Virus record (IMG/VR): IMGVR_UViG_3300027858_000010
Location: 1 to 40,181 of that record
From: a virus
DNA: 40,181 bases
Direction: 5' to 3' (one strand)
In this document: in pieces, positions 1 through 40,181 of the stretch
Layout: every line of letters begins with the position of its first letter
Numbering within the stretch: the first letter of the stretch is position 1
Notes under the pieces: generated by a model
Seen by the model: the letters and a program-made list of their open reading frames with translations, nothing else
What the model was told of the DNA's origin: nothing
Databases searched by the model: none
Made by a program: the position numbers and the translations under genes

Positions 1-1
1 A

Positions 2-268
2 ATTAAAGGCGATCCCAGGAAACCATTTGAAGGTGTCAGGGTTCCCCCTATGCCAGATCAAGTAATTGAATGCATTACAGGTGATTGGCTTTCAATTGAA
101 AATTACAATTCATGGGATGATTGGGCGGCTGATATGGGATATGATATAAACAGCAAGGATGATCGAAGGAAAGCCAAAAGAATATATCATACAGTTATCG
201 ATCAATCAGAAGATGCTCAAATATTCTTTTCAAAGCATTGGAATCAATTGATTGAAAGGACTTATTAA
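2..268 (+). CDS. Hypothetical protein, 5'-truncated by the window edge
   Basis: The reading frame is open to the left edge and has no convincing ribosome-binding site before its first ATG at 50, so the gene probably begins outside the window. The visible part ends in a compact domain with the run SWDDWAADMGYD followed by basic helix-forming residues (RRKAKRIY). It contains no membrane segment or signal peptide. The stop overlaps the next start by one base (TAATG), which implies translational coupling within a left-end operon of small genes. I do not recognise a function. If ATG 50 were the real start the protein would be only 72 residues. Confidence 0.6.
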   Translation: MKGDPRKPFEGVRVPPMPDQVIECITGDWLSIENYNSWDDWAADMGYDINSKDDRRKAKRIYHTVIDQSEDAQIFFSKHWNQLIERTY

Positions 269-585
269 TGTTTAATTCAGAAGCAATTGAAATCAAAGTG
301 TCCTTTTCAATCCCTGAATGGTTTCCACCTGATCGATTGGATTACAGCAAAGCTCATCACTATGATCAATCCCATGCTTATGCTGGATCGTATGATCATT
401 CAACCTATCACAATTCAGCAGAAGACAATCTATGGAATCAATTCAAAGATATAAAAGAAATGTGTAATTATTATTGGATTGAAATAGAATATGATGGTAG
501 TCCAGAACATTTGTCTGATTGGATTGAAACAATGAAAGGTAAATTAAATCGATTCTTTAGACGATACAAAGAAGGAAGGAAATAA
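268..585 (+). CDS. Hypothetical small phage protein
   Basis: A 105-residue soluble protein starting at the ATG that overlaps the previous stop. The N-terminal half is rich in Tyr, His and Asp (YSKAHHYDQSHAYAGSYDHS), which resembles a disordered or metal-binding tract. The C-terminal half is amphipathic and ends in a basic helix (KLNRFFRRYKEGRK). No known domain is recognisable. It belongs to the co-directional cluster of small genes at the left end, which in phages often acts early against the host, but no function can be assigned from the sequence. Confidence 0.65.
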   Translation: MFNSEAIEIKVSFSIPEWFPPDRLDYSKAHHYDQSHAYAGSYDHSTYHNSAEDNLWNQFKDIKEMCNYYWIEIEYDGSPEHLSDWIETMKGKLNRFFRRYKEGRK

Positions 586-589
586 TTGA

Positions 590-943
590 ATGGATAAACA
601 ATCAATCATTGATAAACTTAGTGCAATCAGAAAGGAATTGCTGATTGTAGCAGATCAGATTCGGAAATTGCCACTCAACCCTAAAGCAGAGCAATTAGGA
701 AACAATTGCATCTCATTGAACTCAAGCGAATTGTTTAAGTATGACAAATGGACTCCGAGTTACTATATCTTTTCAGATCAATATGAGATCATTGCTGAAA
801 TGATTGAAACGATACCAATTGATCAAGTGATCCCTAAATTGAATCGAATCATTGAAAAGAAGCAATACTATCTCAAAGGCAATATGATTCTATTTCATCC
901 CCAGGTAATTAAGAACCTTGAAACTTTAATCAAAGGAGGTTGA
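590..943 (+). CDS. Hypothetical protein, mostly helical
   Basis: A 117-residue protein preceded by a purine-rich GAAGGAAGGAAA ribosome-binding region. It opens with an amphipathic helix (MDKQSIIDKLSAIRKELLIVADQIRKLP) and continues with further alternating helices. There is no Cys cluster, membrane segment or catalytic motif. Its stop abuts a small overlooked gene whose strong AAAGGAGG site lies inside this gene's 3' end. The function is unknown. Confidence 0.65.
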   Translation: MDKQSIIDKLSAIRKELLIVADQIRKLPLNPKAEQLGNNCISLNSSELFKYDKWTPSYYIFSDQYEIIAEMIETIPIDQVIPKLNRIIEKKQYYLKGNMILFHPQVIKNLETLIKGG

Positions 944-1108
944 ATGCATTACGAAATCATTGGTATTTACAAAGGCAATCGAGAAGTAATTGATGAAGCG
1001 GATACAAAAGATGATGCCAATTACCTTAGAGCAGAATATCAATTGGCATATGGCAAAGATTGGCAAGTAATCATTAAACAAACGAAAGGAGAATCAATCA
1101 ATGGATAA
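944..1108 (+). CDS. Small conserved-type phage protein (54 aa)
   Basis: A 54-residue ORF beginning one base after the previous stop, with AAAGGAGG six bases upstream of its ATG. It starts MHYEIIGIYKGNREVIDEAD and ends with the tract LRAEYQLAYGKDWQVII. Small phage proteins with this layout (short beta-hairpin, acidic turn, then an A-x-Y-L-R-x-E-Y-x-x-A-Y/F-G-x-x-W helix) are familiar as conserved hypotheticals, but no biochemical role is known to me. The 3' end overlaps the next gene by eight bases, and the extended ribosome-binding element of that gene lies inside this coding sequence. Confidence 0.7.
   Translation: MHYEIIGIYKGNREVIDEADTKDDANYLRAEYQLAYGKDWQVIIKQTKGESING
1076..1091 (+). promoter_or_regulatory. 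Extended RBS element, copy 1
   Basis: AAACAAACGAAAGGAG lies nine bases before the ATG at 1101. The AAAGGAG part is an ordinary Shine-Dalgarno sequence. The AAACAAACG extension recurs before several other genes in the window, which is more conservation than ribosome binding alone requires. Confidence 0.6.
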
Positions 1109-2009
1109 ACATCACGGTTATAGCAATCAACCCTACAGTTATTTAGAACCGCAATCGTATGATCAATTAGTACACTATTTGGCTCAAGGTGTACGCAAGG
1201 CAAATACAATTGATCGTCCAATTGCAAACAACACAAGAGTAATCAAACGAACTCCCACCACCATTGCAATCAAACTGCATAATACCGACATAATCACATT
1301 CTTTGAAAATGGTTCCATTCAATTGAATACAGATGGATGGAAAACTGTAACTACAAAGGATCGAATGTCAAGATTCCTACCTACCGGCATCAATGTCTAT
1401 TCCGAAAAATTCCTTTGGTATCTATCATACAATAAAAAACGATACCTTTATGAGGATCACATGATAATCACTCACGATGGACATATCACCAATGCCAATG
1501 GCAATGCAATCAAGGAACACTCCAAAGCAAAAGAAAAGAAAAAGCGCAATCAATTGAAAAAGATTGACAATTACATTCGCAAATTTATGGAAGCATTACA
1601 ATCAGGGAAAGTACCTGCTCCTGGATATAGTGATTGTTGGGTTTGTCAAGCACACAATGGGCAGCCAATTGCTGATAAAATGAGTACTCTTAAATTGATT
1701 GATGGTCAACCAGAACTCATTCCATTCAATGAAAAACCCTGGACATATGATTGCATTAGAGGTCATATCAAAGAAAACTATTTCGTTCCTACTTTACTTA
1801 TAAATGCAATCAAATCCGAATTCTATGATCAAGAAGGCATTTGGGGCAATCCGAATATGACTTATGGATTATCTGATTTTGATAAGCATAACATATCCTG
1901 TTGGTTTCATTCTGATGATACAGAACACAAACCAATGGTTGCTGATATGACAGTAAGACGATTGAAAAAAGCAATGAAGCAATTCATTACCAAACAATTA
2001 AACTTCTAA
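1101..2009 (+). CDS. Conserved hypothetical phage protein with Cys/His metal site
   Basis: A 302-residue protein of a type seen repeatedly in large phages. The N-terminal half has a beta-rich segment: NNTRV, then IAIKLHNTDIITFFENGSI, then DGWKTVTTKDRMSRFLP, then a Trp-containing strand (FLWYLSY). A lysine-rich connector at about residues 141-155 follows. The C-terminal half carries CWVC at about 180-183 and later CIRGH, a plausible zinc-binding set. The last residues, TKQLNF, weakly resemble the RKLTF-type C-terminal tags on replication proteins further right. The start is set by the extended RBS element nine bases upstream. No biochemical function is known to me for the family. Confidence 0.7.
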   Translation: MDKHHGYSNQPYSYLEPQSYDQLVHYLAQGVRKANTIDRPIANNTRVIKRTPTTIAIKLHNTDIITFFENGSIQLNTDGWKTVTTKDRMSRFLPTGINVYSEKFLWYLSYNKKRYLYEDHMIITHDGHITNANGNAIKEHSKAKEKKKRNQLKKIDNYIRKFMEALQSGKVPAPGYSDCWVCQAHNGQPIADKMSTLKLIDGQPELIPFNEKPWTYDCIRGHIKENYFVPTLLINAIKSEFYDQEGIWGNPNMTYGLSDFDKHNISCWFHSDDTEHKPMVADMTVRRLKKAMKQFITKQLNF

Positions 2010-2042
2010 CAAGGCAATTCACTCCAGTTTTTTCAATTAATT

Positions 2043-2058
2043 AAACAAACGAAAGGAA
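2043..2058 (+). promoter_or_regulatory. Extended RBS element, copy 2
   Basis: AAACAAACGAAAGGAA precedes the ATG at 2066 in the short gap after the previous gene. The match to copy 1 is complete except for the final base. Confidence 0.6.
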
Positions 2059-2065
2059 TGTAAAA

Positions 2066-2866
2066 ATGGATGACTCATTTAGTGAAGCAATTGAATATCG
2101 GGGATTTAATATTAACATTCACCAGGATCAAGATCCATCTATAAATCCAATTGATGATTTTGATATGTTTGGAACTATGGCTTGCTGGCATTCCAGATAT
2201 ACATTAGGCCACAAACAACCTGATTGTGAACCGAATAAATTCTTGCAGCAATTGGCAATTGAAGCTGATCCCTATAATGAAAACAGAATTGATTATTGGG
2301 AAAATGGAATCGGATGGAGAAAACTATCAATCAAGTATCCCAATCTTGATGACAATCAAGCATTCAATGCATGTGAAAAAAGATGTGATAACATAATTGA
2401 GAAAGCAATCAATCAATACTATGTTATGCTTCCCTTATACCTCTATGATCATTCCGGCATTACAATCTCAACTGGCCCATTCAATTGCCCTTGGGATTCA
2501 GGTCAAATCGGATACATCTATGTTACCAAAGAAGCAATCAAAAAGGAATTCAATCGAAAGATAATGTCAAAGAAGTTAGAACAAAAGGCAATTGACATTA
2601 TGCGATCAGAAGTCAATACTTATGATGATTACTTAACCGGATCTGTCTATGGTTATGTAATTGAACCTACCGATGAAAACAAAGAAATCAATTGTGATGA
2701 TTCCTGTTGGGGATTCTTTGGTTGTAATCATGAAAAGTCTGGATTGATGGAAATGGCAAAAAACGCAATTGATTGTGCAATCAATCAATATGAGAAAGAA
2801 GCAATTGCCGATCATTTCAGAAGGCTGGAAATGAATCAATTCATGCAAACCAGTTGGGCTATTTAA
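2066..2866 (+). CDS. Conserved hypothetical phage protein
   Basis: A 266-residue protein with the segment LPLYLYDHSGITISTGPFNCPWDSGQIGYIYV in its centre, broken by no gaps. That block is a hallmark of a widespread but uncharacterised phage family. The N-terminus (YRGFNINIHQDQDPSINP, then D-x-F-G-T-M) and the C-terminal acidic segment with CWGFFGCNH also fit the family as I remember it. There are no membrane segments. It lies in the left-end cluster of small genes and is introduced by the extended RBS element. The family is recognisable but its function is not established. Confidence 0.7.
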   Translation: MDDSFSEAIEYRGFNINIHQDQDPSINPIDDFDMFGTMACWHSRYTLGHKQPDCEPNKFLQQLAIEADPYNENRIDYWENGIGWRKLSIKYPNLDDNQAFNACEKRCDNIIEKAINQYYVMLPLYLYDHSGITISTGPFNCPWDSGQIGYIYVTKEAIKKEFNRKIMSKKLEQKAIDIMRSEVNTYDDYLTGSVYGYVIEPTDENKEINCDDSCWGFFGCNHEKSGLMEMAKNAIDCAINQYEKEAIADHFRRLEMNQFMQTSWAI

Positions 2867-2868
2867 TC

Positions 2869-3324
2869 ATGAAAAATACTTGTTGGGCAACAATTAATGA
2901 AACACATCAAAAGGGATTACTATCAATTGAGATACCTAATGTAGAATCTCAAATCTGTGATGTAGGAATACAAACAGCAAGAGATGGACGCATTTGGATA
3001 TGTATTGATGGACAAGCATTCATTCGATTCAAACCAATTAAAAAGGAATATGATTTGACAAAAAAGAAAAAAAGAAAACAAAAGGATCATTGTGTGTTAC
3101 CTACCTGTTCCAGATGTCGAGAACGATTGCACAATGCCAATGCTTACAAACGTTCTGATGGCAGATTCACAACCTATTGCAAAGCTTGCAATGTTGATGA
3201 AGCAATCATTAAAAAATGGAAACAAAAATCAATTAATGAAATTAAAGAAAGAATTGACCATTACAATCACATGATTGAATTGCTTTATGAAACATTCAAT
3301 CGAAAGGAGGGAATAATAAAATGA
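2869..3324 (+). CDS. Zinc-finger protein, putative DNA binding
   Basis: About 151 residues from the ATG just after the previous stop. A TTG five codons upstream is an alternative, and neither start has a strong ribosome-binding site. The N-terminal 60 residues are beta-rich. After a lysine-rich linker (DLTKKKKRKQKD) comes a treble-clef-like zinc site, CxxC followed by about 20 residues and a second CxxC (CSRC ... YCKAC), with the phrase YKRSDGRFTTYCKAC. That phrase is typical of zinc knuckles found in phage recombination-endonuclease and HNH-type proteins, but no nuclease His/Asn residues are evident here. The C-terminus is an amphipathic helix. It overlaps the next gene by ATGA. Confidence 0.6.
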   Translation: MKNTCWATINETHQKGLLSIEIPNVESQICDVGIQTARDGRIWICIDGQAFIRFKPIKKEYDLTKKKKRKQKDHCVLPTCSRCRERLHNANAYKRSDGRFTTYCKACNVDEAIIKKWKQKSINEIKERIDHYNHMIELLYETFNRKEGIIK

Positions 3325-3686
3325 CCTATGGTGAAATCAAAGCAGCAATTGAAAATGATGAATATGACAACTATACCGATAGAGTTGATGTAACAATTGA
3401 AATCAGTCTATTTGAATACGGTATATTGCGTGATCCAAAAGATGATGCTTGTATCTTTTGTAATTTCCTTTGTAATGAAGAACCAGATGATGATCATGAA
3501 ATTCAATTGAATCATACATGGGTATCTCTTACAGATGTTAGAGACTATTTAATTGATGAATCAAGCAAAGGATTCTTTGATTACATTGGTTCAGATCTTG
3601 AAACTGAATTAGATAATCTGGATAATGACAACCTTGCCTTCATTATCAATTCAATTAATTCATATGATGGTTGGTTTAATAATTAA
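3321..3686 (+). CDS. Hypothetical acidic protein
   Basis: A strongly acidic 121-residue protein, rich in Asp and Glu throughout (for example NEEPDDDHEI). It starts at an ATG overlapping the previous stop, with AAAGGAGG about nine bases upstream. There is no membrane segment, and the one C-x2-C-x4-C tract (CIFCNFLC) is not clearly a metal site. Small acidic early phage proteins are sometimes DNA mimics or inhibitors of host nucleic-acid enzymes. That is only a possibility suggested by charge. Confidence 0.6.
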   Translation: MTYGEIKAAIENDEYDNYTDRVDVTIEISLFEYGILRDPKDDACIFCNFLCNEEPDDDHEIQLNHTWVSLTDVRDYLIDESSKGFFDYIGSDLETELDNLDNDNLAFIINSINSYDGWFNN

Positions 3687-3696
3687 ACGAAAGGAA
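3685..3696 (+). promoter_or_regulatory. Extended RBS element, shortened copy
   Basis: AAACGAAAGGAA spans the stop of the previous gene and precedes the ATG at 3701. It lacks the first CAAA of the full-length element but keeps the ACGAAAGGA core. Confidence 0.45.
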
Positions 3697-3700
3697 AAAT

Positions 3701-4012
3701 ATGTATCAATTAATTTGTATGTCATTTGATGGTGAGTATGTTACTGAAAGACCTGAATTTGAATCAATTGATGATGCCTGGGAATATTCAAATGACCTGG
3801 GATCTAAATGGTATTTCTATCCATTTCATTTTGTAATTAAAAATGTAACAATCAAAGACACTCCAATTCATTTAGAATATTTTAAGGATAAACGAATCAC
3901 AACTGTTAAAAGGCTATTCAAACGATTATCTACAAGATCTGATTTAATTAATTGTGATGCTGATGAATACTTAAATGCTATAATCAGTGAAATATTTATA
4001 ATGACAGTTTAA
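3701..4012 (+). CDS. Hypothetical protein
   Basis: A 103-residue protein with a beta-strand-rich N-terminal half (MYQLICMSFDGEYVTE) and a pattern like that of small phage proteins that carry a bulky aromatic core (WEYSNDLGSKWYFYPFHFVI). The C-terminal half has a basic stretch (KRITTVKRLFKRL) before an aliphatic end. No domain is recognised. It is part of the small-gene cluster and is flanked on both sides by copies of the extended RBS element. Confidence 0.6.
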   Translation: MYQLICMSFDGEYVTERPEFESIDDAWEYSNDLGSKWYFYPFHFVIKNVTIKDTPIHLEYFKDKRITTVKRLFKRLSTRSDLINCDADEYLNAIISEIFIMTV

Positions 4013-4025
4013 CAAACGAAAGGAG
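4011..4025 (+). promoter_or_regulatory. Extended RBS element, copy 3
   Basis: AACAAACGAAAGGAG begins at the stop codon of the previous gene and ends eight bases before the ATG at 4034. The spacer ATTAATCA resembles AATCAATCA at copy 1. Confidence 0.6.
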
Positions 4026-4033
4026 ATTAATCA

Positions 4034-4342
4034 ATGCCAATTACATTACAACAAGCAAAAGCACTCGAATTCGGTGATTACATTTATTCAAATCGATTTA
4101 CCAATGCTGACAACTGCACTCCTGTTCGATGGAGAATCAATGGTCAAGTCAAACGATGGAAGCGTGATCCAGATCGAATTCAGATCCCCGTTAAGTATGG
4201 TTTATATAATCATGCCTATCTTTGTCATGGAGAAATTAATAATCGAATCTACATGAAATCAATTATCCTTGAATTAGAAGATTTTGAATTGACTGAAGAT
4301 GCAGCATGTAAATCTTTATTGGATAAAGGGAGAAGTGTTTAA
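4034..4342 (+). CDS. Hypothetical protein, SH3-like beta barrel possible
   Basis: A 102-residue protein. The order of segments (ITLQQAKALEFGDYIYS, then VRWRINGQVKRWKRDPDRIQIPVKYGLY, then a short C-terminal helix) looks like the small SH3-like barrels common in phage accessory proteins, where a 'G-D-x-[IV]' turn is followed by basic beta strands. That fold call is by eye only. The stop overlaps the next start by one base, so expression is probably coupled to the arginase-fold gene downstream. Confidence 0.55.
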   Translation: MPITLQQAKALEFGDYIYSNRFTNADNCTPVRWRINGQVKRWKRDPDRIQIPVKYGLYNHAYLCHGEINNRIYMKSIILELEDFELTEDAACKSLLDKGRSV

Positions 4343-5094
4343 TGAATATACTTTCAATTGATTGGGATTACTTCTTTCCAGATAACTTTGTTTTTGATTG
4401 GCAATTTCAAGACAATAACAAAATATATTGCGAAATCATTTGGCCTATTAGGTGGAGCAATCGAAATCTATTTGATCACAAAATAATTGCCAAAGATATA
4501 TATCATCCAGATCTGCAATTGTTAAATGGATTTTTAGATAAGATCCTAATCAATTCATATCCAAGTATGCTTGTAATCAGCGATACTCATGTTGACATTA
4601 AAACATTAATTGATGCTTTCCCTAAATCAAATATCTATAACTTTGATCAGCACCACGATATTTATTATGGTAATGAATTACCTAAAAAAGAATCACAACT
4701 CAATTGTGGCAATTGGGTAGGGTGCTTACTTAATCAAATTAAATCCTACCATTTATTTTATCCCCCTTGGCGAAAAACTAATCCAGAACACAAAGGCAAA
4801 TTATTATATACTGAAGTATCCTATTCAATTCCTGAAGATCCCCCTGTATTTGATGCAATATTTATTTGTCGATCATCCCCCTGGACTCCCCCCTGGTCAG
4901 ATCATAAATGGATTGAATTTATCGAATATTTTAAAATCAATTACCATATACTTTGGAATCGTAAATTAGCATTGGATTATGTATTGAAAGCCCGACCATT
5001 TGATCAACAAGAAGCAGAAAGGTATGAGCAACAAACCAAAAAATCAATTGAACGATGTAAAAAAGAAAATGCTGAAAGGAGGAATAATATATAA
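4342..5094 (+). CDS. UPF0489/arginase-fold protein, putative metal-dependent hydrolase
   Basis: A 250-residue protein. It begins with a buried strand and acidic motif (LSIDWDYFF), then has SDTHVD, NFDQHHDIYY and an NCGNWVG loop. These correspond to the D-x-D, histidine and H-H-D metal-ligand positions of the UPF0489 branch of the arginase/deacetylase fold. A later FICRSSPWTPPW segment is typical of the phage versions. Known relatives are uncharacterised, so the substrate is unknown and hydrolysis is inferred only from the retained ligands. The tail (about 217-250) is a charged coiled-coil-like helix. It overlaps the preceding stop by one base. Confidence 0.65.
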   Translation: MNILSIDWDYFFPDNFVFDWQFQDNNKIYCEIIWPIRWSNRNLFDHKIIAKDIYHPDLQLLNGFLDKILINSYPSMLVISDTHVDIKTLIDAFPKSNIYNFDQHHDIYYGNELPKKESQLNCGNWVGCLLNQIKSYHLFYPPWRKTNPEHKGKLLYTEVSYSIPEDPPVFDAIFICRSSPWTPPWSDHKWIEFIEYFKINYHILWNRKLALDYVLKARPFDQQEAERYEQQTKKSIERCKKENAERRNNI

Positions 5095-5159
5095 CAAAGC
5101 AATCACAGCAGTTTTTTGAAACGAATGACAAAACCGACCAATTGAAAAGGAGAAATTAA

Positions 5160-5714
5160 ATGAAAGAATCAAAATCACAAAAGTCACACACACAACAAGT
5201 AATTGAATATTTAATTGAGAATAAAATTAACAGATTCATCATTAAAGATTTGTGGAAAACATTCCCACATATCAAAAACAATACAATGAGTACACTTGTA
5301 TCAAGGGATCTAAAGAAAAAAGGATTGGTTACTAAAACCGATGCTCGTAGAGGTATGAGTGTTGTCTATCAATTCCATCCCCCTAAACCAATTCAAACTC
5401 AATTAGAAGATACCAAATTGGATGATAAGAACCTTCAACCAGATCCAGAACCAGATTTATATGATTCTTATGTCAAGATTGGTAAAGGGATTGAAGAACT
5501 ATTGGAAGTCAAAAACAATTCAATCCAGGGTTTTACGAATCAATTAAAATCAGCAAAGAAAATGATTCTGGATCTTGAAGCAACTGTTCAAGAAAGGGAT
5601 CGCCATATTGTAGAACAGGGAAAAAAGATCCATGAATTGAGTGAGAAAATTCGTAACAAGTCCGGCGGCTCAATTAAATTGGATGAACTGCAAAGCATTG
5701 TAAATAACCAATAG
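5160..5714 (+). CDS. Winged-helix DNA-binding protein with C-terminal coiled coil
   Basis: A 184-residue protein with AAAGGAG six bases before the ATG. Residues of about 8-75 look like a winged helix-turn-helix: an N-terminal helix, FIIKDLWKTFP, the recognition-helix-like NNTMSTLVSRDLKKKGLV, and a wing with DARRGMSVVYQF. Residues of about 110-170 predict a long coiled coil (LLEVKNNSIQGFTNQLKSAKKM onward), implying a dimer. An acidic proline-rich linker joins the two. This fits a transcriptional regulator of phage genes. It precedes a small gene, a ribbon-helix-helix gene and a strong promoter, so it may act on that control region. Confidence 0.6.
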   Translation: MKESKSQKSHTQQVIEYLIENKINRFIIKDLWKTFPHIKNNTMSTLVSRDLKKKGLVTKTDARRGMSVVYQFHPPKPIQTQLEDTKLDDKNLQPDPEPDLYDSYVKIGKGIEELLEVKNNSIQGFTNQLKSAKKMILDLEATVQERDRHIVEQGKKIHELSEKIRNKSGGSIKLDELQSIVNNQ

Positions 5715-5731
5715 AAAAGGAGGTTCTACCA

Positions 5732-5950
5732 TTGATTAAAAAACAAGTAACTAATGTTATAACTCATACAATTGATTGGATTGAAATACAACAAATAATT
5801 AATGCTTATATAAAAAGAAAGTATGATGTAACATTTCCAGAAGATACTCAAATCAGAGTAATTAGTCGAACAGATGCAATGGTAGAACCTTATGAAATTC
5901 GATTTAAACACATAATAAAAGAAGATGATGACTATAAAACAATCAAGTAA
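5732..5950 (+). CDS. Hypothetical small protein (TTG start)
   Basis: A 72-residue protein. The start is the TTG at 5732, supported by AAAAGGAGG eight to nine bases upstream; no ATG fits. It has an N-terminal helix with two isoleucine-rich segments and a beta hairpin (IRVISRTDAMVEPYEIRFKHI) near the end. No domain is recognised. It lies between two putative DNA-binding proteins and is probably co-transcribed with them. Confidence 0.6.
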   Translation: MIKKQVTNVITHTIDWIEIQQIINAYIKRKYDVTFPEDTQIRVISRTDAMVEPYEIRFKHIIKEDDDYKTIK

Positions 5951-5963
5951 GGAGAATTAAACA

Positions 5964-6137
5964 ATGGGTTTAAGCAAGCATGTAAACATAAGAATCACTC
6001 CTGAAGTTGATAAGAAAATTGAATCAATTAAAAAGGAGATGGAAAAGTCAGATGGAATGATATATTCCCGATCTCAAGTCATATTCATGCTGATTGTCAG
6101 GGGCATTCAAAAATATGTCGAAATGCAAATTCCTTAG
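5964..6137 (+). CDS. Ribbon-helix-helix DNA-binding protein (57 aa)
   Basis: A 57-residue protein with AAGGAG seven to eight bases before its ATG. It shows the Arc/MetJ/CopG pattern. A short basic beta strand (SKHVNIRIT, alternating residues facing the major groove) is followed by helix 1 (PEVDKKIESIKKEMEK), a turn with Gly, and helix 2 (SRSQVIFMLIVRGIQKYVE). Such proteins bind palindromic operators as dimers and usually repress. The strong promoter at 6160-6188 lies directly downstream, so control of that promoter is a natural hypothesis. The regional excess of the palindrome CAATTG offers a possible operator word, but no binding data support that. Confidence 0.7.
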   Translation: MGLSKHVNIRITPEVDKKIESIKKEMEKSDGMIYSRSQVIFMLIVRGIQKYVEMQIP

Positions 6138-6159
6138 TTAAATCAACAGGTTTTAAAGC

Positions 6160-6188
6160 TTGACATTTGTTTTCCAATGATGTATGCT
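6160..6188 (+). promoter_or_regulatory. Strong sigma70-type promoter
   Basis: TTGACA at 6160-6165 and TATGCT at 6183-6188 are separated by 17 bases, which is the optimal spacing. The site lies in a 95-base gap and points at the gene starting at 6233. It is the only near-consensus host-type promoter I found on the + strand. It probably drives the helical-repeat and DNA polymerase genes. The preceding gene codes for a ribbon-helix-helix protein that may regulate it. Confidence 0.75.
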
Positions 6189-6211
6189 TATTATCGACTG
6201 AATGGCAGACC

Positions 6212-6227
6212 AAACAAACGAAAGGAA
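6212..6227 (+). promoter_or_regulatory. Extended RBS element, copy 4
   Basis: AAACAAACGAAAGGAA sits between the sigma70 promoter and the ATG at 6233. It would be in the 5' leader of the transcript from that promoter. Confidence 0.6.
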
Positions 6228-6232
6228 AAGAT

Positions 6233-6709
6233 ATGAACAAATGGAAAAAATTCAATGAAAGTGTTAAACAAGTAATCAAAGAACCGACCAGAAAGCAAAA
6301 GTTTCAAATGGATGATCTTCATTTGACTCTTTATGAATTCAATCAAGAAAAAATATCTCTTTCCAAATCACTTGATGAAGTAAACAAAAAGATTGATCAC
6401 TATATGAAAAAGCTTGATCAATTACTTACTTCTGATTCTCCTCCTACCTGGGCCTGGAGATGGGTATTCAAGAAGTCAAACATTAAATGGAAAGAAGAAT
6501 TCATTAATCGATTAGGCAAAGCTGAAGCAAATAAAATCTTATCTGTTGCCAAACAAAAAGAATATCCAAAAATAGGCATTCAATTCATTGATCCTAATCC
6601 AGAGGATATTCCAAAAAATCCTGATCAATTAAAAGTTCCCAAACGATTAACCTTACCTAAATCCAAACTAACTCTAAAGGAAAGAATAGCATTACATAAA
6701 GGCAATTAA
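6233..6709 (+). CDS. Hypothetical basic protein with replication-tag-like C-terminus
   Basis: A 158-residue protein. The ATG at 6233 is chosen because the extended RBS lies just upstream; a longer frame from 6167 would start inside the promoter. The N-terminal half is lysine-rich and helical with a coiled-coil segment (LDEVNKKIDHYMKKLDQLL). Aromatic residues (WAWRWVF) follow. The last 25 residues contain PKRLTLPKSKLTLKERI. This bipartite peptide is strikingly like the N-terminus of the UvsX-like protein (PRLKL ... NLRDRL) and repeats the LKERI motif of the next gene (SLKERI). The function is unknown. The shared peptide suggests it belongs to the replication or recombination complex. Confidence 0.65.
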   Translation: MNKWKKFNESVKQVIKEPTRKQKFQMDDLHLTLYEFNQEKISLSKSLDEVNKKIDHYMKKLDQLLTSDSPPTWAWRWVFKKSNIKWKEEFINRLGKAEANKILSVAKQKEYPKIGIQFIDPNPEDIPKNPDQLKVPKRLTLPKSKLTLKERIALHKGN

Positions 6710-8368
6710 TTGCTTGTCCAATTGCCAAGATGGAAGTGTTATCTCTATACTCTAATCCAGAGAAAGAGATTGTATAATGCAATTAACTCTCAACAATACA
6801 GATGGGGATTTAAAGGACACGAAATGTATTTGTTACGAAAGATGTGTTTTAAATACCTTGAGAAAGGAGGACAAAAACTTTTAAAAGCTGATCGATATGA
6901 TCAATTGATTGATCAGGTCTTAGGAAATCGGATGGTGATCGCTGATATAGAAGAAATTGAATTGGCGCATAAGTTACTAATCATTAAAAAAATTAATGTA
7001 AGGAGGTTACTCATGGAATTAAAACAATTGAAAGAATTTGGTAAAGAAGTCGGATTGAAACTCGCTCAAATGAACAAAATGAATGATGACGATCTGGTAT
7101 TGGAAATCATCCGTAATGTAGAACCGAAAGTTCAATACTCAAAAGAACTGGTTGCATGGTACAATGAATTGGATGATTCCCTGTTCGATCAAGCTGAAGC
7201 TGAATCAGGTGCTGCTGCCGTTACTGAAACTGCTGCTGCTTCAGGTGATACCGGCATTTCAATTGATGATGTAGTTGAAGTCCTTGAAGGCTATACCAAA
7301 AAGGCTGAATTGATGGAGATCCTTGAAGATGGTGATGTTGCTCCTTTATTTGAAGGATTTGATCCTTCAGCCTATAAATTGCCTACTCAAATGAAAAAGG
7401 CAATGATTGATTTTCTCAAAAATCCCCCTAAAGCTGAAGCTGAAGTTGAAACCGCAGGGGATGATCAATTGGCAGAAATCGTAGAACTCATTAACGAATG
7501 TGAAAATGAAGATCAATTGGTTGAAGTCTATTCAGAATATCAGGGAATCTTTGAAAGCATGGAAGTACCTGATGATGTTGATGAAGAAACCCTTCAATCA
7601 ATGATGCTCGATCACATCAAATCAAAAGCGGAACCAAAGGAAGAAAAACCTATGTCACTCAAAGAGCGCATTGCTGCAAAGAAAGCAGCAGAAAGTGGTA
7701 AAGTTGATGTCAAAGGCAAAGATGAAACAAAACCATCACCTGAAGAACTATTCAATTGGTGGACTCCTTCCGATGAAGGTTTCAGTGTTGATGATGCCTT
7801 TGCCAAAGTGGAAGAATTGAAAATGACCGAATTGCGGAAATTTGCCAAGTTCATCGGTCTTACAATTGGAATCGGCAAAAAGAAAGATGAGATCCTTGAT
7901 CTGGTTGCCAATAAGATTGCTGAAACAGTTGAAGGTGTTGGAGAATCAACTGATCAGGATAGTGTTACAATCACAGCAGAATTAATCAATGATGCTGCCA
8001 AAGGCAAAGATAAAGAATCCCTGGTTGAAATGTGTGATCAATTGGGAATCAAATTGAATGCACTTCAAAAGAAATCTGTTCCTGGAATGCAGAAAAAACT
8101 GCTTGCTGAAATTACAATTGGAAAAGAAGCAACAAAGGAAACCACCACTGTAAAACAAAGAGGTAAACTATCTGCTAAAACCCCTGCTGCTGATGCTCAA
8201 TCAGTTTATGCAATCATGGAGCAATTGGTTGTTGCAGGTAAATCAGAAGATGCTGTAGTGAAAGCAGTATCCCCCATTTACAAAGAAAAGGGAAAATCCA
8301 TTATCTTTATCAAAAAACGTGTCCAGACCATGTTTAAGATCATCAAAACCGACAATGATATGGATTAA
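6710..8368 (+). CDS. Helical-repeat (SAP/HeH-like) protein, possible double start
   Basis: The frame runs 552 codons from a TTG at 6710, which directly follows the previous stop with AAAGG seven bases upstream. A much better start is the in-frame ATG at 7013 with AAGGAGG, giving 451 residues. The longer form adds a basic 101-residue N-terminus. After an Ala/Glu-rich linker (about 160-180) come several short helical units that look like SAP or HeH DNA-binding repeats, for example MTELRKFAKFIGLTIG-KKKDEILDLV at about 372-398 and ESLVEMCDQLGIKLNALQKKS at about 435-455. PMSLKERIAAKK in the middle matches the LKERI/LRDRL motif of its neighbours. It lies between a strong promoter and a hairpin, just before DNA polymerase, so abundant expression is likely. 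A DNA-bound architectural or replication role is inferred. Confidence 0.65.
   Translation: MLVQLPRWKCYLYTLIQRKRLYNAINSQQYRWGFKGHEMYLLRKMCFKYLEKGGQKLLKADRYDQLIDQVLGNRMVIADIEEIELAHKLLIIKKINVRRLLMELKQLKEFGKEVGLKLAQMNKMNDDDLVLEIIRNVEPKVQYSKELVAWYNELDDSLFDQAEAESGAAAVTETAAASGDTGISIDDVVEVLEGYTKKAELMEILEDGDVAPLFEGFDPSAYKLPTQMKKAMIDFLKNPPKAEAEVETAGDDQLAEIVELINECENEDQLVEVYSEYQGIFESMEVPDDVDEETLQSMMLDHIKSKAEPKEEKPMSLKERIAAKKAAESGKVDVKGKDETKPSPEELFNWWTPSDEGFSVDDAFAKVEELKMTELRKFAKFIGLTIGIGKKKDEILDLVANKIAETVEGVGESTDQDSVTITAELINDAAKGKDKESLVEMCDQLGIKLNALQKKSVPGMQKKLLAEITIGKEATKETTTVKQRGKLSAKTPAADAQSVYAIMEQLVVAGKSEDAVVKAVSPIYKEKGKSIIFIKKRVQTMFKIIKTDNDMD
7001..7015 (+). promoter_or_regulatory. Strong internal ribosome-binding site and ATG
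   Basis: AGGAGG at 7001-7006 (AAGGAGG counting 7000) precedes an in-frame ATG at 7013-7015 by six bases. This is a near-ideal translation start 303 bases inside the longer frame that begins at TTG 6710. Either the ATG is the true start, or two proteins are made from one frame. Confidence 0.7.
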
Positions 8369-8388
8369 TCAATAATCAATTATCAAAT

Positions 8389-8413
8389 AAGCAGGGGTTA
8401 ATAGCCCCTGCTT
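8389..8413 (+). terminator. Perfect 9-bp hairpin after the helical-repeat gene
   Basis: AAGCAGGGG, a 7-base loop (TTAATAG) and CCCCTGCTT form a perfect stem 20 bases past the stop codon. No T-run follows, so simple intrinsic termination is doubtful. It could be a partial terminator, an mRNA 3'-end stabiliser or a processing site that sets the ratio of the upstream gene to DNA polymerase. Confidence 0.55.
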
Positions 8414-8429
8414 GTCAAATGGTGATTAA

Positions 8430-9998
8430 ATGAGTTTCTATTTTCCTCTACCACAGACAAAAAAATCAAATGTCAAATATGATTGTGATAAATGCAATCG
8501 TTTTGATAATCCTGCAATTGATACTCCATTCTTTCCATTCTACAAAGGAAGCAATTACAGTGGATTGGTTATATTAGGTCAACAACCATCACAGGATGAT
8601 GACACTCGATCAATTCATTTTTCAAATAAAAAAGCACAAGCAATCAGATCAAATGCATTCAAAGAGGGATTCAATCTAAAAAACGTTGCTGCATTTGTCT
8701 ACGCTCTTAAATGTTATTCAAAAAAGAAATCCACTGAAGTTCAATTCAAATGCTGTCGATCATTCTTAGTCGATGAACTTAATAAATTAAAACCTAAAAT
8801 GATCATTTGTTGTGGAGAAATGGCATTCAAATCCCTATTCAATTTAAAGAACAAAATCCCACCGACAAAGCTCAGAGGTAGGTTGATCCCTAATTATGAA
8901 TTTAATTGCCTTGTGTACACTCTGATGAACCCTAATGACCTATATAATTATGATCAACAATACGCTTTAAAGCGTGATCTTAAACGTGCATTAAAATTCT
9001 GGTCTAAATACAATACCTATAAAAAAGTCGATCAATTACTTCAGGAACGAAAGATCCTTGAAGGGATCACAATTAAAGAGGTTAAAACTGAAAAAGAATT
9101 AAGAGATTGCCTTGATAAGATCTGGAATACAAAAAGAATTGCATTCGATTATGAAGCAACCAATGTCAAACCATTCGATGATAACTTTGAAATCACTCAC
9201 ATTCAATTCTCAACTGCAAAATATGCCTGGGTATTGCATGAATCATTATGGTTGGAAAATGAGAACAATGATTTTATGCTTTGGCATTTCATGGAAAAAT
9301 TTTTACCCAATCCATCAATTGAAAAGATAATCCAAAATGTCAAATTTGAACGCAATGTCAGTCGATGGGTATTTGGCGCTGAAATAGTCAATACTCAAGA
9401 TCCAATGATTGCATCTCATGTGATTGATGAACGCAGAGGAACCACTTCATTAGATTTTCAAAACCTAACAAGGTTTGGCATTCCACCTTATTCAGATACA
9501 GTTAAAACATTTCTAATGAAAAAGGATAAGGATGATAAACAGAATCGAATCAGAGAAGCACCATATGACGATATGATACTCTATGCTGGATTAGATGTTA
9601 TTACTACCTACAATCAATGGTTGTTAATTGAAAAGATACTTCCAATTGTTTACCCTAATGCTAAATATAATTATGAGTTTTTACATAGGGGTCATAAGCT
9701 CTTTGCAAACATGACAAAGGCAGGAATTAAAATAGGTGAAGAAGAATTGGATTCATTGGAAACTACATTAATTAATAAAATGGAATCAGTACTTACTCGC
9801 ATATCTCAGATCCCTCAATTCAAAGCTTATAATACTTATTTAGAAGATAAAACCAATTTAAGTAAATCAACTGATAAGAAATTAAAATCACTTTCTATAA
9901 AAATGAAAGGAGATGGAACTTATGATAAAGATCACTCAAGAACAATCAGCAGTAATACAACAAGTGGTAAACCGATTAGAAGAAAACTTTCATTTTAA
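8430..9998 (+). CDS. DNA polymerase A, N-terminal part: UDG-like domain plus 3'-5' exonuclease
   Basis: A 522-residue protein with no polymerase palm. Residues of about 15-190 resemble family 4 uracil-DNA glycosylase. The four Fe-S-type cysteines fit (C19, C22, C95, C108 or C109). The active-site motifs are altered: GQQPSQ at 50-55 where GEAPG is usual, and MNPND where an HPA-type motif is usual. Family 4 UDG is known to be homologous to the N-terminus of phage SPO1 DNA polymerase. Residues of about 235-420 are a DnaQ-like proofreading domain: FDYEAT (Exo I), QNVKFE (Exo II, Glu in place of the usual Asp) and YAGLD (Exo III). A thumb-like helical part follows, then an unrelated tail ending KPIRRKLSF. 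The 3' end overlaps the next gene by 77 bases. The palm is encoded separately at 10587-11801. Confidence 0.85.
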   Translation: MSFYFPLPQTKKSNVKYDCDKCNRFDNPAIDTPFFPFYKGSNYSGLVILGQQPSQDDDTRSIHFSNKKAQAIRSNAFKEGFNLKNVAAFVYALKCYSKKKSTEVQFKCCRSFLVDELNKLKPKMIICCGEMAFKSLFNLKNKIPPTKLRGRLIPNYEFNCLVYTLMNPNDLYNYDQQYALKRDLKRALKFWSKYNTYKKVDQLLQERKILEGITIKEVKTEKELRDCLDKIWNTKRIAFDYEATNVKPFDDNFEITHIQFSTAKYAWVLHESLWLENENNDFMLWHFMEKFLPNPSIEKIIQNVKFERNVSRWVFGAEIVNTQDPMIASHVIDERRGTTSLDFQNLTRFGIPPYSDTVKTFLMKKDKDDKQNRIREAPYDDMILYAGLDVITTYNQWLLIEKILPIVYPNAKYNYEFLHRGHKLFANMTKAGIKIGEEELDSLETTLINKMESVLTRISQIPQFKAYNTYLEDKTNLSKSTDKKLKSLSIKMKGDGTYDKDHSRTISSNTTSGKPIRRKLSF

Positions 9999-10587
9999 TC
10001 TAAAAGAATTTTCATTCATTTACAATGGAAAGAAAGCCTTTATTGTAGATGTAAGAAAAAGAAAATCACTTATAAAACCATTTTCAATGTATCGAAAAGA
10101 ATTATCTGATTACATTGAGTTGTATAATCTGGATGTAGAAGTATTCAAATCTCCAAATCAAATGAATAATTACCTTACTATGTGTATGCAAATCATTGCT
10201 AACATGCTTGACAGTACCCGAATGGGATCTGTTGAAAACTATATAAATCACATCTGGAAAGAATTTGAATGTGCAGTTGATAATTTTAAAGATCCTGAAC
10301 CGATGCGAATATTTATTGGAAGTATAACTTCAATCATCACAATGATTGATTATAGTCTGGAAATTCAATTATCACAAATGACAGATTCAGATAAGCAAAT
10401 GTCTATGATCAGTCATATAATTCAAGGTATCGATGAATACTTTGAAATAGCTGGTGTATTTGAAATATCAAAAGATTCAATTAAAAAAATAAAAGTCAAA
10501 GGAACTAAATCTGGCAAAGTAACAAATGATAAACCTGATACAATTGATTTAAGCAAAATCAAACCAATAAATATAAGGGAAATTTAA
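9922..10587 (+). CDS. Unknown protein encoded between the two polymerase halves
   Basis: About 221 residues. ATG 9922 is preferred because AAAGGAG lies nine bases upstream; ATG 9913 is too close to it. The gene overlaps the end of the exonuclease gene by 77 bases and the start of the palm gene by one (TAATG). The protein is mostly helical. There is a basic patch (VDVRKRKSLIKPF), a methionine-rich helical centre and a lysine-rich linker before the C-terminal DLSKIKPINIREI. It has no homing-endonuclease (LAGLIDADG, HNH, GIY-YIG) or intein motif. Its position at the polymerase thumb and its forced co-translation suggest a polymerase accessory subunit bridging the two halves. That is inference from context. 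Confidence 0.65.
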   Translation: MIKITQEQSAVIQQVVNRLEENFHFNLKEFSFIYNGKKAFIVDVRKRKSLIKPFSMYRKELSDYIELYNLDVEVFKSPNQMNNYLTMCMQIIANMLDSTRMGSVENYINHIWKEFECAVDNFKDPEPMRIFIGSITSIITMIDYSLEIQLSQMTDSDKQMSMISHIIQGIDEYFEIAGVFEISKDSIKKIKVKGTKSGKVTNDKPDTIDLSKIKPINIREI

Positions 10588-11801
10588 TGATTAATGAATC
10601 TGATTTCAATTTCAATCTCAGATCTAATCCTCAGATGCAGGAATTCCTTTATGAGTTCCTTGGATTAGAACCTCTTACAGAACCTAATAAAAAAACAGGT
10701 AATTACAAAACAGATGAAGCAACAATCATTCATTACGCTGAAAATCAAAACATAAAATTTTGCAAATTATTATTACAATATAGAAAACTTAACAAAGCAT
10801 TGAATACTTATATTGCCGATCTCAAACGCAATGTATCTGAACATGATGGTAGAGTACATCATGAACTATGGTTGAATGTAGCTGAAACCTATCGATCAAG
10901 TTCATCAGATCCCAATTTACAGAATCAACCGAAACATGGTGATATACTTCCGAACCTACCCTGGAAAACAATTAGAAAAGTATTTGTTTGTTTAGGAAAA
11001 GGATGGCTTATATGTGAATTTGATTACGATGGTGCAGAAGTCAAAGTTGCAGGAATGCTTGGCAATGATCCCCAAATGATTGAAGATCTTAATAACGATC
11101 TGGATATGCATTCCCATTGGGCAATTAAACTATTTGGATTGAAAGGTTACTCCTATGAACAGGTAAAAGAAAAGTTTGGTGACAATGAACGATTCCTGGC
11201 AAAGAACAATTTTACTTTTGCTAATTTCTTTGGAGCAGGATTTTCATCAATTGCAGAAGAAATGCGAAAGAGTGATTTCTATAAAGATTTTGTTTATAAC
11301 ATTTACAATCAACGCAAAACAAAACATGAAGCATTTGATCATTACTTCTTTAACTTTTCTCAGAACCATATTAAGGATTGTCAAAATCAATTTTATGAAA
11401 GGTATCACATCTATAAAGCATATCAGGATGCCATAGTTGACAAATACTACAAAACAGGGTATGTTGAAAATCCATTCGGATTTCGCAGAAGATTTCCCTT
11501 AACCAGAAACGAAATAATTAATTATCCAATTCAATCAACGTCATTTTTATTATTGCTTGACTCGTTAATTAATATCGAAGATGAATTGGAGAAAGGAGGA
11601 TGGGAATCACATTTAATCAATCAGATACATGATAGTGGTAAAGCCAATCTGAGAACCTATGAAGGTGGAGACTTCATAGATATGGTAGATGAAAAAATGA
11701 CCGATAAACCCCACCTACCCTGGACTACTACCGTTAGAATGAAAACTGATTGGGAAGTAGGTAAAAACTGGTTGGATATGAAACGAATTAAAACCAATTA
11801 A
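10587..11801 (+). CDS. DNA polymerase A, C-terminal part: palm and fingers
   Basis: A 404-residue family A polymerase catalytic module. It begins inside the thumb (FNFNLRSNPQMQEFLYEFLGLEP, the usual 'FN..S..QL...LF..LGL' segment). It then shows YRSSSSDPNLQNQP, motif A (EFDYDGAEVK, catalytic D146), motif B (R202-FLAK-NNFTFANFFGAG) and motif C (IHDSGKAN near residue 349, with Ser in place of the more usual Glu after HD, as in several phage enzymes). All essential carboxylates are present, so it should polymerise. The exonuclease and UDG-like domains are in the gene ending at 9998. The start overlaps the intervening gene by one base, so the three genes are translationally linked. No frameshift can rejoin the halves. 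Confidence 0.9.
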   Translation: MINESDFNFNLRSNPQMQEFLYEFLGLEPLTEPNKKTGNYKTDEATIIHYAENQNIKFCKLLLQYRKLNKALNTYIADLKRNVSEHDGRVHHELWLNVAETYRSSSSDPNLQNQPKHGDILPNLPWKTIRKVFVCLGKGWLICEFDYDGAEVKVAGMLGNDPQMIEDLNNDLDMHSHWAIKLFGLKGYSYEQVKEKFGDNERFLAKNNFTFANFFGAGFSSIAEEMRKSDFYKDFVYNIYNQRKTKHEAFDHYFFNFSQNHIKDCQNQFYERYHIYKAYQDAIVDKYYKTGYVENPFGFRRRFPLTRNEIINYPIQSTSFLLLLDSLINIEDELEKGGWESHLINQIHDSGKANLRTYEGGDFIDMVDEKMTDKPHLPWTTTVRMKTDWEVGKNWLDMKRIKTN

Positions 11802-11815
11802 ACAAACGAAAGGAG
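11800..11815 (+). promoter_or_regulatory. Extended RBS element, copy 5
   Basis: AAACAAACGAAAGGAG begins at the stop codon of the polymerase palm gene and precedes ATG 11825. It is identical to copy 1 over 16 bases, although the copies are more than 10 kb apart. Confidence 0.6.
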
Positions 11816-11824
11816 AAAAAGATT

Positions 11825-13324
11825 ATGTTGAATTTAACCAATTACATGAAAGCCGGTTATGGTTGTGTATTTGTTGAAACCCTGGAAATGAAACGTGCAA
11901 TGAAATCAATTGAAATAGATGCACCTTTCAAAAAGAAAATGTGGAGTCCTATCCGTGGACTCATTAATGATTACTATCGATTTGGTGAAGATGAACCAAT
12001 CGATGCTCTCAACATCCTACGCAGATCAGTAGGACAACAAGCAGATGGATCATTTGCTGCTGCCCCCTCCAATACTGCATTCATTCTGGAAAACTTTGAT
12101 GAATTCATTGAATCATTCGATGTAGTCCAGACCATTCTTGACATTTACGATCTATTAAAAGCCAATCATACAATGATCATTATGGTTGGATCTAACTCTG
12201 CTGCAATTCCTTCCAAAATCAAAGAGTTCATTCCAGTTGAACAATTCGATATGCCCAATACTGAAGAAATCACCACCATTGCCAGTGGTATTTCCGAAAC
12301 TTCAATTGAAGAATTAGGAGATAGCTATGAAGATAAATTCAAAGTTAATAATCCAATCATTGAAGCATGTAAAGGCATGACCTGGGAGGAGATTGAAAAT
12401 GCTCTTGCCAAATCTGCCGTTGAAACTCGATCATTTGATTTCAGGCATATCATGGATCGTAAAAAACAAGTGGTTAAACAAACTGGATTTATGCAATTCA
12501 TTGAACCCGAACCAATTATCAATCTTGGTGGAATGGATCACTTCAAAAACTATTGGGAACTTAGATCAGAACCTTTTCTCAATGCCAAATCAACCAAACC
12601 TAAAGTTAGAGCAGTATTATGTGCTGGATTCCCTGGAACTGGAAAGACATTAGGAGCAAAGGTATTAGGATCAATTCTTGATTGGCCCATTGTTCTATTT
12701 GATGTAGGTGCGGTCAAAGAGGGAATCGTTGGTGAAACTGAAAAGAAAATCAGGAAAGCCACAAAGACAATTGATTCAATTGGAAGATGCATCTTTGTAT
12801 TAGATGAAATTGAAAAGTTCTTTGGTGGAACTGGTCAAGGTCAACAATCAACTTCAAGTGGAGTTGATGAAGGAATGCTTGGTCATATCTTAACCTGGAT
12901 GCAGGAAAGAACATCTGAAGGTATTTTATTCGGAACTGCAAACAATCTGGATGCATTACCACCTGAATTCAAACGTACTGGTGGTCGATGGGATACTATC
13001 TTTTTTGTCAATCTGCCCAATAAGCATGAAGTCAAATCAATCATTGAAATTCAAAATCGTAAATATGATTCAGAAATACCAATTGATAATGAATTCTGTA
13101 AAAAATTAAATGATGAAGGATGGTCTGGAGCAGAGATTGAACAATTGGCAAAAGATTCTCATTATGAACCAGTTGAAATTGCCATGAAAAATATTCCAGT
13201 ACTATCTCGATTCGATTCAAAGAAGTTTGATCGCACAAAGGAAATGGCAAAATCATTTAGATGGGCCAATGCCAAAGATCATTCAAAGGAAATCATGAAA
13301 CCCCGTAAGTTAAAACTTAATTAA
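11825..13324 (+). CDS. Ycf46-like AAA ATPase
   Basis: A 499-residue protein with an inactive-looking N-terminal ATPase-like half (about 1-225, typical of Ycf46) and a C-terminal AAA module. The AAA module has Walker A GFPGTGKT at 268-275, Walker B IFVLDEIEK at 323-331, sensor 1 (GTANNLDALPPEF) and an arginine-finger region (KRTGGRWD). The phrases LFDVGAVKEGIVGETEKKIRKA and HILTWMQE match the chloroplast/cyanobacterial Ycf46 family closely. Ycf46 genes often neighbour DUF1257 (Ycf35) and DUF2997 genes, and both follow here after a tRNA gene. The protein ends MKPRKLKLN, one of the terminal tags shared with replication proteins. The family's molecular role is poorly understood; an ATP-driven remodelling task is expected. 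Confidence 0.8.
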   Translation: MLNLTNYMKAGYGCVFVETLEMKRAMKSIEIDAPFKKKMWSPIRGLINDYYRFGEDEPIDALNILRRSVGQQADGSFAAAPSNTAFILENFDEFIESFDVVQTILDIYDLLKANHTMIIMVGSNSAAIPSKIKEFIPVEQFDMPNTEEITTIASGISETSIEELGDSYEDKFKVNNPIIEACKGMTWEEIENALAKSAVETRSFDFRHIMDRKKQVVKQTGFMQFIEPEPIINLGGMDHFKNYWELRSEPFLNAKSTKPKVRAVLCAGFPGTGKTLGAKVLGSILDWPIVLFDVGAVKEGIVGETEKKIRKATKTIDSIGRCIFVLDEIEKFFGGTGQGQQSTSSGVDEGMLGHILTWMQERTSEGILFGTANNLDALPPEFKRTGGRWDTIFFVNLPNKHEVKSIIEIQNRKYDSEIPIDNEFCKKLNDEGWSGAEIEQLAKDSHYEPVEIAMKNIPVLSRFDSKKFDRTKEMAKSFRWANAKDHSKEIMKPRKLKLN

Positions 13325-13330
13325 TCAATT

Positions 13331-13417
13331 GGGCAGGTATCCAAATGGCTGAAGGAAGCGGGCTGTAAACCCGTGACATTGGAAACGCTGGAGGTTCAAC
13401 TCCTCCCCTGCCCACCA
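13331..13417 (+). tRNA. tRNA-Tyr (anticodon GTA)
   Basis: An 87-base class II tRNA. The acceptor stem GGGCAGG pairs with CCTGCCC at 13407-13413. The anticodon stem-loop is GCGGG-CTGTAAA-CCCGT with GTA at 13365-13367. A long variable arm follows, then a T arm GGAGG-TTCAACT-CCTCC, the discriminator A and an encoded CCA. The anticodon reads TAC and TAT. It lies only six bases after the Ycf46-like gene and 21 bases before the DUF1257-like gene, so it must be cut out of a polycistronic transcript. A single phage tRNA embedded in an operon is unusual in placement but well formed. Confidence 0.95.
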
Positions 13418-13438
13418 ATTAAAAGAAAGGAGTAACTA

Positions 13439-13879
13439 ATGAGCCACAATGAAATAATCGATTTAGAAGTAACCGACATTAAAGCTTTATCAATGACCGC
13501 AAAACGAATGGGAGGTGAATTAATCCTTAATGCAAAAACCTATAAATGGTATGGTACAAATGTTGGTGATTATCCTTTACCAGAGGGGATTAAAGCATCT
13601 GATCTTGGCAAATGTGAACACAAGATTAAATTCCCTGGAATCAATTACGAAATCGGAGTAATCAAATCCAAAACTCAAAAAGGGGCATATTCATTGCTTT
13701 GGGATTTTTTTGATAGCTCATTAAAAAAGAAAATGGGGGGAGAAAAAGCAATTACCTTCATTCAACATTACACAATGGAAAAAACCAAACAAGCGGCAAT
13801 GTTAAAAGGGAAACTGTGCAGAGAATCAGTCATTAAAACCAAACAAGGTGAAAAACGCAGAATAGTAATCACTGTTTAA
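13439..13879 (+). CDS. DUF1257/Ycf35-like protein
   Basis: A 146-residue protein introduced by AAAGGAG. It begins MSHNEIIDLEVTDIKALSMTAKRMGGEL, the pattern of DUF1257 proteins: MSH, a strand, 'D..AL..A...LG', then a middle segment with Y/W-containing strands and a 'Y-E-I-G' phrase. The rest fits too, with YSLLWDFFD, a long helix around KAITFIQHYTMEKTKQAAMLKGKL and a C-terminal strand (KRRIVITV). Ycf35/DUF1257 occurs in plastids, cyanobacteria, other bacteria and phages next to Ycf46-type ATPases and DUF2997 proteins. All three are present in this operon. The function of the family is unknown. The assignment is by pattern and context. Confidence 0.7.
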   Translation: MSHNEIIDLEVTDIKALSMTAKRMGGELILNAKTYKWYGTNVGDYPLPEGIKASDLGKCEHKIKFPGINYEIGVIKSKTQKGAYSLLWDFFDSSLKKKMGGEKAITFIQHYTMEKTKQAAMLKGKLCRESVIKTKQGEKRRIVITV

Positions 13880-13891
13880 AAGGAATATAAG

Positions 13892-14122
13892 ATGAAAGAT
13901 TTAATTAATTACATTGCACGATCATTGGTTGACTTTCCAAATGATGTAGAAGTCAATACAATTGAAGGTGATCACACTACTGTATTAGAACTCAAAGTAG
14001 CAAAAAAAGATATAGGAAAGATCATTGGCAAACAAGGCAGAACTGCTCAAGCAATTAGAACTATTTTAAGTGCAGCATCAGGAAAAACAAGACAACGGCA
14101 TGTTCTTGAAATCGTAGAATAA
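13892..14122 (+). CDS. khpA: KH-domain RNA-binding protein, KhpA-like
   Basis: A 76-residue protein that reads like a full-length bacterial KhpA/YlqC. It has the N-terminal helix MKDLINYIARSLVDFPNDVEV, a strand with TTVLELKVAKKDIGKIIGKQGRTAQAIRTILSAAS, and a final strand (HVLEIVE). The RNA-binding GxxG loop is IGKQGR, with its basic residues intact. KhpA binds RNA broadly and works with KhpB in Gram-positive bacteria. No KhpB is visible here. Its place between DUF1257 and DUF2997 genes, next to a tRNA, hints that the cassette acts on RNA or translation. The symbol reflects family resemblance, not proven function. Confidence 0.85.
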   Translation: MKDLINYIARSLVDFPNDVEVNTIEGDHTTVLELKVAKKDIGKIIGKQGRTAQAIRTILSAASGKTRQRHVLEIVE

Positions 14123-14133
14123 GGAGGTTAATT

Positions 14134-14337
14134 ATGCAGAAACAAATTATTGTAGAAGTCGATGAACAAGGTAAGATTCATTTTGAAACTGATGGATTCG
14201 TTGGTGAAGAATGTATCACCGATGATATAGTCAATCATTTGAAAGATGCATTGGGCAAAGGTCTTGGGCCAGAATTCAAACCTGTATTCTATCAAAAGAA
14301 TCAAACAAGGACTGTTCATAAAAATTTCTGTGGTTAA
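14134..14337 (+). CDS. DUF2997-like protein
   Basis: A 67-residue protein with AAGGAGG seven bases before ATG. It opens with a strand-turn-strand (KQIIVEVDEQGKIHFETDGFVGEEC), then a helix (DIVNHLKDALG) and a tail around EFKPVFYQKNQ. DUF2997 proteins share exactly this plan: an 'I-x-V-x-V-x-x-D/E-G' hairpin, 'G-x-x-C', a helix and a 'K-P-E-Y-Y/F' ending. They typically sit beside DUF1257 and Ycf46-like genes, as here. The cysteine after GEE is the conserved one. The function is unknown. It completes the Ycf46/Ycf35/DUF2997 trio of this window. Confidence 0.75.
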   Translation: MQKQIIVEVDEQGKIHFETDGFVGEECITDDIVNHLKDALGKGLGPEFKPVFYQKNQTRTVHKNFCG

Positions 14338-14341
14338 TTAA

Positions 14342-14809
14342 ATGGATTTATACGAAGTATTATTCTTTCATCCAAAAGGTACTCGATTCTTAATTCAAGG
14401 GGTACAAGCTGATGTTGAACAAAAAATGGAATACACTACTCAGGAGACACTTCAAGGAAAACAAAAATTTTCTGTTCCTGGCAGTAATTATTTAGACATT
14501 ACTTTAATTGTTCCAAGACCAGCAGATGATTATTTAGTAGATGAATTAAGATTCCAAACGGAAGCTGAAGAATTACTTTTATATTTCAAAGATGTTCATC
14601 CTTGTTTAATTAAAGGAAGAATAACAGATGTTCATTTAGGTCATGGTGATGTAACTATTAAATTTATAGGTAATGCTACAAATAAAACCTATGATGATTT
14701 TGTTTTAGAAGCAAAAAATTATCAATCGATTTTATTTGGAACTGATTATGTCGATGATCTTCCTATTAAAAAGAAAAAGAAGATCATCAAACGCAAACTA
14801 ACATTCTAA
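14342..14809 (+). CDS. Unknown beta-rich protein ending in KRKLTF
   Basis: A 155-residue protein four bases after the previous stop. No good ribosome-binding site is visible, so coupled translation is likely. The body is predicted to be mainly beta strand (LYEVLFFHPKGTRFLIQGV, NYLDITLIVPRP, PCLIKGRITDVHLGHGDVTIKFIG). The last 16 residues are a lysine-rich tail ending IIKRKLTF. The final RKLTF is identical to that of the next gene and nearly identical to the exonuclease gene (RKLSF). The body does not convincingly match a sliding clamp or OB-fold. Its position upstream of UvsY, SSB and UvsX homologues suggests a role in replication or recombination. Confidence 0.6.
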   Translation: MDLYEVLFFHPKGTRFLIQGVQADVEQKMEYTTQETLQGKQKFSVPGSNYLDITLIVPRPADDYLVDELRFQTEAEELLLYFKDVHPCLIKGRITDVHLGHGDVTIKFIGNATNKTYDDFVLEAKNYQSILFGTDYVDDLPIKKKKKIIKRKLTF

Positions 14810-14830
14810 TAAAAGAAAGGAGAATCAATC

Positions 14831-15727
14831 ATGGCTACAATCGCAAAGAACACAGGCAATGAAATTAACATTTTCGATCTTGGAACTCTGCTTCAATTTG
14901 AAACACACACATGGCAAGCCAGAAAGGGCATTCCCAAAGAGATTAGAGCTAAAATGACTGAAGAAACTGATTGGGTATCAGGCTATCAACGATTGATTAA
15001 GTCAGAACGATTGACACCAATCAATTCAGTCATCACTCAGGTTCGGAACTACATTTGGAATGAAATATCTTTACCCTTTCCGATTAAATCCGTTCATTTT
15101 GTATCCAATGACATAAGTGAAGAAGCAGATATGAAACTCAGAGCATATTCAAAGATGCTCAAAAAAGAGGTCAACATATTTGCCAAAGACTATGACAAAT
15201 GGATTAAGGAATCGGAAAAAACCTTAAAGAAAGATGGATTATTTAATAAAGAAGCATATCCAATGAATGTTCGTAATCGATACAGCATTGAATGGAGATG
15301 GTTCGATATGACTATTCCCTCTGGATTGACCGATGAAATGTACAAGGTTGAAACAGATCGCATTCAAGCAATGATGAATGAAACAAGGCACAATTGCGTA
15401 ATTGCCATGCGTGAGGGTTTTGGTGAACTTGTAACTCACTTGTCTTCAACATTAAATGGTAAACTCAATGGTGAAAAACGCAGAGTTAGACCGGAAGCAT
15501 TGGAAAAGTTTGATGACTTCTTTAACACATTCAAATATAAAAACATATTCAATGATGATCAATTGCAAAATATGGTCAGTGAAGCAAAATCTCTACTGGC
15601 AGATGTAACTCCCAAAGATCTCCGCAATGATCAATCATTGGAAAAATTAATCAGTCATGAATTGAATGGACTTAAAGAAGAAATTACTGATGCTACTGAA
15701 TCTTATAAACGTAAATTAACTTTTTAG
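14831..15727 (+). CDS. DUF3150-like helical protein ending in KRKLTF
   Basis: A 298-residue helical protein, introduced by AAAGAAAGGAG. It has the flow of the phage DUF3150 family. An N-terminal 'L-x-x-F-x-x-x-x-W-x-A-R-K' segment is followed by a Lys/Arg-rich region and the tract VNIFAKDYDKWIKESEKTLKKDG. A strand-helix segment (YSIEWRWFDMTIP) and C-terminal helices with D-L-R-N-D then follow. DUF3150 proteins often accompany AAA ATPases in phages and mobile elements; here a Ycf46-like ATPase lies 1.5 kb upstream. The C-terminus is ESYKRKLTF, the shared tag. The family assignment is tentative and the function unknown. Confidence 0.5.
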   Translation: MATIAKNTGNEINIFDLGTLLQFETHTWQARKGIPKEIRAKMTEETDWVSGYQRLIKSERLTPINSVITQVRNYIWNEISLPFPIKSVHFVSNDISEEADMKLRAYSKMLKKEVNIFAKDYDKWIKESEKTLKKDGLFNKEAYPMNVRNRYSIEWRWFDMTIPSGLTDEMYKVETDRIQAMMNETRHNCVIAMREGFGELVTHLSSTLNGKLNGEKRRVRPEALEKFDDFFNTFKYKNIFNDDQLQNMVSEAKSLLADVTPKDLRNDQSLEKLISHELNGLKEEITDATESYKRKLTF

Positions 15728-15735
15728 GAGTTATT

Positions 15736-16176
15736 ATGTACGATCCAGAATTTTCACTTGATCGGTATAATCTTGAAATTGAATCAGAACGCCAAGCTGA
15801 TTTAATGCGAAAATACACTAAGCGTCAAGCCAAAATGAAGTCAATGCTTAAAAAAGCCCAAAAGAATTTAGATATTTTGGAAGGCGAATTGGCTGAAGAA
15901 TACAGACGCAACAAAAAAGAATATGGCATTCACAAAGATACTGATCAAGTGATTTTTCGATTGATTAAAGGTGATCCTAAATATGAAGTACAATTTAATG
16001 AAGTCATAAAGTATCAATACCTTTATGACGATGCAAAATCAGCAGTTGATTCAATTGTTGAGAAAGGATGGATGATTAAAGAAATGGTAAAACTTTGGTT
16101 GAATAATTATTATTCAACTCCAATTGTCAAGGAACATGAAGTCAAACCCAAACGATTTCGATTAAAGGAGGATTAA
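15736..16176 (+). CDS. UvsY-like recombination mediator (putative)
   Basis: A 146-residue, highly charged, helical protein. It opens with FSLDRYNLEIESERQADLMRKYTKRQAKMKSMLKKAQKNLDILEGEL, then EYGIHKDTDQVIFRLIKGDPKY, then a long C-terminal helix (DAKSAVDSIVEKGWMIKEMVKLWLNNYY). This is the layout of phage UvsY-type mediators, which load the recombinase onto SSB-coated single-stranded DNA. It lies immediately upstream of a gp32-like SSB and a UvsX-like recombinase, the partners expected for UvsY. The tail, VKPKRFRLKED, is a variant of the terminal tag seen in other replication proteins. Similarity to T4 UvsY itself is low, so the name rests on pattern and neighbourhood. Confidence 0.6.
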   Translation: MYDPEFSLDRYNLEIESERQADLMRKYTKRQAKMKSMLKKAQKNLDILEGELAEEYRRNKKEYGIHKDTDQVIFRLIKGDPKYEVQFNEVIKYQYLYDDAKSAVDSIVEKGWMIKEMVKLWLNNYYSTPIVKEHEVKPKRFRLKED

Positions 16177-16178
16177 CT

Positions 16179-17387
16179 ATGTCATTGCAAGATCGATTAA
16201 GAGACAGAAAAAAGTTAACAAGTGGAGGTGGTGGTGGAATCAGAGATAAGTTCAAAAAACGGGATACTTCCACATTAGAAAAAACTTATGAAAATAGAGA
16301 TAAACAAACCAAATCTGGATCAATGGGCAAAACCATATTCAATCATGAAATATTGAGTACTTTTGAAATTGAAGAATGGCAACCCCATTTAGTAATTGGT
16401 GATCATTTCTATGATATTCTCCCCGTTTCATTCATTCCCCACATTCCCTATCATTGGGAATGCCAAGTACATTTTGCAGTAGGTTTTGCAAAAGATGCAT
16501 TTATTTGTCCTCACCAAGCTCACCGTAAACAATGCTATCGATGCGAAGTGCAATCAAAACTCTATCGAAAAAAAGAGGAATACCTCAATGAAAAACGATG
16601 GTCTGAGGAAAAATTCAAAAATGCTGCAAAAAAATTGTATCCTCAAGATCGGATTGTTTACCTTCTCTGGAAACGTACTGAAGAACTATTAGGAGATGAA
16701 CCACCAGATTACACATTAAGGGTATGGAATGCGCCCAAGGTTGCCGTTCACCAGGAAATCCAAGGAAAGGTAAGAGACAAAATCAATCGTACAACCTTGG
16801 ACATTTCAGACGTTTCCCCTGATGGTGAAGGTCGAACGGTGGCAATGGAAGTTTCCAAACGAAAGACTTCAGCAGGTACATTTCCTGGATATGGTTCATT
16901 TGATCTACATAAACGGGAAAACCCAATTCCAAATGAAATACTGGAACAATTGGATACTTTAATCACTGAAGCTGAAGATCAGGGTTTTGAAAATGCAATT
17001 GAATATCTAATTCATTATGCTGATTATGAAGAAATCAAAGAATCAATGCAAACTGAAGAAGATGAAGATGAAGATGAAGCAGCAGCAAAAACTAAAGAGG
17101 GCAGCACATCATCATTGCGTCAACGATTGCAACAAAAAGAAGAAGAAGAAAACAAAGGGTATGATGCCAGCAAAACTACTGTCGATGAAACCCTTGCTGA
17201 AATTGAATCTGAATGTGAAAAAACAAGACAAGAATTATCAGGACTATCTTCAATCAGATTTAAAGCATGGTGTAATAAAAATGATTATAAAGTTGCTTTA
17301 GAATTTGATTCTCAATCAGAAGCGGTGGATGCCATTGTCGAAGATATGTATGAAAAATTCATTGAACAAGCAGACATTGACATTTAA
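16179..17387 (+). CDS. Single-stranded DNA-binding protein, T4 gp32-like
   Basis: A 402-residue protein behind AAAGGAGG. Residues 1-50 are basic with a Gly run (SGGGGGIRDKF) and MSLQDRL at the start. The core (about 60-250) has the gp32-type OB fold with a zinc site C110, H112 or H115, C119 and C122. The segment EVSKRKTSAGTFPGYGSFDL (about 224-243) contains KRKTS, identical to the LAST motif of T4 gp32, although its place in the fold may differ. An acidic run at 290-300 is followed by another LRQRL peptide (313-317). An additional C-terminal helical domain (about 340-402) then follows, so the acidic region is internal and not terminal. It lies between the UvsY-like and UvsX-like genes. A hairpin follows the stop. 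Confidence 0.85.
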   Translation: MSLQDRLRDRKKLTSGGGGGIRDKFKKRDTSTLEKTYENRDKQTKSGSMGKTIFNHEILSTFEIEEWQPHLVIGDHFYDILPVSFIPHIPYHWECQVHFAVGFAKDAFICPHQAHRKQCYRCEVQSKLYRKKEEYLNEKRWSEEKFKNAAKKLYPQDRIVYLLWKRTEELLGDEPPDYTLRVWNAPKVAVHQEIQGKVRDKINRTTLDISDVSPDGEGRTVAMEVSKRKTSAGTFPGYGSFDLHKRENPIPNEILEQLDTLITEAEDQGFENAIEYLIHYADYEEIKESMQTEEDEDEDEAAAKTKEGSTSSLRQRLQQKEEEENKGYDASKTTVDETLAEIESECEKTRQELSGLSSIRFKAWCNKNDYKVALEFDSQSEAVDAIVEDMYEKFIEQADIDI

Positions 17388-17397
17388 TTATTAATTA

Positions 17398-17419
17398 GGG
17401 GAGTCTTAATTGACTCCCC
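17398..17419 (+). terminator. Perfect 8-bp hairpin after the SSB gene
   Basis: GGGGAGTC, a 6-base loop (TTAATT) and GACTCCCC form a perfect stem 11 bases after the SSB stop and 15 bases before the next start. No T-run follows. It resembles the hairpin at 8389-8413 in place and strength. A role in partial termination or mRNA protection for the abundantly needed SSB is plausible. Confidence 0.55.
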
Positions 17420-17433
17420 ACAAGGAGTACTAA

Positions 17434-18552
17434 ATGCCAAGATTAAAATTAACAGAAAAACCTAATTTACGTGATCGATTAAAAACCTGTGAATTATTGC
17501 CTGAAGTAAATCTCAAAAAACCCCTGGCATTTATTGATTCCGGCAGTTGGATGCTGAATTTAGCATTAACAAATCACGTAGATCAAGCATATCCAATTGG
17601 CAGAGTTATTAATCCAGTTGGAGATTATTCAACAGGTAAAACACTCCTTGCTTGTGAAGCAGTTAATTCTGTTTGGTATATTGAACATCTTCTAAAGAAA
17701 AAACGTGTTAAAATGTATTATGATGAACCAGAACATGCATTTGATTACCGATTAGCTGCAAAATTCAATGTACCATTAACACAAGTATATGGATTACGTG
17801 AAGATTTAGTAGGATTTAAAAGAAAAAAGGGTGACAGATTATTTCAACGATCAAAAACGGTTGAAAACCTTTACAACAATCTTGAGTACATTAATAAGAA
17901 TGATAAAGATTACGATGTTGTTCTTTATGTACTTGATTCACTTGATACATTAAGAGATGCAAGAGAAATAAAACATCTTGAAAAAAAAGGAATTGAAAAA
18001 CAAGATATGGGAGGAGGCAAAGCCAGGGTTCTATCTCAATTATTTCGCAATTCAATTGATAAAGTACACAATTCAAATATTATTCTATTTATCCTATCTC
18101 AGATCCGAATGAACGTTGGAATCGTATTCGGTGATCCCAATACAAGAGCAGGAGGAAAAGCTCTTGATCACTACGCCACACACATATTCATGCTCAAAGA
18201 AGTCAGAAAAATTACAAGTGATAACAAAATCAATCAGGGAATTGAAGTCAGAGTCAAAATTAAAAAGAATAAAACAGGTGGTCGTTACAATGATGTTATG
18301 ATGAACATTCTACATGGATATGGGATTGATAACTTTGGATCTGCTGTTAATTTTCTTTGGGATAATGATCAATTTGAACGATCTGGTAATTACCTTGTAT
18401 TTCATGATGAAAAAATGTATCGGTCTGAATTAATCGAATTGGCAGCAAATAATGATTATGTTGCTCATGAATTAAAATGTGATCTACAAGATTATTGGAA
18501 TGAGATCATTCTTAATGCTGAGATTGATCGAAAACCCAAATGGGGAGGTTAA
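17434..18552 (+). CDS. UvsX/RecA-like recombinase
   Basis: A 372-residue RecA-fold ATPase that catalyses strand exchange on SSB-coated DNA. It has Walker A GDYSTGKT at 63-70, Walker B DVVLYVLDSLD at 161-171, an L1-like loop (KGIEKQDMGGGKAR, about 185-198) and the typical L2 region FGDPNTRAGGKALDHYAT (about 232-249). The N-terminus, MPRLKLTEKPNLRDRLK, carries two peptides shared with other proteins of the window: the KRLKL-type tag and the LRDRL motif also in SSB (LQDRL, LRQRL). AAGGAG precedes the ATG. The order UvsY-like, SSB, recombinase recapitulates the T4 recombination partners in one operon. Confidence 0.88.
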   Translation: MPRLKLTEKPNLRDRLKTCELLPEVNLKKPLAFIDSGSWMLNLALTNHVDQAYPIGRVINPVGDYSTGKTLLACEAVNSVWYIEHLLKKKRVKMYYDEPEHAFDYRLAAKFNVPLTQVYGLREDLVGFKRKKGDRLFQRSKTVENLYNNLEYINKNDKDYDVVLYVLDSLDTLRDAREIKHLEKKGIEKQDMGGGKARVLSQLFRNSIDKVHNSNIILFILSQIRMNVGIVFGDPNTRAGGKALDHYATHIFMLKEVRKITSDNKINQGIEVRVKIKKNKTGGRYNDVMMNILHGYGIDNFGSAVNFLWDNDQFERSGNYLVFHDEKMYRSELIELAANNDYVAHELKCDLQDYWNEIILNAEIDRKPKWGG

Positions 18553-18553
18553 C

Positions 18554-18976
18554 TTGGAGGATTTAAAAGATTTTTTTGAATTTTTTCTGAAAGCAGATTC
18601 TAAAGAAAAAGAAGCAGTTTTTGGCAAAATTCCCAATTTTCGTGGATTACTGAGAACTGATCAAGAATATAGTTTTATTAAAACAACCAATCTTATTCAA
18701 TTATACGTTTATCTTTTCTATCCCAAAGAGATAATTGTTGTTATCTTAGATCCTCAATTAGCAATTGAATATGTACCAAAGATAATGATGCTTAAAAGAG
18801 ATAAACTTGATTCATATTTAAAAGCAAAACATTGTGATCTTATTATTGTTGATTTTGAAACAGTTAATGCTGCTGAAGATTGGGTATTCTCTTTTCCTAC
18901 CAATGAAATTAAATATGAGATCTATAAGAACTCTAAATTAATTAGAACCAATGAAGGACAAATAGAATATGGGTAA
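18554..18976 (+). CDS. Hypothetical protein (TTG start)
   Basis: A 140-residue protein. The TTG at 18554 is chosen because GGGGAGG lies just upstream, and it starts one base after the recombinase stop. The longer frame from 18479 would overlap the recombinase by 74 bases with no ribosome-binding site. An acidic N-terminal helix (EDLKDFFEFFLKADSKEKEAVF) precedes an alpha/beta-like body with strands (YPKEIIVVIL, CDLIIVDFE). No catalytic motif is visible. The function is unknown. Confidence 0.6.
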   Translation: MEDLKDFFEFFLKADSKEKEAVFGKIPNFRGLLRTDQEYSFIKTTNLIQLYVYLFYPKEIIVVILDPQLAIEYVPKIMMLKRDKLDSYLKAKHCDLIIVDFETVNAAEDWVFSFPTNEIKYEIYKNSKLIRTNEGQIEYG

Positions 18977-19142
18977 GAAAGGGCAACCGCAATCATGGGA
19001 ATGCAGAGATTGTGGATCAAGTTGGGCAGAATATAATGCCGAAAAATGTCTTCATTGTAGATCTAAAAATATATATATTTATTGGAACCCCAAAACTCAT
19101 TTGAAATCTAAACCAAAGAGAATTCAATTAAGGAGTAAATAA
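18969..19142 (+). CDS. Small zinc-ribbon protein with KPKRIQL tail
   Basis: A 57-residue protein overlapping the end of the previous gene by eight bases. It contains CRDCGSSWAEYNAEKCLHC, two CxxC knuckles 11 residues apart, which form a compact zinc ribbon. The tail is SKPKRIQLRSK, closely resembling VKPKRFRLKED of the UvsY-like protein and CKPKRMQLECND of the gene at 27617. Zinc ribbons of this size occur in transcription and replication adaptors. Its location among recombination genes suggests that role, but no specific function can be assigned. Confidence 0.7.
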   Translation: MGKKGQPQSWECRDCGSSWAEYNAEKCLHCRSKNIYIYWNPKTHLKSKPKRIQLRSK

Positions 19143-19143
19143 A

Positions 19144-19788
19144 TTGGCAAAGGGTGGTGGATTTGAAGGGGAAATGTCTAAAGAGTTTTCATTATACTTA
19201 ACTCATATGAAAACTGAGGATGGAGTATGGAGAACTGAATCATCTGGAGCAAGAGCAACCCAAAAGCAGAAAGCTAAACAGAAATTGATTCGTCCTGATA
19301 TGTTTGGTGACATTACCTATACTATTCCAGAAACTAAATTTTGGTTCGATATATTTTCAATTGAATGCAAAACAGGTTATGCAAAGAAAACTAAATCAAA
19401 AAAGAAACAAAGTACAACATTAACCATGTGGTCAATCATGGATCTAATTGATTCACAACAAAAGATGACTATGTTTCATGAATTTTGGAATCAATGTCTC
19501 AATGATGCAATTAACTCTGATCGAGAACCTATGCTTATCTTTCGGAGGAATAGGCGTAGTCCTTGTATTGCTATGCATAATGATATTTTTGCCGGATTTA
19601 TGGCAAGATTTGGTAATCCTGGAATCAATATAGTTAATGTCAATGGTGATTTTTGCTACCTTCCTGTAACTGTTATGAATCTAAGACATTTTTTTAATTG
19701 GACTGAAGCTATTAGTCCTACTGTAATACAAAATTATATAGTTAGGCAAATTATGAAAAGGAAGGGAACAGGTGATGAAAAAAAGTAA
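19144..19788 (+). CDS. PD-(D/E)xK nuclease, resolvase-like
   Basis: A 214-residue protein starting at TTG 19144 with AAGGAG eight to nine bases upstream. The N-terminus is GGGFEGEMSKEFSLYL, and VWRTESSGARA follows. The catalytic core is E10, D56 (in MFGDITY) and E74-C-K76 (SIECKTGY), the expected Glu, Asp and ExK of the PD-(D/E)xK fold. Phage proteins of this pattern are annotated as putative nucleases or Holliday-junction resolvases. It lies between recombinase and Rad50/Mre11 genes, which supports a role in recombination or repair. The exact substrate is unknown. Confidence 0.75.
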   Translation: MAKGGGFEGEMSKEFSLYLTHMKTEDGVWRTESSGARATQKQKAKQKLIRPDMFGDITYTIPETKFWFDIFSIECKTGYAKKTKSKKKQSTTLTMWSIMDLIDSQQKMTMFHEFWNQCLNDAINSDREPMLIFRRNRRSPCIAMHNDIFAGFMARFGNPGINIVNVNGDFCYLPVTVMNLRHFFNWTEAISPTVIQNYIVRQIMKRKGTGDEKK

Positions 19789-20377
19789 CCTTAAATATAT
19801 ATTTAATGATCATTCATCAGAACGTTTCTTTGAACGTACTGCATTGAATATAACTAAAAAAGATCTTGCTAAAGCAATAACAAGTAATCAGATAATAAAA
19901 TTTAAAAGAGTTAATGTTACTCGATCAATGGCATATATCCATGCTAAAGGAGAAGTAATCAAAGTAGTTATCCATCGAAAAAAAGATAAAATAATTACTA
20001 TCCTACCCTGGAGATCAATCTTTCATTACAAAATTAAAATACAAATTTTTAGATACCAAAATAAAATATACAGGGTTAACCTATATCCTGATTGCTACCT
20101 TGAAACAAAAAAACCCAATGCAATGACCAAGATCTTTGAACTTCAAGGCAAAAATATTCATGATGATCAAGAATTATATAAAATGATAAGACATGATCAT
20201 CCATTATTTAATGAAATTTTCAATATAGCTTGGGGTCTTTTTGAATCATTAAATAATGACCATCAACTGATAAGAAACAAAAGGAGAGCAGGACATGAAA
20301 CGTTTGAAATTGAAGGTAAAGCGACAGAAGTTGATGGTATCGTCCAATTCGGAATCGACCTCCCAAAAGTCTCCTGA
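19775..20377 (+). CDS. Hypothetical protein with DUF4258/RelE-like N-terminus
   Basis: About 200 residues from ATG 19775 (GTG one codon upstream is possible). The first 90 residues read HSSERFFERTALNITKKDLAKAI ... VIKVVIHRKKDKIITILP. This resembles the H-A-x-x-R-x-x-E-R-x-I, helix, three-strand layout of DUF4258 proteins, which share the RelE-like fold. Whether it is a toxin-like RNase or a structural relative cannot be told, and no antitoxin gene is obvious. The C-terminal 30 residues are encoded in the same DNA as the beginning of the next gene, an 83-base overlap in a different frame. Confidence 0.55.
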   Translation: MKKSNLKYIFNDHSSERFFERTALNITKKDLAKAITSNQIIKFKRVNVTRSMAYIHAKGEVIKVVIHRKKDKIITILPWRSIFHYKIKIQIFRYQNKIYRVNLYPDCYLETKKPNAMTKIFELQGKNIHDDQELYKMIRHDHPLFNEIFNIAWGLFESLNNDHQLIRNKRRAGHETFEIEGKATEVDGIVQFGIDLPKVS

Positions 20378-20627
20378 TATAGATGTTATGCTGGAACAGT
20401 ATCATAACAACACAGAAGAAAAAGATCTGCCTTACCACAAATGGATTTTATTTAAAGATCATTTACCATTAGATATACATCAACCCATTTTAATCTATGA
20501 TCCCAAATGGGATTCTCTATATGAAGCTGTTTCTTTCGTTCAATTACAACATGCTCTATATGACAAGTATACCAAATTAAGAAATACCCCTTCTCATTGG
20601 ATGCGTATTAAAAAACCGGAGATATGA
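20295..20627 (+). CDS. DUF551-like protein with KRLKL N-terminal tag
   Basis: A 110-residue protein with AAGGAG eight bases before its ATG, inside the upstream gene. The N-terminus MKRLKLKVKRQKL is another example of the basic-hydrophobic tag. The rest (HKWILFKDHLPLDIHQPILIYDPKW ... HWMRIKKPEI) resembles the small phage DUF551 family, 'W-I-x-x-x-D-x-L-P ... V-L-I/V-Y-D ... T-H-W-M-x-L-P-x-P'. DUF551 has no known function. The 83-base overlap is large, yet both frames have good codon character and this one has the better start signal. Confidence 0.6.
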   Translation: MKRLKLKVKRQKLMVSSNSESTSQKSPDIDVMLEQYHNNTEEKDLPYHKWILFKDHLPLDIHQPILIYDPKWDSLYEAVSFVQLQHALYDKYTKLRNTPSHWMRIKKPEI

Positions 20628-20628
20628 G

Positions 20629-20826
20629 ATGAATATAGAAAATAAAATAACAGTAGAAGGGAAAAAATTAGAAACCATGCCTCCTGAATTATGTATAGTT
20701 GCTGCATTAGTTAAACGTTTAGGAGGAGAGGTAATAATATCAAACAAAGAGTTAGATCCTACTAATTTTACAGGTGTCATGCTTTATCAATCAAATGGGG
20801 ATACTATGATCATAAAGGTTACTTAG
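20629..20826 (+). CDS. Small hypothetical protein
   Basis: A 65-residue protein two bases after the previous stop. The central phrase LCIVAALVKRLGGEVIISNKELD followed by a short strand (TMIIKV) resembles a common small phage protein with the pattern 'A-L-V-x-x-L-G-G-x-x-x-I-x-x-x-E-L'. It may be a helix-hairpin fold. It could serve as an accessory to the Rad50-like gene that follows after one base. There are no catalytic residues. Confidence 0.6.
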   Translation: MNIENKITVEGKKLETMPPELCIVAALVKRLGGEVIISNKELDPTNFTGVMLYQSNGDTMIIKVT

Positions 20827-20827
20827 T

Positions 20828-21898
20828 ATGAATTTATCTGAACTCACAGTTGAAGCATTTGGATTGCACATTAAAAAAGTAGTTAAATTCACCAAAGGTT
20901 TAAATATAATTGTAGGTGAATCAGAGGAAGGTAAAAGTACTTTGATTCGTGCTTTATATCTTTTAATTGAAAATTCCCCAAGAGGAGGAGAAAAACTATA
21001 TCAATCATGGTTGACTGATAAAAAATTATCAATTCAATTAAAAGATGATGCAGGAAACACCGTTAAGCGCACCAAAAACAAATACTATCTTAATAATGGT
21101 AAACCTTTAAAAGCCTTTGGTACATCTGTTCCAGATCCAGTAAAAGAATTATTTAATTTCAAAGAAATCAATTGGCAGAAACAAAATGATGTTCATTACC
21201 TTTTATTTTCTACTGGAGGATCAGCAGGGAAATTATTAAATAGTGCTACTGGTATGGGTGATCAAGAAATTATCATTGATTCAATTAAACAAAAATTATC
21301 TCATTCAAAAAGTGAAATTAAAAGACATAAAAAAAATAATGAAGTGCATTTAAAAACCATTGAAAGATTAAAAAATATAGTTAGATACAAACTTAAAGCA
21401 GAAGGTATTATTTATTTAGAAAAAGAAGTATCCGAATTAGAAATAAAAACAAGTAGATTAGAAAATATATTGGTACAATTGGAGTTGATAGAGGAAATAA
21501 AAATGAAGTACAAAAGAATAAGTAGGTTTGATGACAATATAAAAACTATTGTCCGTGATCTTGAAGAAACCAATGATTTCGATGAAAGTATTGAAAAACT
21601 TGAATCTATTTTAATAAAGATAAAAAAAATAAAAATCATTGATCCAAATATAATAATATCTTTATTAAATTCATTACATGCTATTCACTCCAAAAATTTG
21701 GAATTAAGTTCACTAAAATTGAAATCCAAATTACTTAAAAAATGCTTAGATCAGATTAAAGAAGCACAAACAGTACAAAAAACAACAGAAAAAAGTATTT
21801 TAATTCAAGAAGCAGAAATTAATGAAGCATTTATTCAATTAGGTTATTGTCCACTATGTAATAGAAAGGTAAAAGATGGAGATACTTGTTGTCGGTGA
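20828..21898 (+). CDS. Rad50/SbcC-like ATPase, N-terminal half ending at the zinc hook
   Basis: A 356-residue protein. Residues 1-150 form the N-lobe of an SMC/Rad50 ATPase: FTKGLNIIVGESEEGKSTLIRALY gives Walker A at 30-37, and a Q-loop-like region (NWQKQNDVHYLL) follows. Residues of about 160-335 are coiled coil. The protein stops right after CPLCNR (C341, C344), the Rad50-type zinc hook CxxC, plus a CC pair at 354-355. Signature motif and Walker B are missing. They are found in the separate gene at 23908-24498. The last 23 bases overlap the Mre11/SbcD-like gene. Together they would form a Rad50-Mre11 complex processing DNA ends. Confidence 0.8.
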   Translation: MNLSELTVEAFGLHIKKVVKFTKGLNIIVGESEEGKSTLIRALYLLIENSPRGGEKLYQSWLTDKKLSIQLKDDAGNTVKRTKNKYYLNNGKPLKAFGTSVPDPVKELFNFKEINWQKQNDVHYLLFSTGGSAGKLLNSATGMGDQEIIIDSIKQKLSHSKSEIKRHKKNNEVHLKTIERLKNIVRYKLKAEGIIYLEKEVSELEIKTSRLENILVQLELIEEIKMKYKRISRFDDNIKTIVRDLEETNDFDESIEKLESILIKIKKIKIIDPNIIISLLNSLHAIHSKNLELSSLKLKSKLLKKCLDQIKEAQTVQKTTEKSILIQEAEINEAFIQLGYCPLCNRKVKDGDTCCR

Positions 21899-22826
21899 TA
21901 GTCATCTTACAGGACGCAATCCTGTTGCACGTTTAGATGACCTTGTTGAAATTCAATTTGAAAAATGGGAATACATTATAGAACTTGCCAATGAAAATGA
22001 TGTACCTATTGTTCACACTGGAGATATATTCAACGTTGCTATAATTGCAAATTCATTACTCACTCGACTTGGAGAAATATTAACCAAATTACATAACCCA
22101 TTGTATTTTGTTTGGGGTAATCATGACCTTCAATATCATTCTATGGATATGTGGGATCGTACATCATTAGGAGTCCTTTGGAAAAACAATAACAAAGTAA
22201 AACATATCTCTGAATTCTGGAGAGATTATAAAATGTGGTGGGCATGGCTGGATTGGGAATCAAAAGAAATACAATGGTATGGAGATCGTCCAGGTTTACT
22301 TTTATCTCATAAAGCTATTGTATCCGGTAAAAAATTAAAAAGACAAGGTTCATGGATCTTAGATGACACCGAATTTTGCTCAAATATTGATACTGATCCC
22401 CAACTTAAAGGATTTTATTTGATTATTTGTGGTCATTGGCACAGACGCTATATTTACAAACATCAAGAAACAAGAGTAATCAATCCTGGGCCTATAATCA
22501 GACGTACAGTTGAAGAATGGTTCATACCTTCAGTTACACTATTAAATCTTGACACATTAATACATAAAGAACTAATTATATCCGACCTTGATCCAGAGCA
22601 GGTTTTGTCCAGAACTCACATTGAACAAAACATTGAAACAATGACAGACAATGTTTTAAAATTTGTTGATTCATTGAAAAACAAAAAATTCAAACATAAA
22701 AAATCATTTTTAAAAACATTAATGCATAATTTAGATCAACATGAACTTCCTAATAGAGTAGAAACAATAATCAGAACAACAACAGCAGATCTAATTGAAA
22801 AAGGAGTTATCAATGAACAATTTTAA
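21876..22826 (+). CDS. Mre11/SbcD-like nuclease
   Basis: A 316-residue calcineurin-like metallophosphoesterase. The metal-binding motifs are in order: GDSH (D8, H10), GDIF (D50), GNHD (81-84), SHK near 145 and GHWH near 187. The C-terminal 110 residues are helical, as expected for the Rad50-binding part. It overlaps the ends of both neighbouring genes (23 bases with the Rad50 N-half, 14 with the thymidylate-synthase-like gene). In T4 the pair is gp47/gp46, which creates 3' single strands for UvsX-driven recombination. Here the same role is likely. Confidence 0.85.
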   Translation: MEILVVGDSHLTGRNPVARLDDLVEIQFEKWEYIIELANENDVPIVHTGDIFNVAIIANSLLTRLGEILTKLHNPLYFVWGNHDLQYHSMDMWDRTSLGVLWKNNNKVKHISEFWRDYKMWWAWLDWESKEIQWYGDRPGLLLSHKAIVSGKKLKRQGSWILDDTEFCSNIDTDPQLKGFYLIICGHWHRRYIYKHQETRVINPGPIIRRTVEEWFIPSVTLLNLDTLIHKELIISDLDPEQVLSRTHIEQNIETMTDNVLKFVDSLKNKKFKHKKSFLKTLMHNLDQHELPNRVETIIRTTTADLIEKGVINEQF

Positions 22827-23607
22827 ACCCGTACAAATTATGGCTAATGATTTAAACGATTGTTACTTTCAACTATTATCTTATGTTTGGGAATTTGGCA
22901 GAAAATACAAGATTGATACAGGATCATTTGCTGGAGCATCAAGATTGGAATTTGATTTTTGCTCTGGTTTTATCAATTATCCTCACACCAGACCGCTTGC
23001 TCCAATCATGCCTGAAGGTATCCCTCCTGTAACAACCGATGAAAAGCTGGAACTTGAGTATTTTCCCAATTACTTAATGAACCCTGAATTGGAAGGCAAT
23101 GAGCATTACAAATATAGCTCATGGATCAATGGTACAGATCATTACAGACATTTTTTAGCAAAACCGGAAGCATTACAAACAGAAGAAGAAAAACTATCAG
23201 ATGAAGAATTCATAGACAATAAAGAAACCCCTTTAGAATGGGTTGTCAGGCACTTTAAAGAAAAAGGGTATGGGAACAACCATTGCTACATTAACGTTGG
23301 AAATGTGGACTCTGGCTTTAACTATGACATACCCTATGACAATGAAGGTGAGCGCAAGACATCCCCCTGTCTCAGAGGTATCGATTTCAAGATTAAAGGT
23401 GGTTATCTAATAATGGGTTGTATCTTTAGATCCTGGGATCTTTATGCAGGGTTTCCTGAAAACATGGGAGGACTTACCTTATTAAATGAGTATGTTGCTA
23501 ATCAATTAGATGATGTTGAACCAGGGCCATTAACTTTTACATCTATGGGCCTTCATGCCTATGATTATCAGATAGATCCTATCCTGAGTATACTTAAAAA
23601 AAGTTAA
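22813..23607 (+). CDS. Thymidylate synthase-like enzyme (archaeal-type ThyA or dUMP hydroxymethylase)
   Basis: About 264 residues from ATG 22813, with AAAGGAG just upstream. The catalytic region is SPCLRGIDFKI (the PC nucleophile position of thymidylate synthase), followed by FRSWDLYAGFPENMGGLTLLNEY. This corresponds to RS.D....P.N of ThyA, and the Asn that selects dUMP over dCMP is kept. GLHAYDYQID matches the final His-Tyr region. Overall it resembles the archaeal-type synthase more than E. coli ThyA. It would methylate or hydroxymethylate dUMP using a tetrahydrofolate donor. It is inserted between the two halves of Rad50. A hydroxymethylase would imply modified phage DNA; the sequence alone does not decide. 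Confidence 0.8.
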   Translation: MNNFKPVQIMANDLNDCYFQLLSYVWEFGRKYKIDTGSFAGASRLEFDFCSGFINYPHTRPLAPIMPEGIPPVTTDEKLELEYFPNYLMNPELEGNEHYKYSSWINGTDHYRHFLAKPEALQTEEEKLSDEEFIDNKETPLEWVVRHFKEKGYGNNHCYINVGNVDSGFNYDIPYDNEGERKTSPCLRGIDFKIKGGYLIMGCIFRSWDLYAGFPENMGGLTLLNEYVANQLDDVEPGPLTFTSMGLHAYDYQIDPILSILKKS

Positions 23608-23657
23608 CTTGAATTATACCAATATAAAAATTTAAAAATTTTTATGGAGGAAAAAAA

Positions 23658-23918
23658 ATGGATTTAGTTGAAGCAAAAATCACTAAAATGAAAAATTTTT
23701 TGAATGACATGAAAAACAAAAATCAAAGAGCAATAGCTCAAGAAGAACTACTTCTTAATCAACTAAAAGAAGAATTTGATATTGATAATTTGGAGGAAGG
23801 ATATGAGCTTTATGATCAATTAATTGATGAAAAAGAAGACAGAAAAAAAAGAGTTGCAAATCAAACAGAATCATTATACAATTCTATCGTTTCTGAAGGA
23901 TTGATCGATGCCACATAA
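23658..23918 (+). CDS. Coiled-coil protein, possible Rad50 arm segment
   Basis: An 86-residue charged helical protein with GGAGG eight bases before ATG. Two heptad-rich helices are joined near FDIDNLEEGYELYDQLIDE, as in the descending coiled-coil arm of Rad50-like proteins just after the hook. It overlaps the C-terminal Rad50 half by 11 bases. It could be a separate arm segment, so the complex would be built from three chains. The call depends on context. Confidence 0.55.
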   Translation: MDLVEAKITKMKNFLNDMKNKNQRAIAQEELLLNQLKEEFDIDNLEEGYELYDQLIDEKEDRKKRVANQTESLYNSIVSEGLIDAT

Positions 23919-24498
23919 TGAAACATTCACAAAACTGTGTGAAATGATTAACATTATGGAAACCGAATTGGTATTCGCTCAATCCAGTTTGCGCTCCAAC
24001 AGACTCATAATTGCCAAAGAAAAATCTATTTTGGAATCCCTGGAGATGGCAAAATCTTATGTCATCAAAATTGGGGATACTACCAGAAAAGAAGTCAAAG
24101 ATTTTATTGAAAACACCGTTACTTTTGCTATCCAAACAGTCTACGGTGACGAGTATAGTTTTGTAGCTCAATTTAATTATGATAAAAGAGACCAATTTGA
24201 AATACAATGGTTTATTGATAGGAATGGAGTTCTTCTTGAACCACGTAAAGACACTATATCAGGAGGCTTAACAGACGTTACTGCTTTTTCTCTCCGATTG
24301 GTCATCCATGCTTTAGAAGAACCTGATCCTGCCCCCATCCTTATCATGGATGAACCTTTTAAAAATGTTTCCAAAAGATATATCCCTTTAGTTTCAAAAA
24401 TGATCAAAGAAATTTCAAAATTATTAAGTCTTCAAATCATTATGTGTAGTCATACAAATGAATTAATCGAACAAGCAGACAATATCATTTACTTATAG
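23908..24498 (+). CDS. Rad50/SbcC-like ATPase, C-terminal half
   Basis: A 196-residue protein with a short N-terminal helical arm and then the C-lobe of an SMC-type ATPase. The ABC signature is ISGGLTDVTAFSLRL (about 122-136). Walker B is APILIMDEPFKNV (about 146-158), with the catalytic Glu. A switch histidine follows in CSHTNELIEQADNIIYL. Walker A is absent. It complements the N-terminal half at 20828-21898. There is no CxxC in this chain, so the hook is provided only by the N-half. The start is supported by AAGGA seven bases upstream. A hairpin follows the stop. Confidence 0.8.
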   Translation: MPHNETFTKLCEMINIMETELVFAQSSLRSNRLIIAKEKSILESLEMAKSYVIKIGDTTRKEVKDFIENTVTFAIQTVYGDEYSFVAQFNYDKRDQFEIQWFIDRNGVLLEPRKDTISGGLTDVTAFSLRLVIHALEEPDPAPILIMDEPFKNVSKRYIPLVSKMIKEISKLLSLQIIMCSHTNELIEQADNIIYL

Positions 24499-24506
24499 AA
24501 AAGACC

Positions 24507-24534
24507 AATCCTGATTATACTTTAGATCAGGATT
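24507..24534 (+). terminator. Probable intrinsic terminator after the Rad50 C-half
   Basis: AATCCTGAT, a 10-base loop and ATCAGGATT form a perfect 9-bp stem, followed by TTC. The T-run is short (GATTTTC including the stem). It lies eight bases past the stop and before the largest gap in this part of the window, so it is a reasonable end for the recombination operon. Confidence 0.55.
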
Positions 24535-24648
24535 TTCATACCTTAAAAAATAATCAATTAAAACTTATTAAGGTTGGATATTTAAAGAGTCAATTTCATT
24601 GGAAACTCTATCAGATAACTATGATTATACTCAACAGGAGAAAAAACG
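24535..24648 (+). other. Intergenic leader upstream of the nucleotide-metabolism genes
   Basis: This gap contains no ORF of note. It holds two weak inverted repeats: CCTTAA/TTAAGG (24541 and 24568) and AGAGT/ACTCT (24586 and 24605). A TATACT at 24626-24631 could be a -10 box, but no -35 box stands at the right distance. A promoter for the reductase operon is likely somewhere here, but the sequence does not define it. Confidence 0.3.
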
Positions 24649-25269
24649 ATGATAGAACAAACATTAGATTTAGTAGACAACAAAGAAGAATTACAAGATT
24701 TATTACTAAACATGGGAATATTACCGGAATTAAACAGAACATTTTTAAACCCATTAGGATTAAACTTAATACTAAATAAGGAATTAAATTTAGAATTACA
24801 AAAAACAGATAGTCCAGAAGGAATAATAGCCCACACCGTTGATTCATTTCGATTGAAAGTATTTAATGATTATAGAAATAAAAAACATAAAGAAAGACAG
24901 GAAATGGCAGGGTTTATAATCCAGACCAAAGACCTGATAAGAAAAGATAAATTAACAAAAGATAAAGACCTCCATCTCTCCTCTCCTGAAAATCTAAAAT
25001 TAAAAAAACTATTAAATTGTGTTGATGATATTTCCTATAAGATAAAACGTATACTTATGGAAAACTCTGCAATTAAAGACAAAAATGGAGCAGATATTGA
25101 TTTCAATAAAGTATTCCGTGATATGGAAGTAGATTTTGCTATGGATAATTATTTAGACGGAATTACTAAAGCTATACTTATTTATTATCAAGAGGATATT
25201 GAATTGGAATTAGATAAAATTAAAAAAATCAAAACAAAACAAGATAAGACTTTCAGGGGGAAAAGATAA
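24649..25269 (+). CDS. Hypothetical protein upstream of ribonucleotide reductase
   Basis: A 206-residue helical protein, AGGAG about nine bases before ATG. It is Leu-rich at the N-terminus (LDLVDNKEELQDLLLNMGILPELNRTFLNPLGLNL) and contains GIIAHTVDSFRLKVFNDYRNKKHKERQEMAGFIIQTKDLI, which looks like a conserved core. The C-terminus is lysine-rich. It shows no recognisable domain. The stop overlaps the reductase start (TAATG), so the two are coupled. Phages sometimes place small companions next to nucleotide-pool genes, but its function is unknown. Confidence 0.6.
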   Translation: MIEQTLDLVDNKEELQDLLLNMGILPELNRTFLNPLGLNLILNKELNLELQKTDSPEGIIAHTVDSFRLKVFNDYRNKKHKERQEMAGFIIQTKDLIRKDKLTKDKDLHLSSPENLKLKKLLNCVDDISYKIKRILMENSAIKDKNGADIDFNKVFRDMEVDFAMDNYLDGITKAILIYYQEDIELELDKIKKIKTKQDKTFRGKR

Positions 25270-27602
25270 TGACATTAGAAGGAGAGTGGACTTATTCAGA
25301 TAACGCAATAGCAATTTATAAACGACTATATTTTGATAAACTGAAAGGAGAAACCAAACCATCACAAACCCACTCACGAATAGCCAAATTTGTAGGGGAA
25401 AGTCCTGCCGAACAAAATCAATTCTTTAATATACTCGAAGAAAAAATATTCAGACCTAATTCACCCTGCATAATCAATGCAGGTAGTGATTCAAAAAATC
25501 CACATGATCGTGCCTTATCCGCTTGCTATGTCCTGGGCCTGGAAGATTCAATGGACTCTATCATTGAAATGTGGGGAGTCTGTGCTAAAATTTATGCATC
25601 TGGAGCAGGATCAGGCATACCTATTACTAACCTCAGAGAAAAAGGAGCAAGTATCTCAACAGGTGGTTCAGCATCCGGCCCATTAGCTTATCTAAATGTT
25701 GTTGATATGTTAAGCAACACAGTAAGATCTGGAGGTAAGACAAGACGTGCAGCTAACATGGGTATCTTTAAATATGATCATCCTGATGTATTAAAAATAT
25801 TAGATTCAAAATTAAATGGTGAAATTCAAACATTTAATTTATCTATGAGTGTCGATGATAAATTTATGATGAAGAAGCACAAGAAAGGTCAGGTTCATTT
25901 GTCAAGTCCAAGCACAAAAGAAATAGCAACCACTATTCATAGAGATGATATTTGGAAAAGAGCTATTAGAAATGCATGGACTAACGGTGATCCTGGCCTT
26001 TTCTTTTTTGACACCGTAAATAAATTCAATCCATTCCCAAGCTTGGGAGACATTGATTGCACTAACCCCTGCGGAGAAGTACCACTACCCCCGTGGTCAA
26101 TCTGCAACATAGGTTCGATTAATGTCTCCCATTTTGTAGATGCCAGTTTTAATTTTGATTGGGATAAATTTAAAAAAATAATTCCTTTATGTTTTACATT
26201 CCTTGATCGAGTAATAGAAAAACAAGAATACATTCATCAACGCTTCATGAAGAACGCAAAAGATTGGAGACCCGTTGGATTAGGTATCATGGGATTTGCT
26301 GATGCTCTTATTAAAATGAATATGGCATATGATTCCCAAGAAGCAATAGGATTTTTTGAAAAAATATGTTTTGAATTAAATCGTACCTGTATTAAAACAT
26401 CTATTGAAATGGCAAAAGATGTTGATGAATGGGTTGTGCAAATTCCTGATAAAGATCAAGAACATTTCCGAAATCTTATTAAATACTATACAAAAAATGA
26501 TGAACAAATATTAAAAGACTTTGATAAATATGGTATTCATAATTCTAACTGGACAATGATAGCTCCAACAGGATCAACATCTATGTCTGCTGATTGCTCC
26601 TATGCCTGGGAACCATTGATGGCATTAGTATGGGAGAAACCTCTCGTAGAATCTGATGAAGTCCTTAAAATAATCCATCCACAATTTGAAAAACATTTAG
26701 ATGAACTTATGAAGATGGGGCGGCAATTTACTACTATCAAAACAAAAGAAGAAATGATAAAAGATATTATTGAACACAATGGATCAATTCAAAAATTATC
26801 TTATTTTCCTCAACATTTTAGAGATGTTTACAAAGTAGCCCACGATATAGATCCTATATTTAAAGTATCAATGCAAGGAATGGGTCAAAAATGGATCTCA
26901 ATGGCAATCAGTTCAACTACTAACCTTCCTAATTATGCTACTGAAGATGATATTGAAAATATATTTAGAGTAGCATGGAAAAATGGATTAAAAGGAATAA
27001 CCGTATTCAGAGATGGTTGTAGAAGTGATCAGATTGTACACTTTGGAAAACAAAAAATTAATAAAGAAAAAGAAATTAAAGAACGACCAATTAAAAGAGA
27101 TGGATCTACCGTTGAAATCAATACTCCTCATGGTAAATTTTATGTCACAGTAAATTTTGTCAATGATAAACCTATTGAAATGTTTTTCTCAGTTGGAAAA
27201 CAGGGAGGATTAGTTAACGTAGTCATTGATGCATTGGCAAGGATCTGTTCCAAAGGACTTCAAGCAGGTATGGATATGGAATGGATTATTGATACTCTTG
27301 AAGGACTTAAAGGTGATACACCTTTTTGGTTTAAAATTGCTGACAGTGAAAAAAAATCAACTCAAGCTCAATCAATTGTCGATGCTTTATCTAAAGTATT
27401 ATTTTATCATTTCATGCCTGATGAAGATAGAACAATTTTAGAATATAACGTTGATAATCTCAATCCAGCTATCTATGCTGATGATCGTGATGATTATATT
27501 AATTTTGAACGTTGCCCTGAATGTAATAAAAAAGGATTAACACATAAAACAGGATGCAGAGGAGGTGAATGTATTTTCTGTGGCTTTACTAATTGTAGTT
27601 AA
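25269..27602 (+). CDS. nrdJ: Class II (adenosylcobalamin-dependent) ribonucleotide reductase
   Basis: A 777-residue single-chain reductase converting ribonucleotides to deoxyribonucleotides. The active-site set is present: SACYV with C86, the NPCGE motif at 266-270 (C268 radical site, E270), ICNIGSINV after it and APTGSTS near residue 440. The second half has the vitamin B12-dependent NrdJ C-terminal region (TPHGKFYVTVNFVNDKPIEMFFSVGKQGG). A final zinc ribbon (CPEC ... CIFCGFTNC) follows. No NrdB radical subunit, NrdG activase or N-terminal ATP cone is present, which fits class II. It needs cobalamin from the host. Overlap with the upstream gene suggests coupling. Confidence 0.88.
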   Translation: MTLEGEWTYSDNAIAIYKRLYFDKLKGETKPSQTHSRIAKFVGESPAEQNQFFNILEEKIFRPNSPCIINAGSDSKNPHDRALSACYVLGLEDSMDSIIEMWGVCAKIYASGAGSGIPITNLREKGASISTGGSASGPLAYLNVVDMLSNTVRSGGKTRRAANMGIFKYDHPDVLKILDSKLNGEIQTFNLSMSVDDKFMMKKHKKGQVHLSSPSTKEIATTIHRDDIWKRAIRNAWTNGDPGLFFFDTVNKFNPFPSLGDIDCTNPCGEVPLPPWSICNIGSINVSHFVDASFNFDWDKFKKIIPLCFTFLDRVIEKQEYIHQRFMKNAKDWRPVGLGIMGFADALIKMNMAYDSQEAIGFFEKICFELNRTCIKTSIEMAKDVDEWVVQIPDKDQEHFRNLIKYYTKNDEQILKDFDKYGIHNSNWTMIAPTGSTSMSADCSYAWEPLMALVWEKPLVESDEVLKIIHPQFEKHLDELMKMGRQFTTIKTKEEMIKDIIEHNGSIQKLSYFPQHFRDVYKVAHDIDPIFKVSMQGMGQKWISMAISSTTNLPNYATEDDIENIFRVAWKNGLKGITVFRDGCRSDQIVHFGKQKINKEKEIKERPIKRDGSTVEINTPHGKFYVTVNFVNDKPIEMFFSVGKQGGLVNVVIDALARICSKGLQAGMDMEWIIDTLEGLKGDTPFWFKIADSEKKSTQAQSIVDALSKVLFYHFMPDEDRTILEYNVDNLNPAIYADDRDDYINFERCPECNKKGLTHKTGCRGGECIFCGFTNCS

Positions 27603-27616
27603 AAAGGAGATAGTAA

Positions 27617-28021
27617 ATGCCAAAAATAAATCTTCAGATTAAAAAACCACAATTAAAAATTACAAGACTTACAGCAACAAACCACAATTACATTGCTATA
27701 AACGATCCTGATAATTTCACTTTACTAACAGACAATCGCTGTGAAGAAGAAAAATTTTCCAGAGTAGATGTATTTTCTATTAACCATTATTATTTAATAG
27801 GTACTGAATGGTTATGTGAAAAGATATTCTATCCTTCTGATTATGGCATTGAAAAAATAAATAAAGAAGAAAATCATCCTTATAAAAGACTGTACAAAAA
27901 ATTACTTGATGAAGGTATAGGAATTATGCATGAAAGACTTATACCCAATATCAAAAAACCAGTTAAAAGAGTAAACTTAGAATGTAAACCAAAAAGGATG
28001 CAATTGGAATGCAACGATTAA
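27617..28021 (+). CDS. Unknown protein tagged at both termini
   Basis: A 134-residue protein with AAAAAGGAG eight bases upstream. The N-terminus MPKINLQIKKPQLKITRL and the C-terminus VKRVNLECKPKRMQLECND both carry the basic-hydrophobic tag pattern. The end is close to those of the UvsY-like and zinc-ribbon proteins (KPKRxxL). The central part is alpha/beta with a WLCEKIFYPSDYG segment. No enzyme motif is seen. Because it carries the tag twice and overlaps the FEN nuclease gene by 13 bases, a bridging role in the replisome can be imagined. There is no direct evidence. Confidence 0.6.
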   Translation: MPKINLQIKKPQLKITRLTATNHNYIAINDPDNFTLLTDNRCEEEKFSRVDVFSINHYYLIGTEWLCEKIFYPSDYGIEKINKEENHPYKRLYKKLLDEGIGIMHERLIPNIKKPVKRVNLECKPKRMQLECND

Positions 28022-28899
28022 AATTAAATCCTAACCTGGATGGTAATTCAACTCTCATAATCGATGGCAGATTCTTAGCTTATAGAACTGTCTTCAGTCA
28101 ACAAGCTAAACTATCATATCAAGGTACAGATACCGGAATGATATTTGGTTTTTTTAAAACCCTTCAATCCATTGCTAATAGATTTGAAGTCAACAATACA
28201 GTTATCATGTGGGATATAACTCCTTCAAAATTTGGTGTTCGCAGAAAAGAATATGAAGGATACAAAGTAAGAGAATTAAAGAAACAATCTACTGGTAAAG
28301 AGTTAGCCGAAAGAAAACAATTTGAATTAGACTATTCAGATCTAATTATCCTTGTAGAAAAATTAGGATTTGCAGATTACGCACTTGATAAATATGAAGC
28401 TGATGATTCTATTGCTCTATTCTGTAAACAGTTTAATGGTACAAAGATAATAGCCACAAGAGATGAAGATATGTATCAGTTAATCAATGAAGATACATAT
28501 ATTTTTGATCCATCTAACAAAAAGAAAAAAGATCTCAAATGGTTTATGAGAAAATATGGTATTTCTCCTGAACAATGGATAGACTACAAAGCTATCGCAG
28601 GTTGTAAATCTGATACCGTTCCTGGTATTCCTGGGATGGGAGAAAAAAGAACATTAGCATACCTCAAAGGTGATAAAAAATGGGAAAAAAGAATAAAAGA
28701 CAATGAAGAACTATATAATTTATGTCATCGTCTTGTTATTCTTCCTCACCCTTCTCTTTATAATTATCAAATGCAATGGAAACAAACTGAATTAAATCAG
28801 GATATTTTTATTGATTTTTGTCAGTCATACGGGTTCAATTCATTTTTAGATGAAATAGAAAATTTTTTTATTTTTATGAAAGGAGGAAAACAGTGGTAA
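28009..28899 (+). CDS. 5'-3' exonuclease / flap endonuclease (FEN)
   Basis: A 296-residue FEN-family nuclease that removes RNA primers or 5' flaps. IIDGRFLAYR holds the first metal Asp. YEADDSIALF (129-138) and ATRDEDMYQL (149-158) carry further metal ligands. GCKSDTVPGIPGMGEKRTLAYL (198-219) holds the last Asp and the helix-hairpin-helix. All expected carboxylates are present. The N-terminus has a MQRLKLNPN tag not usual for the family. Its partners are the palm polymerase, which lacks a 5' nuclease domain. The frame overlaps both neighbours. Confidence 0.88.
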   Translation: MQRLKLNPNLDGNSTLIIDGRFLAYRTVFSQQAKLSYQGTDTGMIFGFFKTLQSIANRFEVNNTVIMWDITPSKFGVRRKEYEGYKVRELKKQSTGKELAERKQFELDYSDLIILVEKLGFADYALDKYEADDSIALFCKQFNGTKIIATRDEDMYQLINEDTYIFDPSNKKKKDLKWFMRKYGISPEQWIDYKAIAGCKSDTVPGIPGMGEKRTLAYLKGDKKWEKRIKDNEELYNLCHRLVILPHPSLYNYQMQWKQTELNQDIFIDFCQSYGFNSFLDEIENFFIFMKGGKQW

Positions 28900-29597
28900 C
28901 AGGTAAAATGAAACATAAAAACAAAAAATATGGTATAGAATATTATGAAAGATGTAAAGCCAAAGGAATCGATTATGCTTTCTATGGTAACTGGCAAAAA
29001 CAATATGCTAAAATGGTTGTATTTGTCTCTGAAATATATAAAATTGAAATGAAGGATAAAGTGCTACTTGATGTGGGTTCTGCTTGTGGTGCCAATCTCA
29101 GAGCATTTAAAGAAACTGGAGTATTTGCCAAGTGTATTGGAATTGATATAAGTGAAGTCTTGGTACAAATAGGAAATAAAGCTAACAAGTTTGATCCAAA
29201 TGAATTAATTGTTGATGACTGTGCAACAATGAAAAAGATACCGGATGAATCCATTGATTTAATTCATTGTTCTCAGTTGTTTGAACACTTGCCCTTAGTT
29301 GAAGTTGAAAAAACAATCAGATCATTTGAAAGAGTATTAAAAAAAGATGGTATAGGTTTTGTTACTTTAAATGCTATTAAAAAAGGACAAACCGCTAAAG
29401 ATGTAACAGATCAAGATCCAACTCATATAACTGTAATGGATGAAAATCAATGGACAAAAAGATTTAGACACTTTAATTTAAAAAAAGACATTAATAAAGT
29501 TTTAGCAAAAGCTAAATTTTATCCTGGGGATGATGGAAAAAATTTCTATCAACATTACATTAACGATTGGAGCGTGTTTGTATTTAACAAACCGTAG
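28893..29597 (+). CDS. Class I SAM-dependent methyltransferase, copy 1
   Basis: A 234-residue protein starting at GTG 28893 with AGGAGG six bases upstream. The SAM motif I is LLDVGSACGANLRAF (58-72), the acidic residue that contacts the ribose is in GIDIS, and a post-motif HCSQLFEHLP and a final strand (GIGFVTLNA) are present. This fold methylates many substrates, and no clear substrate signature is visible. It shares YGNWQ-(K/R)-x-(Y/F)-AK and the C-terminal FY-x-x-(Y/W) region with the second copy at 32378, so the two are paralogues. Proximity to replication genes hints at DNA or nucleotide modification, but protein or RNA are equally possible. Confidence 0.75.
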   Translation: MVTGKMKHKNKKYGIEYYERCKAKGIDYAFYGNWQKQYAKMVVFVSEIYKIEMKDKVLLDVGSACGANLRAFKETGVFAKCIGIDISEVLVQIGNKANKFDPNELIVDDCATMKKIPDESIDLIHCSQLFEHLPLVEVEKTIRSFERVLKKDGIGFVTLNAIKKGQTAKDVTDQDPTHITVMDENQWTKRFRHFNLKKDINKVLAKAKFYPGDDGKNFYQHYINDWSVFVFNKP

Positions 29598-29617
29598 AGA
29601 GGATAAAGGTAAATAAT

Positions 29618-31003
29618 GTGGATCTTGATTTTAACAATCATTTTCTTAATCAAATAATATATCATTCAATAAAAAATACAAATTTCATAAAAGCAATACG
29701 CAACATAGTTCCCATCGACATATATAAAACTAAAGATCGTAAATTTATAATGGATATGATCTATGGTTACTATGATGATTTTAAAGAAGCACCAAGAGAA
29801 AATTTTTCAGATCTATTTAAAGAACGTGAAGACAGTATCAATGAAGATCTCCATAAGAAATGCCTAAATATATTCAACATACTAAATGATATAACAGGCT
29901 CAAATGGAGAATATATTCTTCAACGAATCAACGATGCTATCTATCACTTCCAATTAGAAGAAGCGAGTATCGAATTTGCATCATCAATAAAAAGTCAAAA
30001 GTACAATGATGCAATTGCCATTATATTAAAAGCAATCAAAAAACCAAAAGTAGTTGACGATCCATATTATAGTTACTTTACAGATAAATCGTTTATTGAA
30101 GAACGTATCAGTGATAAACGATATTTAATGCAAACTAAAATAAAAATGCTTGATGAAATCATTGGAGGGTTTCAAACTAACTGGTTAGTCACCTGTCTTG
30201 GAGCTACCAAGGCAGGTAAAACATGGATGTTAATTGAGCTTGCTCTTGTTGGCGTATGGCAAGGATTAAATATTTTATTTGTATCTTTAGAAATGGGCAA
30301 GGCACAAATCGATGAACGATTGGATATGGCAGTAGGCTTTATGACTTCCAATCCAGATGGTCAAGCTGAAATGCTACGCAAAGTAGGAGATGATTATATT
30401 AAAGTAAATGAAAAAGCTGATACTATCTATGAGATCGACAAGGTTATCAAAGCAAGAAATAAATATAAAAAAATATCAGGAGGTCATCTTGAAGTAGTTG
30501 CTTTTAATCGTGGTCGATTAAACTATTTAGATATTGATCGTATTCTTGATGAACTGGAGGAGAAAAAAGGACTGTTCTTTGATGCTGTTGTAGTTGATTA
30601 TTTAGGAATTATGAAAGAAACAGCCCCAGGACAAAATAAGAAAGAAAAAATTTCAGAAAACAGCATTGGATTAAAAGAGATCGCAGGTACAAGAAATATG
30701 TTAGCTATCTCTGCAATGCAAGGTAATCGAAAAGCTATGTCAGCAAAAATATTTAAATCAAATTTAGTTGCTGATGACATTGATACTATATTTAATTCAG
30801 ATTTAGTACTTGCCATATGTCAAACAGATATAGAAGAAAAGGAGGGCAAAGCCAGAATCTATATCGCTAATTACAGGCATGGTAAACAACATGGATCAAT
30901 AGGTATTTACAGGGATCTATCTATTGGTCAGTTTTCAATTGATAATTTTGAAATAAAAGATATTACCCCTGATGAAGAAAAGGAAGCTGGAGTTGATTAT
31001 TGA
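29618..31003 (+). CDS. DnaB-like replicative helicase
   Basis: A 461-residue protein starting at GTG 29618 with AAAGG upstream. An N-terminal helical domain (about 1-150, unlike bacterial DnaB) precedes a RecA-type motor. The motor has Walker A LGATKAGKTWM (about 194-204), H1a-like FVSLEMGKAQIDERL, Walker B VVVDYLG and a later Q-containing SAMQGN segment matching the sensor of phage DnaB helicases. A KQHGSIGIYRDL C-terminal strand region completes the fold. It would unwind DNA ahead of the split polymerase. The primase is encoded 2 kb downstream. It overlaps the next gene by 32 bases. Confidence 0.82.
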   Translation: MDLDFNNHFLNQIIYHSIKNTNFIKAIRNIVPIDIYKTKDRKFIMDMIYGYYDDFKEAPRENFSDLFKEREDSINEDLHKKCLNIFNILNDITGSNGEYILQRINDAIYHFQLEEASIEFASSIKSQKYNDAIAIILKAIKKPKVVDDPYYSYFTDKSFIEERISDKRYLMQTKIKMLDEIIGGFQTNWLVTCLGATKAGKTWMLIELALVGVWQGLNILFVSLEMGKAQIDERLDMAVGFMTSNPDGQAEMLRKVGDDYIKVNEKADTIYEIDKVIKARNKYKKISGGHLEVVAFNRGRLNYLDIDRILDELEEKKGLFFDAVVVDYLGIMKETAPGQNKKEKISENSIGLKEIAGTRNMLAISAMQGNRKAMSAKIFKSNLVADDIDTIFNSDLVLAICQTDIEEKEGKARIYIANYRHGKQHGSIGIYRDLSIGQFSIDNFEIKDITPDEEKEAGVDY

Positions 31004-32366
31004 AATAGAACAATATGATGCACACAAATGTAGATTAATCAATCGACAACAACAACAAATCATTTGGAAAATACTATCATGGTATGATGCTGGAGTAGAC
31101 AGGCATAAATCCATTCTCAATTGCATTGGTAGGCATGGTTGTTACTTTCCTAATGGTCTTCTGCCATTCGTGTTTGCTCAATTAAAATTACTCGGTCACA
31201 CATTAGAACTTACCTATCTTGATTTTCCCAAAATCAAACATAAGCTGATACCAAAATTACCAGACATTAAATTTGAACCATATCAACATAAAATATTGGC
31301 AAAGGTTGGCCCAAAAAAAAGAGGAATTGCTGTAAGCCCCACAGGATCAGGCAAATCTGTTGTCATTGGTGGAATTGTTAATAAATTAAGAGAACCAGAA
31401 ACTATTATAGTCACTCCCACTAAAACAATATTCAATCAATTAACTGCTGACTTTCGTAGATGGTTTCCAAATAAAATAATAGGACAAGTTGGTGATGGTA
31501 AAAGAGACATGGGGGATATTACCATCAGTTTATTTCAAACACTCAGAGATCTTAATCTTAAAAAAAGTAAAGTTCAATTAGTTATTATCGATGAAGCTCA
31601 CCGTATATCTGCTTCACACATTAAAATCTTATCTAAATTAAGGTGGGCTAACTATCGATATGGTTTAACAGCCACACCACATGAAAGAAAACACTTTGAA
31701 AAATGGGCTAAGATGACAGGTTGCCTTGGCCCAATTATATATGAAGCCAAAGAAACAGAGGTAGGTGCAAGAGTGGTTCCAGTTGAAATATATATGATTA
31801 ATTTTCACACATCTAAAAAACATAATCCTTATGCTAAGTGCTTACGTGAGGATGTATTATTTAATAAAACCAGAAATAAAAAACTACTCAATGCTGCTGA
31901 TGTATTATCTTTAAGCAAAAATAAAAACTGTCTATTTCTAATAGATGAAATTGAACAAGGCAAAAAGATAATTAAAATAGCAGATCAAATGGGATTAGAA
32001 TATGAATTTGCTCATGGTAATAATCCCAAAGAAGAAAATGAAAAAATAAAAAACAGATTAAATAATGGTACTACCAAATTAGTAATTGCTACACAGGTAT
32101 TCGGCCTTGGAACTAACATACCCAATGTTGATTGTGTTGTCTTAGGGTCAGTCAGAAAAAGTTATATTGATACCATTCAAAAAATTGGCCGTGGTCGTAG
32201 ACGTATATCTGGTAAGGATAAATTGATTGTAATCGACAGCATTGATAGAGTATCTGGTAGAGCAAGATTCTGTGAATATTTTTATGGTTATTCTATGGAA
32301 AGAATAAACCATTACAAAAGTAAGAAATGGGAGATCCAACGTTTTTGTTCTGTTAATATTAAATAA
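30972..32366 (+). CDS. UvsW-like superfamily 2 DNA helicase
   Basis: A 464-residue SF2 helicase. Motif I is PTGSGKS (123-129), motif II IIDEAHR (205-211), motif III LTATPHE and motif VI QKIGRGRRR. The C-terminal RecA lobe contains VIATQVFGLGTNIPNVDCVVL. The first 100 residues (IWKILSWYDAGV ... PNGLLPFVF) match the accessory part of T4 UvsW-type helicases, which remodel branched recombination intermediates. The start used here is ATG 30972, which gives the MKKRKLEL tag-like N-terminus. TTG 30993, with AAAGGA upstream, is an alternative. It overlaps the helicase gene before it. Confidence 0.82.
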   Translation: MKKRKLELIIEIEQYDAHKCRLINRQQQQIIWKILSWYDAGVDRHKSILNCIGRHGCYFPNGLLPFVFAQLKLLGHTLELTYLDFPKIKHKLIPKLPDIKFEPYQHKILAKVGPKKRGIAVSPTGSGKSVVIGGIVNKLREPETIIVTPTKTIFNQLTADFRRWFPNKIIGQVGDGKRDMGDITISLFQTLRDLNLKKSKVQLVIIDEAHRISASHIKILSKLRWANYRYGLTATPHERKHFEKWAKMTGCLGPIIYEAKETEVGARVVPVEIYMINFHTSKKHNPYAKCLREDVLFNKTRNKKLLNAADVLSLSKNKNCLFLIDEIEQGKKIIKIADQMGLEYEFAHGNNPKEENEKIKNRLNNGTTKLVIATQVFGLGTNIPNVDCVVLGSVRKSYIDTIQKIGRGRRRISGKDKLIVIDSIDRVSGRARFCEYFYGYSMERINHYKSKKWEIQRFCSVNIK

Positions 32367-32377
32367 AGGAGGTTATC

Positions 32378-33112
32378 GTGAAAACAGTAGAAGACTATGA
32401 TTTGGATGAAGTTCACAAATATGGTGAGGTATATGTTGAATTCGTCAAAGAAGTAAGAGGAGTGGATGTTACCTTTTATGGTAACTGGCAAAGAGACTTT
32501 GCTAAATTAATTATTGAACTATCAGATCTTAAATCTAATATTGGTAAAGAATGGGAAGTTATCCTTGATGTTGGTTGTGCTACCTGTCTTAACCTAAGAG
32601 CTATTGATGAATTAGGAATCTTCTCAAGATTAATTGGAGTGGATCATTCACAATACCTTATTGATTTAGGTCAAAAGCTACATGACTTTGGATCTTATGC
32701 TGAATTCCATGCTACACCATCATGGGATCTCAACCCAATTGAAGATGATGATGTTGATCTGCTTATGTGTACTCACGTTCTTGAACATTTACCTGATGAA
32801 GATACACTACATGAAACCTTAAAAGAATTTAAACGTGTCTTACATCCAGACGGTAAAATTTTAATCATCATTCCCTGTGCAGAAACAGAAAATCAAGTCT
32901 TTACCAAACGTGATGACCTTTCCCCCCTTCATCATCTCATGCACACATCTAAATGGTGGTCAGGTGTATTCGGAAAGTATTTTAAATCGGAATCATTTAA
33001 AACACGTCAGCTATTTAAAAAAACAAAGCTGAGACCTGATCGTGATTGGAATGAAAAGACTTTCTATGAAGAATATAAATCATGGACTATTTTTAGATAT
33101 GTACACAAATGA
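32378..33112 (+). CDS. Class I SAM-dependent methyltransferase, copy 2
   Basis: A 244-residue protein starting at GTG 32378 with AAAGGAGG upstream. Its SAM motif I is ILDVGCATCLNLRAI (62-76), with GVDHS, LLMCTHVLEHLPDE and an ILIIIP strand following. It begins FYGNWQRDFAKLI, matching copy 1 at 28893 (FYGNWQKQYAKMV). The C-terminal EKTFYEEYKSWTIF matches GKNFYQHYINDWSVF of the first copy. The two copies therefore arose by duplication and bracket the DnaB-like and UvsW-like genes. The substrate is unknown. It ends in an ATGA overlap with the primase gene. Confidence 0.75.
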   Translation: MKTVEDYDLDEVHKYGEVYVEFVKEVRGVDVTFYGNWQRDFAKLIIELSDLKSNIGKEWEVILDVGCATCLNLRAIDELGIFSRLIGVDHSQYLIDLGQKLHDFGSYAEFHATPSWDLNPIEDDDVDLLMCTHVLEHLPDEDTLHETLKEFKRVLHPDGKILIIIPCAETENQVFTKRDDLSPLHHLMHTSKWWSGVFGKYFKSESFKTRQLFKKTKLRPDRDWNEKTFYEEYKSWTIFRYVHK

Positions 33113-34083
33113 TAATAAATCCACGACTACAAAAGGCAATTGATGTATTTGATTTATCTGCTTTCTTAGATGAATACCAAGTGGATACTGTACCTGAAGG
33201 TAAAAATATAGGTAGAGGATATGTTGGTACAACCTGTCCTGGATGTGGTGATGCTCGTAACCACTTTGGTATTCATCTGGAAAAAAAATTTGGTACTTGT
33301 TTCAAATGTAAATTTGGAATGGACACAGTTTATCTTGTCAAGTACTTTGCTAATTTAAAAACATTTGATGAAGCAAAAGAATTTCTTTTAGAAAGATTAG
33401 ATGAAGGAGATTATGATATTGTCACTAAAGTTAAAGACATTATAAAAACGGAGAGAAAAGAGACCCCCTATAAACCCCCTTTAAAAGATCTCTTTCCTTG
33501 GGATTCTTATTCAATAACAAATAAAATTTTAAAAAGAAATAAATATATTAAACAATTCTTTAAAGAAAGAAAACTTTATTTATGGCATGTACAACGATAC
33601 AACCTACGATTGGGTGGAATTCATAGTGGGTATCAAGGATACTTACTTTTTCCTTTTTATTATAGAAATAAAATAGTTACATGGCAAGCTCGACAAGTAT
33701 TATCAAAACGATATCATAACCCTGAAAATTTAGGTAACTACATATATGGTGAAGATGAAATTAAAAAAGGTAAACCACTTATATTAGTTGAAGGCTTCTT
33801 AGATATGATAAGAGTTGATTCTTATTTGAGAATAAAGCACAATAATAAATTATCCATTACAACAGGTTGTGCTAAAATGATCTCAAAGGTTCAGATTCAA
33901 CGAATAATCAATTGTAAACCTTCAAGGGTTATTGTGATATTCGATGCCGATTCATGGTTTGATTACAGTCGAATAAAAAATGAAGTACCTATGAATGTAA
34001 ACTTTATTATTCTACCTAAAGGAAAAGATCCAAATGATTTAAGCTGGTCGGAATTAACTTCAATATTCAAAGAAATATTATGA
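33109..34083 (+). CDS. DnaG-like primase
   Basis: A 324-residue primase synthesising RNA primers. It has an N-terminal zinc finger, C43-x2-C46, (H52) and C64-x2-C67. This is followed by a polymerase-type catalytic domain with Toprim motifs: LVEGFLDMIRVD (226-237, catalytic Glu) and VIVIFDADSWFDY (274-286), followed by LPKGKDPND. It is shorter than bacterial DnaG, with no helicase-binding C-domain, as in several phages. It overlaps the methyltransferase and amidase genes (ATGA on both sides), so it is translated as part of a tight operon. No own strong ribosome-binding site is seen. Confidence 0.85.
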   Translation: MIINPRLQKAIDVFDLSAFLDEYQVDTVPEGKNIGRGYVGTTCPGCGDARNHFGIHLEKKFGTCFKCKFGMDTVYLVKYFANLKTFDEAKEFLLERLDEGDYDIVTKVKDIIKTERKETPYKPPLKDLFPWDSYSITNKILKRNKYIKQFFKERKLYLWHVQRYNLRLGGIHSGYQGYLLFPFYYRNKIVTWQARQVLSKRYHNPENLGNYIYGEDEIKKGKPLILVEGFLDMIRVDSYLRIKHNNKLSITTGCAKMISKVQIQRIINCKPSRVIVIFDADSWFDYSRIKNEVPMNVNFIILPKGKDPNDLSWSELTSIFKEIL

Positions 34084-34520
34084 ATCTATTTAAACCTTCT
34101 TATATAATAATACATCATTCATTAACTGTAGATTCAAGAACAGTTTCTTGGCAAGCAATTCGTAATTATCATTTATCATTGGGATGGGATGACATAGGTT
34201 ATCACTATGGAATTGAAATGGTTAATAATAAATATGAAATACTTGTAGGAAGAATGGAAGGAACTCCAGGCGCACATTGCAGAGAAGAAAACATTAATCG
34301 AAAATCCATTGGCATTTGTTGTGTTGGAAATTTCGATGATGAAGCTCCTGATATGGCTCAATGGAATATTCTTATTGATTTATGTGTCAATATTTGCCTG
34401 AGATACGAAATAACAATCAAAAATATAAAAGGACATAAAGAATATGCCCCTTATAAAAGCTGTCCTGGAAAGAAATTTAATATGGATGAATTCAGAAAAG
34501 ATTTAAAGAATCTTTTTTAA
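34080..34520 (+). CDS. N-acetylmuramoyl-L-alanine amidase (endolysin, T7 lysozyme type)
   Basis: A 146-residue Amidase_2 protein cleaving the bond between peptide and glycan in peptidoglycan. The zinc ligands are the histidine in IIIHHS (near 12-13), the histidine in GAHCREEN and the cysteine in YKSCPGKKF. The RKSIGICCVGNFDD phrase is a familiar part of the family. It has no signal peptide or cell-wall-binding domain, so it needs a holin for export; the holin-like gene lies on the opposite strand. It is the last + strand gene. Its 3' end overlaps the 3' end of the convergent histidine kinase by 18 bases. Confidence 0.88.
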   Translation: MNLFKPSYIIIHHSLTVDSRTVSWQAIRNYHLSLGWDDIGYHYGIEMVNNKYEILVGRMEGTPGAHCREENINRKSIGICCVGNFDDEAPDMAQWNILIDLCVNICLRYEITIKNIKGHKEYAPYKSCPGKKFNMDEFRKDLKNLF

Positions 34521-36731
34521 AGCCTCTGCATATTCATATCTTGTTATTGGTTTTCTAATATATACATCGACAAGATTATCATATAAATTTGATTCAAATC
34601 TTCCATTACTACCCAATCCTGAACAAAGAACAACTTTAATTTCAGGTCTAATTTTTTTAATCTCATTTATTAAAACCAAACCTGTCATTTCTGGCATTGT
34701 TAAATCAGTTAATACCACATTATATTTATCTGGATTAATACGAAATTCTTCTAATGCTTTCATACTACTAACAAAAGAAGTTACTTTATAATTTAAAGAT
34801 TCTAATATTTTAATAATTGCTTCTATTATAGCTTCTTCATCATCCACAAGAAGAATTGATTCTTTATTTCCCATAGGAGCTACTTTATCTACCATATATT
34901 TCCTCGCCCCTTTTCCATTTTTTAAATAAGCAGGAATATAAATTACAATTCTCGTTCCTACTTCAACTTCACTATACAAACGAATATATCCCCCATAATT
35001 TCTTACTATTCTATCCACCACTGATAAACCTATTCCCGTTCCTTCTCCCTCTTTTTTAGTGGTAAAATATGGATCAAAAGCACGTTGTATAATTTCAGGA
35101 GGCATCCCTTTTCCATTATCCTCTACTTCAATTCTAACATATTTACCTTTAGGTATTCCATACTGTTCCGCTATAACTTTTTCATTACATATATCAATAA
35201 CAATTCTTCCTTCTTCATCATACATTGCTTGAGCAGCATTTTTACATAAATTCATTAATATTTGTTTAATAGTAACATCACTTACCTCTACCAATTCTAT
35301 GTCTTTATCTATATTTAATTCCATATCTATTGACGTTGGAATCATAGATCTTAAAAAATTAAAAGCTTCTCTAACACACTTAGGTAAATCCAAAGGTACT
35401 AATATTTCTGATTCTCCATTTTTACGAGCAAAAGATTGAATTCTACGCACAAGAAGTCCTGCAACTTCTGCTGCTGCAATTATAGCACTTATATTTTTAT
35501 GATGTATCTGACAACTTTCACCATCATGCATTTCATGAAGTACAATATCACAATTTCCAATTATAGGCTGTAAAGCATTATTAAAATCATGAGCAATACC
35601 ATTAGCAAAACTGCCTATTGCTTCCATTTTAGAAACTTGTCTTTGATGCTTATTAAGTTTAACAAGTTCTTCTTCAGCTTTTTTACGTTCAGTAATATCA
35701 TTTATTGCAGTAATTCTTACAGACCGACCACAATATTCAATCTGTTTACCATGAACCTCTACATAACGAATAGAACCATCCTTATGAACACACCTATGTT
35801 CATAAGGTTCTGTGTAATCTTCTTTAATATTTTTAAAAACAAGATCTTGATCCTCACTATAAACGAAATCTGTAACATGCATACCAAGCATTTCATCTCG
35901 TTTATACCCAAACATTTTAATAAAACTATCATTACCATCTACAAATCTACCATCCTCAGTAATAGCAGTACCTTCAAAAGCAGCCTCGAAAAAAGTTCTT
36001 AAACGATTTTCACTATCTATAAGATCTTGTTTAGTTTTATCTTTTTTAGATAATAATTCTTTATAATCTTCTTTATCTTTTTCAAGTTGATTTATAATAG
36101 GATTAATTAATCTTCTAAAAAATAATACCCCAAAAAAGACAATGACAAATCCAGGAATCATAGCTAAAGATGTTCCCTGAAGAAATCCAATTCGGATTTT
36201 ACTCAAGTACACTTTTGTAACAAGTCCAACATCAATCGATGGAATATAAGTATAAGCTGCAAGCACCAATCTTCCATTATAATCTTTAGCTTTAACTATT
36301 CCTGTTTCTTTATTTAAAGCCAATTGCATAGGCACTCCATATTCATCACCCATTGGCAATGGCTTATATGTTTCTGACTCCTGCCACGATTGAGTTATCC
36401 AATTAATCATATTATTTTCTAAATAACCAATAGTTATTTCAATATTTCCTTGTAATTCTAATCTACCTCTTGCTTGTTTAAGTTGTCTTATACTTTCCTT
36501 CCTAATTAACTCAGTAACATCTCCTTTAATATCACTATGTCTTGAAATAGCATGATCTTTTTGAAAATCAACAACAGAATCAATTAATCTTGATAGATGC
36601 AGAGCCATATCTTTTAAATGATTTCCACTACTATCTATTGACTGTATGTATAAAAAAGAAGAAGTTATCAATCCAGCAAAGAGAGATACGCCCACCATTA
36701 TACTTATCAATTTAGTATGAAAATTTTTCAT
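34503..36731 (-). CDS. Membrane hybrid sensor histidine kinase with PAS and receiver domains
   Basis: About 742 residues from ATG 36731, which starts one base after the upstream stop. TM1 (LISIMVGVSLFAGLITSSFLYI) comes first, then an external sensor of about 150 residues, possibly dCache-like (LAAYTYIPSIDVGLVTKV), then TM2 near 184-207. A PAS domain follows (EAAFEGTAITEDGRFVDGND ...). The phosphoacceptor motif is AHDFNNALQP (His about 381). The ATPase boxes are N (QILMNLCKNAAQAM), G1 (VEDNGKGMP) and G2 (GEGTGIGLSVV). A C-terminal receiver has LLVDDEE, LTDLT (phospho-Asp near 675) and a KP lysine. All catalytic residues are intact. It is flanked by phage lysis and virion genes. A full hybrid kinase in a phage is very rare. 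Confidence 0.88.
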   Translation of the reverse strand: MKNFHTKLISIMVGVSLFAGLITSSFLYIQSIDSSGNHLKDMALHLSRLIDSVVDFQKDHAISRHSDIKGDVTELIRKESIRQLKQARGRLELQGNIEITIGYLENNMINWITQSWQESETYKPLPMGDEYGVPMQLALNKETGIVKAKDYNGRLVLAAYTYIPSIDVGLVTKVYLSKIRIGFLQGTSLAMIPGFVIVFFGVLFFRRLINPIINQLEKDKEDYKELLSKKDKTKQDLIDSENRLRTFFEAAFEGTAITEDGRFVDGNDSFIKMFGYKRDEMLGMHVTDFVYSEDQDLVFKNIKEDYTEPYEHRCVHKDGSIRYVEVHGKQIEYCGRSVRITAINDITERKKAEEELVKLNKHQRQVSKMEAIGSFANGIAHDFNNALQPIIGNCDIVLHEMHDGESCQIHHKNISAIIAAAEVAGLLVRRIQSFARKNGESEILVPLDLPKCVREAFNFLRSMIPTSIDMELNIDKDIELVEVSDVTIKQILMNLCKNAAQAMYDEEGRIVIDICNEKVIAEQYGIPKGKYVRIEVEDNGKGMPPEIIQRAFDPYFTTKKEGEGTGIGLSVVDRIVRNYGGYIRLYSEVEVGTRIVIYIPAYLKNGKGARKYMVDKVAPMGNKESILLVDDEEAIIEAIIKILESLNYKVTSFVSSMKALEEFRINPDKYNVVLTDLTMPEMTGLVLINEIKKIRPEIKVVLCSGLGSNGRFESNLYDNLVDVYIRKPITRYEYAEALKKIL

Positions 36732-36732
36732 A

Positions 36733-37134
36733 TTACCTGTATTGCTTATCATTATCTTGCTTAATAAGAAGATTATAAATATCTTTTTGTGAAGATCGCA
36801 TTTCTTTAAAACCATCATTCATATCATCATGTAATTGAATGATCTTTGTATTATAATCTCTTTGCATATTTTCAAATTTATGATCATTTACTACATCTTT
36901 AATATCTTGATCTTTAATATGAGTTATAAAAGTTTCCTCATATTTTGCAGAAATTCCGTAAGTAGTATGAGTTACATAAGCTCCCCAGGAAATTACACCA
37001 CCACCTAACAATGCTATAAGAATTGGCAACAAAACTGAAGATAGATATTTTTTTCTTTTTTCTAATGTGCGCCGATCAACTGTATACCTACGTTTAGATT
37101 CCCTTCTTTCTTCTCCCTCCCATTCCTTTTCCAT
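36733..37134 (-). CDS. Single-pass membrane protein of the lysis region
   Basis: A 133-residue protein. ATG 37134 is preferred because AAAGGAG lies eight to nine bases upstream. The N-terminal 35 residues are highly charged (EKEWEGEERRESKRRYTVDRRTLEKRKK). One TM segment follows (LSSVLLPILIALLGGGVISWGAYV), then a C-terminal coiled-coil-prone domain (DDMNDGFKEMRSSQKDIYNLLIKQDNDKQ). The layout fits an inner-membrane accessory such as a spanin-like or XhlA-like lysis factor. It lies between the holin-like gene and the histidine kinase. It could also be a partner for the kinase. Confidence 0.55.
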   Translation of the reverse strand: MEKEWEGEERRESKRRYTVDRRTLEKRKKYLSSVLLPILIALLGGGVISWGAYVTHTTYGISAKYEETFITHIKDQDIKDVVNDHKFENMQRDYNTKIIQLHDDMNDGFKEMRSSQKDIYNLLIKQDNDKQYR

Positions 37135-37163
37135 ATGTTTGTCTCCTTTTATCAAACATTGTT

Positions 37164-37430
37164 TTATTTAATATCACACTCCGTAGGAGGTTGAGGAATT
37201 TTAGGTTCTTTCATAATGATAGCTGTATTCTTCTCCATTTTATGCCCTGCTCCCCAAATACCAAATGCTGTAGCAAGACCATCTAATGCAACTCCTATAA
37301 ACATCATCCAAGGAGATACTTTAGGATTTGGTACAACTTGACCTAATCCAATGATACTTGTTCCAATAGCAGCAAGAAATGCTGATGTTTTCATTTTCCA
37401 TCCACTCATAGGTGTTTTTTTATTTCCCAT
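37164..37430 (-). CDS. Holin-like small membrane protein
   Basis: An 88-residue protein from ATG 37430 (GGAAGG nine bases upstream; overlaps the previous stop). It has two hydrophobic segments (TSAFLAAIGTSIIGLGQVV and PWMMFIGVALDGLATAFGIWGAG) with a short turn and a charged tail. This is the size and topology of class II holins. It would release the amidase encoded on the other strand at 34080-34520. The call rests on topology and neighbourhood. Confidence 0.6.
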   Translation of the reverse strand: MGNKKTPMSGWKMKTSAFLAAIGTSIIGLGQVVPNPKVSPWMMFIGVALDGLATAFGIWGAGHKMEKNTAIIMKEPKIPQPPTECDIK

Positions 37431-38263
37431 TATAACCATCCTTCCATAGATTTAATTTGTTTAAAAATAACTCCTGATTTATAATTCAAAACAGGAACAG
37501 TTACTATATGTTTTGGTAAAAAATTATTATGTTTCTTTTGATTTTCCAGACCAACAATATAATCTGTACCTAATAAAGCTGAAGCAAGATAAATTGGGCC
37601 TGAATCAACACCAATAAAAAATTTACATTTACTTATTTCCTCAATCATTTTTTTAAGATCAGCTTTTTCATATCGTAAGGAGCAATCGGGAGTAAGACAC
37701 TCCATCGAATCAGCTTCTATAAAATCAGGATATTCATCTGCAAAACTTGGGGTCATATGACACTCATAAGGTTCATATCCTGCATCAACTATTTCCTGCC
37801 ATATTTCTTCAGCTACGTCCACTGGACAGAACTTTTTATCCATTCCAGTATGACCAAACAAGTGAACCCCAACTCTTTTTGAATTTTTATTTTTATATTT
37901 ATTAGGTATGATAAAAGGTTTCCAGGGGAATTCCTTCATTCCTAATTCATAGAAAGCACAGATATAAGGTTTTGCAGGTTCATCAGATATGTCTATCGGG
38001 ATAAGACTATTTTTAGGATCTGGATATAATATTTTATAAATGTATGCATATTGACTCTTATCAAATGATCTGTCAATAGTTATTATATTTTTATTAATAA
38101 GATTAAATTGTCTTTTTTTACTTGCTCCAAGAAAACATTTAATTCCTACTTGTTCTAAAAATTCATACCATACAGGTAAAAAAAGAATTAAATCCCCTAA
38201 TCCATGTTCAAAAATAAATAATGATCTTCCAACAATTCTTTTAACCTTATCAATAGGTTTCAT
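37430..38263 (-). CDS. GT9-like glycosyltransferase (heptosyltransferase fold)
   Basis: A 277-residue protein. FEHGLGDLILFLPVWYEFLE matches the N-terminal GDxL loop of ADP-heptose:LPS heptosyltransferases. The second Rossmann domain begins at VGVHLFGHTGMDKKFCP. The nucleotide-sugar motif FFIGVDSGPIYLASALLG matches the D-[ST]-G-x-x-H/Y-x-A-x-A region of GT9, with Tyr in place of the common His. It may decorate virion proteins or modify the cell surface to block superinfection. Which sugar it uses is not visible. It is in the virion and lysis operon (- strand), upstream of the holin-like gene. Confidence 0.7.
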   Translation of the reverse strand: MKPIDKVKRIVGRSLFIFEHGLGDLILFLPVWYEFLEQVGIKCFLGASKKRQFNLINKNIITIDRSFDKSQYAYIYKILYPDPKNSLIPIDISDEPAKPYICAFYELGMKEFPWKPFIIPNKYKNKNSKRVGVHLFGHTGMDKKFCPVDVAEEIWQEIVDAGYEPYECHMTPSFADEYPDFIEADSMECLTPDCSLRYEKADLKKMIEEISKCKFFIGVDSGPIYLASALLGTDYIVGLENQKKHNNFLPKHIVTVPVLNYKSGVIFKQIKSMEGWL

Positions 38264-38273
38264 TTATTCTCCA

Positions 38274-39137
38274 CTATAGCAGTTTGCTTAAATAACCTTC
38301 AGCTTCAACAATATTATAAATATCATATGTTTGAGGAATACCTATTTCATTCTCTATCACTCCTTCACCATTAATAAAAATTAATCGTGTAGGAGTACCA
38401 GGAATGTCTCCTCTATCAGCAGACATAGCTATCCAATAACCATTTTCATAGGGATCTTCAATGACTCCTCTTGGATAACCTCCTACATGAACAATATTTC
38501 TACCGTAATGAAATAATCCTTTACCGGATTCACAAAAGCACATTTCATCATTACGATTAAAAAATAAAGAATTTGGTTGATGTATATTTGAATAAACTAC
38601 TCTATTATTTTTAGATAACTCAATAATTAATCCATTTTTAGAATCTTTTCTCCAATTTCTACCAAAGTAAGAAACATACCATCTACGATTCCAATTAATA
38701 ATAGAAGTAATGTGATAAGTATCATTTCCCCCACCATCAAAAGTATAATGCTTGACATCTCTTATTATATTATTTGATGAAGGGCTTAAAACAATATTAC
38801 TCATGACATCTGTTTCAGTTGAAATTCCATAAACCCTACCACGAAAAACTGAAACCATACCATAAATATTTTTTGATTTAATACAATTAGTTAGATGATT
38901 TCTTTTTGTAACCACATCGATAACCAAAAGTTTATCAAATTTCTTATTAGTTTTTAAAGATACCATCAGATAATCTCCTGACATACATAAAGCCTTAGAT
39001 CCAAAAACATCATTAGGATTTGAGACTTCTAATGGTATCCATTCTATTTCTCTTGTTTTTGTATTAACTATTAAAAGTAAATGATCTTTATTAGTAATCG
39101 AATTAGCATCATGAACACAACTCAAAATTAACCGCAT
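38274..39137 (-). CDS. Beta-propeller-like protein (DUF4915-like)
   Basis: About 287 residues from ATG 39137, chosen because AAGGA lies seven bases upstream; the longer frame overlaps the previous gene. Repeated blade-like units, each with strand pairs, include VYGISTETDVMSN, WYVSYFGRNWRKDS, NSLFFNRNDEMCFCESGKGLFHYG and GGYPRGVIEDPYENGYWIAM. The NSLFFNRNDEMCFCESG block resembles the DUF4915 family of six-bladed propellers. No signal peptide is present. Because it follows lectin-like virion genes, it may be a tail-tip or receptor-binding accessory. The function is uncertain. Confidence 0.5.
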   Translation of the reverse strand: MRLILSCVHDANSITNKDHLLLIVNTKTREIEWIPLEVSNPNDVFGSKALCMSGDYLMVSLKTNKKFDKLLVIDVVTKRNHLTNCIKSKNIYGMVSVFRGRVYGISTETDVMSNIVLSPSSNNIIRDVKHYTFDGGGNDTYHITSIINWNRRWYVSYFGRNWRKDSKNGLIIELSKNNRVVYSNIHQPNSLFFNRNDEMCFCESGKGLFHYGRNIVHVGGYPRGVIEDPYENGYWIAMSADRGDIPGTPTRLIFINGEGVIENEIGIPQTYDIYNIVEAEGYLSKLL

Positions 39138-39147
39138 AGTATAATCC

Positions 39148-40155
39148 TTATGTAGTAATTTCCAAACCAAACTCAGCCGCTTCTAACTTTGTTTGAGTCC
39201 AGGGATTTGAATCATCTGGATCAGTTTCCCAAATTTCTGATTCAAACAAATAATCAGCAGTAATATTTTCAGTTTCAGTTCCTAAATAGTCAGTTGAATT
39301 GGATCTAATTAAAGGTGTAATTTGTCTGGTTCCAGCTTCATCTATTCTACAATGATTGTTTAATTGAATTGCTTTAACCGTTCCTAATGCTCCAGTAGTA
39401 ATACCAAAACCCTGCTTATGATTTAATGTATCTGAATATATGTAATCAGTATCATCATTTGACAATGTTTCATCAACACATTCATCCTTATTTCCTGCCG
39501 ATGCTGTGAAACTATTATTGGTAGAAGAAATAGAATCAGGCATGAAAGTTCTTATTCGGCAATCACCATGAAACTGTGCATCATCAACATACATATCATC
39601 AAAATAAACAGACTGACTACTGTATATACCCGCAAGTCTGATCTTTCTTATATAATCAGATGCAGCATTTTTGGTATCCTGAGAGGTTAAATTTAAAACC
39701 TGATTCTCATTTATTCGTATAGTCACCTCACCAACAGTATCACTAATGGTAACTTTAATTTCTAAGTAACACCATTTATAATTTTCAAAAATAGCATCAC
39801 CAGTAGAACCAAGTAAGGTATTATCTCCACGATAAACATTTATACCCATAGCAAGATTAACACATAATTTTACTTGTCCTGCTCCTGATTCATCTAAAAA
39901 ATATAAAAAAGGATAACTTGTTGAAAGAGTTGGAACACCTCCATCCATTTTTTTAATTGCTACACCAAAATAAATTGTTGATTTATTTACTTCAAAATTC
40001 AGCACATAATCTTGACTTTGAGAACCAGAATGAAATGCTTGACCACCAAATCTTCCACCAACCATATCTAAACCACCTGATGCATACTCACTATATTTAT
40101 CTATCATCTGACTAACAGTATAGTGATCAAAACCATCTATAAGTAAAAGTGTCAT
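39148..40155 (-). CDS. Lectin-like virion protein (tail fibre type)
   Basis: A 335-residue, beta-rich protein beginning LLLIDGFDHY, a motif at the start of many phage virion proteins with a concanavalin-like jelly roll. The first about 190 residues form that domain (FGGQAFHSGSQS, IYFGVAIKK, WCYLEIKVTISDTVGEVTIRIN, IRLAGIYSS, YFDDMYVDD). The rest looks like a second beta domain with Asn/Thr-rich strands. It ends KLEAAEFGLEITT. The gene upstream ends CEFGMEVA, so the two are paralogues or share a C-terminal module. It probably sits in the tail and binds glycans on the host. It overlaps the preceding stop by one base or more. Confidence 0.7.
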   Translation of the reverse strand: MTLLLIDGFDHYTVSQMIDKYSEYASGGLDMVGGRFGGQAFHSGSQSQDYVLNFEVNKSTIYFGVAIKKMDGGVPTLSTSYPFLYFLDESGAGQVKLCVNLAMGINVYRGDNTLLGSTGDAIFENYKWCYLEIKVTISDTVGEVTIRINENQVLNLTSQDTKNAASDYIRKIRLAGIYSSQSVYFDDMYVDDAQFHGDCRIRTFMPDSISSTNNSFTASAGNKDECVDETLSNDDTDYIYSDTLNHKQGFGITTGALGTVKAIQLNNHCRIDEAGTRQITPLIRSNSTDYLGTETENITADYLFESEIWETDPDDSNPWTQTKLEAAEFGLEITT

Positions 40156-40181
40156 TATGCTACCTCCATACCAAACTCACA
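40155..40181 (-). CDS. 3' end of a further virion gene (truncated by window edge)
   Basis: Reading the - strand from the right edge gives the residues CEFGMEVA followed by TAA at 40157-40155, which overlaps the ATG of the next gene. The ending matches AEFGLEITT of that next gene, so this is probably the last codons of a paralogous lectin-like virion protein. Only nine codons are visible. Confidence 0.5.
   Translation of the reverse strand, partial: CEFGMEVA

Follow-up and report, generated by a model that had tools for sequence, protein, structure and literature searches.

Phages respond to the two-component systems of their hosts. Marine phages, as Zeng and Chisholm are said to have found in 2012, use the host PhoR-PhoB pair, the phage genes obeying a host kinase; in that case the phage is tied to a two-component system of its host, whereas the phage considered here brings a kinase of its own. 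The DNA analysed, hereafter called the window, is a linear record from IMG/VR, 40181 bases long.

Phage histidine kinases themselves are already on record. Phage phiCDHM1 carries an AgrC histidine kinase, without a phage response regulator, that is transcribed during infection (Hargreaves 2014, PMC3901668); it is a GHKL protein lacking a receiver, is accompanied by the AgrB/AgrD quorum-sensing genes, is close to C. difficile host genes and belongs to a phage that can lysogenise. The window kinase, on the other hand, is not of the AgrC type: its domain order is PAS-HisKA-HATPase-REC and its neighbours are a glycosyltransferase-9 (GT9)-like gene, a holin-like gene, a small membrane partner and an amidase, with no agrB or agrD. 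Hybrid sensor histidine kinases are also listed in reconstructed hot-spring phage genomes (PMC6302217), where they are given by name, without analysis of partner, clade or context, the likeness to the present kinase being one of name.

The best bacterial match is offered by two Cache/PAS hybrid kinases of plasmid pHRM2a of Desulforapulum autotrophicum HRM2 (WP_232364313.1 and WP_049770555.1), which share with the phage kinase the PAS-HisKA(HDFNN)-HATPase-REC order, the catalytic residues and a core that is 34-39% identical; however, they fall outside the phage clade, their sensors are unmatched at the sequence level and, unlike the phage kinase, they have no small transmembrane partner annotated directly before them. 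Of a phage-specific clade of hybrid kinases with a conserved membrane partner no description was found in a literature search that covered few subscription journals.

Domain architecture of the kinase

The plus strand of 34503-36731 is full of stops and the kinase is read from the minus strand. Its reading frame can open at 36818 (771-aa ORF), but the ATG at 36731 is preferred as the start, the open frame in the related contig L003 extending no more than two codons upstream of the corresponding ATG. Two transmembrane helices, an extracytoplasmic domain, PAS, HisKA, HATPase and receiver follow one another in this order.

34503-36731, minus strand: hybrid histidine kinase of 742 aa, ATG at 36731; the longer ORF is not conserved
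36027-36731, minus strand: sensor region, residues 1-235, with predicted TM1 (~4-22), Cache-like (PDC) domain and TM2 (~187-205)
35688-35972, minus strand: PAS domain (Pfam PAS_9, 4.4e-15; residues 283-377 of the 771-aa ORF)
35418-35615, minus strand: HisKA/DHp domain with the HDFNN motif (Pfam HisKA, 2.5e-4, and alignment)
35589-35591, minus strand: codon of the predicted phospho-acceptor H381, within GIAHDFNN
34929-35273, minus strand: HATPase_c catalytic domain, N, G1, F and G2 boxes intact (Pfam, 2.8e-24)
34518-34856, minus strand: receiver (REC) domain (Response_reg, 9.9e-17, 61.6 bits)
34704-34706, minus strand: codon of the predicted phospho-acceptor D676 of the receiver; K727 is also conserved

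The catalytic domain scores far above its Pfam cut-off (86.1 vs 26.4 bits); HisKA is under the gathering cut-off (21.4 vs 26.9 bits), yet aligns with bacterial kinases. The catalytic residues are H381, N494/N498, D538-G540-G542 and G564/G566/G568, those of the receiver D630/D631, D676, S704 and K727, and the whole set from H381 to K727 is conserved in all six distinct kinases of the family, the sole change being D630 to E in contig L034. The preliminary description had proposed an intact hybrid kinase with two transmembrane segments, PAS, catalytic and receiver domains and every key residue in place; Pfam domains, hydrophobic segments and family conservation all agree with it. Judged by domains and residues, the protein is thus an intact hybrid histidine kinase, for which autophosphorylation and phosphotransfer are predicted.

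The sensor region and the membrane partner

The two hydrophobic segments (~4-22 and ~187-205) flank an extracytoplasmic domain of ~160 residues, and the sensor region matched neither Pfam, Cache families included, nor PDB sequences. An AlphaFold2 model built from four phage homologues reached a pLDDT of 73.7 and a pTM of 0.63, as against a pLDDT of 38.5 from single-sequence input. Foldseek matches of the model are the sensor domains of TlpB, WalK and DctB, TlpB being the best crystal match (E 1.2e-3, TM-score 0.42 by query and up to 0.63 by target). With these modest scores the kinase sensor resembles an extracytoplasmic Cache/PDC domain in its predicted fold, at identities of 11-15% and partial TM-scores from which a ligand is not predictable.

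Directly upstream of the kinase lies the gene of its partner.

36733-37134, minus strand: partner, single-pass membrane protein of ~133 aa, one base before the kinase ATG

Hydropathy and charge place the Arg-rich N-terminus of the partner inside and its charged, helix-like C-terminal tail outside. The coupling within one base pointed out earlier is real, the gene that ends one base before the kinase ATG being that of this membrane protein. A partner 43-80% identical among contigs stands directly upstream of the Cache-bearing kinase in all four contigs having such a kinase, overlapping it by ATGA in L033 and lying a few bases away in the others, and it was not found away from the kinase in either the viral contig collection or INPHARED. 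In L032 the kinase is without the TM/Cache part and likewise without the partner, the gene upstream being intact. In these four pairs and one joint absence, partner and Cache sensor are present or absent together; the partner and the kinase would be expected to interact physically in the host inner membrane.

It is the N-terminus that varies within the family: four kinases have the full sensor, that of L032 has none and that of L034 has a different two-segment start, which lies at the contig edge. The constancy of the kinase core in the face of this variation points to a conserved output with an exchangeable input.

The locus and its relatives

On the minus strand the order is fibre-like genes, GT9-like gene, holin-like gene, partner and, last, kinase.

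37430-38263, minus strand: glycosyltransferase-like gene (GT9-like)
37164-37439, minus strand: 91-aa holin-like protein with two TM segments, flanking and outside the cassette; no family match, putative holin role
34080-34520, plus strand: Amidase_2 endolysin, outside the cassette, converging with the kinase and overlapping its 3' end by 18 nt
34428-34452, minus strand: terminator-like hairpin with T-rich tail, ~50 nt past the kinase stop; weak, by consensus only

The amidase gene belongs to a plus-strand run of replication genes; the window also encodes a primase, DnaB and UvsW-type helicases, a RecA-like protein, a DNA polymerase and a ribonucleotide reductase, and no integrase was seen among the window proteins annotated, a scanned subset of its genes. 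Since the endolysin is on the plus strand and convergent, the kinase is outside its transcription unit. The "lysis/virion operon" in which the kinase had been placed therefore stands as a minus-strand run with fibre-like and holin-like genes, but not as one that includes the endolysin.

The kinase occurs at the same place in three other IMG/VR contigs, L002 (100% identity), L003 (88%) and L032 (~65%). In the first two it has the same neighbours as in the window, and in the third, a more distant relative, it occupies the corresponding interval, flanked by the GT9-like and the holin-like gene; the shared flanks led to rejection of a host-phage chimera or host contamination, answering the concern about an assembly join, and the gene is undisrupted in all three. 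On the other hand, it is absent from the same site in two close relatives, L007 (108 kb) and L151, where an unrelated protein of 180-200 aa and a holin-like gene are found, and neither a kinase nor a receiver was detected anywhere in the 108-kb contig of L007. The absence from some related phages that was to count against the gene thus marks it as accessory, not as false.

The holin-like gene of the locus is present in L007, L032 and L151 and absent from L003. At the amidase position L151 has an unrelated ORF (2393-2857) whose match is to the C-terminal part of a tail-lysozyme family (phrog_1259); to judge from this match, the cell-wall hydrolase-like ORF is a putative endolysin replacement at the same site.

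The comparison of L003 (4928-7626) with the window (34080-37439) is instructive in that neither amidase nor holin-like gene is left in the former, its lysis genes having to be elsewhere or different, whereas kinase and partner are kept; the flanking primase is ~93% identical. Between these two genomes the kinase has a dN/dS of 0.38 and the partner one of 0.29, as against 0.14-0.20 for four other, core genes: kinase and partner are constrained, but evolve faster than the core genes measured.

Distribution of the kinase family among phages

In scans of 2.9 million viral contigs at least six were found to bear closely related kinases, the next matches being at most 38% identical; because a match needed an exact short peptide, six is a lower bound. 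Apart from the relatives of the window, these are L033 (56 kb), with genes for portal, tape measure, DNA polymerase, primase and DnaB, L099 (57 kb), with terminase and major head and tail proteins, and L034 (8.5 kb), in which the kinase is upstream of both terminase and portal. In L033 the kinase-partner pair is surrounded by virion genes.

These contexts bear on the possibility that the kinase senses lysis timing or the state of the envelope and either acts on phage lysis proteins or triggers or delays lysis. Its proximity to the holin-like gene, its convergence with the amidase, its predicted periplasmic sensor and its position in the lysis-site region of both the window and L032 speak for such a role; yet the endolysin is on the opposite strand, in L003 kinase and partner persist at a site without amidase and holin-like genes, L033 and L034 have the pair or the kinase amid or upstream of virion genes, and the L032 kinase has no periplasmic domain. 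Across the family, lysis genes do not regularly accompany the pair; a direct role in lysis, though possible, is therefore not the preferred reading and is considered unlikely, and the link to lysis originally proposed is not borne out.

The six distinct phage kinases group together with 100/100 support in a tree of 62 kinases, their clade being set off by a stem of 1.36 changes per column; across phage lineages they are 45-67% identical. Leave-one-out profiles, those for the window, L003 and L032 kinases being built without that whole set, give the family members 507-585 bits, whereas no bacterial or plasmid kinase sampled exceeds 324. No member of the clade was found in 1,040 genomes from four phyla (best 294 bits); the phylum of Desulforapulum, which supplied the best bacterial match and is probably also that of the host, lay outside this broad search, so that bacterial members may exist and a bacterial branch may lie inside the phage clade. 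A search of genome contigs with sensor-derived patterns returned generic kinases only. The phylogeny suggested earlier for tracing the donor has thus yielded the clade but not the donor lineage.

L033, L099 and L034 have essentially no other genes in common with the window. Between the window and L099 nothing but kinase and partner is shared, and they are also the only clear homologues between the window and L033, apart from one weak polymerase-exonuclease match; L007, in turn, has a single fibre-like protein in common with L033 and no protein in common with L099. In addition, the GC content of the kinase tracks that of each phage (29.7, 40.5, 42.4 and 44.3%). Sharing and GC pattern together suggest a two-gene cassette that has passed between unrelated phages and stayed in them long enough for adaptation, and the recurrence of the same pair in otherwise unrelated viruses makes it look less like a host gene gone astray than like a signalling device dedicated to the virus. 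On the strength of its monophyly and of its embedding in phage gene clusters, the family appears to be phage- and not host-borne, within a limited sampling of bacterial phyla.

Hybrid kinases of this kind are common in bacteria and the gene is missing from L007 and L151, as might be expected of a functionless moron recently picked up by chance from a host, or of a chimeric contig. Such an origin is very improbable, being opposed by the same flanks in other contigs, by a phage-specific clade with 45-67% identity across phage lineages and by phage-like GC, purifying selection and co-occurrence with the partner.

Some INPHARED matches of the kinase were set aside: MT835693 (MT835693.1, L020) and MaAM05 look bacterial to judge from their gene content, several more are contigs resembling chromosomes of Salmonella or Acinetobacter, and the kinase of LR756501, a 735-kb uncultured phage, is distant and of a different type. 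MT835693.1, like MW495066.1 (L019), is filed as a phage with bacterial-looking genes around the kinase; misfiled entries of this kind inflate counts of phage kinases.

Probable output of the cassette and proposed mechanism

The search for an unpaired phage response regulator, proposed as a check, gave none: the phage records searched that bear the kinase showed neither an HPt nor a separate receiver or response regulator, although they are contigs of unproven completeness whose missing parts could hold one. The output is therefore probably directed to phosphorelay proteins of the host.

The same finding would also suit a hybrid kinase that is not a signalling input but a phosphate sink or phosphatase decoy silencing a stress or defence response of the host. 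The DHp domain has a D-x-x-N phosphatase-type motif (HDFNN), a receiver is attached to it, and L032 shows that the sensor part is dispensable; nevertheless, all the ATP-binding and kinase motifs are retained and sensor and partner are kept as a unit in four kinases, although a pure sink would need neither. This reading is accordingly given little weight.

A phage-adapted two-gene sensory cassette that retunes host transcription through the host phosphorelay is the explanation to which we give somewhat better than even chances. Partner and Cache-PAS hybrid kinase would be placed side by side in the inner membrane of the host, where an extracytoplasmic cue (through the Cache domain or the partner) or a cytoplasmic cue (through PAS) would switch the kinase; the latter would autophosphorylate at H381 and pass the phosphate to D676 of its own receiver, from which it would go to, or through which it would be drained from, an HPt/response regulator pair of the host. 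Host transcription would be retuned in this way during infection, probably late. Membrane topology, the contact between kinase and partner, late expression and the flow of phosphate to host proteins are inferred.

A special case of this cassette model is a sensor of superinfection or of communication that alters surface receptors or defence via the host relay. The run shared with fibre-like and glycosyltransferase-like genes, and the similar position of the L033 pair among virion genes, are compatible with it, but the sequence points to no ligand or regulon, and so specific a role is held to be quite improbable. In more general terms, the cassette may represent a viral input module, consisting of the partner and a hybrid kinase with exchangeable sensor, that moves between unrelated phages and controls the state of the host via its phosphorelay, a generalization that we regard as tentative and a little short of an even chance. 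If true, the genomes would offer direct evidence for the rewiring of host phosphorelays by some phages through a sensor of their own, and it becomes testable what a phage perceives in the course of infection and which regulator of the host is taken over.

Other features of the window

Tandem, divergent fibre-like genes (~335-350 aa, phrog_2448/6368) lie upstream in the run of the kinase, at 39148-40155 of the window, and tandem copies varying in number and sequence are present in the relatives (L002 877-5028, L003 124-3210, L007 16634-21241). A tRNA-Tyr(GTA) at 13331-13417, directly after an AAA ATPase gene, is a possible clue to the host. The family-A DNA polymerase is split (8430-11801) into an ORF for UDG and 3'-5' exonuclease (8430-9998) and one for the polymerase domain (10587-11801), with a 224-aa ORF (9913-10587) between them, a three-ORF layout repeated in the contig of L003 (L131). 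Finally, SbcC/SbcD-like genes seem to be separate ORFs, assigned by eye to an N-terminal ATPase (20828-21898), a nuclease (21876-22826) and a C-terminal ATPase (23908-24498), with other genes interspersed among them.
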